From Granulicella mallensis (GTDB lineage Bacteria > Acidobacteriota > Terriglobia > Terriglobales > Acidobacteriaceae), in assembly GCF_014203225.1 (NCBI RefSeq), contig NZ_JACHIO010000006.1, forward strand, positions 1 through 64,000: DNA of 64,000 nt, read 5' to 3'. The stretch's first letter is position 1. Each line of letters starts with the position of its first letter. The translations under genes were made by a program, and so were the position numbers. The notes beneath the pieces were generated by a model, which saw only the letters and a list, made by a program, of their open reading frames with translations, was not told the DNA's origin and ran no database searches. Below are positions 1 through 64,000 of this stretch, in pieces.

Positions 1-462
1 ACCGCGTTACACCCACAAAAGCAAAGGCTGAAAAACCCTCTTCCTTCATTACAGGAACAAACACGCAGCGGTAACACCCTTTTTCCGCAGCCTGTTCAGC
101 CATGCCGCAAAAGCTGGGCAACCATCCAACACCACTCTGCCGAAGGCTGGAGTGAAGGCGAAGCCATAACGACGAAATTGCCTTCTGTTGAAGAGCCTCT
201 ACTGCAAAAAGGAATGGCAACGGATACACCGCCGAGCCGCACCTTCAGTTCCGAGGGCGAATGGTAACCTCTTTGCCGGAACGAAAGAGAGCGATTCAGT
301 CGTTTCGGCTTCGCCTTCACTCCAGCCTTCGGCAGAGTGGTACATGCCTTTAGCTGCCATTTTCGGCACGGTTGAAACCGTGCCCTTCCGATTCTTGTTA
401 CCATGTCAGCTATTCATTTCTGAACGCTCGTGATCCCGCCAGAAATACTTATCTAAAGTGCT
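1..462. repeat. Intergenic region with long inverted repeat
   Basis: No convincing gene is seen here. A perfect 32-bp inverted repeat is present, with arms at 134-165 and 307-338; the left arm begins actctgccgaaggctggagt. The roughly 140-bp interior is not obviously coding. A related but diverged palindrome with the same core (agtgaaggcgaagcc-like) recurs at the right end of the window around 63626-63800, so this is a dispersed family. Short open frames that cross the element are by-products of its palindromic sequence. The region lies downstream of the minus-strand thioredoxin-like gene that ends at 463. Confidence 0.75.
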
Positions 463-1476
463 CTACTTCCCTCCGGCCACAGAAGCGGTCGTCGTGGGAG
501 CCACATACGGCGGGGGCGGCGTCAGCCCTTGAGCACGGAGAGCATCGTCGATGATGCCGAAGATGAACTCGACCGGAAGAGCACCGCTGACCTTGTCCCC
601 GTTGATGAACAAGGTCGGAGCTTCCTCAAGGCCGAGCGAAACACCAACAGCCTTCGAAGCATCGACGGAAGCAGTGTCCTGTTTGGCGAGGCAGGCGTCC
701 AGCTTCACCGCGTCGACCTTCTGCAGCTTGCCCTGTTCGCGAGTCAGCTTATCGAGTTGCGCGGTCGCGTTGGCCAGGGTCTTCTGCGTGTCCTTGGGAT
801 CGTCAGAGGTGCCGATATCCGAGGCGTGCGCGTGAATGCCATCCACAAGGTTCCAGTAGCCGACAGGAGACTGTGCGCCGATGCAGTTCACATCGACGGC
901 GGCGTGCTCGGCCCAGGGATGGATCGTGTCCAGCGGAAAGTCCTTATAGACGATGCGAACCTTATCCCCGTAGCGATTGATCATCGCGGGAAAGATGCTC
1001 TCATGCAGCCGCGCGCAGAAGGGGCATTCCAGATCATCGAAGCCGACGATCAGAACGGGCGCCGTGACCGGGCCACCGCGAGCGGGACGGCCCTCAGCCG
1101 AGACGAGATTCTTCGGATCCGCAGAGATGTCGAACTTGGTGAACTGTGCCAGCGTCTTGCCATCGGCCGAGATCAGAAAGTTGATGGGGCGGGAGCTCTT
1201 GCCGTCATTCGAGAAGGTGACGCTGATCAAGCTATAGCCCGGAAACTCCGAAGAGGCCGGCACGCCGACCTGGATGGTCGACCCGGGAGGAAGCGGTGCC
1301 TTCTGGCGCAGCAGGACCTCAACGCGACGGGCCAACTCCGGTGAAAGAGGCTTGCCTACGACAGGAGCGGCGATAGCTGGCGAACTGGCGGGACTAGCGG
1401 GACTTTGCGCGTGACAGCCGAGCGTAGTCAGGAGTGTGGCGAAGAGGACGGCGGACAGGCGCGAGGGCTTAAACAC
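463..1476 (-). CDS. DsbA-like thioredoxin-fold protein, exported
   Basis: This is a predicted periplasmic thiol-disulfide protein of 337 residues. The N-terminus is a signal peptide ending in a lipobox-like LTTLGC (Cys21), so it may be a lipoprotein, although the fit is imperfect. A Pro/Ala/Ser linker follows, then a domain of about 70 residues, then a DsbA/DsbG-like thioredoxin fold with the active-site motif CPFC at 151-154 (context GFDDLECPFCARLHES). A likely cis-proline segment, EEAPTLFING, lies near the C-terminus. The family normally introduces or isomerises disulfides in exported proteins. It sits directly downstream of lptD on the same strand, and LptD keeps the Cys pair that needs oxidative folding, so a role in LptD maturation is possible but inferred. 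The palindrome at 1539-1645 separates the two genes. Confidence 0.85.
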   Translation of the reverse strand: MFKPSRLSAVLFATLLTTLGCHAQSPASPASSPAIAAPVVGKPLSPELARRVEVLLRQKAPLPPGSTIQVGVPASSEFPGYSLISVTFSNDGKSSRPINFLISADGKTLAQFTKFDISADPKNLVSAEGRPARGGPVTAPVLIVGFDDLECPFCARLHESIFPAMINRYGDKVRIVYKDFPLDTIHPWAEHAAVDVNCIGAQSPVGYWNLVDGIHAHASDIGTSDDPKDTQKTLANATAQLDKLTREQGKLQKVDAVKLDACLAKQDTASVDASKAVGVSLGLEEAPTLFINGDKVSGALPVEFIFGIIDDALRAQGLTPPPPYVAPTTTASVAGGK

Positions 1477-1538
1477 AATGATTGATTATCTCAGAGCCCG
1501 GTTCCCTGCCGCTTCCCCAAAATTTTGGCTAGGGTGCG

Positions 1539-1645
1539 TCATCAAACTGCAAACGCTGAGTGCGCTGGGTACGCCAAGCTGACGCAAAGGAAACTCTGCG
1601 CAAACTTGGCGTCCTTCGCGCACCCGGCGTTTGCAGTTTGGATGA
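1539..1645. repeat. Long palindromic hairpin between lptD and DsbA-like gene
   Basis: Arms at 1539-1556 (tcatcaaactgcaaacgc) and 1627-1645 are complementary apart from one inserted base, and internal segments (gccaagctgacgc against gcgcaaacttggc) extend the pairing. It belongs to a loose family that begins with tcatcaaa and ends with ttgatga, with other members near 29792, 33134 and 63502. In the minus-strand transcript it would form a stem just after the lptD stop codon, so it may terminate or attenuate read-through. Confidence 0.65.
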
Positions 1646-1656
1646 GCAGGCAGCCC

Positions 1657-4530
1657 CTAGAACAAGCTCTGGTTGCGCCGCAGGTTGCCGGCGCTACCGA
1701 TATTGGCCAGCGTAAAGCTGAAGCTGGGGGTGCCTTCGTTACGGATGGTGCCGAAGTCGTACTTGCGATACTCCACGCTCAGCCCGCAGCAGTTCCAGTT
1801 GTAGCCGGTCTGCACGGTGATGTACTGGGCGCTGCCGAGGTTCAGATCGATTCCTGAACCCACCGCCGCGGAGAGCCCGGGCTTGCTGGGCGTACCGTAA
1901 CCGAGCAGGACCCGCATCTGCGAGAAGTTCGAGACCGCCGAACTGGTCAATCCCGTAGCGGTATTGGTCGTAGTGTCGATGACCTCGGTGTAGAAGCGGC
2001 CCGGCGCATTCAGGCGGGCATAGGAGAATCCGCCAAAGAAACGGCTGGAGTGAACGTCGAGGAAGACATTCTGGCTGGTGAACTTCGTTGCGCCGGTGTC
2101 GTAGTCGAAGTCGTACTCAATGTCGGTATGGCCGGAGGTGCGGAAGCGCATGCGCGAGATCAGCGGAGAGGTGCTGCGCGGCTCGGTGAGAAAGGCCACA
2201 CCGGAGAAGGAGAGGGTGCTGTCGAAGATATTCCGGCGGCGATCGATCACCGCACCGCCAAAGGTCTGATTGAAGAAGTGCTTCTGCTCCAGCCTCCAAC
2301 TGAACCACTCCTGCTGCGGTGGGTTGGCCGGGGCTGCGTCGGGCGCACAGGGGTCGGGGTGGTGACCATGCGTGCGTAGAGGCACATCGGGCGCGGAGGC
2401 CCAGGCGTTAGGAATCCCATTGGCGTCGTTGTTAGCAGCTTGCGGCGTGGGGTTGAAGACATCGGGCAGGTTCGCCCCGCCGTCAGAGTCCCCTGTCGAC
2501 TGCTCGGTGCCAGCCTCCGGCACAGGACAGCCGGGCTTCGGAGCAGCCTTCTTCGACTTAGGCCGTGGACGGAAGTAGAGATGCTGCGTAACGCCGTACG
2601 CGAGCTCGTCGGTATTGCTGGCCAGATCGATGTCGTCGAAGCGGAGGATATTGAGGAAGTTGCTGATCCCTTGCACGTCACGATAGGTAATGTCCGGCTC
2701 GATCGTATGACGAACCTTATCGCCCAGGAGCTTCCGGAACCGGGCCGGAACGGTAAAGGTGCGTTCGAGGACAGGGGGACGAATGTCCACGGTGGCTTCG
2801 AAATCGCTGCGGTTGACCGTCTGGGTCAGTTCGATGGGAGTTGCATTGGCACCATAGGGAGCCTGGCGCGATCGAGAGTAGAACGTATCGCGCGCACCCA
2901 GGCTCGACATCACGTTCCAGCCTTCCAGGTGCAGGGGCAGGGACAGCTCCGGATGGACATCGACGCGTTCGGTCATGCCGGCTGAAGCAAAGTCAGGCTG
3001 CGTACGCTTCAGGGCTGCGACCGAGGTATCCAGGTCCCAGAGTAGAGGGGTTCCCTCGATCCGGTGATCGTCCGCCGAAAGATCGATCGAAGGCGCGTGG
3101 AAGATCTTTACCTCTTCTCCGGGCGTGGTGCCAATGGGCACCACCTTGAGCCCCTGATAGCGATCGACCCGGCCATCCAGCGCGAATCCGTTGCGCTCGT
3201 GCATCAGGTAAAGAGTCGAGGTAATGTCGGAGCTGACAGCCTGGTTGAAGTTCTCTGTAAAGACCTCGCGGTAGATGTAGGAGCTGAGGTACTCGGCGTC
3301 GACGACAGCGCGGGTGGTCGTCGTGAGCTGCTTCCGGTAGCCGACGGTGATGTCCTGGCCGCCCTGGTTCTGATAGAGGCCTGCAGCCGAGGTAAAACCA
3401 CGGTCCTGCAGCGCGGAGAAGTGGGCGGTAAGAAAGTCGTCGCCCGGGCCCCGGTAGCGGAAGGTGCCGTTCTCAGAAAAGCCGCGCAGCGAGTAGTACA
3501 GCGTTCCAACCGTCAAATCAGCCGAGCGGCCCAGCGTAAGGTAGGCCTGTTCGCCGATCGTGAATCCCTTCGAGCCGGTGTCCTTACTGGCGCTCGAATA
3601 GCCGATCGTCGGAATCAACAGGCCTGATTGGCGCTCGTCGGCATCGACGGGATGCGTCACGTAAGGCAGATAGAACACAGGGATGCCCAGCAGCCTGAAG
3701 TTGGAGCTGTAAGCCTTCGCTTTATCGCCATCCATGTTGAAGTGGTTGGCGAAGAGCTGCCAGTCCGGGTTGGGCAGAAGGCACGAGGTTACCGCGCCGT
3801 CGTAGACGTCATAGTTCTCCGGCCCGGTCTTGACGACGATGCGCCCTTCAAAGAGGAACGGGTTCGAGTTCTGGTAGCCAGCCGACCGGGGTCCGGTTCT
3901 CCCGCCGGTTGCGGAGGTAGAGGTAATGACCGGAGTAACGACCGACTCTTTTGCGTTGGTTTTCCCCAACCCGACCGAGCCGGAGACATCGTAGAAGCGG
4001 CCGGTGCCGGTATGCAGGTTGTAGGTTCCATGCGAGGCTTCGATATGCTCGTCGTTTTCTCCACCGATCACCTTCACGTGCCCTGTGGCGTTGACCTCGC
4101 CCGTAGACTTGTCATAGGTCACGGAGTCCGCGTAGATGATGTGGTCGCGATAGGTGATGACGACATTGCCAGAGGCTGCATAGAGATCGCCAGTCCTGGT
4201 CTGAGGGTTGTCGGATTCGAGCACGGCACGGTCGGGGGCTTTGCCGGGAGAGAACGGCGTGGCGTGAGGAATCTGCGCCAGATCCAGCGGCCCGTCCTGC
4301 TGTGGGGTAGGCGCTTCAGGCAGCGCCACTTGGCTCGCGGATGGGCTCGCGGCAACAGGAGGTTCCTCCCTCGCCACCTCCTGAGCCTCTAGATGTTGAT
4401 GACCCAGGGGCGCGAGAATGGTAGTTATGAACAGAAGCACCAGTTGCATCGCAAGGCAGCGCTGTCGAATTCGTTTGCCGCTGGGGGCTTGAGTGAGACC
4501 GTCCACAAGTTTGAGCTTAGACGATTTCAT
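1657..4530 (-). CDS. lptD: LPS-assembly protein LptD (OstA/Imp)
   Basis: LptD is the outer-membrane beta-barrel that, with LptE, inserts lipopolysaccharide into the outer leaflet. The product has 957 residues, longer than the usual 780-850. The N-terminus is a signal sequence (hydrophobic MQLVLLFITTILAPLG after a basic segment). An OstA/LptA-like beta-jellyroll follows at roughly 110-190 (GDLYAASGNVVITYRDHII, then YADSVTYDKSTGEV), and then the barrel. A Cys in TSCLLPNPDW and the adjacent pair NCCG near the C-terminus match positions of the disulfide-forming cysteines known in E. coli LptD. A Pro/Asp-rich segment with two additional Cys (PGCPVPEAG and PDPCAPD) is inserted in the barrel region and probably forms an extracellular loop. 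It is divergent from the RDD gene and upstream of the DsbA-like gene. Confidence 0.93.
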   Translation of the reverse strand: MKSSKLKLVDGLTQAPSGKRIRQRCLAMQLVLLFITTILAPLGHQHLEAQEVAREEPPVAASPSASQVALPEAPTPQQDGPLDLAQIPHATPFSPGKAPDRAVLESDNPQTRTGDLYAASGNVVITYRDHIIYADSVTYDKSTGEVNATGHVKVIGGENDEHIEASHGTYNLHTGTGRFYDVSGSVGLGKTNAKESVVTPVITSTSATGGRTGPRSAGYQNSNPFLFEGRIVVKTGPENYDVYDGAVTSCLLPNPDWQLFANHFNMDGDKAKAYSSNFRLLGIPVFYLPYVTHPVDADERQSGLLIPTIGYSSASKDTGSKGFTIGEQAYLTLGRSADLTVGTLYYSLRGFSENGTFRYRGPGDDFLTAHFSALQDRGFTSAAGLYQNQGGQDITVGYRKQLTTTTRAVVDAEYLSSYIYREVFTENFNQAVSSDITSTLYLMHERNGFALDGRVDRYQGLKVVPIGTTPGEEVKIFHAPSIDLSADDHRIEGTPLLWDLDTSVAALKRTQPDFASAGMTERVDVHPELSLPLHLEGWNVMSSLGARDTFYSRSRQAPYGANATPIELTQTVNRSDFEATVDIRPPVLERTFTVPARFRKLLGDKVRHTIEPDITYRDVQGISNFLNILRFDDIDLASNTDELAYGVTQHLYFRPRPKSKKAAPKPGCPVPEAGTEQSTGDSDGGANLPDVFNPTPQAANNDANGIPNAWASAPDVPLRTHGHHPDPCAPDAAPANPPQQEWFSWRLEQKHFFNQTFGGAVIDRRRNIFDSTLSFSGVAFLTEPRSTSPLISRMRFRTSGHTDIEYDFDYDTGATKFTSQNVFLDVHSSRFFGGFSYARLNAPGRFYTEVIDTTTNTATGLTSSAVSNFSQMRVLLGYGTPSKPGLSAAVGSGIDLNLGSAQYITVQTGYNWNCCGLSVEYRKYDFGTIRNEGTPSFSFTLANIGSAGNLRRNQSLF

Positions 4531-4617
4531 GGTTGCAAGTCGCTGCCATGAACATCAAATGAGTTCAGGTGAGGCGGCGGATTGTACGTTTTAGACCCTG
4601 GGAGTTTGAAATTGAGC

Positions 4618-5967
4618 ATGAGCAGTGCGGCGCAGCAAGACGAGATCGCTGAAGGGTTGGACTACCGCGCCACAGGAACGGATAGCGTCAGTGGCCTGAA
4701 ACAGGTGGTAGCCGAACGGCTGGCCGCGCATCGCAGCCGCAGGGCCCAGGAACTGGCCCTGGAAGCCGAGCGCGAGCGAGCGACAGCCCAGATCCGGAAC
4801 CAGGCCCGCAGTGGAACGTCGCGCATCCGCGAGGCTGTAGCCGCCCGCTACGAACACAGCGTAAGTTATCGCGAATTTCTCGCCGCCGAGGCCGAACGGG
4901 CCTCGCAGCAGGCGCAGGCCGAAGCGGAGATCGCCGCCCGGAACGCCAGGGCCGTCGCCGAAGCCCAGATGAAGTTGATGGAGGAGCTCGACCAGTGGAA
5001 CCAGTCCGAGGCCGAAGCACAGCTTGAATCCCGGCCAGGACCGCGCGAAGTCGTCTTCGAAGAGCCAAGGATTGAAGCCGTAGCAGAAAGGCCCTCCGGC
5101 AGCCTGACGGTACGGATGTACGACGACATTGGAGCAGCCCGTTCCGCAACGGACATGACTCAGTCACAGTCGCGCTCGCATCATGTCCACCCTGCCGACG
5201 GCGAGGACGAACTCGACCAGTTGGACCAGGAGATCGAGTTCCGCCGTGCGCCGGAGTTCGAACTGCACCTCATCGAGGCCCAGCCGATCCCCGGCAACCT
5301 GATCGAGTTTCCTCGTCAGTTGGTAGCTTCGCGCAAGGCACGCCCCCGGCTGGCCGAAGGGCCGCTGCGTGAGGACGCTCCCGTTGAGCCGCAGCTGCGG
5401 ATCTTCGAGGTGGAGCCCGAACAGATTTCAATCGAGCCGGAAGCCACAGAGTTTTCGGGCGCACCCGAGTGGCAGGGACTATTTCTGGACCCCAACAAGG
5501 TCGCCACCCATGCGCCGCCCGCCGAGGCGCAGCATCACTTCACGCTGCAGCCACAGACCGCGCCGCTGGAGCTTCGGCTCATGGCCGCCAGCATCGACAC
5601 CGGCTGCATTGGAATCGCATTTCTGGGCTTCGCGGCAGTGGTAGCCAAGGTGGCTGGACCGAACCTCCGCGCCCTGTCACTGCCGCTCCTGGGAGTCACC
5701 ACAGCAGGAGTATTGCTGGCGCTGTTCGTAATCTTCCAGCTACTGTTTCTCTCGCTCGCGGAAGCGACACCGGGCATGCGCTACGCCCGCATCGCACTCT
5801 GCACCTTCGGCGACGCCAACCCCTCGCGCAAGGCCATGCGCCGCCGCGTTCTGGCGATGCTGCTGGCAGCCTGCCCCCTGGGCATCGGGCTCGCATGGGC
5901 CTTCCTGGACGATGAGCGGCTAGGTTGGCACGATCGCATGTCGAAGATGTATCAGCGAGCGTATTAA
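4618..5967 (+). CDS. RDD family membrane protein with coiled-coil N-terminus
   Basis: The product has 449 residues. The first 150 residues are highly charged and Ala/Glu/Arg-rich (AEAERASQQAQAEAEIAARN), which predicts a long cytosolic coiled coil. An acidic, variable linker follows. The C-terminal 130 residues form an RDD domain with three hydrophobic segments (GCIGIAFLGFAAVVAKVAG, LLGVTTAGVLLALFVIFQLL, LAMLLAACPLGIGLAWAF) and the family's typical ATPGMRYARI loop and final GWHDRMSK. RDD proteins have been linked to ion transport and stress in a few bacteria, but the function of this one is unknown. I chose the ATG at 4618, with ggga about 14 bases upstream; an in-frame TTG at 4582 would add 12 residues. 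The promoter region is shared with divergent lptD. Confidence 0.82.
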   Translation: MSSAAQQDEIAEGLDYRATGTDSVSGLKQVVAERLAAHRSRRAQELALEAERERATAQIRNQARSGTSRIREAVAARYEHSVSYREFLAAEAERASQQAQAEAEIAARNARAVAEAQMKLMEELDQWNQSEAEAQLESRPGPREVVFEEPRIEAVAERPSGSLTVRMYDDIGAARSATDMTQSQSRSHHVHPADGEDELDQLDQEIEFRRAPEFELHLIEAQPIPGNLIEFPRQLVASRKARPRLAEGPLREDAPVEPQLRIFEVEPEQISIEPEATEFSGAPEWQGLFLDPNKVATHAPPAEAQHHFTLQPQTAPLELRLMAASIDTGCIGIAFLGFAAVVAKVAGPNLRALSLPLLGVTTAGVLLALFVIFQLLFLSLAEATPGMRYARIALCTFGDANPSRKAMRRRVLAMLLAACPLGIGLAWAFLDDERLGWHDRMSKMYQRAY

Positions 5968-6001
5968 ATAGATTTTCCTGAAGAGATAAACAAGCACAAC
6001 C

Positions 6002-6337
6002 GGGTGCCCCATTCTCGACGCGCGTTTTTTGCGCGGCAGGGTGGGGTATAGACGCTAAGCGAATCCCACAAATCTTCGAAGCGCGCTCTGCGTCAGGGGT
6101 ATAGACGCTAAGCGAATCCCACAAATCTTCGAAGCGCGCTCTGCGTCAGGGGTATGGACGCTAAGCGAATCCCACAAATCTTCGAAGCGCGCTCTGCGTC
6201 AGGGGTATCGTGCGAAAGCACGACCGCTTTCGGCTTGTAGCAGATATGGTGCCTGTATTGGAGAGTGCGGTCGTTTGCTACCGCAAACGATACCCCACCC
6301 TGCCGCGCAAAAAACGCGCGTCGAGGATGGGGCACCC
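6002..6337. repeat. Inverted-repeat element carrying tandem repeats
   Basis: Arms at 6002-6048 and 6291-6337 are 47 bp long and complementary with a single mismatch; the left arm starts gggtgccccattctcgacgc. The interior holds three 53-bp tandem units and a smaller palindromic part (gcaccgaccgcttt-like against tgcggtcgtttgct). No transposase or open frame with coding character is seen. The element fills nearly the whole gap between the RDD gene and the convergent cytochrome gene, so as RNA it could serve as a bidirectional terminator. Confidence 0.85.
6043..6201. repeat. Three tandem copies of a 53-bp unit
   Basis: Units lie at 6043-6095, 6096-6148 and 6149-6201. They are identical except for one base (ggggtata in the first two, ggggtatg in the third). 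Each unit contains gacgctaagcgaatcccaca and ends in gctctgcgtca. A fourth start (ggggtat) at 6202 diverges at once. There are no spacers between the units, so this is a tandem duplication rather than a CRISPR array. Confidence 0.95.
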
Positions 6338-6355
6338 GAATCAGTGGTCTTCCTG

Positions 6356-6790
6356 CTACTTTGCCGCTTCCGCAGGCATCATCGCTCCCGCCTGGATCCA
6401 CTGCGTGACCGTGGCGATGTCGGCATCGGAGAGCTTGTCCTTGGGCGGCATCGGCATGGGATCGTTCGCGGGACCGGCGTGGTTGATGAGCTTAATCAGC
6501 AGCGATTGATCGGCATGACCCGGAACGATGACAGCACCGTCGTGTCCACCCTTCAGCAGGCCGGCCTTCGTGTCGATCTGTAGCCCACCGCGATGGTTGA
6601 TGCCGCCGTGGCAGCGATAGCAGTTGGTCTGCAGAATCGGCTGCACCTTCTGGGTGTAGAAGGCCTCTGTATCGGGCGCGGGATCCGCGTGGGCGGAGAC
6701 CGGGTTCGGACGCCAAAGTGCAGCGCTCCCAACAAGGCCAGCAAAGGCGAGAGTAAGCGCGGTGGCTTGCAAAGTCTTCGAAATCGGCAT
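6356..6790 (-). CDS. Exported c-type cytochrome, planctomycete-type domain
   Basis: The product has 144 residues with a signal peptide (LTLAFAGLVGSAALW, cleavage near VSAHA). A single haem-binding motif CYRCH lies at about 57-61 and a likely distal methionine ligand in DPMPMPPKDKLS. The phrases FYTQKVQPILQTNCYRCHG and GLLKGGHDGAVIVPGHADQS are typical of the short cytochrome domain common in Planctomycetes and Acidobacteria (PSCyt1-like). It probably carries electrons in the periplasm. No partner oxidase or dehydrogenase is adjacent, so the redox partner cannot be named. It is convergent with the RDD gene and divergent from the DUF5715 gene. Confidence 0.88.
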   Translation of the reverse strand: MPISKTLQATALTLAFAGLVGSAALWRPNPVSAHADPAPDTEAFYTQKVQPILQTNCYRCHGGINHRGGLQIDTKAGLLKGGHDGAVIVPGHADQSLLIKLINHAGPANDPMPMPPKDKLSDADIATVTQWIQAGAMMPAEAAK

Positions 6791-6971
6791 CGTGCGTAGG
6801 TCTCCGGGTAAGTCTCCCTCACTGTATCGCGAAAATATGCGGACACCAAAATTCTTCCTGCTCCAATGAAACCGTCCCGGAGAACCAACAACGCTACTAC
6901 CGCCGAGGCCCCTCGACCGATAGCCTGAAAGGGCTCCGGCGGCTTCGCGGCCACCTTATGAAAATCGATCG

Positions 6972-8456
6972 ATGACGAACTTACAGCGTTCTCTCGCTGC
7001 CCTGACGTGCTCCGCGCATGCAAGGGGTTCCGCGCGTGCAAAGGCGCTGCTGCTCGTCCTCGCCTTTACCGCAGGCACCCTCTCAGCCTTCGCGGCAACT
7101 CATACCCCACGTCTGCGCCACTCCACAGCCGTCCAAAGTGCCGGGTCCTCCGCAACGAAGGGCAGGCTCGAATTGCAGAGGTCCGCGGGCAAGCGCTCCG
7201 GGAGAACAGCCGGAAAGCGGAGTGGGGCGACCGCGTCGAAGAGCACGGGAAGAAACTCCGACAGAGCCTCGGTTAAATCCAGGGACACCCAAAGACCAGG
7301 AACCTCCTCCAGATCTCGCGCTCAGAACAGACGCCGTGGAAAGAGCGAACCGAAGATGGTGGATGATCCCGTCGTGATGTATCGCACGGGATCTCGACAG
7401 AGAACGCACAGCAGAACCGCCGTCAGGCCGGAGATCGCGGAGCGGTATCCGGTTGAGACACGCCGCGAACCTGTACGTGTAGCGAATACAGCAGTAAAGC
7501 AAGCTCCCGCAGCACCCCACAGAGAACGCAGCAGTGGAAGTGGAACAGATGAGGTAGCGACTGCGTTGCCCTCATCGCATGAAGTCTTCGCGCAGGGCGA
7601 GTCGCATCCGGACGACGACGAACGGCTGCCCATGCACAGTGCCCCGATCGAAGCGACGAGGCAGCAGCAGCCCGCACCGATCCTGCGTGTCTTACCCTCT
7701 ACTCCGCCGATAGAGGTCTCCGCCGACGATTCGGATATTCCTGTAAAGCAGGAGACCCTCGCCGACGCCGAGCGGCCCGGACAGCGTCCGTCGCCCGATG
7801 AAGTCATCCGTCCCCTGGCTGTTCCGCTCTACACGCGTGAGGGCAGGCTTATCGTTCCCGCGCCGCTCAAAGGTACGCGCGAGATTCTCGTCCACCAGAA
7901 CCGCATGGCCGATGCCGCCGGACTCTCGCGAATCCAGGATGACACCGACCTGGACCGCATGCGCGCGCAACATCTGCTCGTAGGCTTTCCGGATACTCCG
8001 GGACTAGCCGTCAACGAGGCGCTTCCCTACAATCGCCGCTATGCCCGGCCCTGGACCGTGAAGTTCGTAACCGACACCTCACGCGCTTTCTACGCACGCT
8101 TTCATGAGCCGCTGCACTTGAACTCGGCCGTACGCACCGTGGCCTATCAACTTCGTCTGCAACGCGTGAACGGCAATGCCGCCTCCATCGAAGGCGATGT
8201 AGCATCGCCACATCTCACGGGGCAGGCCATCGACTTCGGCAAGCACGGCATGAGCCTCGAAGAGATCGCGTGGATGCGCAGTTACCTGCTGCCTCTGATG
8301 CAGGCCGGAAAGCTGGACGTGGAAGAAGAGTTCCAACAGGCATGCTTCCACATCAGCGTCTATGGAAGCTATGCGCCACAGATGCGGCTGCCCAGGACCG
8401 AGTTTGCCCAACTGCACGGAGTGCGCGCGGTTGCAAGGGATGAAGACGAAAGATAG
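6972..8456 (+). CDS. DUF5715-type, LAS/M15-like metallopeptidase candidate
   Basis: The product has 494 residues. An N-terminal hydrophobic segment (ALLLVLAFTAGTLSAFAA, about 25-42) suggests export. Residues 43-280 are a low-complexity, Ser/Arg/Lys-rich, probably disordered region with near-repeats of SAGKRSG. The C-terminal domain (about 285-475) carries a zinc-ligand pattern of LAS peptidases: SPHLTGQAIDF (His414, Asp421) and CFHISVY (His460), with a glutamate run at 451-453 upstream of the last His. LAS enzymes of the VanY/M15 type trim peptidoglycan peptides, so a cell-wall carboxypeptidase or endopeptidase role is an inference. The basic linker could bind wall or nucleic-acid polyanions. 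I used the first ATG at 6972. Confidence 0.75.
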   Translation: MTNLQRSLAALTCSAHARGSARAKALLLVLAFTAGTLSAFAATHTPRLRHSTAVQSAGSSATKGRLELQRSAGKRSGRTAGKRSGATASKSTGRNSDRASVKSRDTQRPGTSSRSRAQNRRRGKSEPKMVDDPVVMYRTGSRQRTHSRTAVRPEIAERYPVETRREPVRVANTAVKQAPAAPHRERSSGSGTDEVATALPSSHEVFAQGESHPDDDERLPMHSAPIEATRQQQPAPILRVLPSTPPIEVSADDSDIPVKQETLADAERPGQRPSPDEVIRPLAVPLYTREGRLIVPAPLKGTREILVHQNRMADAAGLSRIQDDTDLDRMRAQHLLVGFPDTPGLAVNEALPYNRRYARPWTVKFVTDTSRAFYARFHEPLHLNSAVRTVAYQLRLQRVNGNAASIEGDVASPHLTGQAIDFGKHGMSLEEIAWMRSYLLPLMQAGKLDVEEEFQQACFHISVYGSYAPQMRLPRTEFAQLHGVRAVARDEDER

Positions 8457-8493
8457 TCGTTAGAAGTTTTTGCTCATTCAAATCGCCTCCACC

Positions 8494-8547
8494 TTGTCAT
8501 CTCTCCACTCCAGCGGCAAAAAGCGCTGCCTCCGGTCGAGATGACAA
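8494..8547. terminator. Bidirectional stem-loop between convergent genes
   Basis: ttgtcatctc at 8494-8503 is complementary to gagatgacaa at 8538-8547. Imperfect internal pairing (cagcggcaaaaagcgctg) supports an extended hairpin, and a tttt run follows on the plus strand. It lies between the convergent DUF5715 and histone-like genes. Confidence 0.5.
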
Positions 8548-8569
8548 TTTTGAGGTAGTAGACGAAGCG

Positions 8570-8887
8570 CTACGACTTCTTCGCAGGCACCTTGGCGCCT
8601 TTCTTGCGTGCTTCGGAAAGCCCGATGGCAATAGCCTGCTTGCGGCTGGTGACCTTCTTGCCGCTGCGGCCGCTCTTCAGCTTGCCGCGCTTCATCTCGT
8701 GCATTTCAGTCTCAACCTGCTTGCCGGCGGCGGGGCTGTACTTGCGGGTGGACTTCTTTGCCGAAGTCTTCTTAGCCGGTGACTTTTTCGCAGCGGTTTT
8801 CTTCGCTGGGGCTTTCTTGCTGGCTGCCTTCTTCGTTGAGGTCTTCTTCGCGGAAGTCTTCTTTGCTGCTTTCTTCGTGGTTGCCAT
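8570..8887 (-). CDS. Histone H1-like Lys/Ala-rich protein with DUF6496-like tail
   Basis: The product has 105 residues. Residues 1-45 consist of AAKK, SAKK and TKK repeats like the C-terminal tail of eukaryotic H1 and bacterial Hc1/AlgP-type proteins, which bind DNA without sequence preference. The second half (VETEMHEMKRGKLKSGRSGK, then VTSRKQAIAIGLSEARKKG) matches a small domain of unknown function often found on such tails. A nucleoid-associated or DNA-protecting role is likely, but no partner gene is nearby. The start is the ATG at 8887, with ggtttcaccc just before it and no strong Shine-Dalgarno sequence. Confidence 0.82.
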   Translation of the reverse strand: MATTKKAAKKTSAKKTSTKKAASKKAPAKKTAAKKSPAKKTSAKKSTRKYSPAAGKQVETEMHEMKRGKLKSGRSGKKVTSRKQAIAIGLSEARKKGAKVPAKKS

Positions 8888-8949
8888 TGGGTGAAACCTC
8901 CCACTGGGTAGGAGCGTGAGGAATGCTATTGCGTTGCCAAGCCTTTGTC

Positions 8950-9150
8950 TTTGCCTTTCTGGTTGTCATTCCGAGCGCAGCGAGCGAACCTGCTGTCTCC
9001 CGCTTTTCGCCATTGTCGCCACAAGCGCTATCTATTAGCGCAAACCAGCTCGTTTCAGTTCCAGCCCGTGTGTTTTCTGGGTTCCGCAACCAAAGAACGG
9101 GAGACAGCAGGTTCGCTCGCTGCGCTCGGAATGACAACCAGAAAGGCAAA
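8950..9150. repeat. Perfect 53-bp inverted repeat, family A
   Basis: Arms at 8950-9002 and 9098-9150 are exact reverse complements over 53 bp; the left arm begins tttgcctttctggttgtcat and ends ctgctgtctcccg. The interior of about 95 bp contains ttttctgggttccgc. Four near-complete copies (here, 16941, 41880, 44901) and three partial ones (10755, 18700, 53090) occur in this window, always between genes. It accounts for most of the 300-bp gap here. Confidence 0.93.
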
Positions 9151-9189
9151 AGCGACGACCGGGTGCCTGCTTCTGAACAGCCTACAAAT

Positions 9190-10692
9190 TCAATGCCGGA
9201 GTTTGCGGATACCAACAAAAGCTCCGCCAACAAACGCCAGCGCCAGAAGAACCTTTAGCACCAGCCTCCATGTAGAGCCTGTGCGCTCAAGCGTTCCGTC
9301 CTGCCATGCCTTGTAGGTCGCATTCAGATCGTCGGCGAGCCCCGGAATCGTAATGGCGTTGAAGGCTTGATCTGGAGATGCCGCAGGCGCTGCCGGCAGA
9401 GAACCAAAGATGCGTTCAGGCTCAGGCTCCGCACCGGCGCGGTCCTTCGGTATCGCGGCAATCAGGGCGTTGATCTCGGCATCGCGCGGATCGTTGAAGA
9501 GCGAGCTGTCGGCGGTGTTAGGAAAGAGCGTAACGCGGCCCGTCATCTTCTGCTCGATGGCCGAGACGCCGTCCTGACAAACACCGAGAGCATAGTAGCC
9601 ACCGAAGGGCAGCTCGGGTCGCGTATCGTGCTGGTGCATGTAAGCGACGGTCAGCAACCCAGCGAGCCGCGTGACCTCCACCGCATCGGCACCGCGATAC
9701 TCATGTGCGTTGCGCTTCAGCACCCAGGGCTGATCGAGCGTATCCATCGTGCGCCACTCGCTCTTGCCGTCGATGCCGAAATAGTAACTGACATCGGCGT
9801 TGAGGTGGGGCCCGCGGATGTGCCACTCGTACTCGGCGTGCGAGACGGGGATGAGCAATGGACGGCCGCCGGAGTGGGGTACGACGATCTGTGAGTTCAC
9901 CCAGAAGGGCATCATCACGTCTTTGCCCTGGTAGTGAAAGTGGCCGAAGTTGGCGAAGTAGCGAGCGTCGCCGACCGTGACCTCGTGGCCGGTCGCTACC
10001 AGTGCAGCGATCAGGTCCTGCGGAGAATTTGCGGAGTGGCCCTGCACTTTTGCGGCGAAGAGTGTCGAGCCCGGTAGGAGATTGGCCGAAAGCCGATTCA
10101 GCACGTCGGCAAGTCGCTGGCTTTCGGTGTGTTCAGGAGCGAGGTCGTTCGGGCCGTCACCACGTGTGACGCCTGCGCCAAGGGTGGTGACCAGGCCATC
10201 GGTCGTAAAGCCTGGCAGGGTGGATGGACGGTCGAGTTCAACGGTCTCGCTTCTGTCGAGATCGTAGGGGCCGAGGTCGAGAAACTGTTTGGCCGCTTCT
10301 GTTGTGGCACGTGCGCCGGGATGGACGGCTGCTGTGGCTTCGAGCTTGGGGCTCTTGCCCGCTACGTGGCCGACGACGCGCACGGTCGGGTTGATCTCGC
10401 GCATCGTCCAGCCGGGAAAGCGGTCGAGACCTTGCCAGTCCTTGCCGAGGATGCGTTTGCGCAGCTCGTCGATCAGCGCTGGGGTCAGTAGCGCCGGGCC
10501 TTTCTTGCCGCCCTTGTCGATCTGGGCGAGAAGAGCGTCGGTGAAGCCGGGTTGCGCGGAGAGCTCGCGCATCATCTGCGAGAGGAGAACGGTGTCCGGC
10601 GGCATGGGCTCTTCGGGCACGACGTACGGGTGGCGGCAACCGGTGGCTGTCATAAGAGTGCAGAGGAGCGCGAGCTTGTGCGTGGGACGCAT
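9190..10692 (-). CDS. Unknown lipoprotein-like protein with C-terminal membrane anchor
   Basis: I do not recognise this 500-residue protein. The N-terminus resembles a lipoprotein signal (KLALLCTLMTATGC, Cys19). The body is soluble and mixed in composition, with conserved-looking stretches GRPLLIPVSHAEYEWHIRG, YYFGIDGKSEWR and PELPFGGYYALGVCQDG. The last 25 residues are a transmembrane helix (LVLKVLLALAFVGGAFVG) followed by basic residues. Both ends may therefore be membrane-attached, or the N-terminal segment may be cleaved by signal peptidase I instead. It is flanked by repeat elements, with no operon partner. Codon use looks like the neighbours, and length and composition support a real gene. 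Confidence 0.72.
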   Translation of the reverse strand: MRPTHKLALLCTLMTATGCRHPYVVPEEPMPPDTVLLSQMMRELSAQPGFTDALLAQIDKGGKKGPALLTPALIDELRKRILGKDWQGLDRFPGWTMREINPTVRVVGHVAGKSPKLEATAAVHPGARATTEAAKQFLDLGPYDLDRSETVELDRPSTLPGFTTDGLVTTLGAGVTRGDGPNDLAPEHTESQRLADVLNRLSANLLPGSTLFAAKVQGHSANSPQDLIAALVATGHEVTVGDARYFANFGHFHYQGKDVMMPFWVNSQIVVPHSGGRPLLIPVSHAEYEWHIRGPHLNADVSYYFGIDGKSEWRTMDTLDQPWVLKRNAHEYRGADAVEVTRLAGLLTVAYMHQHDTRPELPFGGYYALGVCQDGVSAIEQKMTGRVTLFPNTADSSLFNDPRDAEINALIAAIPKDRAGAEPEPERIFGSLPAAPAASPDQAFNAITIPGLADDLNATYKAWQDGTLERTGSTWRLVLKVLLALAFVGGAFVGIRKLRH

Positions 10693-10754
10693 GGAGGGAT
10701 TAGACGCTAGTTGTTGTCGTCAAATGCGCTCTGTAGCAAACATTGTCGCTATCA

Positions 10755-10915
10755 AGAGGGCCTTTGCTTTTCTGGGTAGTACGAGCGAAGAGCAGGAGAC
10801 AGCAGGTTCCTCACTGCGCTCGGAATGACAACCAGAAAAGCAAAGGCAAAAGCAAAAAGCAGATTCCCTGCGGGAATGACAACAAGAAAAGCAAGAACAA
10901 AAGCAAAAACACCTT
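10755..10915. repeat. Partial family A repeat
   Basis: Only the right half is well preserved (caggagacagcaggttcctc, then ctcggaatgacaaccagaaa), followed by a second degenerate gaatgacaacaagaaaagca segment. The left arm is missing. It lies between the unknown lipoprotein gene and the gatB stop codon. Confidence 0.7.
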
Positions 10916-10926
10916 TGCGTTAGCGG

Positions 10927-12432
10927 TTACGCATCCAGTTTTTTCACCACAAGCTCATTCAGAACTGCCGGGTTCGCCTGGCCCTTCGACAGACGCATTA
11001 CCTGCCCGACGAAGAACGCGGCTACTGTGCGCTTGCCGCCCTTGAACTGGGCTACCTGCGCGGGGTTCGCGGCGATTACCTCGTCGATCATCGCCTCGAT
11101 GGCCGAGGTGTCCGAGATCTGCTGGGGCTTGTCGCGCTCGTAGATGTACGCAAAGTCCTTGCCCTCGGCAAAGCAGGCGTCAAGCAGTTGCTTGAGCTGC
11201 TTGGACGAGATCTCTCCGGCTTCCGCAAGGTCGGCGGCGAGAACGACGCCGTCGAGCGTGACGGGGGACTGCTCGAACTCGATCTCGGCGGCGCGCAGCC
11301 GCATCGTGATCTCGCTGAGCAGGATCGAAGCCACACGCTTGGGCGACTTCGCCGTCTTCGCGGCGACTTCAAAGCGGTCGCCTAGCGAGCGCGTCGTCGT
11401 CAGCGTCGCGGCGTCCTGTGCGGACAGGCCATACTCCGCGGACAGGCGGGCGCGGCGGGCTTCGGGCAGCTCGGGCATCGCGGAGAGAATCTGCTTCTGC
11501 CACTCCGCTCCAACGACCAGCGGCGGCAGGTCCGGCTCGGGGAAATAACGGTAGTCGTGGGCCTGTTCCTTGGAGCGCATGGAGAACGTGCGGCCCTCGG
11601 CGCTGTTCCAGAGGCGCGACTCCTGCACCACGCGGCCGCCCTCTTCGATCACGCCGATCTGGCGCTCGATCTCGTACTCCACGGCGGAGCGGATGTAGCG
11701 GAACGAGTTGACGTTCTTGACCTCGGCCTTGGTCCCGTAGGCCGCAGTTCCGCGAGCCTCCCAGTCGGACTTGAGCATCACGCTCACGTTGGCGTCGCAG
11801 CGCAGCGAGCCCTCTTCCATGTTGCAGTCGGAGACGGCGGTGTAGAGCAGGATCTCCTTGAGCTTGGTCAGGTACTCGAAGACCTCATCGGCCGTGCGCA
11901 GGTCGGGTTCGCTGACGATCTCCACCAGCGGCGTGCCGCAGCGGTTGAGGTCGATGTAGGTGCGCGAGACGGAGTCGGCGAAGCCGTCGTGCAGGCTCTT
12001 GCCGGCGTCCTCTTCCATGTGCAGGCGGGTCACGCCGATGCGCTTGGGATTGCCCTGCGCGTCCGGCACGACGATGACGCCGTTCTCCGCGATCGGCTTG
12101 TCGAACTGCGAGATCTGGTAGCCCTTGGGCGAGTCCGGGTAGAAGTAGTTCTTGCGCGAGAAGATACTGGTCTCGCGAATCTCGCACCCGATGGCCTTCG
12201 CCGCGAGCACCGCGAACTCCACGGCCTGCTTGTTGAGCACAGGCAAAGCGCCGGGCAGGCCGAGGCAGGTGGGACAGGTGTGGGTGTTGGGCTCGCCACC
12301 GTACTCGTTGCGGCAGCCGCAGAAGGCTTTGGACTGCGTCAGCAGCTGGACGTGGACCTCGAGTCCGATGACGGGCTGGTACTTGGCGAGGATTTCGGGA
12401 GAAAGACCTGTAGCTGCGGGCATAATCACCAC
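10927..12432 (-). CDS. gatB: Asp-tRNA(Asn)/Glu-tRNA(Gln) amidotransferase subunit B
   Basis: GatB is the kinase/transamidase-core subunit that phosphorylates misacylated Asp-tRNAAsn or Glu-tRNAGln and passes it ammonia from GatA. The product is 501 residues at most, in the usual 475-500 range. The signature VIGLEVHVQL is near the N-terminus, followed by CGCRNEYGGEPNTHTCPTCL with the zinc-binding cysteines, then LGLPGALPVLN. The C-terminal 150 residues form the YqeY-like tail domain. The frame opens with a GTG at 12432; an ATG three codons inside, at 12423, is equally plausible. gatA and gatC are not in the window, so in this genome the subunits appear dispersed. Confidence 0.96.
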   Translation of the reverse strand: MVIMPAATGLSPEILAKYQPVIGLEVHVQLLTQSKAFCGCRNEYGGEPNTHTCPTCLGLPGALPVLNKQAVEFAVLAAKAIGCEIRETSIFSRKNYFYPDSPKGYQISQFDKPIAENGVIVVPDAQGNPKRIGVTRLHMEEDAGKSLHDGFADSVSRTYIDLNRCGTPLVEIVSEPDLRTADEVFEYLTKLKEILLYTAVSDCNMEEGSLRCDANVSVMLKSDWEARGTAAYGTKAEVKNVNSFRYIRSAVEYEIERQIGVIEEGGRVVQESRLWNSAEGRTFSMRSKEQAHDYRYFPEPDLPPLVVGAEWQKQILSAMPELPEARRARLSAEYGLSAQDAATLTTTRSLGDRFEVAAKTAKSPKRVASILLSEITMRLRAAEIEFEQSPVTLDGVVLAADLAEAGEISSKQLKQLLDACFAEGKDFAYIYERDKPQQISDTSAIEAMIDEVIAANPAQVAQFKGGKRTVAAFFVGQVMRLSKGQANPAVLNELVVKKLDA

Positions 12433-12478
12433 GATTCTACCAAGGGTGGGGGATTGTTCCTTCGACTCCCCATAGAAG

Positions 12479-12911
12479 CGTCATCCTGAGCGAAGCAACT
12501 CGCGTACTTTGCGAGTTGCGCAGCCGAAGGACCCCGAGGGATTTTATCTTGCCTCGGCTGTTGGGACCTTTTCCAGCACGAACGTCCGGGCTCGAGCGCC
12601 TGAGGTAGAAAAGGTGCGAAGCGTGTGGGTAGGATTGCAACCCTCGGGGTCCTTCGACTTCGCGTCCCCAAAAGCCGGGACGCTTCGCTCAGGATGACGA
12701 TTCTGTGGGGAATGAACAAAAGGCTATGGACCCCGAGGGAGTTTCTCTCGTCTATGGTGTTGGGACCTTTTCCAGCACGAACGTCCAGGCTCGAACGCCT
12801 GAGGTAGAAAAGGTGCGAAGCGTGTGGGTAGGATTGCAACCCTCGGGGTCCTTCGACTGCGCGTCCCTAAAAGCCGGGACGCTTCGCTCAGGATGACGAT
12901 TCTGTGGGGGG
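12479..12911. repeat. Family B inverted repeat with tandem duplication
   Basis: A first palindromic element spans 12479-12699, from gtcatcctgagcgaagc to its reverse complement cgcttcgctcaggatgac. The right-hand ~155 bases (12558-12712) are repeated almost identically at 12758-12911, a 200-bp period direct repeat differing at only a few positions. Both copies contain ccttttccagcacgaacgtc and cctcggggtccttcgact. Other family B members are at 22131, 35230 and 36975. The rest of the 590-bp gap up to mfd holds half of a different element (ccctgggctggaatatgccg, about 12948-12985) that occurs in full near 33239. Confidence 0.9.
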
Positions 12912-13024
12912 ATAAAGAAAGGCTATGAGCCGGAATTCAAGGTTTCGCCCTGGGCTGGAATATGCCGCCCCTTTGGGGCTGGATCCCGGGCCAAAGCAGT
13001 ATCGGTTGCTAAACTAAATCCTGC

Positions 13025-16000
13025 ATGATTCTTCCCTTCGTCCGCGAGTTGATGGCGGACATGGAGCACTCCGCAGCTTTTGAGCGTGCGCGTCGCCACC
13101 TGGCGGGCGGCACGGGCCGGAGACGTGTGTCCGGACTCACCACGACCGCACGAGCGCTCTATCTTCCCTACTTCGTCCGTGCGTCCCAGGCTCCGGCGCT
13201 GGTGATCGTCTCCGACAACAAGGCCGCCGAGGCCCTGCACGCCGCGGTGCTCGCGGCCTGCGAGCTGACCGGCGTGCTCGCCGTCGAAGAGGTTCTGCGG
13301 CTTCCCGCGCATGACGTACTGCCGTTCGAGAACCTGTCGCCGCACCCCGAGATCCAGGAACAACGCGCCGCGGCGCTGTGGAAGCTGGCCAGCGGAGCCG
13401 CGAAGCTGGTGATCGCACCCGTCGAAGCCGTCTGCATGAAGCTCTTTGCCCGGGACTTCTACGCGGCCCTGGCGCTTACCCTGCGCACGGGCGAAGAACA
13501 CATCCCCGAGATGCTGATCGAGCACCTGGTCTCGGTCGGCTATACCCGCGTGGATGTGGTCGAGATGCCCGGACAGGTAACCGTTCGCGGAGGCATCCTC
13601 GATGTCTATGGGCCGGAGATGGAGCGTCCGGTACGCATCGACTTCTTCGGCGATGAGATCGAGTCGATGCGCCGCTTCGACCCCGATACGCAGCGGTCGA
13701 GCTCCGCACTCGATGAGATCCTGCTGCTCCCGCTCACCGAAACACCGGTTACCGAAAAACTTCTGACCGCCATCAACGCGCGGCTCACCCGCAGCGGAAC
13801 AGCCGCCGGGGCGGCGCTCGAGGGCGGCGAGACGCCGAACGAGCTGGTCACCCACGTCGCCACCCGCACCGGAGAGGCCACCATCTTTCCCGGCTGGGAG
13901 TTCTATGCGGCCGTTGCGGGCGCCAAGTCTTCTCTTCTTGATTTGATGGGAGCGCCTTCCGCCAACGGACCGCGAGTCTTTATCGAAGAGCCGTCGATGG
14001 TGGACAACCAGGGCGAGCGGTGGTGGAACAAGGTCGAGCAGCGCCATGATCGCGCGGGCATCGGCTCGCTGGTGCGGCCCGAAGACCTGTACCTTTCGCC
14101 GTGGGAGCTGCAGGACCGCGTTCGCGCGTACTCCGGCTGTGAGCTCGACCAGATCGGTATCGTCGATGTGCTCGACGCGGACCGCAGCGATGCCAGCGAG
14201 ATCGAGTTCGCGACGCGGCCGACGATGCGCTTCCACGGCTCGATCCCCGCGCTGGTGGACCAGTTGAAGTCGCTGATGGAGAACGAGGCTCGCGTGCTGA
14301 TCGCCGCCGCGAACCAGGGCGAAGTCGAACGGCTCGCGGGACTGCTGCAGGAGTACGGCGTGCCCTATCGCATCGGCTCGCGGCCCCAACAGGGCGGCTC
14401 CACGACGGTGTACTCGGAGTCAAGTTATCTGGCGGGAGACCTGCGCACACCGGTGATCGTGCGCGCGGCGATTGCCAACGGCGTACAGGTTCTCGACCTC
14501 GATCGCGCAACAGCGCGGCAGCTCGTGGTCATCGGGGCCAACGATCTCTCCGATGATGCCGATGTCCATGCGCGGCCCGCGGCCCGCAGGTCGAAGACGG
14601 CAGCGTTCATCTCGGACTTCCGTGATCTCGCGGTGGGCGACTATGTCGTGCACGTGGAGCACGGCATTGCGCGCTATGAGGGTCTGCGTACGCTCGACCA
14701 GCCCGACGCGCCGCCGCTGGAGCTGATGATTCTCAACTTCGCGGATGACGCGAAGCTTTACGTTCCGCTCACGCGGCTCGACCTGATCCAGAAGTATCGC
14801 TCGACCGAGACCGGCCCCGCGCCGCAGTTGAACCGGCTCGGCAATCCAGCCTGGGCCAAGACCAAGGCGCGGGTCAAGAAGGCCATGCAGGACATGGCCG
14901 AAGAGCTGCTGAAGCTCTACGCGCAGCGCAAGGCCGCGGTGGGCACGGCGTTTTCGCCCGACACCAACATGCAGCACGAGTTCGAAGACGCCTTCGACTT
15001 CAACGAGACCGACGACCAGCTGCGGGCCATCGCCGACATCAAGGCGGACATGGAATCGACGCAGCCGATGGATCGCCTGCTCTGCGGCGATGTCGGCTAC
15101 GGCAAGACCGAGGTCGCCATGCGCGCGGCGTTCAAAGCCGTGCAGGACGGCAAGCAGGTCGCCGTGCTCACGCCGACGACGGTGCTCTGCTTCCAGCACT
15201 TCGAGAGCTTCAAGCGGCGGTTCAGCAAGTTCCCTGTCGTCGTCGAGATGATCTCGCGTTTCCGCACCGCGAAGGAGAAGAAGGACGTCCTCGAGCGCAC
15301 GGCGCAGGGCAAGGTCGACATCCTGATCGGCACGCATGCGATCCTCTCCCAGAGCCTGCAATTCCAGGACCTCGGCCTGCTGGTCGTCGATGAAGAACAG
15401 CGCTTCGGCGTGCGCCACAAGGAGCGTCTGAAGCAGATGCGCGCGGCCATCGATGTTCTGTCGATGTCGGCAACGCCGATCCCGCGCACTTTGAATATGT
15501 CGCTGGTCGGGCTGCGCGATATGAGCGTGATCGAGACGCCGCCCAAAGACCGCATGGCCATCCAGACGGTCGTCGCGAAGTTCGACGAGAAGCTAATCCG
15601 CACTGCGGTCGAGGTGGAGCTGGAGCGGGGCGGGCAGACGTACTTCGTGCATAACCGCGTGGAGACGATCTATGAGCTGGCCTCCATGATCCGCGAGCTG
15701 GTGCCGCAGGCGCGCGTCGTCGTAGGCCACGGGCAGATGCCCGAGGCCGAGCTGGAACGCGTGATGCTCGCGTTTATGGACGGCGAGTACGACGTGCTCT
15801 GCGCGACGAGCATTATCGAAAACGGCCTCGACATCTCGAAGGCGAACACCATCATCATCAACCGCGCGGACCGGCACGGCTTGAGCGAGCTCTATCAGTT
15901 GCGCGGACGAGTCGGGCGCTCCAACCGCCGCGCCTATGCGTACCTGCTGATTCCGCCCGAGCAGCAGCTTACGGAGATCGCACGGCGCAGGCTGGCGGCG

Positions 16001-16930
16001 CTCAAGGAGTTCTCCGACCTCGGCGCGGGCTTCAAGATTGCGGCGCTGGATCTCGAACTGCGCGGCGCGGGCAACATGCTCGGCGGCGAGCAGAGCGGGC
16101 ACATCGAGGCCATCGGCTTCGAGATGTATACGACGATGCTCGAAGAGGCCGTGAGCCGTCTGAAGGGCGAGGGACGCGAGGAGCGGCCGCAGGTGACGGT
16201 GAACCTCGGCATCTCGCTGCGCATCGACGATGCGTACATCGCGGAGGAGAACCAGCGGCTGCGCATGTACAAGCGCATCGCCGGATCGCAGACCCAGGCG
16301 GAGCTGGCCGAGGTTCGCGACGAGCTGCAGGACCGCTACGGAACGCCGCCGGAGAATGTGCTGCATCTGCTCGCTGCGGGAGAGATTCGTCTGACCTGCG
16401 AGCGGCTCGGCATTGCACAGATCGAACGCAAGCGCACAGCAATCGAAGAGCCTGCGAAGAAGCCCGCACCGCCGGTAAAACCAGCGGCCCGTCCCGCTTA
16501 TGGAGCGTGGGCTCCGTCTACGATGGCGCGACCGCCACTCGCGGGCCGTCATGGACAGCCTCCGCAGACGGCCAATCTGCAGTTCTCCAGCCGGGCTGCG
16601 CTGAATCGCACGGAGTCCAACGTCGCACGGGCAGTTCGCGAGACGGCGGCGGTGCGTCCGGCGAATGCGCCGCTCGCGCAGGCCGGGAAGATCAAGGCGA
16701 TGCGCGACATGCTGTACGTCACCTTCAGCGACAAGCTGCATACAGCTCCGGCGCAGGAGGGCAAGGGCGTCAACGTGGGGGCACTGATGAAGCTCGTCTC
16801 GCGGAATGCGAAGAACGGGGCGCAACTTACGCCGCAGGGCATCCTGAAGTGGCCGCTGACGAGTGCGCAGGCGGATGTGGTGATCGCGGAGACGCGGGAT
16901 CTGCTGGCGGCGCTGGATGCGGGGGCATAG
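13025..16930 (+). CDS. mfd: Transcription-repair coupling factor Mfd
   Basis: Mfd is the ATP-driven translocase that removes RNA polymerase stalled at DNA lesions and recruits UvrA. The product has 1301 residues (typical 1150-1200). The N-terminal UvrB-like modules include LPFENLSPHPEIQEQR and VRGGILDVYG. The RNA-polymerase-interacting Tudor-like domain has YVVHVEHGIARYEGL at about 540-555. The helicase core follows, with Walker A GDVGYGKTEVA, DEEQRFGVRHKE and the LRGRVGRSNRRAYAYLL region. A C-terminal TRCF domain is interrupted by a Pro/Ala-rich linker of about 70 residues (PAKKPAPPVKPAARPAYG), which explains the extra length. It stands alone between repeat-filled gaps. Confidence 0.97.
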   Translation: MILPFVRELMADMEHSAAFERARRHLAGGTGRRRVSGLTTTARALYLPYFVRASQAPALVIVSDNKAAEALHAAVLAACELTGVLAVEEVLRLPAHDVLPFENLSPHPEIQEQRAAALWKLASGAAKLVIAPVEAVCMKLFARDFYAALALTLRTGEEHIPEMLIEHLVSVGYTRVDVVEMPGQVTVRGGILDVYGPEMERPVRIDFFGDEIESMRRFDPDTQRSSSALDEILLLPLTETPVTEKLLTAINARLTRSGTAAGAALEGGETPNELVTHVATRTGEATIFPGWEFYAAVAGAKSSLLDLMGAPSANGPRVFIEEPSMVDNQGERWWNKVEQRHDRAGIGSLVRPEDLYLSPWELQDRVRAYSGCELDQIGIVDVLDADRSDASEIEFATRPTMRFHGSIPALVDQLKSLMENEARVLIAAANQGEVERLAGLLQEYGVPYRIGSRPQQGGSTTVYSESSYLAGDLRTPVIVRAAIANGVQVLDLDRATARQLVVIGANDLSDDADVHARPAARRSKTAAFISDFRDLAVGDYVVHVEHGIARYEGLRTLDQPDAPPLELMILNFADDAKLYVPLTRLDLIQKYRSTETGPAPQLNRLGNPAWAKTKARVKKAMQDMAEELLKLYAQRKAAVGTAFSPDTNMQHEFEDAFDFNETDDQLRAIADIKADMESTQPMDRLLCGDVGYGKTEVAMRAAFKAVQDGKQVAVLTPTTVLCFQHFESFKRRFSKFPVVVEMISRFRTAKEKKDVLERTAQGKVDILIGTHAILSQSLQFQDLGLLVVDEEQRFGVRHKERLKQMRAAIDVLSMSATPIPRTLNMSLVGLRDMSVIETPPKDRMAIQTVVAKFDEKLIRTAVEVELERGGQTYFVHNRVETIYELASMIRELVPQARVVVGHGQMPEAELERVMLAFMDGEYDVLCATSIIENGLDISKANTIIINRADRHGLSELYQLRGRVGRSNRRAYAYLLIPPEQQLTEIARRRLAALKEFSDLGAGFKIAALDLELRGAGNMLGGEQSGHIEAIGFEMYTTMLEEAVSRLKGEGREERPQVTVNLGISLRIDDAYIAEENQRLRMYKRIAGSQTQAELAEVRDELQDRYGTPPENVLHLLAAGEIRLTCERLGIAQIERKRTAIEEPAKKPAPPVKPAARPAYGAWAPSTMARPPLAGRHGQPPQTANLQFSSRAALNRTESNVARAVRETAAVRPANAPLAQAGKIKAMRDMLYVTFSDKLHTAPAQEGKGVNVGALMKLVSRNAKNGAQLTPQGILKWPLTSAQADVVIAETRDLLAALDAGA

Positions 16931-16940
16931 CGTTTTTTGT

Positions 16941-17150
16941 CTTTGCTTTTCTGGTTGTCATTCCGAGCGCAGCGAGTGAATCTGCTGTCTCCCGTTTTTC
17001 GCCAGTGTTGCCATAAACGCTATGTGTTAGCTCACTATGCTCCTGTGGTAGATCTCGTATTTTCTGGGTGGTACGAACGAAGAACGGGAGACAGCAGATT
17101 CACTCCCCTTCGGCTTCGCTCAGGGTCGGAATGACAAACCAGAAAAGCAA
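16941..17150. repeat. Family A inverted repeat
   Basis: The left arm is 16941-16994 (ctttgcttttctggttgtca, ending ctgtctcccg) and the right arm about 17085-17145. The right arm carries an extra ccttcggcttcgctcagg insertion relative to other copies, so the pairing is imperfect in the middle. The rest of the gap up to 17419 is not obviously coding. A near-palindrome, attgcatctgcaat, at 17314-17327 precedes the condensation-domain gene. Confidence 0.85.
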
Positions 17151-17419
17151 GAACAAAAGCAAAGACGAAGGCACGTTGCAGGCCGAGTCTCCCGCTCTTT
17201 GTTCGTACCGCCCAGGGCCGGACGTCTGGCCCGACACAAGATTTCCGACATGTTTTCCGGGAATACTTCTGGGAATAAATAGTTGCTGGTTGTGTCTTAG
17301 ATACCGAGTGGATATTGCATCTGCAATTCTTTCTTTAAGGTGTCATTCCTTGCGGACACGCACACTTCACTCCGCAGCAGTGAGAGATGCCTCTCTTACT
17401 GCAAACCGGAAAGGAATGC

Positions 17420-18682
17420 ATGATGCCTTTGACTTCCCAGGAGATACAACCACTCGATCCTCTAACCAGCGATCTCCTCCGTCCCCTCGGTGCCTTTGAA
17501 GAGCTCTACTGCCTCTTCGGCCAGCATTTTCCTGTCAACGGAGCCCTTGCCGCCGAGATCACCGGACACACAACCGTCCAGCAATGGCGCGATGCGCTGG
17601 ACGCAATCCAACGACGCCACCCATTGCTCTCCGTTTGCATCGACACAGCCTTCAACCGTGTCCCACACTTTCGGCACGTTGCCCACCAGCACATCCCCCT
17701 CCGTGTAGTCACATCCACCGATGCCCGCTGGCAGCAGGAGATCGCCAAAGAGATCAATGCGCCTTTCACGCCCGATCAGTCTCCTCTCTTCCGCGCAGCC
17801 CTTCTCTATCAGGAGAAACGGAGCATCTTCATCCTCTCCGCCCATCACGCCGTGTGCGATGGTTCGTCCCGCATCTTTCTACTCCGCGACATGCTCCTCT
17901 CTCTTAGTGGCCATGACCTCGAAAAGCTGCCATTGATGGCATCCCGCGAGACTCTCTTCGGAGCAAAACAGAGGACATCCACCGAGCCAGGGCTGCCAGC
18001 TTTCGTTGCGCAGCGCCCAGCAATGCCCTATGTAGACGGTATTAAATTCACACCGGAACAGACCCTCGCTCTCCAGGACCGCAGCCGCCTGGAAGGGGTT
18101 ACGATCCATGCCGCCCTCTCCGCGGCTCTCACCCTTGCAGGCAGGTCTCTCGACGAAAGCTGGCGTAATCACCCGCTCCGCATCCTGTCCCCCGCCGAGG
18201 TTCGCGATATCCTCGGCCTCGAAGATCAATGCATGATTTCCCTCACCAGTGGTGAGATCTCGATCCCGCCAGAGGGTCCGATGACATTCTGGGATCTCGC
18301 GCGGTTCGCGAGAGATGGCCTCTCTACCGTTAAAAACCCAGAGAGTATCTCGATGATGATCGATCGGCAAACTAAAGTGGTATCTACAAACCTCACCGCC
18401 AAACAGGCAGATCTGCTCAAGCGAAGTCTGATCAACGCACAGGTGATGTTCACGAATCTCGGCCGTATCCCCTTTGACAGCACCTTCGGCACACTACAAC
18501 TCACAGACCTCTGGGCGCCCTGTGCTCTACGTGGCATCGACAGAGAGCAGACCCTCGGAGCCGTCACAGTCAACGGCTCACTCCATCTCACGCACACCAG
18601 CCCCGAACCTATTCCCGGCCTGCTTGCGGGCATAGAAGAGGTACTTCGCAAAGCCTGCACGTCCGATTCAACTACCCGGTAA
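17420..18682 (+). CDS. Standalone condensation-domain / PapA-type acyltransferase
   Basis: The product has about 420 residues. The catalytic HHxxxDG motif of the NRPS condensation and wax-ester/PapA acyltransferase superfamily is present as AHHAVCDGSS (His142-His143, Asp147). The C-terminal half has the expected NLGRIPFD-type segment before the end. Such single-domain proteins transfer acyl groups from a carrier protein or CoA to an alcohol or amine. No synthetase, carrier protein or CoA ligase is nearby, so neither substrate can be assigned. The start chosen is ATG 17420, with the Shine-Dalgarno-like ggaaagga a few bases upstream; an open frame extends upstream to 17387. It is an isolated gene, with repeat elements on both sides. 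Confidence 0.78.
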   Translation: MMPLTSQEIQPLDPLTSDLLRPLGAFEELYCLFGQHFPVNGALAAEITGHTTVQQWRDALDAIQRRHPLLSVCIDTAFNRVPHFRHVAHQHIPLRVVTSTDARWQQEIAKEINAPFTPDQSPLFRAALLYQEKRSIFILSAHHAVCDGSSRIFLLRDMLLSLSGHDLEKLPLMASRETLFGAKQRTSTEPGLPAFVAQRPAMPYVDGIKFTPEQTLALQDRSRLEGVTIHAALSAALTLAGRSLDESWRNHPLRILSPAEVRDILGLEDQCMISLTSGEISIPPEGPMTFWDLARFARDGLSTVKNPESISMMIDRQTKVVSTNLTAKQADLLKRSLINAQVMFTNLGRIPFDSTFGTLQLTDLWAPCALRGIDREQTLGAVTVNGSLHLTHTSPEPIPGLLAGIEEVLRKACTSDSTTR

Positions 18683-18699
18683 CAGGAGATTTATCCTAA

Positions 18700-18912
18700 G
18701 CACCCAGAAAGCATGTGGGTTGGAGCTGGGGCCTGGTCGAGCTAACGCGTGATGTTTGTGGCAGTACTGGCGAAGAGCGGGAGGCAGCAGGTTCACTCCC
18801 CTTCGCTTCGCTCGAGGGTCGGAATGACAACCAGAAAGGCAAGGACAAAAACAACTACAACAGCAAAAGCAGAAGCAGATTCCCTGCGGGAATGACAAAC
18901 CGGAAAGGCAAA
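18700..18912. repeat. Degenerate family A repeat
   Basis: The segment ctttcgcttcgctcgagg-like, with gcgggaggcagcaggttcac and ggaatgacaaccagaaaggc, matches the right arm of family A. The left arm is not recognisable. An A-rich tail with a second ttccctgcgggaatgacaaa follows. It fills the space upstream of the DUF885 gene. Confidence 0.7.
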
Positions 18913-18982
18913 AAACAGGCAACAACAAAAAACAGACAACAGATAAGTGCAGCGAAGGCTCCGGTTTCGATACACTCCACCC

Positions 18983-20755
18983 ATGCGCACCCTGCTCTCC
19001 GCTTCGCTCGCCGGAGCCCTCATGCTGACTGCCCTTCCCGCCTCCGCCCAGCACCTCTCCGCCGACGGCGCGTCGCAGACGTTCAACTACCTCACCGAAC
19101 AATACTTCGATCAGGTCTACTTCAAGTTCTCGCCGACGGCGGGCACCGGCGCCGGGCTGCATCAGTACGACACCCAGCTGGAGGACTACTCCGCCGCCAA
19201 CGTGCAGAAGGAGACCGCGGCCCTGCACGACTTCGAGAAGAAGCTGGCGGAGATCGATCCCACGGCCCTCGATGCGGAACCCGCAGCGGACTATCAGATC
19301 CTGATGAACAACGTCCACGCTACGCTGCTGCAGCTTGAAGTCATTCGCGGCTGGGAGAAGAATCCCGACAGCTACTCCAGCGGCGTGACCAGCTCGATCT
19401 TCAGCATCATGGAACGGCCCTACGCCCCGGTCAACACGCGGCTGCGCGCCGCCGTCGAGCGTGAGCGGCAGATTCCGCAGGCCCTGCTCGAGGCTCGCAA
19501 GAACCTCAAGAACCCGCCGCACATCTATACCGAGATCGCCCTCGAACAGATCGACGGCCTCGTCAGCTTCTTCCAGAGCGACGTGCCCGAAGCCTTCAAG
19601 GATGCCGACGACGCCAAGGCCAAGGCCGACTTCGCCAAGACCAACGCGGCTGCCATCGACGCGCTCAAGAGCTATGGGGCATGGATGAAGTCCGACCTGC
19701 TGCCCCGCTCCAATGGCGACTTCCGCTACGGTGCAGACACCTTCCAGAAGGCGCTCGCCTATAACGAGATGGTCGACATCCCGCTCGACCGCCTGCTGCA
19801 GATCGCCATGGACGACCTGCACAAGAACCAGGCCGAGTTTGCGCGGGTCTCGAAGGAGATCGATCCTGCAAAGACGCCGCAGGAGGAGCTTGCCGAGCTG
19901 GCGACCATCCACCCCGCGCCCGATCAGTTGCTGGGCGCGTTCCACAGCGAGTTCGATTCGCTGATCGGCTATATCCGCTCACACCACATCATCACGATCC
20001 CCAGCGACGTGCAGCCGACGCTCGAAGAGACGCCGCCCTTTATGCGCGCCACAACGCAGGCTTCGATGGACCCTCCGGGAGCGTTCGAGACGCACTCTAC
20101 CAAGGCTTATTTCAATGTCACGCTGCCGGAGAAGGACTGGACGCCGGAGCGCGTCGCCGAGCACATGGCAGCGTTCAATATCGGCACCATCGTTTCTACG
20201 GGCGTGCATGAGGCCTATCCCGGCCACTATGTGCAGTTCCTCTGGCAGCCGCAGTTCCCATCGAAGATCCGCAAGCTGCTGGGGGCGAATACCAATATCG
20301 AAGGCTGGGCCCACTACTGCGAGCAGATGATGCTGGACGAAGGCTACGGACAGCCCGGCTTCGGAGCCAAGACGGAGCGCGAAGCGAAGCTGATACGCCT
20401 CGGCCAGCTTCAGGATGCGCTACTGCGCGATGCCCGCTTCGTCGTCAGCATCCGCATGCACACCGGCACAGGCGGGGCGATGAGCTTCGACGATGCGGTG
20501 AACTTCTTCGTCAAAGAGGGCTACCAGTCGCGCGCCATCGGCACGATGGAGACAAAACGCGGCACCTCGGATGCGCTGTATCTCTACTACACCCTCGGCA
20601 AGCTCGAGATCATGAAGCTGCGTGAGGACGTAAAGAAGAAGCAGGGTGCGGCGTTCGACCTGCAGCACTTCCACGACGACTTTATGCGCCAGGGCTTCGC
20701 CCCGGTAAAGGTTATCCGGAAGACGATGCTGCACGACGATTCTCCGGTGCTATAG
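18983..20755 (+). CDS. Exported DUF885 family metallopeptidase-like protein
   Basis: The product has 590 residues, starting at MRTLLSASLAG with a clear signal peptide cleaved after LPASAQ. The DUF885 domain covers the rest. It contains HEAYPGH (409-415), a gluzincin-type HExxxGH zinc motif, and EGWAHYCEQ further on, which supplies the likely third ligand glutamate. Relatives are annotated as uncharacterised or as dipeptidyl carboxypeptidase-like enzymes, so periplasmic peptide degradation is an inference from the motif. An in-frame start 12 codons upstream exists but would place a basic stretch before the signal peptide, so I prefer 18983. It is a monocistronic unit, followed by galU after about 320 bases. 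Confidence 0.85.
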   Translation: MRTLLSASLAGALMLTALPASAQHLSADGASQTFNYLTEQYFDQVYFKFSPTAGTGAGLHQYDTQLEDYSAANVQKETAALHDFEKKLAEIDPTALDAEPAADYQILMNNVHATLLQLEVIRGWEKNPDSYSSGVTSSIFSIMERPYAPVNTRLRAAVERERQIPQALLEARKNLKNPPHIYTEIALEQIDGLVSFFQSDVPEAFKDADDAKAKADFAKTNAAAIDALKSYGAWMKSDLLPRSNGDFRYGADTFQKALAYNEMVDIPLDRLLQIAMDDLHKNQAEFARVSKEIDPAKTPQEELAELATIHPAPDQLLGAFHSEFDSLIGYIRSHHIITIPSDVQPTLEETPPFMRATTQASMDPPGAFETHSTKAYFNVTLPEKDWTPERVAEHMAAFNIGTIVSTGVHEAYPGHYVQFLWQPQFPSKIRKLLGANTNIEGWAHYCEQMMLDEGYGQPGFGAKTEREAKLIRLGQLQDALLRDARFVVSIRMHTGTGGAMSFDDAVNFFVKEGYQSRAIGTMETKRGTSDALYLYYTLGKLEIMKLREDVKKKQGAAFDLQHFHDDFMRQGFAPVKVIRKTMLHDDSPVL

Positions 20756-21002
20756 ACAATCCGCAGAGCCATGCTGTGAAATAGAAAAAACAACACCTAT
20801 TTGAAAACGAATCCGGGTGCCGAAAATCGGCCATCCAGAAGGAATCGGGACCGTATTTTTACGGTTTTGTGCATCTTACTTTTTCTGGGGTGCAGCACTG
20901 GAGTTTCTGTGTGTCGTGGAGGATATGCCACGGCGCAGAAGGTCATCAGGCCTGTTTCCTTCTTCACCCCGTTCATGCAATGGTTTTGAGGTAGTTCAAA
21001 CG

Positions 21003-21022
21003 GCAAGAGCAATTGCTCTTGC
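21003..21022. promoter_or_regulatory. Perfect 20-bp palindrome upstream of galU
   Basis: The sequence gcaagagcaattgctcttgc is its own reverse complement and ends 52 bases before the galU ATG. It has the size and symmetry of a dimeric-repressor operator, or it could form a leader hairpin. Elsewhere in the 319-bp gap (20756-21074) I see only a small hairpin (ccgtatttttacgg) and no convincing gene. Confidence 0.45.
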
Positions 21023-21074
21023 TAGGATATTGGCAAGGCTCTATGAGCTTGAAACAAATGGATTTGGAGCGTCG

Positions 21075-21953
21075 ATGGCTTTCTTGAAGGTCCGTAAGGC
21101 CGTGATTCCCGCGGCAGGCATGGGTACCCGGTTTCTTCCCGCCACCAAGGCAACTCCCAAGGAGATGCTGCCCCTGGTGGACAAGCCTCTGATTCAGTAT
21201 GCGGTCGAAGAGGCTGTGGCCGCCGGATGCACGGAGATCATCATCGTCACAGGCCGTAATAAGGCGACGATGGAGGATCACTTCGACAAGTCACCGGAGC
21301 TGGAGGCCTCGCTGATCGCGCGCAACCGGCCGGCATTGCTGGAGATCGCTCAATCGGTCACCCGGCTGGCGCGTATCGTCTACACCCGTCAGGCCGAGCC
21401 GCTGGGGCTTGGCCATGCTGTACTGCAGGCCAAGGAGCTTATCGGCGATGAGCCCTTCGCCGTCATTCTTCCCGACGATGTCGTGGACTGCACCGTTCCC
21501 TGCATGAAGCAGATGGTGGAGGCCTTCGATAGGACGCAATCCTCCATCCTGGCTTCGGAGGTTGTGGATCGCGAGGCGATCTCGCACTACGGCTGCCTGG
21601 ACTGCACGCCCGACCCTGAGGACAAACGGCTGCTCGACGTTCGGGACATGGTTGAAAAGCCGAAGCCTGAAGAGGCTCCCAGCCTGAACGCCATCATCGG
21701 CCGCTACATTCTGACGCCGCGCATCTTCGAGATGATCGAAAATATCAAGCCCGGTGCGGGCGGCGAATTACAGCTTACCGATGCCATCAAGGCGCTGCTG
21801 CAGTATGAGAAGGTCTATGGGTTTTGCTACACAGGCAAACGTCATGATGCAGGCGATAAGTTCGGCTTCTTGAAAGCGACCGTTGATTTCGCGCTGAAGC
21901 ACAATGAGCTGGGACCGAAGTTCCGCGAGTGGTTGAAGTCGCAGCAGTTTTAA
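21075..21953 (+). CDS. galU: UTP--glucose-1-phosphate uridylyltransferase
   Basis: GalU makes UDP-glucose from UTP and glucose-1-phosphate, feeding exopolysaccharide, LPS core and trehalose synthesis. The product has 292 residues, the family norm. The nucleotidyltransferase signature GMGTRFLPATKATPKEML lies near the N-terminus, with VEKPKPEEAPS (active-site Lys), the FAVILPDDVVD metal-binding segment and the C-terminal YTGKRHDAGDKFGFLKA, all typical. The start is ATG 21075 with ggag six bases upstream; the open frame continues upstream to 20817 without coding character. The perfect palindrome at 21003-21022 is a candidate control site. Confidence 0.95.
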   Translation: MAFLKVRKAVIPAAGMGTRFLPATKATPKEMLPLVDKPLIQYAVEEAVAAGCTEIIIVTGRNKATMEDHFDKSPELEASLIARNRPALLEIAQSVTRLARIVYTRQAEPLGLGHAVLQAKELIGDEPFAVILPDDVVDCTVPCMKQMVEAFDRTQSSILASEVVDREAISHYGCLDCTPDPEDKRLLDVRDMVEKPKPEEAPSLNAIIGRYILTPRIFEMIENIKPGAGGELQLTDAIKALLQYEKVYGFCYTGKRHDAGDKFGFLKATVDFALKHNELGPKFREWLKSQQF

Positions 21954-21991
21954 GGGCGAGTTGAATACCGCGTTCCGTGACGGTTTAGCGT

Positions 21992-22042
21992 CGCCTGCCA
22001 CTTACGCCGCAGCCATAAAGACTATGGAGTAAGCGGCAGGCG
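21992..22042. other. Hairpin downstream of galU
   Basis: cgcctgccactta (21992-22004) pairs with taagcggcaggcg (22030-22042) with one mismatch, and inner ccat/atgg pairs extend the stem. It begins 38 bases after the galU stop. No T-run follows, so it is more likely a REP-like or mRNA-stabilising structure than a classical terminator. Confidence 0.45.
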
Positions 22043-22060
22043 AAAGTTGGGCTTCAGGTA

Positions 22061-22361
22061 GACCCCGGTTTTAGGGTCAAATCAAGCTCGCTGCACCCAT
22101 AGCTTTGTGTTTTATGTATCCCCACAAAATCGTCATCCTGAGCGTAGCGTCCCAGCTTTTGGGGACGCGCAGCCGAAGGACCCCGAGGGTTGACCTCTTG
22201 CCCATACTCCTCGCACCTTTTCAACTTCGAGCGCTCGAGCCTGGACGTTCGTGCTGGAAAAGGTTCCAACCTCATGGGTGAGATCGAGACCTTCGGGGTC
22301 CTTCGACTACGCACCTCGCAAAAAACGCGAGGCGCTACGCTCAGGATGACGATTCTGGGGG
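22061..22361. repeat. Family B inverted repeat with extended flank
   Basis: The palindrome runs from gtcatcctgagcgtagcgtc (left end 22131) to the reverse complement ending at 22352. The 70 bases to its left (ggtcaaatcaagctcgctgc, then cccatagctttgtgttttat) also recur almost unchanged left of the copy at 35230, so the mobile or duplicated unit is larger than the palindrome. Between 22362 and 22544 nothing coding is evident apart from the immediate leader of the lipoprotein gene. Confidence 0.85.
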
Positions 22362-22544
22362 GACAAAAATATGTGATTCGTGGTTGTCCCCGATTCGTCA
22401 GACGCTACCTAGGCCCGGGCTCCCTCCGACTCTCCGATGCTGAAGCATCGGGGAACGCGCTTCGCGCTGTTGTGAATGGGCCATCACCTGTCGCCATCGC
22501 GTCCTCATGCGGTACCATGTTTCGAAACCCTAAGGACTCGAAGC

Positions 22545-22931
22545 ATGCGTCGTTCCGCCCACGTCATTGCCCCCTTGCTGGCTGCGTCTGCCATGGCTCT
22601 GCTCACCGGTTGCCGCCACACCGAGGTGGAGCGCTGCGTCGATGAGTCCAACCATGTCGTCGACCCCAGCTTCTGCAAGAACCTGCCTCCCGGCGCGCAA
22701 AAGCCTGTAGCGGGAAGCCTCTTGAACAATGGCGGCACCTATACCAACGGGATCTTTATTCCGCACTACTACCGCTATTACTACGGCGGCGGGGGAGGCT
22801 TCGTCCTGGGCAGTATTGTGGGCGGAGGCAGTTACTCGCCGATCTCAGGCCACAGCTACTCCTTCAGCGGCACCAGCCGTGGAGGTTTTGGCAGCAGTTT
22901 TTCTTCGCACGGCGGCAGTGGGGGAGAATAG
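22545..22931 (+). CDS. Small YgiB/YjfM-like Gly-rich lipoprotein
   Basis: The product has 128 residues. The signal peptide ends in the lipobox LLTGC (Cys near 23). Next comes a Cys-containing segment (VERCVDESNHVVDPSFCKN), then Tyr/Gly-rich sequence (YYRYYYGGGGGFVLGSIVGG), and a tail with SRGGFGSSFSSHGG. The RGGFG-type ending, the Gly-rich core and the position immediately before an ATP-grasp glutathionylspermidine-synthase-like gene parallel the E. coli ygiB-ygiC and yjfM-yjfC pairs. The next gene starts 4 bases after the stop, so the two are surely co-transcribed. The start is the ATG at 22545, with aaggac about 10 bases upstream. Confidence 0.75.
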   Translation: MRRSAHVIAPLLAASAMALLTGCRHTEVERCVDESNHVVDPSFCKNLPPGAQKPVAGSLLNNGGTYTNGIFIPHYYRYYYGGGGGFVLGSIVGGGSYSPISGHSYSFSGTSRGGFGSSFSSHGGSGGE

Positions 22932-22935
22932 ATCC

Positions 22936-24123
22936 ATGCAGCGCCATACCCTTACCCCTCGCCCCCACTGGCAGCAGACCGTCGAACAGCAGGGCCTCAC
23001 CTTCCATACTCCCGAGGCCGATCCCTCCGTGCCGAACGCCCGGCCTTACTGGGACGAGAGCACCTGCTACGAGTTCACCTCGGCCGAGGTCGACCGCCTG
23101 GAGGCCGCCGGCAACGAGCTGCAGGAGATGTGCCTCGCCGCCGCACAGAACGTCATCGACAACCAGCGCTATGACGAGCTGGAGATCCCCGCCGAAGCCG
23201 TGCCGATGATCGAGTGGGCCTGGAACGAGGAGCCTCCGGCACTCTATGGCCGCTTCGACATCCTGTGGAACGGCCAGGGAGCGCCAAAGCTGCTCGAGTA
23301 CAACGCCGACACCCCGACCTCGCTGCTCGAAGCCGCGGTGATCCAGTGGTATTGGCTGAAAGACGTCTACCCGAATGCCGACCAGTTCAACTCGCTGCAC
23401 GAGAAGCTGATCGCCAAGTGGAAGGATCTCGACAGCTATCTCGCCAAGCCCGTCTACTTTGCCAGCACCGACTATCCCGAAGACCTGCTCACCGTCGCCT
23501 ACCTTCGCGATACCGCCGAGCAGGCGGGGCTGCCCACCAGCCAACTCCTCATGGAGGAGATCGGTTGGAACGACCCCCGGCAGTGCTTCGTCGATCTCGC
23601 CCCGGAAGAGAATCAGATCGAGTCGATCTTCAAGCTCTATCCGTGGGAGACGATGCTCGAAGAGGCCTTCGCCGCCCAGGGATTGCGCACGTACAAGGAC
23701 ATGCGCTGGATCGAACCCATCTGGAAGATGCTGCTCTCGAACAAGGGCATTCTGCCGGTGCTGTGGGAGCTCTACCCGAACCACGAGCTGCTGCTGGAAT
23801 CGCACTTCGTGACGGGCTCCAGCAACTGGCAACCGGCTCCCGGCTGGGTGAGAAAGCCCCTGCACTCGCGCGAGGGTTCCAACATCGTGATCACCAGCCT
23901 GGAAGGCAAGCAGATCTCTACCGACGGGCCGTACGATAACCGGCTGCAGATCGACCAGCGACTGGGGCCGGCGACGGTCTTTCCCGACGGGCCGAATCCG
24001 GGCCGCTGGCCTGTGCTCGGCCTCTGGATGATCGACCAGGAGTGCTGCGGCATGGGCATACGCGAGGACGCGGGGCCTATTACCGGCAACCTCAGCAGCT
24101 TCGTCCCGCACTTCTTTCGGTAA
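22936..24123 (+). CDS. Glutathionylspermidine synthase-like ATP-grasp protein (YgiC type)
   Basis: The product has 395 residues, comprising only the synthetase-like pre-ATP-grasp and ATP-grasp part, without the amidase domain of E. coli Gsp. The signature LLEYNADTPTSLLEAAVIQW is present, as are GRFDILWNG, YPWETMLEEAF and VREKPLHSREG-like WVRKPLHSREGSN. The YgiC/YjfC branch is thought to ligate a peptide or amine, but its substrate is not established. Being sandwiched between a Gly-rich lipoprotein and a membrane protein suggests an envelope-directed modification, which is inference. The start is ATG 22936, overlapping the leader of the tightly spaced upstream lipoprotein gene. Confidence 0.85.
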   Translation: MQRHTLTPRPHWQQTVEQQGLTFHTPEADPSVPNARPYWDESTCYEFTSAEVDRLEAAGNELQEMCLAAAQNVIDNQRYDELEIPAEAVPMIEWAWNEEPPALYGRFDILWNGQGAPKLLEYNADTPTSLLEAAVIQWYWLKDVYPNADQFNSLHEKLIAKWKDLDSYLAKPVYFASTDYPEDLLTVAYLRDTAEQAGLPTSQLLMEEIGWNDPRQCFVDLAPEENQIESIFKLYPWETMLEEAFAAQGLRTYKDMRWIEPIWKMLLSNKGILPVLWELYPNHELLLESHFVTGSSNWQPAPGWVRKPLHSREGSNIVITSLEGKQISTDGPYDNRLQIDQRLGPATVFPDGPNPGRWPVLGLWMIDQECCGMGIREDAGPITGNLSSFVPHFFR

Positions 24124-24163
24124 ACTGCGAACAATCCCCTCGCAACAAGGAGCTGGCTGCAGC

Positions 24164-24793
24164 ATGGACGTCCACGCACCCCACCAACCTGTTCACACCT
24201 GGCGCGATTTCTTTACCCACCTGACGATCGTGACCATCGGGCTCTTCATCGCGCTCACCCTGGAGGCCTTCGTCGAGTACCTGCACCATCGCCATCTCGT
24301 ACATGAGGCCCGGGAGAATATCCGGCACGAGATTGAAACCAATCATGAGGCCGCGCAAAAGGATCTTGTACTTTTGCAGCGGAACGTCGACAGCCAGGTC
24401 GCCAATATCAAGGCTATTCACGAGCTCATGGCAGACCCCAAAAACTTCCATGGGTCCATCGACAACTCCATGAACTTCGACTCGCTGAACGATGCAGCCT
24501 GGCGTACCGCGCGGGATACCGGGGCCCTAGGCTTCATGCCCTATGACGAAGTGCAACGGTACTCCGATCTCTACATGCTGGAAGACCTCGTTAACAAGAA
24601 CGTGATCGCCGCGGGAGTGCAGGACTTCGACGCAATCTCGTCCTTTAAGATGGGCTACGATCCCGGAAGTCTCCCCGCCGACGAATATGTCCTCCTGTTG
24701 AGAAAAAACGCCTCCATTCAGATCCAGTTCACCACCCTCAAAGAATTTGTCCAGCAGTTCGACGACCACTGCGTAGCCGAACTCAAGCGGTAA
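24164..24793 (+). CDS. Membrane-anchored protein of unknown function
   Basis: The product has 209 residues. A short cytosolic N-terminus is followed by one transmembrane helix (LTIVTIGLFIALTLEAFVEY, about 23-42), then a soluble, probably helical domain with a charged amphipathic start (HEARENIRHEIETNHEAAQ). I do not recognise a named domain, although the TWRDFF...IVTIGLFIAL...EAFVE pattern looks like a recurring family. It starts 40 bases after the YgiC-like gene on the same strand and could be a third member of that unit. Confidence 0.65.
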   Translation: MDVHAPHQPVHTWRDFFTHLTIVTIGLFIALTLEAFVEYLHHRHLVHEARENIRHEIETNHEAAQKDLVLLQRNVDSQVANIKAIHELMADPKNFHGSIDNSMNFDSLNDAAWRTARDTGALGFMPYDEVQRYSDLYMLEDLVNKNVIAAGVQDFDAISSFKMGYDPGSLPADEYVLLLRKNASIQIQFTTLKEFVQQFDDHCVAELKR

Positions 24794-24881
24794 CCGCTCG
24801 CCCTCTTTGCCCCGGCTCCCCCTCAACCTTTGTTCACAGCTACACTAAAAGTGCTGCGCCATTTGCGCCCCGGAGATCCTC

Positions 24882-26504
24882 TTGAAGATCGTTCTCGCCG
24901 AAAAAGTCTCGCCCGCCACGCTTGCCATCTTCCAGAAGGAGCCCGGCTGGAACGTCGTCACCGCTGACAAGATCGCTCCCGGCGGCCTGCCCGCGGAGCT
25001 CGCCGATGCCGATGCGCTCGTCGTGCGCTCGGCCGTTCAGGCGGACGCTGCCCTGCTCGCAGCCGCTCCCAAACTGCGCATCATCGGCCGGGCCGGTGTT
25101 GGCGTCGACAACATCGATGCCAACGAGGCCACACGCCGCGGCATCGTCGTGATGAATACGCCGGGCGCAAACGCTGTTGCCGTCGCCGAACTCACGCTTG
25201 GACTGATGATCTCCATGTGCCGCGCTATCCCCCGCGCGAACGCCGCGCTGCACGCGGGCAAGTGGGAGAAGAAGTCGCTGCAGGGCTCGGAGCTGCGCGG
25301 CAAGACGCTCGGCATCGTCGGGCTGGGCCGCATCGGGCTGGAAGTGGCGCGCCGCGCCAAGGCGTTCGGCATGAACCTGCTGGGCTACGATCCCTTTGTC
25401 GCTCCGGTGATTGCCCGTGAGAACGGCGTTACGCTGGTTCCCATCGACGAGATCTTCTCCAGCTCCGACTTCCTCTCGCTGCATGTGGGTCTCACGCCGC
25501 AGACCGAGGGCCTGATCAACAAGACCTCGCTCGCGATCATGAAGAAGGGCATCCGCATCGTGAACTGCGCGCGCGGCGAGCTCATCGTCGACGAGGCGCT
25601 GGCCGAGGCGATCAAGTCCGGCCACGTCGCCGGTGCCGCGCTGGACGTCTTCCGCCAGGAGCCGCTCAAGGATTCGCCGTACTTCGAGCTTGAGAACGTG
25701 CTGCTCTCGCCGCATATCGCCGGTTCGACCGACGAAGCGCAGGAGGCCATCGGCATCCAGCTTGCCAACCAGGTCCGCGACTACCTGAAGCTCGGTGTCG
25801 TGCAGAATGCCGTCAACGTCGCTTCCCTCTCGGAGGAGGAGTACGCCGAGGTCTCTCCGTACATCGAGATGGCTGCGCGGCTTGGGCAGTTCCTCTCCCA
25901 CGCGATCGGATCTTCGGAGACGGGCGGCAACATCGAGAGCATCGCGCTGACTTACAACGGCCGGCTCGCGCAGCTCAAGACCGATCTAATCCGCAACGCT
26001 GCCATCTCCGGCGTCCTCGCGGGTTCGGACGGCATCAACCGCATCAATGCCGCTTCGGTGGCAACCGATCGGGGCATCCGTCTGCAGGAAGACAAGCGCG
26101 AGCATGTCTCCGGCGGCACGGGCGCGGTTCTCCGGCTGGCGCTACACTCGGCCAAGGGCGACTCCACCGCAACGGCGACGGTGCTCCACGGCCACTCGCC
26201 CCGCCTGCTCAGCTATGACGGGATCGATGTCGAAGCCGAACTCACCGGGACGCTGGTCGTCATCCGCAACCAGGATGTACCGGGCGTGATCGGGCGCATC
26301 GGCACGATCCTTGGCGAAGCGAAGCTGAATATCGCCAACTTTGCCCTGGGCCGCAGCACGCGTCTTCCGGGAAGCCAGGCCCTGGCGGTCGTCCAGCTCG
26401 ATGTGCCTGCGGAGGCACAACCCGCTCTGCAGCAAGCGCTTGCAGAGCTGCGGAAGGTTGAGTCCATTACCAGCGTGCATATTGTGGAGCTGGGAAAGCT
26501 CTAA
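24882..26504 (+). CDS. serA: D-3-phosphoglycerate dehydrogenase
   Basis: SerA catalyses the first step of serine synthesis, 3-phosphoglycerate to 3-phosphohydroxypyruvate with NAD. The product has 540 residues, the long type with three parts. The catalytic/NAD domains contain GIVGLGRIGLEVARR (GxGxxG), NCARGELIVDEAL (Arg and Glu region) and LLSPHIAGSTDEA (His). An ASB domain covers about 320-450. A C-terminal ACT domain (IRNQDVPGVIGRIGTILGEA) probably senses serine. Translation starts at TTG 24882, supported by cggagat just upstream and by the conserved KIVLAEKVSP N-terminus. A clean intrinsic terminator follows. Confidence 0.96.
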   Translation: MKIVLAEKVSPATLAIFQKEPGWNVVTADKIAPGGLPAELADADALVVRSAVQADAALLAAAPKLRIIGRAGVGVDNIDANEATRRGIVVMNTPGANAVAVAELTLGLMISMCRAIPRANAALHAGKWEKKSLQGSELRGKTLGIVGLGRIGLEVARRAKAFGMNLLGYDPFVAPVIARENGVTLVPIDEIFSSSDFLSLHVGLTPQTEGLINKTSLAIMKKGIRIVNCARGELIVDEALAEAIKSGHVAGAALDVFRQEPLKDSPYFELENVLLSPHIAGSTDEAQEAIGIQLANQVRDYLKLGVVQNAVNVASLSEEEYAEVSPYIEMAARLGQFLSHAIGSSETGGNIESIALTYNGRLAQLKTDLIRNAAISGVLAGSDGINRINAASVATDRGIRLQEDKREHVSGGTGAVLRLALHSAKGDSTATATVLHGHSPRLLSYDGIDVEAELTGTLVVIRNQDVPGVIGRIGTILGEAKLNIANFALGRSTRLPGSQALAVVQLDVPAEAQPALQQALAELRKVESITSVHIVELGKL

Positions 26505-26535
26505 CCTCAGGCAGCAATATCTCAACGACTTAGGG

Positions 26536-26580
26536 ACCGGACGGACACCGCTTGAAGGATGTCCGTCCGGTTCCGGTTTT
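26536..26580 (+). terminator. Intrinsic terminator after serA
   Basis: accggacggaca (26536-26547) pairs perfectly with tgtccgtccggt (26560-26571) around a 12-base loop, followed by ttccggtttt. It begins about 30 bases after the serA stop codon. Confidence 0.75.
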
Positions 26581-26756
26581 CCCGTAACATTTGTGACGAT
26601 GAAACGATCTAACTCATCTGGCGTCATCTTTCATCTCATTTCATTCACGGATTGCCTCGATAGAACCCCGCTAACGCTGCCCATCAGCCTGCTCCTCCTG
26701 TAAACTGAACCGGATAGCCGCGCATACCAGGCGCGTGGCCCAGGAACCCTCCCCCA

Positions 26757-27809
26757 ATGCCGAAGACCTTTCGCTCGTCCGCCGTTTTGTTCGCTTCCAC
26801 GCTCGTCCTCCTCGCCGGTTGCCATAAGGCCCCCCAGGATGGAGTCGTCGCCACCGTCAACGGCCATCCGATTCTGCGCACCGAGGTAGATAAGGCTTAC
26901 AACGCGCAGCTCGCCAACAATCCGCAGCAGGCGGCACCGTCGGCGGACCAGGCCGATTCGTTGCGCCTCAACATCCTGCACGAACTCATCGTCGAAGAGA
27001 TCGTCGAGCAGCGCGCCGCCAAGCAGAATCTGATCGCAACCGATTCCGAGGTCGATGCCAAGCAGGCCGAATACAAGGCCCCCTTCACCGAAGAACAGTT
27101 TCAGGCACGGCTCAAGGCGCTCAATCTCACGCTTGACGAATTCCGGCGCGATATCCGTCGCAATCTTACCCAGACGAAGCTCTTCAACAAAGAGATCGAC
27201 TCCAAGATCACCGTCACCGACGGCGACGTGAACAACTACTTCAACGCCCATAAAGACAGCTTCAACCTGATCGAGAACCGGTACCATCTGGCGCAGATCC
27301 TGGTGACCAACCAGCCCGCGCAGCAGTCCAGCAACCTGCAGAACTCCAAGGCGACCACCGACGACGAAGCACGCAAGAAGATCCAGGCGCTCAAGAATCG
27401 CCTCGATACCGGCGACGACTTCGGCACCATCGCGTCGAACTTCTCCGAGAACCAGGACACCGCTCCTAACGGCGGAGACGTAGGCTTTGTCCCCGAGTCA
27501 CAGATGAAGGCCGATCCCACCGCCTATGCCGCGATCATGAAGCTCAAGGCCGGGCAGATCACCGACATCCTTCCGGTGCTCGACGGCACCACACACAAGG
27601 TCGCCGGTTACTCGATCTACAAGCTCATCAGCAAGGAGCCAGCGGGCCAACGCGATCTGAACGATCCGCGCGTGCAGCAGAACATTCGCCAGCAGCTCCA
27701 CGAGAGCCGCTCGCAGTTGCTGAAGGCCTCCTACCTGGAGATGCTGCGCGATCAGGCCAAGGTCGAGAACTACCTTGCGGAACAGATCTTCCAAAGCGCA
27801 GCCAAGTAA
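26757..27809 (+). CDS. SurA/PrsA-like peptidyl-prolyl isomerase lipoprotein
   Basis: The product has 350 residues. The lipobox LVLLAGC places it on a membrane, probably facing the periplasm. The N-terminal SurA-type chaperone region (VATVNGHPILRTEVDKAY) is followed by a parvulin-type rotamase domain at about 170-290, with RYHLAQILVTN at its start and GGDVGFVPESQM inside. Such proteins assist folding of outer-membrane and exported proteins. It heads a same-strand cluster with a cytochrome c 35 bases downstream. The start is ATG 26757. Confidence 0.87.
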   Translation: MPKTFRSSAVLFASTLVLLAGCHKAPQDGVVATVNGHPILRTEVDKAYNAQLANNPQQAAPSADQADSLRLNILHELIVEEIVEQRAAKQNLIATDSEVDAKQAEYKAPFTEEQFQARLKALNLTLDEFRRDIRRNLTQTKLFNKEIDSKITVTDGDVNNYFNAHKDSFNLIENRYHLAQILVTNQPAQQSSNLQNSKATTDDEARKKIQALKNRLDTGDDFGTIASNFSENQDTAPNGGDVGFVPESQMKADPTAYAAIMKLKAGQITDILPVLDGTTHKVAGYSIYKLISKEPAGQRDLNDPRVQQNIRQQLHESRSQLLKASYLEMLRDQAKVENYLAEQIFQSAAK

Positions 27810-27844
27810 GAAACAGAGTGTAGAGAGTAGAGGATAGAGCGCAA

Positions 27845-28225
27845 GTGAACAGCGATTCCAATAAGATGCTTCGTCGGGTCCCTGGCCTCTCTATCCTCTG
27901 CGCTCTGCCCTTTCTTCTCTGCCTCGCAGGCTGTGACTCTACGCCTCCACCGATACCGCTCACCCAGCTCAACCCGCAGCAGGCCCGGGGTCACCAGGTC
28001 TATCAGGCTCACTGCGCGCAGTGCCACTACGATCGAGTCTCCGACCCGCTGCATGGGCCGCCGCTTCGTGGCGTCTTCAAGAAGCAGTACCTGCCGAGCG
28101 GCGCACCGGCCAACGATGAGCGTGTAACCGCGACCGTTCTGCACGGACGCAACCTGATGCCCGCGCAGCCCAACACCGACCCCCAGGACCTCGACGACGT
28201 GCTGGCCTATCTGCATACGCTGTAA
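27845..28225 (+). CDS. Mono-haem cytochrome c lipoprotein
   Basis: The product has 126 residues. A lipoprotein-type signal ends LLCLAGC. One haem motif, CAQCH (HCAQCHYD), lies in the first half; the methionine in GRNLMPAQPN is the probable distal ligand, and the ending LDDVLAYLHTL is the usual class I C-terminal helix. It is a periplasmic electron carrier tethered to the membrane. I chose GTG 27845, preceded by gagg; an ATG at 27866 would shorten the protein by seven residues. It lies between the SurA-like gene and a small membrane protein that begins 10 bases after its stop. Confidence 0.85.
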   Translation: MNSDSNKMLRRVPGLSILCALPFLLCLAGCDSTPPPIPLTQLNPQQARGHQVYQAHCAQCHYDRVSDPLHGPPLRGVFKKQYLPSGAPANDERVTATVLHGRNLMPAQPNTDPQDLDDVLAYLHTL

Positions 28226-28235
28226 ATCGAACACC

Positions 28236-28682
28236 ATGCCCGACACCCCTGAAAATCCGCAGACGACCGGCACCCCCTCTGTACCTCCGGCGCAAGATCC
28301 TGGCTTTCGTTCACGACACCTCCCCGGCACTCCTGCGGGAGAGGCCAAGGGCATGCTGCCCGGCATGGCCCTGATCGGCATGTACCTGCTGCTGATGGCG
28401 ATGCTCAATGCCTTCGCCGCCATGAGCGGCAAGTTCGGCCTGAGCACGGCGAAGTATAGCATCCTCGGCGTCTGCACACTGCTGGTCATCGGCGTCTTCG
28501 GCCTGCTGCGCCTGCAGCGCTGGGGATGGGCACTGGTCACGGCCGGCTGCCTGGCAATGGCTGCCGGATACTTCTACGGCTTCCATCGCACGCACATCGC
28601 TCCATACGTTATCCAAGGACTCTTCGCGATGCTCTTCTTCCTTTACCTGAGCCGCCCGGAAGTACGCGAGCGCCTGCGGTAA
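28236..28682 (+). CDS. Small integral membrane protein, unknown
   Basis: The product has 148 residues. A Pro-rich soluble N-terminus of about 40 residues is followed by four hydrophobic segments (MALIGMYLLLMAMLNAFAAM; YSILGVCTLLVIGVFGLL; LVTAGCLAMAAGYFYGF; VIQGLFAMLFFLYLS). No domain is recognised. It is translationally close to the cytochrome gene (10-base gap), so the two may function together in the membrane, but this is inference from spacing only. Confidence 0.7.
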   Translation: MPDTPENPQTTGTPSVPPAQDPGFRSRHLPGTPAGEAKGMLPGMALIGMYLLLMAMLNAFAAMSGKFGLSTAKYSILGVCTLLVIGVFGLLRLQRWGWALVTAGCLAMAAGYFYGFHRTHIAPYVIQGLFAMLFFLYLSRPEVRERLR

Positions 28683-28751
28683 GGCGTTCTTGTCGCTCGA
28701 TAAACGCCCGCTGCTCGCTCCTTTCTGAAAGGGCTACAATCGAATAAGCTC

Positions 28752-29684
28752 ATGGCCCCGCTGCTCCAGACCGAACCTCTCGTCCAGATCGACCTGACTC
28801 CACGCAAGCCCGCTCCCAAGCCCGAGTGGCTCAAGGCGCGCGCGCCGATGGGCGAGACCTTCCACAACCTGAAGAAGCTGGCCCGCGAGCTCAATCTGCA
28901 CACCGTCTGCGAGTCCGCCCACTGCCCCAACATCGGCGAGTGCTGGAACCACAAGACCGCTACCTTCATGATGCTCGGCAACCTCTGCACGCGGCGCTGC
29001 GGCTTCTGCGCCGTGCCCAAGGGCAAGCCTGAGCCGATCGACCACCAGGAGCCCGAGCGCGTGGCTTATGCCGTCGCACAGCTTGGCCTGAAGCATGCCG
29101 TCATTACCAGCGTGAATCGCGACGACGACAACCTAGGTGCGGCACGGGCCTTCGTGAACGTCATCCAGGAGATTCGCAAGCAGGCCCCCGGCTGCCAGGT
29201 GGAAGTGCTGACTCCCGACTTTCAGGGCGTCGATGAAGCTCGCCGCCTCGTCGTCAACGCGCGGCCCGAGATTTTGAACCACAATATCGAGACCGTGCCA
29301 CGGCTGTATCGCGTCGCCAAGTCCGGCGGCCGCTACGAGCGCTCGCTGGCCTTCCTGGAAAACGCGAAACGCGAGTCTGCTGAGCATGCAGAGGGTCCGA
29401 TCGTTACCAAGACCGGCATCATCGTCGGCATGGGCGAAGAGATGCATGAATTGCTCGCGGTCTTCCGCGACCTCGCGGACCGCAAGGTCGATATCCTCAC
29501 CGTCGGCCAGTACCTGCGTCCCTCGCGCGATCACCTGCCGATGTCGCGCTTCTACACGCCGGATGAGTTCGCCTTCCTCAAGCACGAGGCCTTGCAGATG
29601 GGCTTCCGCCACGTAGAGTCCGGGCCGCTGGTGCGTTCCAGCTACCACGCGCATGAGCAGGCACAGAGCACCGGCCTGGCGTAA
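28752..29684 (+). CDS. lipA: Lipoyl synthase
   Basis: LipA is a radical-SAM enzyme that inserts two sulfurs into octanoyl groups on carrier proteins to make lipoyl cofactor. The product has 310 residues, normal length. The auxiliary cluster motif CESAHCPNIGECW and the radical-SAM CxxxCxxC motif CTRRCGFC are both intact. NHNIETVPRLYR and GQYLRPS-type sequence near the C-terminus are also diagnostic. lipB is not in the window. It is the last gene of the same-strand run that starts with the SurA-like gene. Confidence 0.97.
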   Translation: MAPLLQTEPLVQIDLTPRKPAPKPEWLKARAPMGETFHNLKKLARELNLHTVCESAHCPNIGECWNHKTATFMMLGNLCTRRCGFCAVPKGKPEPIDHQEPERVAYAVAQLGLKHAVITSVNRDDDNLGAARAFVNVIQEIRKQAPGCQVEVLTPDFQGVDEARRLVVNARPEILNHNIETVPRLYRVAKSGGRYERSLAFLENAKRESAEHAEGPIVTKTGIIVGMGEEMHELLAVFRDLADRKVDILTVGQYLRPSRDHLPMSRFYTPDEFAFLKHEALQMGFRHVESGPLVRSSYHAHEQAQSTGLA

Positions 29685-29791
29685 GAATTTAGACGTTAAC
29701 GAGAATGTTTAGAGCGGTTTCCCCATAGCGCGAAGCGCTGTGTTCAACAGACCATCCTTCTTTAACGAATTAACAACTAACCACCCTAAGG

Positions 29792-29953
29792 GCTGTCATC
29801 AAATTGCGTTTGGAGTGAAGTGGAACGTTGCAAACAGCTTGTTACGGCACCGTTTCGTTAAGGGCCTGGCTTCAGCCATGCCCTTAACGAAACAGTGCCA
29901 CCGCAAGCTGTTTGCGGAGTCCGACTTTACCCCAAAAGTAATTTGATGACAGC
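29792..29953. repeat. Nested palindromic element (tcatcaaatt family)
   Basis: Outer arms gctgtcatcaaatt (29792-29805) and aatttgatgacagc (29940-29953) are perfect complements. Inner arms include gcaaacagctt against aagctgtttgc and cgtttcgttaaggg against cccttaacgaaac around 29851-29893. The element occupies half of the gap between lipA and the convergent TonB receptor gene; the remaining sequence (29685-29791) shows nothing I can name. Confidence 0.85.
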
Positions 29954-30005
29954 TCTAGAAGCAGATACGTCGCCTCGTGGGCATTCCAACCAAGTTGACG
30001 TCCAC

Positions 30006-32750
30006 TCAGAAGGAGACCCGGGCCCCCAGTTCCAGACGACGCGCGGCTTCTGCGGCAACGCCCTGGGCAAAGTTCGGAGAGGAGACGACTGTGCCGACGG
30101 CGGTCACGTTCGTATGGTTGATCAGGTTAGCGCTGCGAACATTGAGCGTGAGCGTGCGATGGCTGTCTTTGCCCCTGTCGAGCGCAAACGCCCGGCTGAG
30201 ATTGGCATCGATGTGCACGGTAGAGGGCATCGTGCCGAAGTTACGTGGAACATTGCCATTCACGGTATTGGTGCTGAGTAGACCGTAGCGCGTCGCGAAG
30301 ACGCCGTTGCCGGGAGCCGTGGCGAATGAAGGACGATCGTTGAAGATACCGTCTCCGTTTGAGTCTGTCCCGGTGGTGATATTAAAGGGGGTGCCAGTCT
30401 GGGCGTCGATCTCTGTTGAGAACTGAACTTTGCGCGGCAGGTTCAGATTGCCGGTAAGAATGAGGTCATTGGTGTTCTGCCAGTCGGCTCTGGATGCCTC
30501 GCCAGCCTCGCTGTAGGTGGATTGCGGCGAGTCGAAGGAGTTGCCGGCATCCGACCTGGTTGTTTCATATATCCAGGCCAGCGAGACGTTGGCATATTTG
30601 TAACTCTGCTGGCTGAGACTCGCCTGGAAGACATTGCCGGAAAGGTGACCGGAGTTCTGGAACTGCAGGATATTGAGGTTCGGCTGGAGGGGGCGCGGCG
30701 CAAGCAGTGCAGACGTAGGATCGGGCGGAACACCATTGCTGCCGGCAACGAGCGGCGCATTGATATTCCGTATACGGAACCAATTCCATCCCACTCCCGC
30801 AAAAAAGCTGACCTCTGCCCTCCATCCATAGGGGAGCGCTTGTTCTCCGCCAAACTGATAGAGATACACGCTGGTCTGCCCCAGGGTGTGGGGTAGGGAA
30901 CGAATGGTGTTCACCTGCAACGATCCCCCTGTCGGGGTCAACGGTGAGGTAAAGGACGGGGAGTAGACGAGTGCCTGATCCTGAAGGATGCCGTTGAGAC
31001 GAAAGGCTTCCGTCGAAATCTTAAGCGGGGACGATTGACTAAAAAGACCTATCCGGGCGTGCAGTACGGTCGAGTCGTTCTTGCCAAAGGCCCACGCAAG
31101 TCCCGCTCGCGGGCCGAAGTTCAAAGAGTTATCGGGCGAGGTCTGTAATTGATAGCGGAGGCCAGTGGTGAAGGTCAGATGTGACGTCAGTTTGATGACA
31201 TCCTCGGCAAACATTGAGATCTTCCACTGGGTAAAGGCGACCAATGGGTCTCCAGTCGTAATCTGGAACTCTGTCGGGGTACCGCCTGCGAGGTTTAGAT
31301 TCGCGCGCCGATACTGTTCGAGCGCAGTAATGTTGGTGGTCTGCGGGAGCGGCTGGTTGTTGGCGTCAAGCACCGGAGCGCTTCCACCACCGAAGATGAA
31401 TGCTCCGTTGAAGGTATCCGGATCATTGTCGTGAACATAGTAGGCCAACGACCGAACGCCGAACTTCATGGTGTGTTTGCCGTGGTCATAGAACAGATCG
31501 TTATTAATCTCAAGATCGCGCTCGCGGTTGTTGAGGGCCTGCGCCGTGGAGCCGCCGCCGGTAAAAAAGCCAGCGACCTGAAGCTGCGGCGCGGTGGAGA
31601 GCGGCGTCTGTGCCGTATCTTTCCAGGAGTAACCCATGCGGGTCTGGTCCAGCAGATGCGGGCCAAGAACCAGGGTATTTGCAATACGCAGGTCAAACTC
31701 GCTCACATGGCTGTCGAAGCCGGCTTCCGCGAGAGTAAGACCGCCGACTCCCTGATTTCCCAGATTATTTACGTTCGCAGCGAAGGAGACGACAATCGAC
31801 TCGCTTGGGGTTATCTGCGCGTCTGCTCGTGCCGAAGCGATCCATAGGCGCTGCGGTGCCTGTACCGCCTGCTGAAGCGCCTCCTGATTATTATTGGCAT
31901 CGAGCGTGATGGCGTTTACGACGTTGAACTCATTGATGTCGCGTTTTTCCAAAGACAGATTGAAGCCGCTCTTCTTCTTGACAATGGGGCCACCGACGCT
32001 GAAGCCATAGCGACGCTTGCTCGCCGGAGTCGCGGTGAGCGAAAAAGGATCTGTGGCATTAAAGCTGCCGTCGCTGTCGGTGAAGAACACGGAGCCATGC
32101 AGATCGCCTAGTCCCGGCTTGGTCGTGATCTCAATATGACCTCCCTCGAAAGGTGGGAACTCGTATTGGGGCGAAAACAGGTCCGGGTCAAGATTGACAG
32201 ATGCGATGGTGTCCTTTGGCGGCAAAGCACTGGCATTCTCGAAGCCATCGACCGTGATCGTCGCATTGGCTGCGCCGCCGCCGGCCGTTGCGGCTAGTGC
32301 CTGAAGCTCGCGAGTGAGATCATCCGGATCGTCAGCAAGCTGCTCTACCTGTTTTGTATTTAATGTCTGGCTGCCCAGAACGGGAGCGTCCGACCCCGAA
32401 TCGGCAGCGATGCTTACGTCTGCATCAACCTGGGCGAGGGCAAGCTTGACGGTGAGAGTAGCGCTCCCAGCTCCGGTGTTCTCGGCGTGTACTGACGAAG
32501 ATGCGAAGCCGCCCGCTTCTACGGTTAGATCGGTTGCGCTCGAAGAGACACATGGCAGTACAAAATAGCCTTTGGCATTGGTCTGAGTACTTGAACCATC
32601 GGTCGCTGTGATGTGTGCGCCCTCGATCAGCAGACCATCCGGATCCAGTACGGTACCTTCAACACGAAACCCTGCTGCGCATGATTCTCCGAATGTTGGG
32701 ATAGAGCAGAAAAAAAGAATAACTATTGTTACGGCAACCCTAAAAGACAT
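30006..32750 (-). CDS. TonB-dependent receptor with carboxypeptidase-regulatory domain
   Basis: The product has 914 residues. A signal peptide (VAVTIVILFFCSIPTFG) is followed by a carboxypeptidase-regulatory-like beta-sandwich (FRVEGTVLDPDGLLIEGAHI; NAKGYFVLPC) at about 28-105, a plug-like region (ITVDGFENASALPPKDTIAS), and a long beta-rich barrel with many aromatic-alternating strands. The end, LELGARVSF, has the terminal Phe usual for outer-membrane proteins. Receptors of this Oar-like class are numerous in Acidobacteria and take up or export large substrates; the substrate here is unknown. It is a single gene, with no adjacent SusD, ExbB or TonB partner. Confidence 0.88.
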   Translation of the reverse strand: MSFRVAVTIVILFFCSIPTFGESCAAGFRVEGTVLDPDGLLIEGAHITATDGSSTQTNAKGYFVLPCVSSSATDLTVEAGGFASSSVHAENTGAGSATLTVKLALAQVDADVSIAADSGSDAPVLGSQTLNTKQVEQLADDPDDLTRELQALAATAGGGAANATITVDGFENASALPPKDTIASVNLDPDLFSPQYEFPPFEGGHIEITTKPGLGDLHGSVFFTDSDGSFNATDPFSLTATPASKRRYGFSVGGPIVKKKSGFNLSLEKRDINEFNVVNAITLDANNNQEALQQAVQAPQRLWIASARADAQITPSESIVVSFAANVNNLGNQGVGGLTLAEAGFDSHVSEFDLRIANTLVLGPHLLDQTRMGYSWKDTAQTPLSTAPQLQVAGFFTGGGSTAQALNNRERDLEINNDLFYDHGKHTMKFGVRSLAYYVHDNDPDTFNGAFIFGGGSAPVLDANNQPLPQTTNITALEQYRRANLNLAGGTPTEFQITTGDPLVAFTQWKISMFAEDVIKLTSHLTFTTGLRYQLQTSPDNSLNFGPRAGLAWAFGKNDSTVLHARIGLFSQSSPLKISTEAFRLNGILQDQALVYSPSFTSPLTPTGGSLQVNTIRSLPHTLGQTSVYLYQFGGEQALPYGWRAEVSFFAGVGWNWFRIRNINAPLVAGSNGVPPDPTSALLAPRPLQPNLNILQFQNSGHLSGNVFQASLSQQSYKYANVSLAWIYETTRSDAGNSFDSPQSTYSEAGEASRADWQNTNDLILTGNLNLPRKVQFSTEIDAQTGTPFNITTGTDSNGDGIFNDRPSFATAPGNGVFATRYGLLSTNTVNGNVPRNFGTMPSTVHIDANLSRAFALDRGKDSHRTLTLNVRSANLINHTNVTAVGTVVSSPNFAQGVAAEAARRLELGARVSF

Positions 32751-33133
32751 GTTCTGTTTACGAAGCCCTTCTTCAATTAGTGGGACAAAGCAGAGAGCTC
32801 AAGATGCTTCTATCCAGTTTTCGGAACGACGATGCCTGTGCGAATTCGCGCCGTGAGGTTATCCTCACGAGGCACGCCGCTGGCGAGAGACTATGTTTTA
32901 TCCGCGAGCGACAACGTCACGCTCTAGAAAATCAGGCGGAGTCTCTCCGAATATTTCGTCTAATGGGAAAACACGGGAAGCTTAAATTTATTCCACCATC
33001 GACGGCTGTGTCGGCCTGACTCTCGCGGAGGGAGCAGGATTTGAAAGTCAAGGTCTTTGAGGTCGCGGCGACCGACCTACCGCAAAATTGTTATCTCGAC
33101 CGGAGGCTCGCAGCCTTATGCGAGGCTTAGGGT

Positions 33134-33587
33134 GTGTCATCCAATTCGACACTGCTATTGAAATAAAGATTGTCCTACGCACTTCGCGCCTACAGAAATA
33201 CAAAATGTAGAGGAAATGTTCACGCATCCACGGGCATAAGCCCCGAAGAGGCGTGATATCCCAGCCCAGGGTGGGGACGCAAAGAGCGCCACAAACATTT
33301 GCATCGCGCTCTGCGTCAAGGGTGAGGCATCGCAGCGAGTGTTTTATCCTCGCTGCAGTGCCTCACCCTGGGTCAAGTGGCAAAAGGAGATAGAGCGCTG
33401 TAAGCGCGGTATATCGTGCAGCCACGATAGGTCGCCCCTACAGGGCTCTACCTTCACTGGGTTTGTACCCAGGGTTCCGGCGACACGGCGAGCAAAAAGC
33501 GCTCGCCAGCCGCCTCCACCCTGGGCTGGGATATACCGCCCCTTTGGGGCTCGCATTCACGCAGTACCCCAAACAATTTGATGACAC
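33134..33587. repeat. Nested composite palindromic element
   Basis: An outer pair (gtgtcatccaatt at 33134-33146, aatttgatgacac at 33575-33587, one mismatch) belongs to the tcatcaaatt family. Inside it is a second inverted repeat with 36-bp arms at 33239-33274 and 33516-33551 (right arm ccaccctgggctgggatata). A half-copy of the inner unit lies just upstream of mfd. The region from 32751 to 33133 should contain the promoter of the TonB receptor gene, but I cannot define it, and I see no gene there. Confidence 0.8.
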
Positions 33588-33590
33588 GTA

Positions 33591-33977
33591 TTAAAAACCA
33601 ATCACCCGACCGCGAAATTTACTAATCGTCCGTCGATCCTTCTTGCTTGGCCGCCCCGTCGGCAGCTCGAACTCCGCCATGGCCTTTCGCTCTTCCTCTG
33701 CCTTTGCTCGCGCTACCTTGCTGGCCTCTGTCTCGCGATAGAGCGCCTGTGCTGTCGCAGCCGGGCCACGCACAGAACTCAGCCCAAGCACTTCGACTTC
33801 AAATAATCCGCCTTCGTTCTTCACTCGCAGCCGATCGCCGACGCGCACGTCGCGTGCTGCCTTGGCCTGATGATCGTTCGAGGTGATGCGGCCCATCTCA
33901 CAGCTTTGTGCAGCGAGGGCGCGAGTCTTGAAGAATCGCGCCGCCCACAGCCACTTGTCCATCCGTACGCTATCCAT
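33591..33977 (-). CDS. hslR: Hsp15-type S4-domain RNA-binding protein
   Basis: The product has 128 residues. An S4 RNA-binding fold covers residues 4-60 (RMDKWLWAARFFKTRALA), followed by VRVGDRLRVKN. A basic C-terminal tail with GRPSKKDRRTISKFRG is the hallmark of Hsp15/HslR. In E. coli Hsp15 binds 50S subunits carrying stalled nascent chains and helps recycle them. The length is typical. It is a single gene, divergent from nothing close; a repeat element lies downstream. Confidence 0.9.
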   Translation of the reverse strand: MDSVRMDKWLWAARFFKTRALAAQSCEMGRITSNDHQAKAARDVRVGDRLRVKNEGGLFEVEVLGLSSVRGPAATAQALYRETEASKVARAKAEEERKAMAEFELPTGRPSKKDRRTISKFRGRVIGF

Positions 33978-34019
33978 AGCTTCGATTCTCTACGGTTGCA
34001 GGATCGAAGTACAACCGGG

Positions 34020-34098
34020 CATTCCCTCCGTGGCTAAAGCCACACCAGCAGCAGGGTAGAGACGGCGGGACTGAAGTCCCGCCCCTTCAAAGCAAAGG
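34020..34098. repeat. Family C repeat, half element
   Basis: The sequence has cattccctccgtggctaaag, then ggcgggactgaagtcccgcc. It matches the right arm of the complete family C palindrome at 57051-57330 and the half copy at 42872-42950. Confidence 0.75.
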
Positions 34099-34186
34099 CA
34101 ATGGCCGGAGGACAAAGGTAATAGCCGGAAGACAACAAAGGCAGTCACAAAGATAAAAGCCCGTGCTACGATCCGTCAGACAATAC

Positions 34187-35083
34187 TTATCCCACCTCGA
34201 GCCCACCAGTCGCGCCGTAGACTTCGCCGGTCACATAGCTGGACTCCTGGCTCGCCAGCAACACATACAACGGAGCCATCTCCACCGGTTGTCCCGGCCG
34301 CTTCATCGGCGTCTCCGAACCGAACGCCGGAATCTTCTTGTCCGGCTGGCCGCCGCTGGTCTGCAGGGGAGTCCATACCGGCCCAGGCGCCACGCAGTTC
34401 ACACGAATGCCGTCTCCCGCTACCTGTCGCGCCAGCGCACGTGTAAACGCAAGAATCGCGGCCTTCGTTGGCGCGTAGTCCAGCAGGCTCGGGCTGGGGT
34501 GCGTGGCTTGAATCGAGGCTGTCGTGATGATCGAGCCACCCGGAGGCATCAAGGCCAACGCTTCCTGGCAGATCCAGAACAGGGCAAAGACATTCACGCG
34601 GTAGGTTTCTTCGAGCTGCTTCGTCGACACGTCGGCGATCTTGTCCACGGCATGCTGCTTGCCCGCGACACATGCCAGCACATCGAGGCCGCCCAGCTTC
34701 CTGTGTACGTCCTTCACCAGCTTGCGTGCGAACTTCTCGTTGCTGATGTCGCCTGGAAACGCAAAGGCCTTGCGGCCTTCGGCTTCGATCAGCGCGATGA
34801 CTTCCCTGGCGTCGCTCTCTTCGCTCGGCAGGTAGTTGATTGCGACGTCCGCACCCTCGCGCGCAAAGGCAATCGCGGCCGCACGGCCAATACCGCTGTC
34901 GCCGCCTGTCACCAGCGCCTTGCGGTTGGGCAGCCGTGCGCTGCCTCGATAGCTCGTCTCGCCGTGGTCGGGCTTCGGCGTCATCTTCGCGGCGAGCCCC
35001 GGAACGCGCTGGGGCTGATGCTTGAACTTCGGCAAGGGATATTGCTTCGTCGGGTCTTGCAGCGTGTAGAGATCTTTGGCCAT
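34187..35083 (-). CDS. Short-chain dehydrogenase/reductase, YghA-like
   Basis: The product has 298 residues. It is a classical SDR Rossmann fold with the cofactor motif [20 protein letters not shown] and catalytic residues Ser (SIQATHPSP) and YAPTK (Tyr and Lys). A 45-residue N-terminal extension before the fold ([19 protein letters not shown]) is typical of the YghA/YdaD subgroup of stress-linked NAD(P)-dependent oxidoreductases. The start is ATG 35083, preceded by ggagg at ideal spacing; the frame is open further upstream. The substrate is unknown. Confidence 0.88.
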
Positions 35084-35164
35084 ACATCCTCCAGCACCCG
35101 CGTTGCGGGTCTGCAAGTTTGAGATGCAGACTATGGGGCAGGGAATGTCTGAGGGCGTCGGAGA

Positions 35165-35460
35165 CCCGGTTTAGAGTGAAATCAAGCTCGCCGCGCCCAT
35201 AGCTTTTGTTTTATGTATCCCCACAAAATCGTCATCCTGAGCGTAGCGTCTCGGCTTTTGGGGACGCGGAGTCGAAGGACCCCGAGGGTCGACCTCTTGC
35301 CTAGACTCTTTGGAGTTTTTCTACCTCAAGCACTCGAGCCTGAATGCTTGAGGTAGAAAAGCTCCCAGCACTATGGGTGAGATCAAGTCCTTCGGGGTCC
35401 TTCGACTCCGCACCTCGCAAAAACGCGAGGCGCTACGCTCAGGATGACGATTCTGGGGGG
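35165..35460. repeat. Family B inverted repeat with extended flank
   Basis: The palindrome spans 35230-35449 (gtcatcctgagcgtagcgtc to its complement). The leftward flank from 35165 is the same as that of the 22061 copy, with small changes. The remainder of the 550-bp gap (35084-35164 and 35461-35633) shows no gene; the last part is the leader of the DUF4440-like gene. Confidence 0.85.
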
Positions 35461-35633
35461 GAATAAAGTATGTGATTCGCCGTAAAGCCGGGACCTATCT
35501 CAGAAACAACGGCAAAGCGTGATCGTCGCTTCATCAGACATTACCGAACAGGCAGTTACCTCTGCGAGGATCACGAAACAGTACACAGCAGACAAGTTCT
35601 ACAATTTCATCACTTCATTTACAGGAGTCCGTT

Positions 35634-36104
35634 ATGCGCTTGCTTCGTCTTCTCTCCCTGCCTCTTGCACTTTGCCTGCTCGTTCTGCCTCTTCGTGCAC
35701 AGACAGCCTCTTCGCACGAAGACGCTGCCATCATTGCTGTGCTGCAGAAATCGGCCGCGGATTGGAATCGCGGAGACCTGGACTCCTTTGCCACGAGCTA
35801 CAAGAATTCGCCGGATATCCTGTTCATCGGCCGCACGGTGCGCCGCGGCTATGCGCAGATGCTCGAGGCTTATCGCACAGGCTATTCCACGCGCGAGAAG
35901 ATGGGCACACTCACCTTCTCCAACCTTGAAGTGCAGCCGCTGGATGAGCATTTCGCAACGGCGACAGGGCACTTTCATCTGGAGCGGAGCGCGGCCGTCG
36001 GTAATGCGAACGGCTATTTCATGGTCGTCATGGAGAAGACTCCGGCGGGCTGGAAGATCGTGCGCGACGATTCAACGAGCACCGATGCCGCTCCCTCGAA
36101 GTAG
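35634..36104 (+). CDS. Exported SnoaL/DUF4440-like protein
   Basis: The product has 156 residues. The signal peptide (LLRLLSLPLALCLLVLPLRA) is cleaved near RAQ. The mature part is an NTF2-like cone fold: AAIIAVLQKSAADWNRGDLD, PDILFIGRTVRRG, then a strand-rich half ending GWKIVRDDST. Proteins of this group often act as small enzymes or binding domains, but function cannot be read from sequence. The start is supported by caggag seven bases upstream. The ABC ATPase gene follows after about 30 bases on the same strand. Confidence 0.8.
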   Translation: MRLLRLLSLPLALCLLVLPLRAQTASSHEDAAIIAVLQKSAADWNRGDLDSFATSYKNSPDILFIGRTVRRGYAQMLEAYRTGYSTREKMGTLTFSNLEVQPLDEHFATATGHFHLERSAAVGNANGYFMVVMEKTPAGWKIVRDDSTSTDAAPSK

Positions 36105-36132
36105 CTGACCTCGTATCATCATTCATGACGGC

Positions 36133-36951
36133 ATGAGTCTTCAGTCAAACGATCTCCACGAAGCCGCACCTCTTATCGAGGCCCGGGACCTCATCAAGGA
36201 CTACGGCAGCGCACGCGTCGTCGACCACGTGTCTCTGCAGATCTTTCGCGGGGAGACGCTGGGCCTGGTCGGCGAATCGGGCTCCGGCAAGAGCACCGTC
36301 GCGCGCATGCTGCTGCGGCTGATCGAACCCGGCGCCGGACAGATCCTCTACAACGCGACAGAGGCTGACGGGCAGCAGCGCACGCTCGACCTGATGCACA
36401 TTACTCCACGCGAGATGCGCCGTCTGCGACGCAGGCTCGCTATCGTCTTCCAGGACCCCTACGCGGCGCTTGATCCGCGCATGACGGTGCAGCAGACACT
36501 GGCGGAGCCGTTCGCCATCCACGGAGAGCGGCCGCCGCAAGGGCTGGAGGCGCGGCTCGACGAGTTGCTAAGTGAAGTAGGCCTCGAACGCTCCGCGCTG
36601 CGACGCTATCCCCATGAGTTCTCCGGCGGCCAGCGGCAGCGCATCAACATCGCCCGCGCCCTGGCGCTACGGCCCGATCTGCTGGTGCTCGACGAGCCGG
36701 TGAGCGCGCTCGACGTGTCGGTGGGCGCGCAGGTCATCAACCTGCTGCGGGATTTGCAGCAGCGCTACGGGCTCACGTGTCTGTTCATCTCGCACTCGAT
36801 GCCATTGGTGCGTTATCTCTGCCATCGTGTCGCGGTGATGCAGCGCGGACGCCTTGTCGAGACAGGGACGTGGAGCGAGGTATGCGAGACGCCGCGTGAG
36901 GCTTATACGCAGCAGTTGCTGGCGGCGACGCCGGAGCTGCCGGTGGCTTGA
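36133..36951 (+). CDS. ABC transporter ATP-binding protein, OppF/DppF-like
   Basis: The product has 272 residues. Walker A is GESGSGKST, the signature is [15 protein letters not shown], Walker B is [12 protein letters not shown], and the His switch is in FISHSM. The length and [17 protein letters not shown] context place it with the oligopeptide/dipeptide (OppF/DppF) importer ATPases. No permease, substrate-binding protein or OppD partner is nearby, and the short C-terminus lacks the long extension of many OppF proteins. It is therefore an orphan ATPase that may serve a transporter encoded elsewhere. Confidence 0.87.
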
Positions 36952-36974
36952 AATGTTTTATCTCGCCATAGAGA

Positions 36975-37200
36975 TGTCATCCTGAGCGTAGCGTCCCGGC
37001 CTTTGGGGACGCGGAGTCGAAGGACCCCGAGAGTTGCAATCTTGCCGATGTCCTTTGTCCCTTTTCCACCTCAAGCGCTCGAGCCTGGGCCTTTGTGGTG
37101 GAGAAGGTCCGGAGATCGTGGGTGGGATCAAGTCCCTCGGGGTCCTTCGACTGCGCACCTCGCAAAAAGCGCGAGGCGCTTCGCTCAGGATGACGATCCT
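36975..37200. repeat. Family B inverted repeat
   Basis: The element runs from gtcatcctgagcgtagcgtc to its complement ending 37195, with a central part containing cacctcaagcgctcgagcct. It fills the 311-bp gap between the convergent ABC ATPase and DUF971 genes. Confidence 0.85.
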
Positions 37201-37262
37201 GTGGGGAGTTGAACAAGAACACATGGGATATTACGGAATTCGCAAATCCAATTCGAACGATC

Positions 37263-37697
37263 TCAGAGATGCTGCGACTGCTTTCGCGCTTCGACATCGC
37301 ACACGTTCCGCAGGTAGTCCCACGAGTACAACCCGGCCTCATGGCCATCGTTCCACTTGAAGCGCAGCGCGTACTTGCCCACCGGCGTCACATCGACGGG
37401 CCGCGGCGGAGCTTCGAACATCGGCAGCAACGACGCGGGTTTTGGCTTCGCGATACCGGGAGCGCGATCGGCGGCGTTGCGCTCTTCATGACAGGTTGCG
37501 CAGGGGCAGGCCGCGCGCAGCCAGGCGAAGTTCCATGAGCTCGTGTGTCCGTCGCGCCACTCGATCGTCATGCCCGTGCCGCCGCTCTTGTCCACACGCA
37601 CCTTCGCGGGAGAGATCGCATCTCCCGTCAGCTTCGGTGTGGCTTCTTCTCTCATTGCTTCTTCCGCACTAACGATACGGATTCCTTCATGACTCAT
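37263..37697 (-). CDS. DUF971 / gamma-butyrobetaine-hydroxylase-like N-terminal domain protein
   Basis: The product has 144 residues. A single domain contains MTIEWRDGHTSSWNFAWLR and ACPCATCHEER, then YALRFKWNDGHEAGLYSWDY. This is the small zinc-associated domain found alone in bacteria and at the N-terminus of carnitine-pathway hydroxylases; standalone versions have no settled function, although some lie near Fe-S or Mrp genes. The start at 37697 has gagga about eight bases upstream; a longer frame to 37811 would overlap the upstream TauE gene. Same-strand neighbour tauE ends 83 bases upstream. Confidence 0.85.
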   Translation of the reverse strand: MSHEGIRIVSAEEAMREEATPKLTGDAISPAKVRVDKSGGTGMTIEWRDGHTSSWNFAWLRAACPCATCHEERNAADRAPGIAKPKPASLLPMFEAPPRPVDVTPVGKYALRFKWNDGHEAGLYSWDYLRNVCDVEARKQSQHL

Positions 37698-37779
37698 ACA
37701 AATATCCTCATCCCTAAGGGCAAAACCCCTATCGCGGCGCTCCTCCGGGCTGGGCCGGACCAGTTTCGTTGTCCTTTTC

Positions 37780-38559
37780 TTATGCCTGCTTCCAGAAAAA
37801 ATAAGCCGCAATCGTGCATCCGGTCACGACGATCACGGCTCGCAACACATTGGGATTGGTGCGTTTCGCCCAACGCGCTCCGACGTAGCCGCCAGCAGCC
37901 GCGAAGACCATGGAGATAACGCAATAGTGCCACACCACGGCACCCTTCAAGATAAACGTAACGATCGCCACCAGGTTGGATAGCAGTGCCGCGACCACTT
38001 TCATCGCGTTCAATTCGTGCACGTTCTCCACGCCGAAGAGCGCAAGGACCGTCATCGCCAGGAAGCCGCCGCCCGCGCCGAAGTAGCCGATGTAAAAGCA
38101 CACCGGAAACAACGCAGCCGCCAGACCAAGCTTAGGGATCGAGTGCGGCGCATGAGGATGGGTTGCGCGCGACCGCAGCCAGCGCGAGATAGGCCCGCTG
38201 ATGCCAAAGAGCACCGTTCCGCCCAGCAGTAACCACGGGACCAGCCTGAAGAAGGTGCTCTGCGGCGTGTTCAGTAGCACTTCGGCGCCGGCCACTCCAC
38301 CGACGAGGCAGGTCAGCGCGACCGTCGGCAACAGGTCGCGCCGGACATCGTCTCGCAGCGCTGCAACCGAGGTAAGCTGTCCCGGCCAGAGGGCGACGGT
38401 ATTCGTCGCGTTGGCCTGCACCGGCGCAACTCCCACGCCCAGCATTGCCGGAAAAGAAATAAAAGACCCTCCGCCAGCCATCGCATTCATTACACCGGCG
38501 ATTGTGGATGCGACTACCAGCCAGATGTAGTGAAGATGAGGGATGTGCGCGAGCGTCAT
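37780..38559 (-). CDS. TauE/SafE-family membrane transporter
   Basis: The product has 259 residues with about eight hydrophobic segments in two similar halves. The first repeat carries IAGVMNAMAGGGSFISFPAM and the second YIGYFGAGGGFLAMTVLAL, the duplicated glycine-rich motifs of the family. Members export or import sulfite, sulfoacetate or other organosulfur anions. No sulfur-metabolism gene is adjacent, so the substrate is open. The downstream DUF971 gene is on the same strand and may be co-transcribed. Confidence 0.88.
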   Translation of the reverse strand: MTLAHIPHLHYIWLVVASTIAGVMNAMAGGGSFISFPAMLGVGVAPVQANATNTVALWPGQLTSVAALRDDVRRDLLPTVALTCLVGGVAGAEVLLNTPQSTFFRLVPWLLLGGTVLFGISGPISRWLRSRATHPHAPHSIPKLGLAAALFPVCFYIGYFGAGGGFLAMTVLALFGVENVHELNAMKVVAALLSNLVAIVTFILKGAVVWHYCVISMVFAAAGGYVGARWAKRTNPNVLRAVIVVTGCTIAAYFFWKQA

Positions 38560-38688
38560 GCTTTATTTATTGTAAGCGCGGGAGATGGCTGGAGGAGTTG
38601 GACGCAGAGCGTGAGACTAATGTTGGCGCGCGCTCTGCGTCATTCCCTCAGCGGCTAAACAGGCTGCGGAAGAGTCCGTATTTGATGT

Positions 38689-38968
38689 TTAGGGCCAAGA
38701 GCCCGTCTCATACCAGCCTGGGGTGGAGCGAACCCGAGCCGGCATGCGACAGCGTGGTGGCTCGGGAAGCGTAGCCCCAGGTCAGGTGCAGTAGAAGAAG
38801 TTGAGGGCTGTAAGCCCGACCTATCTCCTGTGCAGAATCCTATGAATCGGGCTTACAGCCCTCTGCTTTCTTGTTGGCTCCTCACCTGGGGCTACGCTTG
38901 CAGCGAGCTAGAAACGCTCGCTGCTGCACTTCACCCCAGGCTGGTATGAAACGGGCCTTTGGCCCTAA
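38689..38968. repeat. Large inverted repeat, family E
   Basis: 37-bp arms lie at 38689-38725 and 38932-38968 with few mismatches (ctcataccagcctggggtg on the left). Inner arms gagggctgtaagcccga and tcgggcttacagccctc add a second stem. Related fragments lie at 55735-55840 and near 58560. The flanks of the 439-bp gap (38560-38688) contain nothing I can name. Confidence 0.85.
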
Positions 38969-38998
38969 AGATCAGGACTCTCTTGTTCAGCGTCTTCG

Positions 38999-39970
38999 TC
39001 AGCCTACGCTGGTCTTGGCGAGAAGCTGCCGCATGGCTTCGGCGATCTCTTCCACGTGGGTCTCCAGCGCAAAGTGGCCCGTGTCCAGAAGCTGGACCGT
39101 TGCATTGGGGTTGTCGCGGCGGAAGGCCTCTGCCCCTGGGGGAATGAAGAACAGATCGTTCTTGCCCCAGATCGCCAGTAGCGGCGGCTTCGACTTTCGG
39201 AAGTACTCCTGGAATGCCGGGTAGAGTTTTACGTTGTTGGCATAGTCGAGGAACAGGTCGAGCTGGATCTCCATGTTGCCCGGTCGCGCGATCATCGCCG
39301 CATCCAGCGTGTAGCCCTCGGGAGCGATCCTCTCGGGGTGCGGCACACCGTCGACGTACTGCGAACGCAAGCCCTCCGGGCTCAGAGCTCCGCGAAGCAC
39401 CTCGCGGTTCTCAGGCGTCGGCTCTCTCCAGTAGCGCTGAATGGGCGCCCAGGCGTCGCCGAGACCCTCCTCGTACGCATTGCCGTTCTGCGACACGATG
39501 GCCGTTACCCGTTCCGGGTGCGCCATCGCGAGGCGGAGTCCTGTAGGCGCGCCGTAGTCGAAGACGTACAGCGCATAGTGCTTCAGATTCAGAGCCTCGG
39601 TAAATGCCAGGATCGTCTTCGCCAGCGCATCGAACGTGTACTTGTACTGTCGTCCCTCAGGGACCTCCGTAAATCCAAACCCCGGCAGATCGGGCGCGAT
39701 CACCCGGTACTTGTCGGCGAGGCGAGGAATCAACTCGCGGTATTGAAACGACGAGGCCGGAAAGCCATGCAGCAGCAGAACCACCGGCGCGTCCGGAGCA
39801 CCGGCCTCACGGTAGAACACCGTAACCCCATCCGCTTCGACCCTGCGAATCGACGTCAGCGGAACAAGTGCCTTCGTCTTTGCTACCGACGGTTTTTCCG
39901 CAGCAGCAGAAGCTGCACCTGCCGCAGCCACCAGGCTGCCGCCCTGTACGACAAAGTCTCTACGTGTCAT
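38999..39970 (-). CDS. Tat-exported alpha/beta hydrolase, epoxide-hydrolase/dehalogenase-like
   Basis: The product has 323 residues. A twin-arginine signal (MTRRDFVVQGGSLVAAAGAA) predicts folded export. The alpha/beta-hydrolase core has the oxyanion-hole HGFPASSFQYREL and a nucleophile elbow VFDYGAPTG in which Asp takes the usual nucleophile place. AIWGKNDLFFIPPGAEAF holds the acid region, and the final His is in LDTGHFALETH. An Asp nucleophile points to haloalkane dehalogenase or epoxide hydrolase chemistry, but the substrate is unknown. The start at 39970 is supported by aaggagag; an open frame continues to 40033. It is divergent from a CGNR regulator. Confidence 0.88.
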   Translation of the reverse strand: MTRRDFVVQGGSLVAAAGAASAAAEKPSVAKTKALVPLTSIRRVEADGVTVFYREAGAPDAPVVLLLHGFPASSFQYRELIPRLADKYRVIAPDLPGFGFTEVPEGRQYKYTFDALAKTILAFTEALNLKHYALYVFDYGAPTGLRLAMAHPERVTAIVSQNGNAYEEGLGDAWAPIQRYWREPTPENREVLRGALSPEGLRSQYVDGVPHPERIAPEGYTLDAAMIARPGNMEIQLDLFLDYANNVKLYPAFQEYFRKSKPPLLAIWGKNDLFFIPPGAEAFRRDNPNATVQLLDTGHFALETHVEEIAEAMRQLLAKTSVG

Positions 39971-40034
39971 TTCATTCTCTCCTTGGTACTCGAATACTCG
40001 CCGGATCAAGACACCACCTATCCCGCACTTCAAT

Positions 40035-40148
40035 GGTTACACCTCGCATAGGTAACCTGTCAATAACATATTTAGGGGTTACAATAAATAAAGCGAGGAG
40101 GAGGCCGCCAGAATGTCGGAGAAAGTAACCGTTTTGCACGAAGTAACC
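40035..40148. promoter_or_regulatory. Cluster of GTAACC boxes between divergent genes
   Basis: The hexamer GTAACC, on either strand, occurs at 40035-40040, 40051-40057 (within the palindrome aggtaacct), 40077-40082, 40125-40130 and 40143-40148. The last two lie inside the first codons of the CGNR regulator. This density in 115 bases, in the shared promoter of a regulator and a divergent exported hydrolase, suggests an autoregulatory operator array. Confidence 0.5.
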
Positions 40149-40721
40149 GGATTGCAAGACCTGCCCAACAGGTTCACCGAGCATCCCGCGATTCAGATGC
40201 TCAACACCGTCTCGGCTGTCGATGGAGAGCTGGTGGACGCGTTGCAGAGTGACAGTGACGTACGGCAGTGGCTGGCCCAGGCGGGCTGGCCCGTTGAGAA
40301 GGGGCTCTCCAGCCTCAAACCCGCTTCCCTGCTCCACGCCGCACGTACGCTGCGTGAAGCGATTCGCACGCTGATCGAGAGGCGCAAGGCAGAGAAGCGT
40401 CTGGAGCTGTCCACACTCAACGAGTTTCTCTCGGAGTCGCGAAGCCATCTTGAACTCATCCCGGAGAAGGCCGGCCTACGCCTGGTGCGGCGCTGGAAGC
40501 AGCGCACAGCGGAGGAGGTTCTCGCGCCCCTCGCCGAAGCGGCCGCGGAGTTTCTTACTACCGCCAACTTTGAGCTGGTCCGGCGCTGTGAGAACGAAGA
40601 GTGTGTTCTCTGGTTCTACGATCAGACGAAGTCGCACCGCCGCAGATGGTGCAGCATGGCGACCTGCGGCAATCGCCACAAGGTAGCTGCCTTTAGAAGG
40701 CGCCGGCAGAACGCGGAGTAG
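40113..40721 (+). CDS. CGNR zinc-finger (ABATE-type) transcription regulator
   Basis: The product has 202 residues. The N-terminal ABATE-like ligand-binding domain is followed by the zinc finger with Cys in RRCENEECVLWF and WCSMATCGNRHK, the CGNR motif near the C-terminus. Such proteins are putative stress-responsive regulators. It is divergent from the Tat hydrolase gene 142 bases away and is the obvious candidate regulator for it. The start ATG 40113 has gaggaggagg upstream. It ends 3 bases before the convergent deaminase stop. Confidence 0.88.
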   Translation: MSEKVTVLHEVTGLQDLPNRFTEHPAIQMLNTVSAVDGELVDALQSDSDVRQWLAQAGWPVEKGLSSLKPASLLHAARTLREAIRTLIERRKAEKRLELSTLNEFLSESRSHLELIPEKAGLRLVRRWKQRTAEEVLAPLAEAAAEFLTTANFELVRRCENEECVLWFYDQTKSHRRRWCSMATCGNRHKVAAFRRRRQNAE

Positions 40722-40724
40722 CGG

Positions 40725-41774
40725 CTACCAGCCGTAGCGTTCGATCTCGCCGAGCAGAGCGAGCTTGCGCTCCGGCTTGAGGAAGCTGGCCTCGATGGAG
40801 TTGGCCGCGACCTCGCGAAGCTGGTCGAGCGTGAACTCGAACTGGGTGTGGGAGAGCAGGTACTCGTCGAGCAGGTTGGCACCGAAGAACGGCGGGTCGT
40901 CGGAGTTGAGCGTGACCATCAGGCCTTCGTCGAAGTAGCGGCGCACGGGGTGCTCCAGCAGGGCCGGGCAGCAGCCGGTGCGGAGATTGCTCGTGATGTT
41001 GAGTTCGAGCGGAATCTGGCGCTGGGCCAGCACTTCGATGAGGTCAGGGTCCTGTTCCGCCGTGAGGGCGTGGCCGATGCGTTCGGCTCCGATATTCAAA
41101 GCTGCCCAGATGCTCTGCGGGCCGGTCGATTCGCCCGCGTGGCAGGTCAGGTGCAGGCCTGCGGCCTTGGCCTCGGCGTAGAGGTCGCGGAACTCGTGGG
41201 CAGGCCCACGGGCCTCATCGCCACCGATTCCGATTCCGACGACGCTGGGGTACTGATGCTGCAGTTCGGCGGCCTTGCGGAAGACGCGTTCGCACTCTTC
41301 GAGACCGAAGTGGCGCACGGCGTCGATGATCCACAGCAGCGAGACGCCGAAGTCCTTTTCACCGCGCACGCGGCCGCGCTCGATGGCGGCCATGACCTCG
41401 TCCACATCCAGCCGCGCGAAGCGGTAGAGGATGCCGATGGAGATATAGGCCTCGGCGTGACGCACGCCCTGCACGGCGAGATCGCGCAGCATGGCGTAGG
41501 TGATGGTCTCGTAGTCGGTGTGCGTGTGCAGCCGCTCGGTGACGGACTTGAAGCTCATCAGGAAGCTGGGGAAGTCGGTGTAGCTGTAGACCTGTTTCGC
41601 CGCTTCGAGAGACAGGGGCGCGGCATCGTTGGTGCGCGAGAGCTCTACGAGGGTCTCAGGGGTGATCGAGCCTTCGAGGTGCAGATGCAGCTCGGCTTTG
41701 GGCAAGCCACGAAGCCAGGTGAGCGGATCGAGTTGAGCCAGCGAATCTTGCGCAGAGTTGGTGCGGCGTGCCAT
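40725..41774 (-). CDS. Adenosine-deaminase-superfamily amidohydrolase
   Basis: The product has 349 residues. Metal-binding HxH is in LPKAELHLHLEGSI, the third His in CHAGES, the catalytic pair RIGHAL and the metal Asp in TLNSDDPPFF. This is an intact purine-deaminase TIM barrel. The sequence around LELNITSNLRTGC and the SDDPPFFGANLLDEY phrase differ from E. coli Add and resemble branches that include adenine and aminofutalosine deaminases. Adenosine is therefore not certain as the substrate, and a menaquinone (futalosine) role is possible. It is a single gene. Confidence 0.85.
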   Translation of the reverse strand: MARRTNSAQDSLAQLDPLTWLRGLPKAELHLHLEGSITPETLVELSRTNDAAPLSLEAAKQVYSYTDFPSFLMSFKSVTERLHTHTDYETITYAMLRDLAVQGVRHAEAYISIGILYRFARLDVDEVMAAIERGRVRGEKDFGVSLLWIIDAVRHFGLEECERVFRKAAELQHQYPSVVGIGIGGDEARGPAHEFRDLYAEAKAAGLHLTCHAGESTGPQSIWAALNIGAERIGHALTAEQDPDLIEVLAQRQIPLELNITSNLRTGCCPALLEHPVRRYFDEGLMVTLNSDDPPFFGANLLDEYLLSHTQFEFTLDQLREVAANSIEASFLKPERKLALLGEIERYGW

Positions 41775-41879
41775 TCAAGTAGTGTAGTCAACTCTCGTGC
41801 TCGCCACATGAGGATCGGTGAACCGTAGCGCTTCGCGCTTTTGGGAGGTGCGCAGTCGAAGGTTTTTGTCGTTTTCTTG

Positions 41880-42083
41880 TTGTTGCTTTTCTGGTTGTCA
41901 TTCCGAGCGTAGCGAGCGAACCTGCTGTCTCCCGTTTTTTGATAGTGCCACCAAAAACGTTGTGCGTTAGGGCAAGCCACGTCCCGTTCCAGGTCACGTA
42001 TTTTCTGGGCGGTACGAACGAAGAGCGGGAGACAGCAGGTTCGCTCGCTACGCTCGGAATGACAACCAGAAAGACAAAGGCAA
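41880..42083. repeat. Family A inverted repeat
   Basis: The left arm is about 41882-41935 (ending ctgctgtctcccg) and the right arm starts at 42026 (cgggagacagcaggttcgct). The central part has gtgccaccaaaaacgttgtg and ttttctgggcggtacgaacg, shared with the copy at 44901. It occupies the gap between the deaminase and Bax-inhibitor genes. Confidence 0.9.
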
Positions 42084-42113
42084 CAACAGCAAGAACAACA
42101 ACTATCTTCCGGC

Positions 42114-42800
42114 TTAGCTCCAGCGGTTATCGCGCCGTCCGCCGCCGTTGCCAAAGATCTGCAGCAGGAAGATGAAGATGTTGAGGGCGTCGAGATAGAT
42201 GCTGAGGGCCAGCATCACAGGCGTGGTGCCTGCGGGGCTGTCGCGGAGCCGCATGAAGTCCACCAGCAGCAGGACGCTGAAGATCACCAGGCCCAGCCAG
42301 GCATAGACGCCGGGGCTGATGAAGTGCAGGAACGCCGAGAGGAAGCCGATGATGACCAGCCCGATCAGGGCGGCGAAGGCAAACGAGGCGAGCTTGCGGT
42401 AGTCGAAGCGGGCGATCTGCGCGATCATGGCCATGACCGCCATGCCCATCGCGGTGGTCAGCGCGGCTTCGAAGACGACGGTCTGGCCGCCGGCCATATG
42501 CAGATAGGCCTTGAGCAGCGGGCCGATCTCCACACCCATCAGCACGGTAAAGAGGTAGAACAGTGCCAGGCCAAGCCCCGTGGAGCGGCGCGTGGCGGCC
42601 CTGATTCCGAAGATCAGGCCGAAGTTGATCAGAACGACCGCGAAGAAGCCCATGCCGGGCAGAACGTCGGGAGCGATGTAGGCTCCGAAGGCGGTAAAGA
42701 GAAATCCGGCAGTGGTGATCCAGAGCACCTTGCTGAGAAGGCTTGCGGTGGTACGGCTGTCGAGGATGCGAATGCCCTGTGAGGCGTCGATGGTTCTCAT
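42114..42800 (-). CDS. Bax inhibitor-1/YccA family membrane protein
   Basis: The product has 228 residues with seven hydrophobic segments, including SKVLWITTAGFLFTAFGAYI and YAWLGLVIFSVLLLVDFMRL. The near-terminal SIYLDALNIFIFLLQIFG segment is the hallmark end of the BI-1 family. In bacteria these are thought to be pH-sensitive calcium-leak channels or FtsH modulators. The start chosen is ATG 42800; the frame is open upstream to 42941 but that part lies in a family C repeat and is not coding. It is a single gene. Confidence 0.9.
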   Translation of the reverse strand: MRTIDASQGIRILDSRTTASLLSKVLWITTAGFLFTAFGAYIAPDVLPGMGFFAVVLINFGLIFGIRAATRRSTGLGLALFYLFTVLMGVEIGPLLKAYLHMAGGQTVVFEAALTTAMGMAVMAMIAQIARFDYRKLASFAFAALIGLVIIGFLSAFLHFISPGVYAWLGLVIFSVLLLVDFMRLRDSPAGTTPVMLALSIYLDALNIFIFLLQIFGNGGGRRDNRWS

Positions 42801-42871
42801 GATGACAATCTTAAACCTCCACAGGATTAGACGCTGGGAAAGCGCCGGGGTCGCAAGAGGGTGGTGAGCGA

Positions 42872-42950
42872 GCATTCCCTCTGCGGCTAAAGCCGCTTTA
42901 GAGGTTGTCCCAACGGCGGGGCTGAAGCCCCGCCCCTTCAAAACAAAAGC
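42872..42950. repeat. Family C repeat, half element
   Basis: The sequence cattccctctgcggctaaag, then ggcggggctgaagccccgcc, is the same as the right arm of the full element at 57051-57330. The C-rich palindrome ggggcttcagcccc is included. Confidence 0.8.
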
Positions 42951-42973
42951 TGCCGCTTACGAAATAGCTACCT

Positions 42974-43699
42974 CTAGGCGATGATTTCGCCACTCCCCGA
43001 CAGCACGCTCACCGGGGAACCCTCGGCCAGCAGCACGCTGGCCGGTTCCTGGCTATTGAGCATCGCAAAGGCCTCGCCGTAGAGCGCACCGAAATCGACG
43101 TCAAGAGCGTGGAGGAGGACGGGATAAGTCTCCCAGCGTGGATGCTGGACCTCGTAGGCCGACGTGCTGCCATTCCCGCGACGGGTATAGCCCCAGTAGT
43201 GCTCGGTGATGAACTCCTCTTCGCTTCCAGCGGCGATGGGCTGGGCGGCCGGCGAGGCCTCCACTCCGAGGCTGTGCCATCTGCCGCGATGCTTCCAGGA
43301 GTACTGCACGTCGAGTGACTGCTGGCTCTTCACGATGCTGGAGAGCGTCGGCAGGGTGGAGTAGGGCTCTTCGTAGAAGGTGTTGGCGACGAACGTAATC
43401 GCCGCTCGGGGCACGAACTCGCGGATGAAGACGACGCCACGCCTGCGTGTGCCATCCGGCGCGGTGTGCACAACGTAGAAGCGCAGGTTCACCTCTTCGA
43501 AACGGGTGTGGAAAGGGATCGGCAGGCCCTTGAGCCGGACGCGGTCGAAGAGAAACCCGACGAGCGAAACGTAGCATCGGCCCTGGTAGAGATCGAGCTC
43601 CAGACCGCGTGGAAGCCACGGGGCGAGCGTCTCCGGTGCGATTTCGTACTGCGCCATGATGAGCTTGCGCCACTCGGCTGTGAGGAAGGTTTTCGGCAT
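42974..43699 (-). CDS. DUF2071 (YqjF-like) protein
   Basis: The product has 241 residues. The conserved start FLTAEWRKLIMAQYEIAPE and segments RGLELDLYQGRCYVSLVGF and RFEEVNLRFYV identify the DUF2071 acetoacetate-decarboxylase-like fold. B. subtilis YqjF is the named relative. No function is established. It is a soluble, cytosolic protein with no signal peptide. It is divergent from the PRISE-type reductase with a 98-base intergenic region. Confidence 0.87.
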   Translation of the reverse strand: MPKTFLTAEWRKLIMAQYEIAPETLAPWLPRGLELDLYQGRCYVSLVGFLFDRVRLKGLPIPFHTRFEEVNLRFYVVHTAPDGTRRRGVVFIREFVPRAAITFVANTFYEEPYSTLPTLSSIVKSQQSLDVQYSWKHRGRWHSLGVEASPAAQPIAAGSEEEFITEHYWGYTRRGNGSTSAYEVQHPRWETYPVLLHALDVDFGALYGEAFAMLNSQEPASVLLAEGSPVSVLSGSGEIIA

Positions 43700-43797
43700 T
43701 CTCCTTTATTGGACGCAGTTATGGGCTGTCGCGAACTCCTGATGCTTCCAGCCCGGCCGAGCATCTATAGCAGAGGTGCTTGCGAGCAGGAGGATGG

Positions 43798-44862
43798 ATG
43801 CAGAAGCGAACGGCTTTGGTGGTGGGATCGACAGGGGTGGTAGGACAGAACCTGGCGAAGAGATTGATCGGTAACGGCTGGGAGGTGCTGGGGCTCTCTC
43901 GCGGAGCGCAGGTAGTGGACGGCGTGCGCGGACTCGCAGCCGACCTTCGCGATGCCGAAGCCGTGCGCAAGGCCCTGCAGGGCGTAGACGTTACGGACGT
44001 CTTCATCAGTGCCTGGGTGCGCCACGACACCGAAGCCGAGAACGTGAAGGTCAATGGCGCAATCGTCGAGAACGTCTTCGCCGGCCTGGAAGGCGCGAAG
44101 AGCCTGCAGCACGCAGCCCTGGTGACCGGGACGAAGCAGTACCTGGGGCCGTTCGAGTCCTATGGGCAGACGGCAGCAGAAACACCGTTCCGCGAGGATA
44201 CGCCGCGCCTGCCGGGTCTGAACTTCTACTACACCCAGGAAGATGTGATGTACGCCGCGGCGGAGCGCAGAGGCTTCGGGTGGAGTGTGCATCGTCCGCA
44301 TACGATCGTCGGCTTTGCGGTGGGCAATGCGATGAACATGGGATCGACACTCGCGGTGTACGCGACGCTGTGCCGCGAGAGTGGCGAGAAGTTCATCTTC
44401 CCCGGATCGGTAGAGCAGTGGAACGCGCTGACCGATGTGACCGATGCGCGCCTGCTGGCGGAGCATCTGGAGTGGGCAGCAACGACTCCGGCGGCGCGGA
44501 ATGAAGCGTTCAACGTCGTCAACGGCGATGTGTTCCGCTGGCGCTGGCTGTGGCCGCAGTTGGCCGCGTACTTTGGCGTCGAGGCCGGTGGGCCACCTGA
44601 GGGCGGCGCTCCGCTCGAAGGAAAGATGTCCGGCGCGCCTGAGGCGTGGAAGGCCATTGCGGCGAAGTATGGGCTGGTGGAGAGCGATGTCAATCGGCTG
44701 GCCTCGTGGTGGCATACGGATGGCGACCTGGGACGGAAGATCGAGTGCGTCAACGATATGAGCAAGAGCCGGAAGCTGGGGTTCCTGGCGCATCAGGACA
44801 CGCCGAAGTCGTTCTTTGATCTGTTCGAGCGGATGAAGGCGGAGCAGTTGATTCCGGCGTGA
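43798..44862 (+). CDS. SDR of the PRISE / progesterone-5-beta-reductase-like group
   Basis: The product has 354 residues. It is an atypical short-chain dehydrogenase with an N-terminal dinucleotide-binding motif (LVVGSTGVVGQNLAKRL) and the family's catalytic Tyr segment FYYTQEDVMYAA. HRPHTIVGFAVGNAMNMG and NVVNGDVFRWRWLWPQLA are strongly conserved in this group, which reduces enone double bonds with NADPH. The physiological substrate in bacteria is unknown. The start ATG 43798 is directly preceded by caggagg. It is divergent from the DUF2071 gene. Confidence 0.88.
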   Translation: MQKRTALVVGSTGVVGQNLAKRLIGNGWEVLGLSRGAQVVDGVRGLAADLRDAEAVRKALQGVDVTDVFISAWVRHDTEAENVKVNGAIVENVFAGLEGAKSLQHAALVTGTKQYLGPFESYGQTAAETPFREDTPRLPGLNFYYTQEDVMYAAAERRGFGWSVHRPHTIVGFAVGNAMNMGSTLAVYATLCRESGEKFIFPGSVEQWNALTDVTDARLLAEHLEWAATTPAARNEAFNVVNGDVFRWRWLWPQLAAYFGVEAGGPPEGGAPLEGKMSGAPEAWKAIAAKYGLVESDVNRLASWWHTDGDLGRKIECVNDMSKSRKLGFLAHQDTPKSFFDLFERMKAEQLIPA

Positions 44863-44900
44863 TGTAATCACCTCAAAACTGTCATCTCGACCGAAGGCGC

Positions 44901-45100
44901 GCTTTGCTTTTCTGGTTGTCATTCCGAGCGGAGCGAGCGAACCTGCTGTCTCCCGTTTTTTGATAGTGCCACCATAAACGTTGTGCGTTAGGGCAAACTT
45001 CGTCCCGTTCTGGGTCACGTATTTTCTGGGCGGTACGAACGAAGAACGGGAGACAGCAGGTTCCTCGCTCCGCTCGGAATGACAACCAAAAAAGCAAAAG
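44901..45100. repeat. Family A inverted repeat
   Basis: The left arm is about 44901-44955 and the right arm starts at 45047 (cgggagacagcaggttcctc). The central region is nearly identical to the copy at 41880. Short outer sequence gtcatctcgaccgaagg/ccttcggtcgagatgac (44881, 45106) adds a second, outer palindrome. Confidence 0.9.
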
Positions 45101-45138
45101 CATGCCTTCGGTCGAGATGACAATGTTTGGGTGGTTTA

Positions 45139-46767
45139 TTAGCCCTTGTAGAACTCACTGCGCTTGCGGCTATAGAAGAAGTAAACCACCAGCCCAATCA
45201 CCAGCCAGATAAAAAAGCGCTCCCAGGTCCGAACAGGCAGCCCTGCCATCAGCAGCACACAGAAGATCACGCTCAGCACCGGGAAGATCGGGCCGCCGGG
45301 GACGCGGAAGCCGCGACGCCGTTCAGGCTGTTTGTGGCGCAGTACCAGCACTCCAATCGATACCAGCACAAACGCGAACAGTGTGCCGATGTTCGAGAGC
45401 TCGGCCAGCGTGCCCACATCGAATAACCCTGCAGGGATCGCGACGAGGATGCCCGCGAACCACGTCGCAAAGGCCGGAGTACGGAACTTGGGATGCAGCT
45501 TTGAAAAGATGTCCGGCAGCAGACGGTCGCGCGACATCGCAAACCACACGCGCGCCTGGCCAAGCTGGAAGACCAGGATCGAGCTGACCATGCCGATGAT
45601 CGCGCCCAGCAGGACAATGAGGCGCGTCCAGTGCAGCAGGGGGCTGCCGGTCTGGAGCGTCAGCCGTTTGAGCGCGTTGACCACCGGCGCGGCATCGCCG
45701 ATGACGGTCTGCCACGGCACAATGCCCGTCAACACCAGGGCCACGCCAATGTAGAGGATCGTGCAGACGATCAGTGTCGCGATGATACCGATCGGCACAT
45801 CGCGCTGCGGATTGCAGCACTCTTCGCTGGCTGTCGAGACGGAGTCAAAGCCGATGTACGTGAAGAAGATGATGCTTCCGCCCGCGAGCACGCCGCTCCA
45901 GCCGTTCGGCGAGAAGGGGACGTAGTTTGCAGGGTGGATGAAGTGCAGGCCCACGAAGATGAACACGAGGATCGCGACCATCTTTACCAACACCATGATG
46001 TTGTTGGTGCGGGCCGATTCACGGATGCCGCGCACCAGGATCATCGTCAGCAGGATGACGATCAGGAACGCCGGAATGTTGAAGCCGAAGTGCCAGCCGG
46101 GCGCGTAGATGTCCTTGCCCGCGAGGTCCTGCAGGCCCAGCGGAAGATAGGCCGGCGAGAGCCATTTAGGGCTCAGTCGAAAGCCCAGCCAGTCGAGCAG
46201 GTCGACAAAGTGCGCGGCAAAGCCCACCGATACGCTCATGTTCGAGAACGCATATTCGAGGATCAGGTCCCAGCCGATGATCCAGGCGATCAGTTCGCCG
46301 AGCGTCGCGTAGGTATAGGTGTAGGCCGAACCGGCGATGGGGATCATGCTCGCCAGCTCCGCGTAGCAGAGACCGGTGAAGCAACAGACGATCGCCACCA
46401 GAACCAGCGAGAGAGCGAGGGCCGGACCTGCGCCGGGGCGTCCGGCGATGTGCCCGTGGTGCAGAACCAGGTCGATGACCGGAGATTCTTTCCAGTTGGC
46501 CAGCGCCGCAGGATTGCCGCCAATGGCCGTGCCGATGACCGTGAAGATACCCGAACCAATGACCGCGCCGACCCCCAGCGCCGTAAGCGAGATGGGGCCA
46601 AGCGTCTTCTTGAGCGCGCTCCCAGGGAGCTCCGACTCGCGAATCAGCTTGTCGATGGACTTCGTGGCGAAGATTTGGCGGGCCAGGTGCTCGTTCCTCG
46701 TCGGCAGGAAATTATGAACGTAGTGTGATTTTATGCGGAACAGGACAGGTGCGCGGAATTTCCGCAA
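45139..46767 (-). CDS. APC-family amino-acid permease
   Basis: The product has up to 542 residues with about 12-13 transmembrane segments. The first is LTALGVGAVIGSGIFTVIGT, which carries the substrate-contacting GSG unwinding motif. IIFFTYIGFDSVSTASEECC and NPQRDVPIGI are typical of cationic/neutral amino-acid transporters (CAT/YfnA-like). The substrate cannot be fixed. The open frame contains no ATG at its beginning; the only conventional codon before the conserved FATKSIDKLIRESE is TTG at 46767, so the exact start is uncertain. It lies downstream of a 51-residue basic protein gene on the same strand. Confidence 0.87.
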   Translation of the reverse strand: MRKFRAPVLFRIKSHYVHNFLPTRNEHLARQIFATKSIDKLIRESELPGSALKKTLGPISLTALGVGAVIGSGIFTVIGTAIGGNPAALANWKESPVIDLVLHHGHIAGRPGAGPALALSLVLVAIVCCFTGLCYAELASMIPIAGSAYTYTYATLGELIAWIIGWDLILEYAFSNMSVSVGFAAHFVDLLDWLGFRLSPKWLSPAYLPLGLQDLAGKDIYAPGWHFGFNIPAFLIVILLTMILVRGIRESARTNNIMVLVKMVAILVFIFVGLHFIHPANYVPFSPNGWSGVLAGGSIIFFTYIGFDSVSTASEECCNPQRDVPIGIIATLIVCTILYIGVALVLTGIVPWQTVIGDAAPVVNALKRLTLQTGSPLLHWTRLIVLLGAIIGMVSSILVFQLGQARVWFAMSRDRLLPDIFSKLHPKFRTPAFATWFAGILVAIPAGLFDVGTLAELSNIGTLFAFVLVSIGVLVLRHKQPERRRGFRVPGGPIFPVLSVIFCVLLMAGLPVRTWERFFIWLVIGLVVYFFYSRKRSEFYKG

Positions 46768-46821
46768 GAGAAACGGCGGGCAGAGCCGAAGCTCCGTCCG
46801 CCGTGATTGATTTCTCTGCCG

Positions 46822-46977
46822 TTAGCGCTTGGAGGCGCCGCGTGCTGCCTTCTTGACCTTGGCCTTGTTCTCGCCGCGTGCTCCGGTACGTGGGGCCTTG
46901 GGAGCGGCTTTCTTGCGAGCGGTGCGCTTTACGGCCTTGCGCTCTTCTTTGTTGGTGATGGACTTGGTGTTTGCCAT
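46822..46977 (-). CDS. 51-residue highly basic protein
   Basis: This is a small gene, too short for a simple length cut-off. It begins ATG (MANTKSITNKEERKAVKRTA) and continues with Lys/Ala/Arg-rich sequence ending GASKR and TAA. Over 35 percent of the residues are Lys or Arg, with no hydrophobic core, so it is probably disordered and nucleic-acid binding. It sits between the UvrD helicase gene (73 bases upstream) and the permease. It resembles the tail of the histone-like protein at 8570 in composition, not in sequence order. The Shine-Dalgarno sequence is weak (agagaagaag). Confidence 0.65.
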   Translation of the reverse strand: MANTKSITNKEERKAVKRTARKKAAPKAPRTGARGENKAKVKKAARGASKR

Positions 46978-47050
46978 GAATTGTCTTCTTCTCTCTGAAC
47001 TTTCTGGAATCTTTGCCGGCGCGGGCGCTCGATACAGGAGGTCCTGTTTT

Positions 47051-49870
47051 TTACAATCGCTCGAGCTGGGCGAACTTCTCGACCAGCTTTTTCATACCGT
47101 GGCTACTAAATTGTACTGTAAGCTTGGCATCTTCCCCATCGCCTTCGCGGGCAAAGATGACACCCTCCCCATACTTGGGGTGGCGTACGCGGGCTCCTTT
47201 GCCCATTCCGGTGCGTCCAACGGGGGCATCGGACCCGGGTTTGGGGCGTAATCCGAACTGTAATCCACTCGGTTTAAAGCCCGCTCCACCCTTGCCGAAG
47301 AAGGCTGCGGTGTTGTCCAGCGGGCCACTGCCGGTGCCTCGTTTTGCGCCGCCAAAGCGTTCGGAGGCATAGGATTTTGCCGACGAACCGCCGCGTCCGC
47401 CCGACTGATCTTCATCTTCGTAGCTGTAGTGCTGCTCGCCGCCAAAATCGTCGTCCCCTGCCCCAAAGCGTTTACCACGCTGGGGATAGGGCGTTGCATA
47501 GGCCCCGCCATAGGCCGCCGGAGAGAGGTCTTCGACCAGCTTCGAGGGCACTTCTTCCAGGAAGCGCGAAGGCATCGAGGCTTCCGGAGAGTCGTTGCCG
47601 TAGCGGCGGCGATAGCGTGCCCGCGTCATGACGAGCGTGTCCATCGCGCGGGTCATGCCCACGTAGCAGAGCCGGCGCTCCTCTTCCATCTGCGTCGGGT
47701 CGACGACCGAACGCGAGTGCGGAAAGAGCCCCTCCTCCATGCCTGTGAGAAAAACCAGCGGAAACTCCAGGCCCTTGGCCGCATGCAGCGTCATCAGCGT
47801 CACGCGAGCCTCGGCGGAGTACTGGTCGGCGTCCGACACCAGCGCGGCGTGGTCCAGGAACTCTGCCAGCGTCTCGCCGCGAGATGTTGCATCCTGCGCA
47901 GCGTTGGCGAGTTCCTTCAGGTTCTCGATGCGCGAGAAGCTCTCGGGAGTGGCCTCGTCTTCGAGGGCGCGGATGTAGCCTGAACGCTCGTTGAGGAACT
48001 TGATGAGCTCGGGCAGTGTGGCCGGATCGCCAAGCTTGCGGAAGGGCGCGGGTGCATCCTCGGCCTGCGGGGCCTCGGCATTCTGCTGGCGCAGACGTTC
48101 CTTGATGGTGTCGCTCGCGGAGAGCTTGAGCGGGACCGGTGCAAACGGATTGAAGTCGGCAGCGTTCTCCGGCGCAACTGTGCTGATCTCTTCGCTGGGA
48201 CCAAAGTCGAAGTCGAAGTTGAAGCTCGTATCGAAGCTGGTGTTTGCGTCGTTGGCTGCGACAGTGGGCGGAGTTTCCTCTTCAGAAGCAAAGCCGAAGT
48301 CGAAGTTGGTATCGCTGTCAGCAGACGCGGTTGCGGCTGGATCGAAGCTCGTGTCTTCCTCCAGTTGCGCGGCATCTGTCGCGAGCTCTGAGCCTGCGGC
48401 ATCTGCGGTGAGAGCTGCAGCAAAGTCCGGGCCGAGCATCGCCCTGGCGTCTTCAATCAGCTTGCGGAAGCTATTGAGAGCCGTCAGCGCTCGTGCCGGC
48501 AAAAACTTCTCTTCGGAGGCTCGCGCGATGGCATCCCAACTGCTCATGCCCACCGTCAGCGCCATGCGCTCGAGCGTGTCCATCGTGGTCTTGCCGATGC
48601 CGCGCGGCGGCGAGTTCACCACACGCCCCAGAGCCACCGAGTCGTGAGGATTCTGCACCAGCTTCAGGTAGCTGAGGATGTCCTTTACTTCAGAGCGGTC
48701 ATAGAAGCTGAAGCCTCCGACCATGTGGTACTGAATCTGGTAGCGGCGCAACGCCTCTTCCACCAGTCGCGACTGCGAGTTGGTGCGATACAGCACCGCG
48801 CAGCGAGGCTGCTCTTCGCTCTCTCCGGCTTCTTTGAGGTACTTTTTGATGCGGTCGGCGATGAACAGCGCTTCGTTCTCGCCGTCGGGGGCCTCGTAGT
48901 AGCCGATCATCGAGCCGCCCTCGCGGGCCGTCCAGAGATTCTTACCCTTGCGCTGCGTGTTCTGTGCAACAACCGCGCTCGCGCCTTCGAGGATGACCTG
49001 GGTAGAGCGATAGTTCTGCTCCAGCCGGATGGTCCGGACGTCAGGAAAATCTTTTTCGAACTCGAGGATGTTGCGAATGTCCGCGCCACGCCATGAGTAG
49101 ATCGACTGGTCTTCATCACCGACGACACACACGTTGCCGTGGCGGCCGAGCAGCTTCATCAGCTCATACTGCGGGCGGTTGGTGTCCTGGTACTCGTCGA
49201 TCAGCAGGTACTTGTACTTGCGGTTGTAGCGCTCGCGCACCTCGCTCGACGACTTGAGCAGACGCACTGTTTCAAGCAGCAGATCGTCGAAGTCGAGAGC
49301 GTTGGCCTTGGCGAGTTCCTTCTTGTAGATCTCGAAGATGTGCGCAATCTTCTCCTCCATCGGATTGGTGGAGGCCAGGAAGTACTCCTGCGGGTCGATC
49401 ATGTGGTTCTTGGCCCAGGAGATGCGGCCCAGCGCTACGCGCGGCTTCAGGGACTTGTCGTCGATGCCGAGGCGTTTGAGCGCCTGCTTCACCACGGCCT
49501 GCTGATCGTTCTCGTCATAGATGGCGAAGGAGCGCGTAAGGCCAACGTTGCCCACGCGCAGCGCTTCGATGTCGCGGCGCAGCACGCGCACGCAGAAGCT
49601 GTGGAACGTTGCGAGGGTCGGTGAGGCCAGCGTGGAGTGGCCGAGAATCTTCTCGACGCGCTCGGCCATCTCTTTGGCGGCCTTGTTGGTGAAGGTGACG
49701 GCAAGAATGCTGTCGGGCGCGGCTCCGCGCTCCTTGATTAAGTAGGCAATGCGGTGAGTGATAACCCTCGTCTTACCCGAACCTGCGCCTGCGAGCAGCA
49801 GTACCGGGCCATCGACCGAGGTGATCCCTTCGCGCTGTTGCGGATTCATATTGGCGAGAAGATCGGACAC
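47051..49870 (-). CDS. pcrA: UvrD/PcrA-type superfamily 1 DNA helicase with acidic insertion
   Basis: This is a 3'-5' DNA helicase for nucleotide-excision and mismatch repair. The product has 939 residues against 720-750 for typical PcrA. Motif I is LLLAGAGSGKTR, Ia TFTNKAAKEM, II LLIDEYQDT, III VVGDEDQSIYSWRGAD, IV RLEQNYRST and V/VI LMTLHAAKGLEFPLVFLTGM, all intact. Residues about 485-615, in the 2B region, form a low-complexity acidic insert with repeated TSFD and FDFGF-type motifs (SFNFDFDFGPSEE). The C-terminal tail includes the GxGVRHPKYGEGVIF RNA-polymerase-binding Tudor-like segment (GKGARVRHPKYGEGVIF). The symbol is by homology; uvrD would serve equally. Confidence 0.92.
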   Translation of the reverse strand: MSDLLANMNPQQREGITSVDGPVLLLAGAGSGKTRVITHRIAYLIKERGAAPDSILAVTFTNKAAKEMAERVEKILGHSTLASPTLATFHSFCVRVLRRDIEALRVGNVGLTRSFAIYDENDQQAVVKQALKRLGIDDKSLKPRVALGRISWAKNHMIDPQEYFLASTNPMEEKIAHIFEIYKKELAKANALDFDDLLLETVRLLKSSSEVRERYNRKYKYLLIDEYQDTNRPQYELMKLLGRHGNVCVVGDEDQSIYSWRGADIRNILEFEKDFPDVRTIRLEQNYRSTQVILEGASAVVAQNTQRKGKNLWTAREGGSMIGYYEAPDGENEALFIADRIKKYLKEAGESEEQPRCAVLYRTNSQSRLVEEALRRYQIQYHMVGGFSFYDRSEVKDILSYLKLVQNPHDSVALGRVVNSPPRGIGKTTMDTLERMALTVGMSSWDAIARASEEKFLPARALTALNSFRKLIEDARAMLGPDFAAALTADAAGSELATDAAQLEEDTSFDPAATASADSDTNFDFGFASEEETPPTVAANDANTSFDTSFNFDFDFGPSEEISTVAPENAADFNPFAPVPLKLSASDTIKERLRQQNAEAPQAEDAPAPFRKLGDPATLPELIKFLNERSGYIRALEDEATPESFSRIENLKELANAAQDATSRGETLAEFLDHAALVSDADQYSAEARVTLMTLHAAKGLEFPLVFLTGMEEGLFPHSRSVVDPTQMEEERRLCYVGMTRAMDTLVMTRARYRRRYGNDSPEASMPSRFLEEVPSKLVEDLSPAAYGGAYATPYPQRGKRFGAGDDDFGGEQHYSYEDEDQSGGRGGSSAKSYASERFGGAKRGTGSGPLDNTAAFFGKGGAGFKPSGLQFGLRPKPGSDAPVGRTGMGKGARVRHPKYGEGVIFAREGDGEDAKLTVQFSSHGMKKLVEKFAQLERL

Positions 49871-50208
49871 AATCTCTATTTTATCTGGCTGGGAGTTTGA
49901 GTTTTGCAGGGGGGTACCGGATTGTCGCTCAAATCAAGACCATCTATCGAGTCGTTTCGTTGAAGGCACAGCTTTAAGGTCTCTCCCTTTAGGGATTCGT
50001 TAGGCTGCAATATTTTATTTCGCACAAAAGCGGAATATTTTCCGTTACCAAACGTTATTTGTTAGGGACGAGGGACAGCATCGCAAAAGATGATCTTTTA
50101 TCTGAAAAACCCGGAACCATTCCTGGAACCGCTGCGTACTGACCTTTGCGACCGGTTCCCTGAACAAGAGAATGCGGTCCAATCTCAAAGTGTTTTGAAG
50201 GAGCAGTT
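49871..50208. other. Intergenic region, no gene seen
   Basis: This 338-bp AT-richer gap separates the divergent helicase and small secreted-protein genes. It holds imperfect palindromes (gcaatattttatttcgc and gcggaatattttccg near 50010-50040) and an A/T-rich stretch that could include promoters for both genes. I see no repeat of the families found elsewhere. Confidence 0.5.
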
Positions 50209-50547
50209 ATGAATCGTCGTTCTGTATTTGGAGTTATGTTGATGGCGGCCTCGCTGGTATCCGCGCAGGCTGTGTATGCCGCACCCACTGCAATTCACAC
50301 GCCCGTGAACGCGATCTTCGCGAAGGTCAAGCTCGTGAAGTTCACGCTGCGCAACGATACCGCCGCCCCGCTGAAGCTGAAGGCTGGCGACAATGAGATG
50401 ACCCTGATGCCCGGCAAGACCCTGGATTTGAAGCTCGCGTCAGGCCAGCAGATCGTTGCCGTCGAAGCCTCGGCCAGCTATGCTGCCGGTGCTGTGATCA
50501 CCACGGTCTCGGACCAGTTGGACGGTTCCACGCTCGCCCTTCGCTAG
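50209..50547 (+). CDS. Small secreted protein, unknown
   Basis: The product has 112 residues. The signal peptide (SVFGVMLMAASLVSAQAVYA) is cleaved after VYAA. The mature 88 residues are predicted to be beta-rich (AKVKLVKFTLRNDTAAPLKL; GDNEMTLMPGKTLDLKLASG; QQIVAVEASASYAAGAVITT), like a small immunoglobulin-like or adhesin fold. No family is recognised. The start is supported by gaaggag seven bases upstream. It is a stand-alone gene. Confidence 0.75.
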   Translation: MNRRSVFGVMLMAASLVSAQAVYAAPTAIHTPVNAIFAKVKLVKFTLRNDTAAPLKLKAGDNEMTLMPGKTLDLKLASGQQIVAVEASASYAAGAVITTVSDQLDGSTLALR

Positions 50548-50658
50548 ACTGAGCCTTGCGGTACTGTCTCATCCTGTCGCTGCAAGAGCGTGCGCCGTTT
50601 GGCGCCGCTCTTCGAGGGGCCGGGAGCCTGTCTACTCTCGTGTTTTAGCTCCCGGCGG

Positions 50659-51315
50659 TTATTGCGCTGTAGCTCCCGGCGGCGTGATCTTGACTGAGTT
50701 TGCATGACAGGTGCGAAGCCCCTGGCACACAATCGGCTTCAGGTCTTTACTGAAGCAGGCTTCGATAGCCGTCAGATGATTACGCCCACAGCTTAATAGA
50801 ATGCTGCCTTGCGGATACGCGGGGTTGGCGCCATAAAACAATCCAAGAATCTTGTCGGGCGTCATGCTGATCTCCTGATCGACATGGACAAACTCGGCCG
50901 GAATCTTCAACGAGTGATAAGCCTCGCGTTCCATCGCGAAGAAACGCTGCGGGCCAACGGCAGAACAGGTGCCGTGCTTGGCCCACTCGTGATCGAGCAG
51001 CGAGGGGTCGGGCGTAAGGTCGAGATTCTCCGACGGCTTTGCGGGCCCGTGCTCTTCGCTGCAGAAGACGGGATAGCTGCCGTCATTGTTCTGCGCCCAC
51101 AGGCCGTGCAGAATGAAGCCGGGCTTCGCCGCACACTGCGGGGAAACGCCCTGTATCGAGCAGAACTCGGGCGACCATGAGAGGTTCATGAGATAGAAGT
51201 CGAACTTGCCCGGCTCGCCTTTGTTCTGCGCTGCGGCGCTGGTTGCGGCCAGCAGAGCGGCGAAGGAGAACAGCATCACAACACAAGACGAAAAACGAGA
51301 GAAGCAGGTACGCAT
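50659..51315 (-). CDS. Exported RNase T2 family ribonuclease
   Basis: The product has 218 residues. A signal peptide (CVVMLFSFAALLAATSAAAQ) is followed by the two active-site boxes of RNase T2: CAS1 GFILHGLWAQNN and CAS2 HEWAKHGTCS, with both catalytic His present. Cysteines CSIQ, QCAAK and others predict disulfides, as in relatives. The enzyme cuts single-stranded RNA through 2',3'-cyclic phosphates and probably scavenges RNA in the periplasm. It is a single gene, divergent from the LOG gene. Confidence 0.92.
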   Translation of the reverse strand: MRTCFSRFSSCVVMLFSFAALLAATSAAAQNKGEPGKFDFYLMNLSWSPEFCSIQGVSPQCAAKPGFILHGLWAQNNDGSYPVFCSEEHGPAKPSENLDLTPDPSLLDHEWAKHGTCSAVGPQRFFAMEREAYHSLKIPAEFVHVDQEISMTPDKILGLFYGANPAYPQGSILLSCGRNHLTAIEACFSKDLKPIVCQGLRTCHANSVKITPPGATAQ

Positions 51316-51386
51316 CGTCTGACTCCAGTCTCGCCGCAGGGCGAGAAGGCCATGATACTCGACGGCAAAAACGGTATTCTGTCTCG

Positions 51387-51941
51387 ATGACGGAGTCTGT
51401 TTCGAAGAAAAATATTGCGGTATTCTGTGCGGCGGCTGAAGGCGCGCGGCCCGAGTATCGTGCGGTTGCGGAAGAACTGGGCCGGGCGCTGGCAGCGCAC
51501 AATCTGGGGTTGATCTATGGCGGAGCCAAGGTCGGCCTGATGGGCGCGGTCGCCGATGCCACGCTGGCTGCGGGAGGCCACGTGATTGGCGTGATCCCGC
51601 ATGTCCTGGTTGATCTCGAGGTTGCGCATGAAGGCATCTCGGAGCTGCACGTCGTCGACACCATGCACACCCGCAAGGCGCTCATGGGCGAGAAGGCGAG
51701 TGCCTTCCTCGTGCTGCCGGGCGGCTTCGGCACATTTGAAGAGCTGTTCGAAGTGCTTGCCTGGCAGACGCTGAAGCTGCACGAGAAGCCTATCGTTCTG
51801 CTGAACGTCGCGGGCTTCTATGACACGATGCTGCAGTTTCTCGATGTGTGCGAGCGCGAAGGCATGCTACGGGGCAATCTCAAGAGGTTGCTGGTGGCTA
51901 CGACGGTGGATGAGGCGCTGGCGCTGACCGGGCTTGTCTAA
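51387..51941 (+). CDS. LOG family protein (cytokinin-riboside phosphoribohydrolase-like)
   Basis: The product has 184 residues. The family motif PGGFGTFEELFE (PGGxGTxxE) and the N-terminal IAVFCAAAEGARPEY with LGLIYGGAKVGLMGAVADA are diagnostic of LOG/TIGR00730 Rossmann proteins. These hydrolyse AMP-type nucleotides to ribose-5-phosphate and a base. In bacteria the physiological role is usually nucleotide salvage rather than cytokinin production. The start chosen is ATG 51387; a longer frame exists but is not conserved-looking. Confidence 0.9.
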   Translation: MTESVSKKNIAVFCAAAEGARPEYRAVAEELGRALAAHNLGLIYGGAKVGLMGAVADATLAAGGHVIGVIPHVLVDLEVAHEGISELHVVDTMHTRKALMGEKASAFLVLPGGFGTFEELFEVLAWQTLKLHEKPIVLLNVAGFYDTMLQFLDVCEREGMLRGNLKRLLVATTVDEALALTGLV

Positions 51942-51970
51942 TACGGCACGTGTATAAGCCCCGCAGGGGT

Positions 51971-52015
51971 GACGCCATACCAACCCAGGACGTAGCCCTG
52001 AGTTGGTATGGCGTC
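51971..52015. repeat. Short hairpin element
   Basis: gacgccataccaacccagg (51971-51989) pairs with cctgagttggtatggcgtc (51997-52015) around a 7-base loop with one mismatch. Together with the preceding ataagccccgcaggggtgac it resembles the arm of the nested element at 33239. It may act as a terminator of the LOG gene. Confidence 0.65.
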
Positions 52016-52140
52016 TATTGAACGACCTCCAGCTTTAACATGAATCCTGACAAGTTAGCTTCTCGTGTAGTGACCTCATAGACTCCGGCCACCAAAGTGG
52101 CTGACACTCTGCAATGTAAAGTGTTCTTAGAGCTACTCCG

Positions 52141-53013
52141 ATGAAAACCAAAGTGATCCTCCTTCTCCTCAGCCTCTCCCTTCCCTTGGTCACCAGGGCG
52201 CAGGTGCCACCGCAGACAAGTTATCTTCCCAATGCCGCCGCCAGCGGTACGTTTACCCATGACGGCGTTCGCCTCTATTACGAGATCTATGGTGCTGGCG
52301 AACCGCTTCTCCTCGTCCATGGCAACGGCGGCAGCATCGCCGACTTTAAAGCGCAGATCGCCTTCTTCCGCACCCGGTACAAGGTCATCGCGATGGACAG
52401 CCGCGATCAGGGACGCTCTACCGATAGTCCCGGCCCCATCAACTACGAAAAGATGACCTCTGATCTCGTCGCCCTTCTTGACTACCTGCACATCGGTCCC
52501 GTCAACGTTCTCGGCTGGAGCGATGGCGCTATTGAGGCTCTCGAACTCGGAATGAACTACCCGGCGAAGGTGAAGATGATCGCGGCCATGGCCGCAAACC
52601 TCGACCCGGACGGAGCTGTTCCCGAGATCGTAGCCCTGGTCAAACAGTCCATCGCCTCAACACCCGCCTCTGTAAAGGCGACCGCCAAGGGCAAACGGGA
52701 GCTTAAGCTCGACCAGATGCTCCTTAATGAACCACATATCCCTGCTGCCTCGCTTGAAAAGATCACCGCGCCGACCCTCATCCTCGCCAGCGATCACGAC
52801 GTCATCCGCGATGAGCACACTCTGGACATCTACCATCACATCCCTAACAGCCAGCTGGTCATCTTTCCCAATGCGACTCACCTCGTGCCATACGACGATC
52901 CGGCTCTCTTCAACGCCACGGTAGATCGCTTCTTTACCACTCCATTCGTCAAGAAGGACCGCATTCAGGACACCATGAAGTCCGTCCAGGCTATGCGGGT
53001 CTCCGAACGCTAA
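52141..53013 (+). CDS. Exported alpha/beta hydrolase (Ser nucleophile)
   Basis: The product has 290 residues. The signal peptide (VILLLLSLSLPLVTRAQ) is cleaved after RAQ. The alpha/beta hydrolase fold has LLVHGNGGSIADF, the nucleophile elbow LGWSDGAIEA with Ser, DHDVIRDEH as acid region and the final His in NATHLVPYD. A serine esterase/hydrolase of unknown substrate is the safe call. The ATG start at 52141 has no strong Shine-Dalgarno sequence. A terminator lies downstream before the convergent VWA gene. Confidence 0.87.
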   Translation: MKTKVILLLLSLSLPLVTRAQVPPQTSYLPNAAASGTFTHDGVRLYYEIYGAGEPLLLVHGNGGSIADFKAQIAFFRTRYKVIAMDSRDQGRSTDSPGPINYEKMTSDLVALLDYLHIGPVNVLGWSDGAIEALELGMNYPAKVKMIAAMAANLDPDGAVPEIVALVKQSIASTPASVKATAKGKRELKLDQMLLNEPHIPAASLEKITAPTLILASDHDVIRDEHTLDIYHHIPNSQLVIFPNATHLVPYDDPALFNATVDRFFTTPFVKKDRIQDTMKSVQAMRVSER

Positions 53014-53156
53014 GGCAACAAAAGCAGGGGGGTAGAACAGGTAGCCGTGCCCTCTGGCGTTGCCCCGCAAAATATCGGTGGTGTGCCGACAGACAGCAGA
53101 TTCCCTGCGGGAATGACAACAAGAAAAGCAACGGCAAGAAAAACAGCAAGAAAACG

Positions 53157-53190
53157 AAAAGGCTGAGCTCCGAAGGGGCTCAGCCTTTTT
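53157..53190. terminator. Bidirectional intrinsic terminator
   Basis: A ggctgagc / gctcagcc stem (53161-53168 with 53178-53185) surrounds a 9-base loop, with an A-run before it and a T-run after it. It would therefore terminate transcripts from both convergent genes. Just upstream, 53090-53150, is a fragment of a family A repeat (gacagacagcagattccctg). Confidence 0.8.
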
Positions 53191-53205
53191 GCAGGTGCCG
53201 CGGCA

Positions 53206-54330
53206 CTACTCGTGCGGAGAGAAGTAGCCCTTCTTCGCACGGACTCCGTAGCGCGGGTCGAGCGAATGCAGGTAGATGGTGCGGAACGAACCGTCGCGTT
53301 TGAAGTCCGCCGGCTCATAGACCAGCAGATACTGGCTGCGCAGCTCTTCTTCGATGTTGCGGAAGCCAATTGCCACATCGTCGATGCGCTGGGGATAGAA
53401 CGTCTGTCCCCCGGTGGCGTCGGAGATCTGCTGCAGCACATCATCGCCCTTGTCCCGGCTCGGGCCGACGTTGGTGCTGATGGTGTAGACGATCGTCTCC
53501 GCACGCTGGCACATCTTGATCGCTTCGGTCTCGAGCACGCGACTGTAATCGTCATCGCCGTCCGACACCAGCACAATCGCCTTGCGCACTTCGGAGTCCT
53601 GTTGCAGCGTCAGCATCTGGTCCTTGCAGGTCCGGTAGAGCGAATCGAAGAGTGCCGTGCCGCCACCTGGCCGGAGCCGGCGGATGCCGGTGTCCAGCAT
53701 GTCGATGCGGTTGGTGAAGTCCTGTGCCACGTTGATCTGCACGTCAAAGCCTTCGACGAAGGCGCGATCAGCCGGATGCAGCACCTGCAGCAGGAAGTCG
53801 GTCGCTGCCTGCTGCTCGAACTCAAAGCGCTGGCGGATCGAGCTGCTGGTGTCGAGCATGATGCCGACGCGCAGGGGAAGGTTCGTCTGCTGCGTGAAAC
53901 GAAGCACATGCTGCGGCGGTCTGCCATCGTCGAGCAGGCCGAAGTTCTGCTGCTGCAGGTTGGCGACGAAGTGGCCGTCTTTGCCCATCACCGTGAAGAT
54001 CAGATCGACTTCGTTGACGCCCCTGTGGAGGGTGAACGTGGTGCCGTCCTGAGGGTCCTGATCGGCGCGCGGCTGCAGAACCGGCGTGGAGCTCTGCGGG
54101 GCAGCCGTGGAACCTGTAGGGCTTGTGGAATTTGGCTGTGCGGGCGATGCAGACTGCGGAGCCGTCGCTGGCGGCGTGGTCGCCGGCTGTTGAGGCGCCG
54201 TGGAAGGCGTGACGGGGGGAGCCGCGGGCGGCGGGGTGGTCGTCTGTGAGATTGCGGCCTGCGGACCTGTGACGCACGCCAGGGCAAGAAGGACCCAGCG
54301 AGCTCTGCTGCTTATGTTCATGCCAACCAT
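53206..54330 (-). CDS. VWFA-related protein, acidobacterial type
   Basis: The product has 374 residues. A signal-like N-terminus (WVLLALACVTGPQAAIS) is followed by a Pro/Thr/Ala-rich linker of about 80 residues and a von Willebrand A-like domain. Its metal-site motif DTSSS (IMLDTSSSIRQRFEF) and GTALFDSLYRTCKDQM are typical of the VWFA-related domain (TIGR03436) expanded in Acidobacteria. The end, YGVRAKKGYFSP, is characteristic. It presumably mediates protein contacts in the periplasm or outer membrane. The start may be the ATG at 54330 or the one at 54321. The gene begins 4-13 bases after the pseudouridine synthase stop, so the two are likely one operon. Confidence 0.87.
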   Translation of the reverse strand: MVGMNISSRARWVLLALACVTGPQAAISQTTTPPPAAPPVTPSTAPQQPATTPPATAPQSASPAQPNSTSPTGSTAAPQSSTPVLQPRADQDPQDGTTFTLHRGVNEVDLIFTVMGKDGHFVANLQQQNFGLLDDGRPPQHVLRFTQQTNLPLRVGIMLDTSSSIRQRFEFEQQAATDFLLQVLHPADRAFVEGFDVQINVAQDFTNRIDMLDTGIRRLRPGGGTALFDSLYRTCKDQMLTLQQDSEVRKAIVLVSDGDDDYSRVLETEAIKMCQRAETIVYTISTNVGPSRDKGDDVLQQISDATGGQTFYPQRIDDVAIGFRNIEEELRSQYLLVYEPADFKRDGSFRTIYLHSLDPRYGVRAKKGYFSPHE

Positions 54331-54334
54331 CGTA

Positions 54335-55684
54335 TCAACTCGCGCCTCTTACACGCTCTAATACCTGCACCAGTTCCTCGGGAAGTGCCGCATCCAGGGC
54401 CAGCTTCTCCCCCGTGCGAGGGTGGACGAACTCCAGTTCGGCCGCGTGGAGGAAGTTACGCTCCAGGCCGAATCCTTCGACTTCGGCCTGCGGGCCCCCA
54501 ATCGGGTTGATCCGGTGCGGCGCTCCATAAAGGAAATCGCCGACGACCGGATGTCCGATGGCCTGCATATGAACGCGAATCTGGTGCGTACGGCCAGTCT
54601 CGATGCGCACCTCGACCAGGCTGAACTTGCCGTAGGGTCCGGAGATCTTCTCCAGCACACGCCAGTGCGAGACCGCGCTGCGTCCGCCCGTGCGCCGCGT
54701 CGTCATGCGAATGCGGCGGACGAGGTCACGGCTGATCGGCAACTGGATCGTGCCCGAGTCCTGCGCTCCGGTGGCGGGTGCGATCCATCCATGCACCAGC
54801 GTCAGGTATACCTTGCGCAGCCGCCGCTCGCTGAACATCTCGCTGAGCTTGCGGTGCGTCGAATCGTTCTTGGCGACGACGATCAACCCGCTGGTCTGCT
54901 TGTCCAGACGATGCACGATGCCCGGCCGCAGATCTCCGCTGACCTGCGACAGTGACTTGCCCATGTGGAACAGCAGCGCATTGACCAGCGTTCCGCGATT
55001 GCGCTCGGAATCGCCCGCACCCGCATGGACCATCATGCCCGCGGCCTTATCGACCACGGCCAGGTCGTCGTCTTCGTAGACGATGGTCAGCGGAATATCT
55101 TCCGGCTGGGCGTGCAACGGCTCGGGGCGCGGCTCGCCTTCGATCTCGATCATCTCGCCGCCCTTGAGCTTCTGCTTGCCCTTGCCGGGATTGCCGTCGA
55201 CGGTCACCTGGCCTTTTTCGATCAGCAGCACCACGCGGGCGCGGCTGATGTCGGGAATGGCCTTCGCCAGATAGGCGTCGAGGCGCATGTCCCTGGCTGC
55301 GGACTCGACGGTGAAGCTGCGCACACCATCCTCAGCCTCCAGGTCGTCGAGCACCTGGATCTCGGGGGCTTCGTCCTCGAACACATAGGGTGCGGGATAG
55401 CGCCGGGGAGACTGCTCTTCCTGCGGATGCTTGCCTCCGCTCGGCCCGCTCGTCACCAGCCCGGGTACGTTGGCAAAGGGAGAAGTGTGCAGGGGGGACG
55501 AACTGGGCAAGTTGAAGTCAGCCGTATCGTACGTCTCGCGCACGATCTCCTCGTCGAGTTCACCGGCGGCGCGCAGGGCGGCCTCGCGCTCCTGGGACAG
55601 GGTGCGTTGTGCTCGGTACTCGTGTTTTACAGTGCGCCGTCTCTGCCCCTTGGGCAGCATGTTCTTCGATGGCATGGAGGCCAA
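54335..55684 (-). CDS. RluA/RluD-family 23S rRNA pseudouridine synthase
   Basis: The product has 449 residues, longer than the usual 320-330 because of a 115-residue charged, low-complexity N-terminal extension (EYRAQRTLSQEREAALRAAG). Next come an S4 domain at about 120-180 (RLDAYLAKAIPDISRARV) and the catalytic fold with IVHRLDKQTSGLIVVAKN, where the Asp after RL is the nucleophile. RTHQIRVHMQAIGHPVVGD is the second conserved box. It probably modifies the helix 69 uridines of 23S rRNA, as E. coli RluD does, but the exact sites are not shown by sequence. The VWFA protein follows on the same strand. Confidence 0.92.
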   Translation of the reverse strand: MASMPSKNMLPKGQRRRTVKHEYRAQRTLSQEREAALRAAGELDEEIVRETYDTADFNLPSSSPLHTSPFANVPGLVTSGPSGGKHPQEEQSPRRYPAPYVFEDEAPEIQVLDDLEAEDGVRSFTVESAARDMRLDAYLAKAIPDISRARVVLLIEKGQVTVDGNPGKGKQKLKGGEMIEIEGEPRPEPLHAQPEDIPLTIVYEDDDLAVVDKAAGMMVHAGAGDSERNRGTLVNALLFHMGKSLSQVSGDLRPGIVHRLDKQTSGLIVVAKNDSTHRKLSEMFSERRLRKVYLTLVHGWIAPATGAQDSGTIQLPISRDLVRRIRMTTRRTGGRSAVSHWRVLEKISGPYGKFSLVEVRIETGRTHQIRVHMQAIGHPVVGDFLYGAPHRINPIGGPQAEVEGFGLERNFLHAAELEFVHPRTGEKLALDAALPEELVQVLERVRGAS

Positions 55685-55734
55685 CTCCTTCTGTTGTGTC
55701 CCTGCTTCCAGGTGAGCTTCTAAACGAAGCCACT

Positions 55735-55840
55735 GGATGTTTCAGGGCCAACGGCCCGGCTCATACCAGCCTGGGGCAACGCCCCAGGAAGAACGGCCGG
55801 GAAGATCTGTAAGGGCTGAAAGCCCGACTCATCGATTGTT
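55735..55840. repeat. Family E repeat fragment
   Basis: gtttcagggccaacggcccg, then gctcataccagcctggggca, matches the left arm of the inverted repeat at 38689. It continues ggggcaacgccccagg as a small hairpin. The rest of the 174-bp gap holds nothing further. Confidence 0.7.
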
Positions 55841-55858
55841 TCACCGATATTGGAACCT

Positions 55859-56680
55859 TTAGCCTTCGGACGTTGTGGCGATCCGCGATTCAGCAGCTAG
55901 AACGAACTTCTCTTGCAATGCAGGCGATTTCACCGTGAAGATCATTGCGCCCAAAACGATCGCCCCCAGCGCAATCCACTGTCCCGGATCGAGCCAACCG
56001 TCTCCAAGACTTTCCACCGGCTGCGTCAGCATATCGAGCAAAAACGCGATAGCCCCGCCTACGAGAAGACCGATGCCGGCAACTTTACCCGCGTAACGCC
56101 TGCGCGACAACACTCTCAGCAGCACCACGCACAACACCAGTGCTATGGCCATTGCATAAAGCTGCACCGGATGCACGTGCCCCAGCACGGTATCGCCCGG
56201 CGTGATGACGCCCCAGGGCAGCCGGGTCGGCATTCCGGCCTCCGTGCCTTCGACGAAGTGTCCCAGGCTGAGCACCGCCGCCAGCAGCGCGGCGCAGGGA
56301 GCCCACGCGTCCAGCACATCGCCTAGCGGCAGACTCTTCCAGCGCAGATAGCCCAGGACCAGCACTCCCGTCAGCATCATGCCGCCGTAGGTCAGAGAAG
56401 GCAGCGCCAATACCAGCAGCGGATACTTCAGGAACGCGTGCGGGTCCATCGCCACCAGCAGGGCTCGCGAGGCGATAAACGACGCGACGATCCCGAAGAG
56501 GCCCGCGTCCCACAGCTTTTCCGCAGGAATTCCTACCCGCCGGGCGGTGCGCTGGCTCAAGGCCAGGGCCGCGACCAGCCCTGCCGCGGCAAAGAGACCA
56601 TAGACCGGCAGGTGCAGCCGCCCGAGACGCAGAAATCCCGGCACGAACATCGCCGTCGCATGGAGCAGAAAATTCATCAC
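55859..56680 (-). CDS. Divergent prolipoprotein diacylglyceryl transferase-like protein
   Basis: The product has 273 residues with seven hydrophobic segments in the topology of Lgt. Recognisable Lgt-like phrases are LHLPVYGLFAAAGLVAALAL, YGGMMLTGVLVLGY and HPVQLYAM. The signature loop that in E. coli Lgt reads GRLGNFINGE is here SLGHFVEGTE. The His103, Arg143, Asn146 and Arg239 counterparts appear as Tyr, Ser, His and Thr by manual alignment. It may be a paralogue with altered chemistry rather than the housekeeping enzyme. No signal peptide cleavage is expected. Confidence 0.7.
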   Translation of the reverse strand: MMNFLLHATAMFVPGFLRLGRLHLPVYGLFAAAGLVAALALSQRTARRVGIPAEKLWDAGLFGIVASFIASRALLVAMDPHAFLKYPLLVLALPSLTYGGMMLTGVLVLGYLRWKSLPLGDVLDAWAPCAALLAAVLSLGHFVEGTEAGMPTRLPWGVITPGDTVLGHVHPVQLYAMAIALVLCVVLLRVLSRRRYAGKVAGIGLLVGGAIAFLLDMLTQPVESLGDGWLDPGQWIALGAIVLGAMIFTVKSPALQEKFVLAAESRIATTSEG

Positions 56681-56739
56681 TCTTGAGGATACGCGCCCAC
56701 AACGGTCGATTGGCGTTAGGAGGGCTGGAAGTAAAGCAA

Positions 56740-56990
56740 AGACCGACCCACGGGGCCGTACATCGAAGCGCAGGTGAACCCGTCTAAGACGGTGGGACCC
56801 GGCCGTGGCTCTTTAGGCTTTCCGGACTGGCGGACCTAGCACACCGAGCCATGTATACGAGCTGGACCCCTGTTCAATGATTATTGGTTCAACCTGCGTT
56901 GTTCGTGTACCTGCTTTGCAGGCCGGTCTCTCTGATGGATGCTAAAGGTCGGCGCGGCAATGTGCAACTGCGCCGGCCGGTTGATTTTTA
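56740..56990 (+). ncRNA. Candidate structured small RNA
   Basis: Between the lgt-like gene and the family C repeat lies a stretch with no coding frame on the plus strand and several strong helices. These are ccgtctaagacgg (around 56780), cacgg/ggccg with cggccgtg (56750-56806), cctgctttgcagg (around 56910) and a possible closing pair ccgacc (about 56743) with ggtcgg (56947). A weak -35/-10 (ttggcg, then taaagc about 16 bases on) precedes it, and a strong terminator ends it. It does not match 4.5S, tmRNA or RNase P signatures. A 6S-like RNA is conceivable from size and hairpin shape but is not shown. Confidence 0.5.
56947..56989 (+). terminator. Strong intrinsic terminator
   Basis: ggtcggcgcgg (56947-56957) pairs with ctgcgccggcc (56968-56978) over 11 bp including two G-U pairs. 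The loop is caatgtgcaa, followed by ggttga and a run of five T. It lies at the 3' end of the candidate small RNA and points to a plus-strand transcript. Confidence 0.75.
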
Positions 56991-57050
56991 TCGTTATTTA
57001 TGAAGGAAGGCGTGTTTCAAACTTCGTTTCAGGCTTGGCGGCGTTTTGTT

Positions 57051-57330
57051 TTGAAGGGGCGGGGCTTCAGCCCCGCCGTTGAAACAACATCTAAAGCGGC
57101 TTCAGCCGCAGAGGGAACGATGTCTATCCATTCAACAACTCTGTCCTTTGAAATAGCTTCGGTCGGCAGATTGAAGCCTGCCTTCTTCAAACACAGAGAG
57201 ACCATCGCAGGTGTCAGCAAGACTCTCGCATGCGGGAGAGCGCACGCTTGCTCCGGAATCATTCCCTCCGTGGCTAAAGCCACTGCACTTGGAGGGTTCT
57301 AACGGCGGGGCTGAAGCCCCGCCCCTTCAA
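57051..57330. repeat. Complete family C inverted repeat
   Basis: The left arm is 57051-57117 (ttgaaggggcggggcttcag, then agcggcttcagccgcagagg) and the right arm is about 57256-57330 (cattccctccgtggctaaag, then ggcggggctgaagccccgcc). The interior of about 140 bp has no coding character. The half copies at 34020 and 42872 match only the right arm. Confidence 0.9.
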
Positions 57331-57369
57331 AGCCCAGACCTTCAAAATCAAAGACCTGAGATCTAACGC

Positions 57370-58434
57370 CTACTCGGCCGCCGGCTTTGGAAGCAGCGTA
57401 CGCGCGTCCGCGGGCACGGCTGGAGCCGTCGCCAGCAGCTTGCGCACGGTGCCCCGCAGATCGCCCTCAATGCCCACAGCACGCTCTCGCACGATACCGT
57501 CGCCGTCGAAGATTACGTACGTGGGATAGCCGCTCACATGAAACAGCGACCGCAGCTCTTTGCTGTCGTCGCGCGTCTGCACGCCATGCAGGCGTTCGTC
57601 TTCCACGTAATGCTTCCATGCCGCTTCGCTCTCGTCCACGTTTACCTCCAGCAGCACAAAGCGGCCGTCGTCGAAGGAGTCGAGCATCGACTGGATGTAA
57701 TCGGAGTCGCGTTTGCAGTAGGTGCACCACGTCGCCCAGAAGTCCACCAGGACGACCTTGCCCGCGAGCGAGTCGAGCGATACGGTCTTGCCGTCCATCG
57801 TCTTCGCTTCAAAGGCCGGGACAGGCTCGCCGCGGGCCAGCGATACGTCCTTCGCAAAGCGCTGGGCACGGGCGCACTCTTCCGGGCTGGTGCCGCTGGC
57901 GGCAGCGCAGGCCGTGAACTCGCGGCTTGCCTCTTCGTCGTGCTTCATCTCGGCCAGCACATGACCGTGCAGCATGCGCACGACCTCGTCGCCTGGATCG
58001 TCCGTCTCTCCCTGCTTCAATGCCGCTTCGGCCTGCTTCAAGGAGTTCGCCGCGTGTTTGGGATCTTTGTCGATTGCGCCCTCGCCCTCGGTCTGGGCAA
58101 AGTACAGCCGGAACCAGGCCAGACCTTCGCGAAACTCCGCTTCAGCCTTCGCCTTCGTATCCGGCGACTGCGCTGCGAGCTGCGCGGCTGTGCCCGCCGA
58201 ATCCTTGTACAGCTCCATGTTCATCTGCACCCGTGCCAGCGCATCCAGGCACGGCAGGCAATGCCCTCCGGAGGCCTTCAAGGCAGTGTGATAGCTATCC
58301 ATGGCAGCAGAGAGCTGCTTGCCCTGCTCGTACTTTCCGCCGTCGGCAAAGGATTTCTGCGCGGCATCCGGCACCTGCGCGGAGATCGTTCCAACCGCAA
58401 ACGACAAGACAAGACCTTGCAACATCCGATTCAT
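57370..58434 (-). CDS. TlpA-like thioredoxin protein with helical N-terminal half
   Basis: The product has 354 residues. A signal peptide (MLQGLVLSFAVGTISAQ) is followed by about 190 residues of TPR-like helices (YEQGKQLSAAMDSYHTALKA) and a C-terminal TlpA/ResA thioredoxin domain. The redox pair is in WATWCTYCKRDSD and the domain ends with SGYPTYVIFDGDG (cis-Pro). Such proteins reduce or exchange disulfides in the periplasm, for example in cytochrome maturation. No cytochrome-maturation gene is adjacent. The start is at 58434, with ggagag about 9 bases upstream; an open frame continues to 58485. Confidence 0.87.
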   Translation of the reverse strand: MNRMLQGLVLSFAVGTISAQVPDAAQKSFADGGKYEQGKQLSAAMDSYHTALKASGGHCLPCLDALARVQMNMELYKDSAGTAAQLAAQSPDTKAKAEAEFREGLAWFRLYFAQTEGEGAIDKDPKHAANSLKQAEAALKQGETDDPGDEVVRMLHGHVLAEMKHDEEASREFTACAAASGTSPEECARAQRFAKDVSLARGEPVPAFEAKTMDGKTVSLDSLAGKVVLVDFWATWCTYCKRDSDYIQSMLDSFDDGRFVLLEVNVDESEAAWKHYVEDERLHGVQTRDDSKELRSLFHVSGYPTYVIFDGDGIVRERAVGIEGDLRGTVRKLLATAPAVPADARTLLPKPAAE

Positions 58435-58629
58435 CACACACTCTCCGTGTGCGAGCATCATCCCGCGTTGGAACGCGGTTCGCAAGAACCTTTTTTGAAT
58501 ATCTGCGGAATAGGTGAGTGGCGAAGGATAAAGCTTGCAAAGGTTCAGCGTCAGAGGCCCGATTCATACCAGCCTGAAGCAATTTCTTTTGTCTTATTTC
58601 TCTATCGCCAGGGTGTGTCATCCCCATTG

Positions 58630-58862
58630 CGCATAGCGCGTTCCGTGACGCTTCAGCGTCACGGAGACGGAGGGAGCCGTAGCCTTTAGGCTACGGAATA
58701 AAGCCAGGCAAGAATTGGGCTTTAGCCCCGGGCCTTTTGTCCGCAGTCGAAAGAAGGCCCGGGCCTAAAGGCCAATTCTCGATTAGCCCTGAATTCAGGG
58801 GCCTAAAGGCCCCTGCTCCCTCCGTACCGCGACGCTAAAGCGTCACGGTTGGCGCTACGCGC
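58630..58862. repeat. Large inverted repeat, family G
   Basis: 47-base arms lie at 58630-58676 (ttccgtgacgcttcagcgtc) and 58816-58862 with some mismatches. Inner stems include gaattgggctttagcccc with ggcctaaaggccaattc and ctttaggctacgg with its complement. Fragments resembling family E (about 58555) and family B (aggatgacgattctgggg, about 58890) sit next to it, so the whole 490-bp gap is a mosaic of repeats. Confidence 0.85.
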
Positions 58863-58926
58863 TGTTGCGAGCTACTCCGCTCAGGATGACGATTCTGGGG
58901 TGATACGGGAGAGCGCAAAACCTGCT

Positions 58927-59301
58927 TTAGCCGGCCTTGCGCTCGGTCAGCACTTCATCCAGCATGCCCATCAGCGATCCCGCGCGGGTTCGCGTTGAGC
59001 TCTGCGCCTGGTTCAGGCTGCTGTTCAGGGTGTCGAACCGCGCGCGTAAGGCCACCAGTTCATCCGCGATGTTCAGCGCTGCCAGCACGGCCACGCGCAA
59101 CGAATCGACCGTCGCGCCATGGGCGGAGACAGCGCGCATCTTGGCGTCGACGATTCCTGCAAGCTTCTCGATGTAAGCAGGGTCGGTGCCCCGCAGTTGA
59201 TAGACCTGGTCGTAGATTTCAACCACGACCGCGCCTGCAGCCTGCGCCGCCAGCTCGGACCGTGAAACCTCCGCCGCACTTCTTTGTTGCATCTCCGCCA
59301 A
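58927..59301 (-). CDS. zapA: Cell-division protein ZapA
   Basis: The product has 124 residues. ZapA binds and cross-links FtsZ filaments at midcell. The N-terminal fold (VVVEIYDQVYQLRGTDPAYI) and the following helix DAKMRAVSAHGATVDSLRVA match the family, ending in a coiled-coil tail. It follows a ZapB-like gene on the same strand with a 22-base gap and lies in the pheS-pheT cluster, a usual place for zapA. The cytosolic location and length are typical. Confidence 0.9.
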   Translation of the reverse strand: MAEMQQRSAAEVSRSELAAQAAGAVVVEIYDQVYQLRGTDPAYIEKLAGIVDAKMRAVSAHGATVDSLRVAVLAALNIADELVALRARFDTLNSSLNQAQSSTRTRAGSLMGMLDEVLTERKAG

Positions 59302-59323
59302 CGCTACTCCTAGCCCTTAGTTC

Positions 59324-59590
59324 CTAAAGAAGTTCATCCATCTGTGCGAGCATCTTCTCCACGCGCAGCTTCACAGCCTCACGCTCGCGATTCAGGCTCT
59401 CTACCTCTGCCTGCGCGCCGCTGGCAGTAGCCAGCTTTTCGCGGAGTGAAGCTGCCTCGGTACGCGCTGCGTCACGTTCGGATTCGGCAACAGCGCGAGC
59501 TTCGCGCTCTTTTTTGATGAGCTCGACGGTCTGCAGTACCTTCTGTTCCAGCGCCTGGAACTCGTCCACGCTGATGGTCGATGAACTCAT
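59324..59590 (-). CDS. ZapB-like coiled-coil protein
   Basis: The product has 88 residues. It is almost entirely a heptad-repeat coiled coil (FQALEQKVLQTVELIKKERE, then EVESLNREREAVKLRVEKML), the size and shape of the Z-ring factor ZapB. The sequence is too simple for certain homology, but the position directly before zapA on the same strand supports a divisome role. ZapB-like factors bridge ZapA-FtsZ and the nucleoid in E. coli. The gene is separated from pheT by a stem-loop. Confidence 0.75.
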   Translation of the reverse strand: MSSSTISVDEFQALEQKVLQTVELIKKEREARAVAESERDAARTEAASLREKLATASGAQAEVESLNREREAVKLRVEKMLAQMDELL

Positions 59591-59740
59591 CTTTTCCGTT
59601 GCCTCCGAACTTACAGTAAATCAGGTCGAAGTATAGCGATTTGCGTAGTGGATTTGAGGCATGGAATTTGAAGGGGAACCTTTTTGAATCCTCCCTGCGC
59701 CCGGCAAGGCGTCTGGGAGGAGGTAAAAGTGAGAAGTCAC

Positions 59741-59773
59741 AAGTGGTAAGTGGCAAGGGAGCACTTACCACTT
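59741..59773 (-). other. Stem-loop between pheT and zapB-like gene
   Basis: aagtggtaagtg (59741-59752) and cacttaccactt (59762-59773) pair perfectly over 12 bp around a 9-base loop. In the minus-strand transcript it comes 10 bases after the pheT stop and is followed by cttttac, so it may attenuate or process the pheT-zapB mRNA. Confidence 0.5.
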
Positions 59774-59782
59774 GCCACTGCA

Positions 59783-61903
59783 CTATGCGCGTTGTACTCC
59801 GCCCAAACCAACCAGCGCGCTCACCGTCTTCTCCGACCAGCCCCCAAGATCTTCCTCGGTCAGCGTGCGTTCGTTCGACTGGAATACCACTCGCACCAGG
59901 GCCGAGTAGTGTCCGGCGGCAACCGCCTTGCCCTTGGCGTCTCGGAAGATCTCAACCGGCGCGGTGCGCTGCGTCTCGGAGATGCCCAGACCGCGCAAGG
60001 CTTCCGCAATCTGCTCCCAGCGCACGGCATCCGGGAAGACAAACGAGAAGTCCCGCTCGACAGCCTGGTAGCGCGAAATCTCCCGCGAGACCGGCTGGCG
60101 CAGCGTACGGAGCAACAGGAGTTCCGCTCGGACCTCGGCAAATACGCAGGTCTGACGCAGCTTGCGGCGCTGCGACTCAGCCGTGCTCAGTTCTCCGAAG
60201 ACCGCGACGACTTCGCCCTCCAGCAGAGCTCGCGCTCCGCGGCCCGGCTCGATCCATGCCGGAAGCGATTCGGCGTCGAACCGAACAGATCCTGCAAACT
60301 TCGCGAGCAGACGCTCGAGGGCGCCCTTCATCTCGTAGAACAACGCATCCTGCGCGCTGTACAAAGAAGTGGCAACAGCCGCTCCGGTCGCACCCAGCGC
60401 GAGTCCTGTGTGTTCCTTCACTTCGGCGGTCGAGCCGGTAAAGACCGTGCCCATCTCGAACAAGCGCACGTCCGTTACGTCGCGATGCAGGTTGTGAGCC
60501 AGCATCGTCGCCATGCCCGGCACCAGCGACGGCCGCAGCATTCCGGCCTCTTCGCTGAGCGGATTGCCCATGGCCACCGCACCGGTCTTCGCGTCCCCGA
60601 ACGTCGTGGCCTCTTCAGCGGAGGTGAACGTGCTGGAGATCGCCTCGCTGAAGCCCAGCGAGCGCAGGGTCTCGCGAATTGTCCGCTCCTGCTCCGCGTG
60701 CGGCTGTTCGACGACCGTACCGGCAAACGCGGGCAGCGTATCGGCGAATTTGTTGTAGCCGTAGACGCGCGCCACCTCTTCGATGAGGTCGATCTCGCGT
60801 TCGAGGTCGAGCCGCCAGCTCGGCAGTTGAACGCCGTACTCGCCTGCGACCGCACCCGTCGGCGTAAGCACGCAGCCCAAGGCTCCGAGGTATTGCTCGA
60901 CGACGTTTTCACTTAGCCCCGAGGTGTTCTCACCACCGCTCCACGCCGCATCTTCGAGCGTCGTGCCCAGGTGCCGCTGCACCTCGCTGACGCGAAGCAC
61001 AATCGGAGCGCGCTCGGCGGTCTTTGCCTGCAGCTCCGGGACGATCACATCCACAAGCGGGCCAACGACCTCGCCGCCTGCCTGCTCGACGACCAGGCGT
61101 GTAACCAGATGGTTTCCTAACGGCGCAGCATTGAAGTCCGCTCCGCGCTCAAAGCGATGGCTCGCGTCGGTATGAAGTCCATGGCGGCGCGAACTCGCGC
61201 GAATCGTCGCCGGATCGAACCAGGCAGCCTCGACGAGGATGTTCTTCGTGGTCTCGGTTACGCGCGAGTCCCATCCACCCATCACACCTGCCAGTCCCAG
61301 CGCCTTCTTTTCGTCGGCAACCACGAGATCATCCGTCACCAGCGTGCGCTCGGTGCCGTCGAGCAGCCGCAGCTTCTCGCCAGCCTTCGCACGGCGGACG
61401 ACGATGCCGCCCTCAAGGGTGTCGAGATCGAACACGTGCGTGGGCTGTCCCATGGCGAGCCAGCCGAAGTTCGTCACATCGACCGGTGCGGAGATCGGCT
61501 TCTGTCCCAGCGCGGCGAAATACTCGGCGACCAGACCCTTTGCAGGGCCAACCGTAACACCACGAATCACCCGAGCGGTAAAGCGTCCGCACAGGTCGCG
61601 GGCTTCGATACGCACCGGGAAGCCTTCACCGGCAACAGCTTCAACGACCGGAGCAGCAATGCTTTCGCTCAAAGGAACAAACGGCACGTCATAGATCGCT
61701 GCGGCCTCGCGAGCGACACCGTAGTGATTCATCGCATCGACACGATTGGTCGTGATGTCCATCTCGTAGCGCGCACCGCCGCACGAGGCTTCGAACTCAC
61801 CTTCAACCGCAATACCGCGTAGCGTAAGGTCTTCGGCGAGTTGCCGATCATCAACCGGAAGCTCGGGAAGATACGACCGCAACCACTTCGTCAGGATATT
61901 CAT
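59783..61903 (-). CDS. pheT: Phenylalanyl-tRNA synthetase beta subunit, short form
   Basis: The product has 706 residues, about 90-100 shorter than the E. coli type. The sequence goes from the start (MNILTKWLRSYLPELPVDDR) almost directly into the B3/B4 editing region (MDITTNRVDAMNHYGVAREA), so the usual N-terminal tRNA-binding OB-fold insertion is absent. The B5 domain, catalytic-like core (EVARVYGYNKFADTLP) and C-terminal ferredoxin-like anticodon-binding domain (RDFSFVFPDAVRWEQIAEAL) are present. No clear Shine-Dalgarno sequence precedes the start; an 8-bp repeat array lies there instead, so translation may be coupled to the upstream gene. Confidence 0.93.
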   Translation of the reverse strand: MNILTKWLRSYLPELPVDDRQLAEDLTLRGIAVEGEFEASCGGARYEMDITTNRVDAMNHYGVAREAAAIYDVPFVPLSESIAAPVVEAVAGEGFPVRIEARDLCGRFTARVIRGVTVGPAKGLVAEYFAALGQKPISAPVDVTNFGWLAMGQPTHVFDLDTLEGGIVVRRAKAGEKLRLLDGTERTLVTDDLVVADEKKALGLAGVMGGWDSRVTETTKNILVEAAWFDPATIRASSRRHGLHTDASHRFERGADFNAAPLGNHLVTRLVVEQAGGEVVGPLVDVIVPELQAKTAERAPIVLRVSEVQRHLGTTLEDAAWSGGENTSGLSENVVEQYLGALGCVLTPTGAVAGEYGVQLPSWRLDLEREIDLIEEVARVYGYNKFADTLPAFAGTVVEQPHAEQERTIRETLRSLGFSEAISSTFTSAEEATTFGDAKTGAVAMGNPLSEEAGMLRPSLVPGMATMLAHNLHRDVTDVRLFEMGTVFTGSTAEVKEHTGLALGATGAAVATSLYSAQDALFYEMKGALERLLAKFAGSVRFDAESLPAWIEPGRGARALLEGEVVAVFGELSTAESQRRKLRQTCVFAEVRAELLLLRTLRQPVSREISRYQAVERDFSFVFPDAVRWEQIAEALRGLGISETQRTAPVEIFRDAKGKAVAAGHYSALVRVVFQSNERTLTEEDLGGWSEKTVSALVGLGGVQRA

Positions 61904-61910
61904 AAATAGC

Positions 61911-61942
61911 GAGTCAGCGAGTCAGCAAGTCAGCAAGTCAGC
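61911..61942 (-). repeat. 8-bp repeat array, pheT-proximal side
   Basis: There are four tandem units, gagtcagc twice then aagtcagc twice, between pheT and the four-helix gene. In the minus strand they read GCTGACTT/GCTGACTC and contain a TGA in every unit, which places stops in all three frames. The stop codon of the four-helix gene (61938-61940) falls inside the array. Confidence 0.95.
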
Positions 61943-62360
61943 TGTTTGCGGCTGCGCCGTTTTCTTCCTCCAGTGTTTTCAGTAGCCCGTTGATAATGCG
62001 TGCCACTTCATTGCAGTCTGCAAGCAGGGCGGCGGCCACTTCCCGAACACAAAATTTCAAATCGATTGCGAGTTCCAACTGTGTCTCTAATTCAAACAAG
62101 GACCCACGCGCCTGCGCGAGGAAGAGTCGAAAACTGCGATCTGTCAAACGCCCGTGGCCTTCCGCGATATTACTTGGCACTGAGACAGCAGCTCGTCTCA
62201 TCTGAGAGATGAGGCCGTATCGTTCAGAGTCCGGAAACACTGCGGTCAGCGTATAGACCTTCTTCGCGAGGGTCATAGCCTTCTGCCAGGTAATCAAGTC
62301 TCTGAAGTGCCGTGTCCTTCGCTGACTTGCTGACTCGCTGACTCGCTGACTCGCTCTCAA
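61938..62360 (-). CDS. Four-helix-bundle protein (23S rRNA intervening-protein type)
   Basis: The product has 140 residues. FRDLITWQKAMTLAKKVYTL, RAAVSVPSNIAEGHGR and LFELETQLELAIDL identify the S23/IVP four-helix family. This family was first found encoded in 23S rRNA intervening sequences and is related to the Avd accessory protein of diversity-generating retroelements; basic faces suggest nucleic-acid binding. The only usable start upstream of the conserved FRDLI is TTG 62360, overlapping the pheS stop (TTGA). The first 13 residues (ASQRVSESASQ) are therefore translated from an 8-bp repeat array. Gain or loss of one unit would shift the frame. It is inserted between pheS and pheT. Confidence 0.85.
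   Translation of the reverse strand: MRASQRVSESASQRRTRHFRDLITWQKAMTLAKKVYTLTAVFPDSERYGLISQMRRAAVSVPSNIAEGHGRLTDRSFRLFLAQARGSLFELETQLELAIDLKFCVREVAAALLADCNEVARIINGLLKTLEEENGAAANS
62321..62352 (-). repeat. 8-bp repeat array, pheS-proximal side
   Basis: Units read gctgactt once and gctgactc three times on the plus strand, the inverse of the array at 61911-61942. In the mRNA the two arrays can pair over 32 bp with one G-U, enclosing the whole four-helix gene. The array encodes the start of that gene. Confidence 0.95.
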
Positions 62361-63460
62361 GCGAACTGCTCCAAAAAGCGCATGTCTCCGGAGTACAGGA
62401 GACCGATGTCTGAGATGCCGTACTTCATCATGGCGATACGATCGACGCCCATGCCAAAGGCGAAGCCGCTGATGCGGCGCGTGTCATAGACCGGATCGCG
62501 GCCCAGTTCGATGCGCCGCTGGTTCACCGCCTCGAACACCGCAGGGTCGACCATGCCGCAGCCCAGCAGCTCGATCCAGCCGGAGTGCTTGCACTTGCGG
62601 CAGCCCTTGCCGCCGCAGAAGATGCACGAGATCTGCACGTCCGCGCTGGGTTCGGTGAACGGAAAGAACGACGGGAAGAAGCGCGTCTTGACCGCGGAGC
62701 CGAAGAAGGCCTTCATCGCGTGATCGAGCGTGCCCTTCAGGTCGCTGAAGGTGATGTTCGTATCCACGCACAGACCTTCGACCTGGTGGAAGACCGGCGA
62801 GTGCGTGGCGTCAGCGGCATCGTTGCGATGCACCTTGCCGGGAATGACCAGCCGCAGCGGCGGAGCCTGCTCCAGCATGGAGCGGATCTGTACCGGGGAG
62901 GTGTGCGTGCGCATCAGCAGACGCTCGCGCAGCGGTTTGCCCTCCTGCTCGGCGACGACCAGCGTGTCCTGTGTGTCGCGGGCCGGATGGTTCGGCGGAA
63001 AGTTCAGGCTCTCGAAGTTGTAGAAGTCGCTCTCGACCTCCGGCCCCAGGCCCACGGAGTAGCCCATGCGCTGGAAGACGCTGACAATCTCGGCCATCGT
63101 CCTGACCAGCGGATGCTCGACCCCGAGGCGCTGTGCACTGCCGGGCAGAGTGACGTCCAGCCCCGCTGCCGTCGGCTTTGGGTCCAACTTGAGAATAGCG
63201 AATGTAAGAGAGCCTTCGATCTGCTCCTTGAGCGCGTTGAAGCGCTGGCCGATGAGCTTCTTCGCCTCGGGTGGCGCGGCTTTGAGCCAGGCATCCGAGA
63301 TCGCCTTCAGGTGACCCTGCTTGCGGCCGAGCCATTCCAGACGGAACTGCTCGGCGTCGAAGCCGGGAGCGGCTACCGTGGCGTCAGCTTCGCTGCGAAC
63401 GGCGGCGAAGGCGGCATCCAGAGATGCCTCAGTGAAATCTGTAAGTTGCGGAATATTCAA
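62357..63460 (-). CDS. pheS: Phenylalanyl-tRNA synthetase alpha subunit
   Basis: PheS carries the class II catalytic site that charges tRNAPhe. The product has 367 residues (norm 330-350). The N-terminal coiled-coil helix (LDAAFAAVRSEADATV) is followed by motif 2 (IPGKVHRNDAADATHSPVFH) and the phenylalanine-pocket and motif 3 region (GFAFGMGVDRIAMMKYGI). A metal-like cysteine cluster (CIFCGGKGCRKC) in the region before motif 3 is an unusual decoration. Translation appears to start at a TTG encoding the MNIPQLTDF end. It is the first gene of the pheS - four-helix - pheT run. Confidence 0.95.
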   Translation of the reverse strand: MNIPQLTDFTEASLDAAFAAVRSEADATVAAPGFDAEQFRLEWLGRKQGHLKAISDAWLKAAPPEAKKLIGQRFNALKEQIEGSLTFAILKLDPKPTAAGLDVTLPGSAQRLGVEHPLVRTMAEIVSVFQRMGYSVGLGPEVESDFYNFESLNFPPNHPARDTQDTLVVAEQEGKPLRERLLMRTHTSPVQIRSMLEQAPPLRLVIPGKVHRNDAADATHSPVFHQVEGLCVDTNITFSDLKGTLDHAMKAFFGSAVKTRFFPSFFPFTEPSADVQISCIFCGGKGCRKCKHSGWIELLGCGMVDPAVFEAVNQRRIELGRDPVYDTRRISGFAFGMGVDRIAMMKYGISDIGLLYSGDMRFLEQFA

Positions 63461-63501
63461 CGGTTTTCCTTACGTCGAACTCTCATTCTAAACCGGCTCT
63501 A

Positions 63502-63918
63502 GGGCGTGCCATCAAAATTGCCGTTCGAGATAAAGATTGAGCCGTGCAAATCGCTTCTTGTGACTAGTTCCGGAAGGGCCCGGCTTCAGCCGGGCCGTAA
63601 GAATTGGGCATCGTCTTATTTCGATTCTGCCTAAGGCCGGAGCGAAGGCGAAGCCGGAGCGACTGAATTGCCTTCCTCATTAGCCGCCAAGAAGGTACAG
63701 GAATCACCAAGTATCCCGAGGCTGGGGCGGCTTGTTTCGCCACGACGAAAGAAAGCAATTCAGGTCGTTGCGGCTGCGCCTCCACTCCGGCCTTCGGCAG
63801 AAAGGTAGGCTCCTACGGAGCAGCCCTTGCGGCCTGGCTGAAGCCAGGCCCTTCCGGTTCGTGCTTCAACAAACTACTTGCACCGTTCGATTTCACGCCG
63901 AGGTCAGCGGGATGACAC
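63502..63918. repeat. Nested palindromic repeats upstream of pheS
   Basis: The outer ends gtgccatcaaaattgcc and the gatgacacacc side belong to the tcatcaaatt family. Inside, ctgcctaaggccggagcgaa (about 63626) faces ctccactccggccttcggca (about 63780), a diverged relative of the inverted repeat at 134-338. ggcccggcttcagccgggcc forms a further stem. No gene is seen in this 460-bp gap; the pheS promoter should be at its left end. Confidence 0.75.
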
Positions 63919-63921
63919 ACC

Positions 63922-64000
63922 TTACAGTGCCCACCAGATGACGGCGGCCATCAGCACGCCCAGCAGCAGGCTTCTCTTGTCCGTAATCGCAAAAACCACG
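63922..64000 (-). CDS. Partial membrane protein, 3' end only
   Basis: A minus-strand frame ends at TAA (63922-63924). The last 25 residues are visible and include ITDKRSLLLGVLMAAVIWWAL, which looks like a C-terminal transmembrane helix preceded by a charged loop. The remainder lies outside the window, so neither family nor function can be given. The conserved-looking ending and its position just beyond the repeat make it more likely real than chance. Confidence 0.45.
   Translation of the reverse strand, partial: VVFAITDKRSLLLGVLMAAVIWWAL

Follow-up and report, generated by a model that had tools for sequence, protein, structure and literature searches.

Between pheS and pheT of Granulicella mallensis lies a 453-bp insert, a four-helix-bundle gene enclosed by inverted arrays of an 8-bp word, which is probably an autonomous mobile element. 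It would consist of an S23/IVP protein and its cognate arms and would have gene-less derivatives that are not autonomous, a logic like that of RAYT and REPIN with no recognised transposase. The case is built on sequence comparison, according to which the arms are general to the gene family, their words follow the phylogeny of the protein, and three words of the insert's own genome are dispersed without the gene. The window, by which we mean the whole stretch of 64,000 nucleotides that was analysed, holds the following features.

62357..63460, minus strand: pheS, an open reading frame named by sequence, with its stop at 62357-62359.
62321..62355, minus strand: 5' arm (in the gene's sense), an 8-bp array GAGTCAGC/AAGTCAGC, which a single base pair separates from the pheS stop.
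61904..62356, minus strand: whole insert, 453 bp; in the relative G069, GCTTGAATATT stands at the same place, the pheS stop overlapping the pheT start.
61938..62360, minus strand: four-helix-bundle gene (PF05635/TIGR02436), 140 aa from a TTG, an open reading frame with a profile match.
61908..61942, minus strand: 3' arm, the array in inverted copy; 4 bp separate its end from pheT.
59783..61903, minus strand: pheT, an open reading frame with an ATG start at 61903, beside the 3' arm.
59727..59780, no strand assigned: gene-less hairpin AAGTGGT/AAGTGGC, the word of the armed four-helix gene at G000:C4:70343 (L003).
27816..27905, no strand assigned: gene-less hairpin AGAGTGT/AGAGGAT, the word of the armed four-helix gene at G000:C21:108451 (L004).

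A preliminary description of this DNA had seen inverted 8-bp arrays around an S23/IVP-type gene between pheS and pheT, and so they are. Each arm (61908-61942; 62321-62355) has a length of 35 nt; the two are 97% complementary and lie 378 nt apart, and a tandem-repeat finder counted 4.4 copies of the word at 61908-61942 and 4.6 at 62319-62355. Pairing between them can span 35 bp, where that description had given 32. In a predicted RNA fold of the insert (-191.2 kcal/mol) the arms are paired; 100 shuffles averaged -155.2 kcal/mol (z -5.9) and none equalled the native fold. The open reading frame scores 128.5 bits against PF05635 (cut-off 33.8) and 121.5 against TIGR02436 (cut-off 24), and the best solved structure for its protein, by sequence, is Xcc0516 (2GSC; E 7e-24). 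It reads uninterrupted across the 5' array, which thereby encodes the N-terminus of the protein, and its stop codon falls within the 3' array. Upstream of the four-helix domain the only in-frame ATG, GTG or TTG is a TTG overlapping the stop of pheS. Besides this gene the insert holds two antisense open reading frames, of 71 and 70 aa. The 140-aa frame matched no transposase in Pfam or NCBIfam, the Y1 HUH tyrosine type included, and positions 60000-64000 gave no Rfam match at gathering score.

That the insert is a true insertion, as had been supposed, is confirmed by its relatives, because pheS and pheT overlap directly, with nothing between them, in 10 of 25 pheT loci of the same genus (as TTGA, GTGA or ATGA). 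Two of the 25 have the element (the window's own and G061), and in the remaining 13 the end of pheS is either 312 to 1406 nt away or was not found in the locus. The TTG at which pheT starts in G069 is the start of the four-helix frame in the window, where pheT starts at the ATG by the 3' arm. On our reading the insertion would have parted two overlapping genes, the old pheT start passing to the four-helix gene and pheT taking up a new ATG. In some pheS-pheT copies TGA or ATGA flanks both sides; these letters are needed there as stop and start codons, under selection, and so cannot by themselves establish a target duplication.

An octamer element stands at the pheS-pheT junction in six genomes (our own, which is G000, and G061, G008, G019, G031 and G047), and a seventh, G078, carries one between fabD and a peptidase-like gene (names by eye). 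The relatives do not share one conserved four-helix gene without the repeats: the six pheS-pheT copies are octamer-armed, some of them weakly, and others are without the gene. Over the five genera that have the element at this site, the four-helix protein has diverged about as much as PheT, which makes old vertical inheritance with losses possible at pheS-pheT. In G006 (L138) what occupies this junction is a hairpin without a gene, built of another word, TTAGCNN.

The preliminary description had taken the insert for an IVS-like cassette in the pheS-pheT mRNA. Nothing special was found to tie it to that mRNA, for the same architecture is found wherever the gene family sits, and the word occurs gene-less elsewhere. 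We dropped the idea of a one-off cassette because the genome has five more PF05635 genes, three of them armed with different words: GGGATTA at rpoA-rplQ (L002), AAGTGRT after recG (L003) and AGAGNGT after an ABC permease (L004), the gene names being given by eye. The other two, L005 and L006, are without arms. Among the matches listed, 45 of 60 genomes of the same bacterial family have PF05635 matches, and we tested 94 of these loci, mainly the stronger ones listed, having left out two duplicates (L142, L216) and one locus with a short flank (L192) before counting. Their flanks match in inverted orientation at a score of at least 11 in 87 of the 94 and of at least 14 in 70. When loci were swapped the corresponding figures were 5.8% and 2%, in direct orientation they were 4 and 2 of the 94, and among 1157 ORF-bounded controls they were 44 (4%) and 1. 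Shuffles, swapped loci and ORF controls thus rule out a chance repeat. Seven of the 94 loci are unarmed, L005 and L006 among them.

The word has a period of 7 in 63 of 70 armed loci, 8 in five and 9 in two, so the window's 8-bp word belongs to a minority; the median array is 4.6 words long, and AG occurs in 52 of the 68 words, where chance would give 25.7. When a first group of loci from the genus and the loci of the weak class of PF05635 matches are included, a score of 11 is reached by 110 of 123 loci in the strong class and by 18 of 19 in the weak, so that we had to reject the notion that arms are limited to the strong class; the period is 8 in 9 of 17 weak-class loci. Among 15 further loci of the genus, mostly weaker or partial matches, just seven reach 11.

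Beyond this bacterial family we drew a broad set, 80 of at least 583 contig matches to a piece of Xcc0516 and 10 out of 29 matching plasmid records, 86 of which were testable after four of the 90 had been left out for short flanks. By their record titles these named genomes and plasmids come from Xanthomonadales, Betaproteobacteria, Bacteroidota, Nitrospirae, Planctomycetes, Gemmatimonadota, Firmicutes and cyanobacteria. Inverted matches reach 11 in 70 of the 86 (8% in the swapped control) and 14 in 54 (2%); of these 54, both arms have period 7 in 43 and period 8 in eight. Direct-orientation matches are frequent here (27 of 86 at 11 or more, 17 of 86 at 14 or more) because several loci bear both array directions on both sides. 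The 5' arm is G-skewed in 56 of 58 broad loci; in the home family the skew is not significant (43 vs 28). In Xanthomonas all three loci tested (L301-L303), with an Xcc0516-type gene, have GGGAATC arms, which is a published repeat (PMC4692102). Some loci, in Bacteroidota and elsewhere, have long flanking direct repeats; we considered these as target duplications and gave that up, as most of the 12 inspected proved to be heptamer arrays or composite hairpins on both sides. Five Bacteroidota loci (L312, L315, L316, L338 and L353) have same-direction arrays on two sides, or a composite hairpin on each, and not simple inverted arms. On two cyanobacterial plasmids, heptamer-armed four-helix genes sit between cas6 and cas4 (L383, L384), a neighbourhood already described for IVP genes (PMC3936711).

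The same word stands at a gene's arms and scattered in its genome, which suggests that each protein has a word of its own. Beforehand we had expected GAGTCAGC octamer arrays in G000, G061 and G078 and next to none in the rest of the genus. The matches came to 22, 21 and 12 in those three, to 6 in G076, 4 in G069 and 1 in G060, and to none in 22 of 28 genomes; G078 counts as an independent success, since the pattern came from G000 and G061 is its close kin. In the home-family sample there were 22 in G000, 8 in G047, 5 in G031 and 1 in G035. The expectation was largely borne out, as it is mainly where a genome has a GAGTCAGC-armed gene that GAGTCAGC arrays are found, though there are exceptions. 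In G076 and G069 every one of the seven four-helix loci listed was inspected and none is octamer-armed, and G019 and G008 have octamer-type arms and no exact array match. Over 87 genomes the association gives a Fisher p of 6.6e-5, a figure that ignores relatedness and counts as octamer-armed what was seen at inspected loci.

The protein tree tells a similar tale. One clade of nine (support 100/97) takes in all seven octamer proteins together with L087 and L219, whose arms differ. Across 126 loci the arm-word groups need 36 changes on the tree against 74.5 when shuffled, and none of 200 shuffles came as low. Arm similarity is at chance level below 50% protein identity and increases above 60%. 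Pairs of loci with no detectable shared neighbours, which we call non-syntenic, share arms in 1% of cases below 50% identity, in 19% at 60-70% (129 pairs) and in four of five above 70%; for syntenic pairs the figures are 47% at 60-70% and 71% above 70%, where 28 of 33 pairs are syntenic. As far as these comparisons go, related proteins tend to share words even at unrelated sites, and words differ between genes.

RAYT is a tyrosine transposase flanked by REP hairpins that serves REPINs. As in such systems, dispersed gene-less copies of the flanking repeat were found here. In its own genome the window word has 65 matches (up to 1 mismatch) at 20 sites and its reversed pattern none; the L003 word has 95 (up to 3 mismatches) at 15 sites, with one for the reversed pattern, and the L004 word 85 (up to 3 mismatches) at 33 sites, with none. 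These site counts include each armed gene's own. Both strands occur at 30 of the 68 sites, and the polarity is identical in all 30. GGGATTA, the L002 word, was tried as a dispersed word and not counted, its control being nearly as frequent (51 vs 39 matches). Dispersed tandem heptamers and convergent inverted pairs, the pattern of the GGGAATC repeats, were found for relatives and for two other words of the genome; the window's own word is 8 nt long.

One-sided octamer arrays lie in ten places that we judged to be coding, recG, leuS, mnmG, ligA and rsmE among them (names by eye), and all read as a SESASQQV-type peptide. That is the stop-free orientation, and so the bias in orientation may be selection. 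Linkers of this type, made by octamer arrays within genes, were seen at L007, L008, L009, L016, L021-L025, L028 and L151; by eye, a recG-like gene bears the array in both G000 (L008) and G031 (L151). In G061 an octamer array of about 20 units (L496; G061:C1:5666600-5667900) has its inverted partner a few hundred base pairs off, with an ordinary palindrome between.

An unbiased 400-kb sample of G000 held no period-7 or period-8 arrays, a result that tests little, as none of the 68 pattern sites lies within the sampled stretches. G025, with 11 genes of the family, had 29 period-7 arrays in 400 kb at the stricter threshold, at which there were none in samples of G017 (no genes), G032 (one), G047 (two) and G000, the G047 and G032 samples being of 200 kb; G017 had one AT-rich period-7 palindrome. 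At a looser threshold G025 gave 39 period-7 and 7 period-8 arrays. For 18 of the 46 the fit to the arms of G025's own genes (of the 11, 7 were used) exceeds that found in 95% or more of random sets; for the other 28 it does not.

Four sites in all (L004, leuS, rpoA-rplQ and recG) were compared between close relatives for turnover. The gene with AGAGNGT arms stands at the L004 site in G000; in its place G061 shows a GGGATTA hairpin without a gene, and G069 a short AGAGATN-type hairpin, by eye the word of G069's own gene L418. The leuS site has four octamers in G000, about 1.5 in G061 and a CCTGTTT heptamer array in G069. At rpoA-rplQ the gene is present in G000, G083 and G086 and absent in G061 and G069; the G086 copy (L483) has words that differ between its two sides (score 7). 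At the recG site G061 carries other genes. Among close relatives a site can thus be filled or empty, and at two of these sites, L004 and leuS, relatives carry a different word.

How might such an element work? We picture a protein ring of five four-helix bundles that would recognise its own array as single-stranded DNA or as RNA, with about one word bound per subunit. This recognition would spread both the protein's own cassette and gene-less copies, and the chemistry on DNA would be left to host enzymes. We infer array binding by a ring, and mobility by host enzymes, because the median array has 4.6 words, a relative has a five-fold ring and the words are rich in AG; the relative, from Xanthomonas, is described as a toroid of five four-helix bundles (PMC4990558). 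Over 36 diverse proteins 17 columns are invariant, Y19, E29, Q36, R54, E73 and Q77 among them, the invariance of columns 43-50 being partly built in because that stretch served as the scan pattern. Such columns are compatible with a binding or a catalytic face. Several observations speak against a mobile element. The insert has one recognised gene and no recognised enzyme of DNA movement, octamer arrays occur without a known octamer-armed gene in G076 (6), G069 (4), G060 (1) and G035 (1), and G019 and G008 show the reverse. The PheT-like divergence at pheS-pheT, the synteny of most pairs above 70% identity, the array-free samples of G047 and G032, the GGGATTA control, the unarmed loci and the frequent direct-orientation matches of the broad set weigh on the same side.

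The likeness to the intervening sequences (IVS) of 23S rRNA drawn in the preliminary description holds for the protein family and for the terminal inverted repeats, complementary arms predicted to form a long RNA stem. In Leptospira, Coxiella and others these sequences likewise enclose an S23p/IVP frame in pairing terminal repeats and are patchily distributed (PMC4990558). Our insert, unlike them, sits in a protein operon, between pheS and pheT and outside any rRNA gene; its family is found at many sites, its arms are arrays of 7-8-nt words, and its word is dispersed without the gene. One could suppose an mRNA counterpart of the IVS, whose main role would be in RNA, RNase III cutting the arm stem to make the insertion harmless and mobility being past or incidental. 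The shared protein family and terminal stem, with the fold at z -5.9, agree with this, as does the cutting in vitro by RNase III of a Coxiella IVS of the same family (PMC4990558). We think it unlikely, however, as one-sided arrays in coding genes and other intergenic arrays need no RNA processing, and a word common to a gene's arms and to distant sites is left unexplained.

Nor do we give much credence to an autoregulated RNA-binding protein, whose ring would bind the array in its own 5' UTR and for which the dispersed arrays would be an mRNA regulon and not traces of mobility. The constant polarity of the arms (all 30 sites that hold both strands, and the G-skewed 5' arm of 56 of 58 broad loci) would suit it, and so would the frequency of AG in the words (52 of 68 vs 25.7) and the 4.6-word median beside a five-fold ring. 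TRAP binds repeated NAG triplets, which words containing AG recall. Regulatory roles have indeed been proposed for TAACTGA arrays (PMC4679880). Against this stand the word switches at one site between close relatives and the arrays in coding genes, unlike a conserved regulon, and a home-family G-skew short of significance (43 vs 28). It is very improbable, to our minds, that the repeats are passive, made by polymerase slippage and hairpin repair with four-helix genes as preferred or tolerated passengers, even though in most genomes heptamers are described as the commonest among repeats of 5-11 nt, and slippage has been proposed for them (PMC4679880). That is hard to reconcile with arms at 87 of 94 loci in a single gene family, when 44 of 1157 ORFs have them, and with a word that follows the protein phylogeny and is dispersed elsewhere.

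The mobile element that we prefer can be set beside several known systems. It shares with RAYT and REP/REPIN the repeat-flanked gene, the dispersed gene-less inverted copies and a repeat family for each gene, and differs in that its PF05635 four-helix protein is not a tyrosine transposase and its arrays are not REP hairpins. In an IS/MITE pair the autonomous copy has a transposase; the 140-aa frame of the insert matches none. Diversity-generating retroelements (DGRs) offer a weak likeness, the bAvd model of their Avd protein scoring 24.9 bits (below its cut-off of 40), and PF05635 is described as common in DGR neighbourhoods and as resembling Avd (PMC10053308); a DGR has a reverse transcriptase, however, and 453 bp are too short for the gene of one. 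The GGGAATC arrays of Xanthomonas and the GGGGA(C/T)T arrays of Nostoc are heptamer arrays too, the former dispersed and often in convergent inverted pairs (70 and 75); they were published as G-quadruplex repeats, generally not with mobile elements (PMC4692102), and in the main text of that paper the terms 's23', 'four helix' and 'intervening' do not occur. The TAACTGA arrays of Beggiatoaceae are also heptamers, mostly intergenic, and their complement, TCAGTTA, resembles by eye the AGTT words here; unlike our inverted arms they form 169 direct sets and one inverted (PMC4679880), in a paper whose main text has no occurrence of 's23', 'four helix', 'ivp' or 'intervening'. Among the matches listed from open-access PMC texts we found no link between an S23/IVP gene and a tandem word, subscription papers and preprints being outside the scope of that search.

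What this offers is a role, open to testing, for proteins that are widespread and whose function is unknown, and for short tandem repeats an owner that they had lacked. If the protein does read its word, the family would amount to a natural collection of sequence-reading rings that differ in specificity; if the arrays move, they would do so by a transposition-like process without a known transposase, even inside housekeeping genes. One can go further, and we do so tentatively, regarding what follows as a real possibility that falls somewhat short of probable. S23/IVP proteins throughout bacteria may be ring readers of short tandem words, each encoded by a mobile element of a new kind, bounded by arrays of the protein's own word, which would sow arrays without a gene and replace those of other words at sites that recur; the IVS of rRNA would then be copies that landed in rRNA, and it would be the geometry of the ring, with its five subunits, that fixes the word period. 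Such a reading, if true, would join three topics that now stand as orphans, namely S23 proteins, rRNA IVS and the heptamer repeats of Xanthomonas, Nostoc and Beggiatoa.

The window has repeats of other kinds. A 53-bp unit is repeated 3.1 times at 6043-6208 with a 99% match and a 199-bp unit 1.9 times at 12529-12909 with a 93% match. Inverted repeats number 328 per Mb in the window; other stretches that were sampled have 30-175 per Mb.
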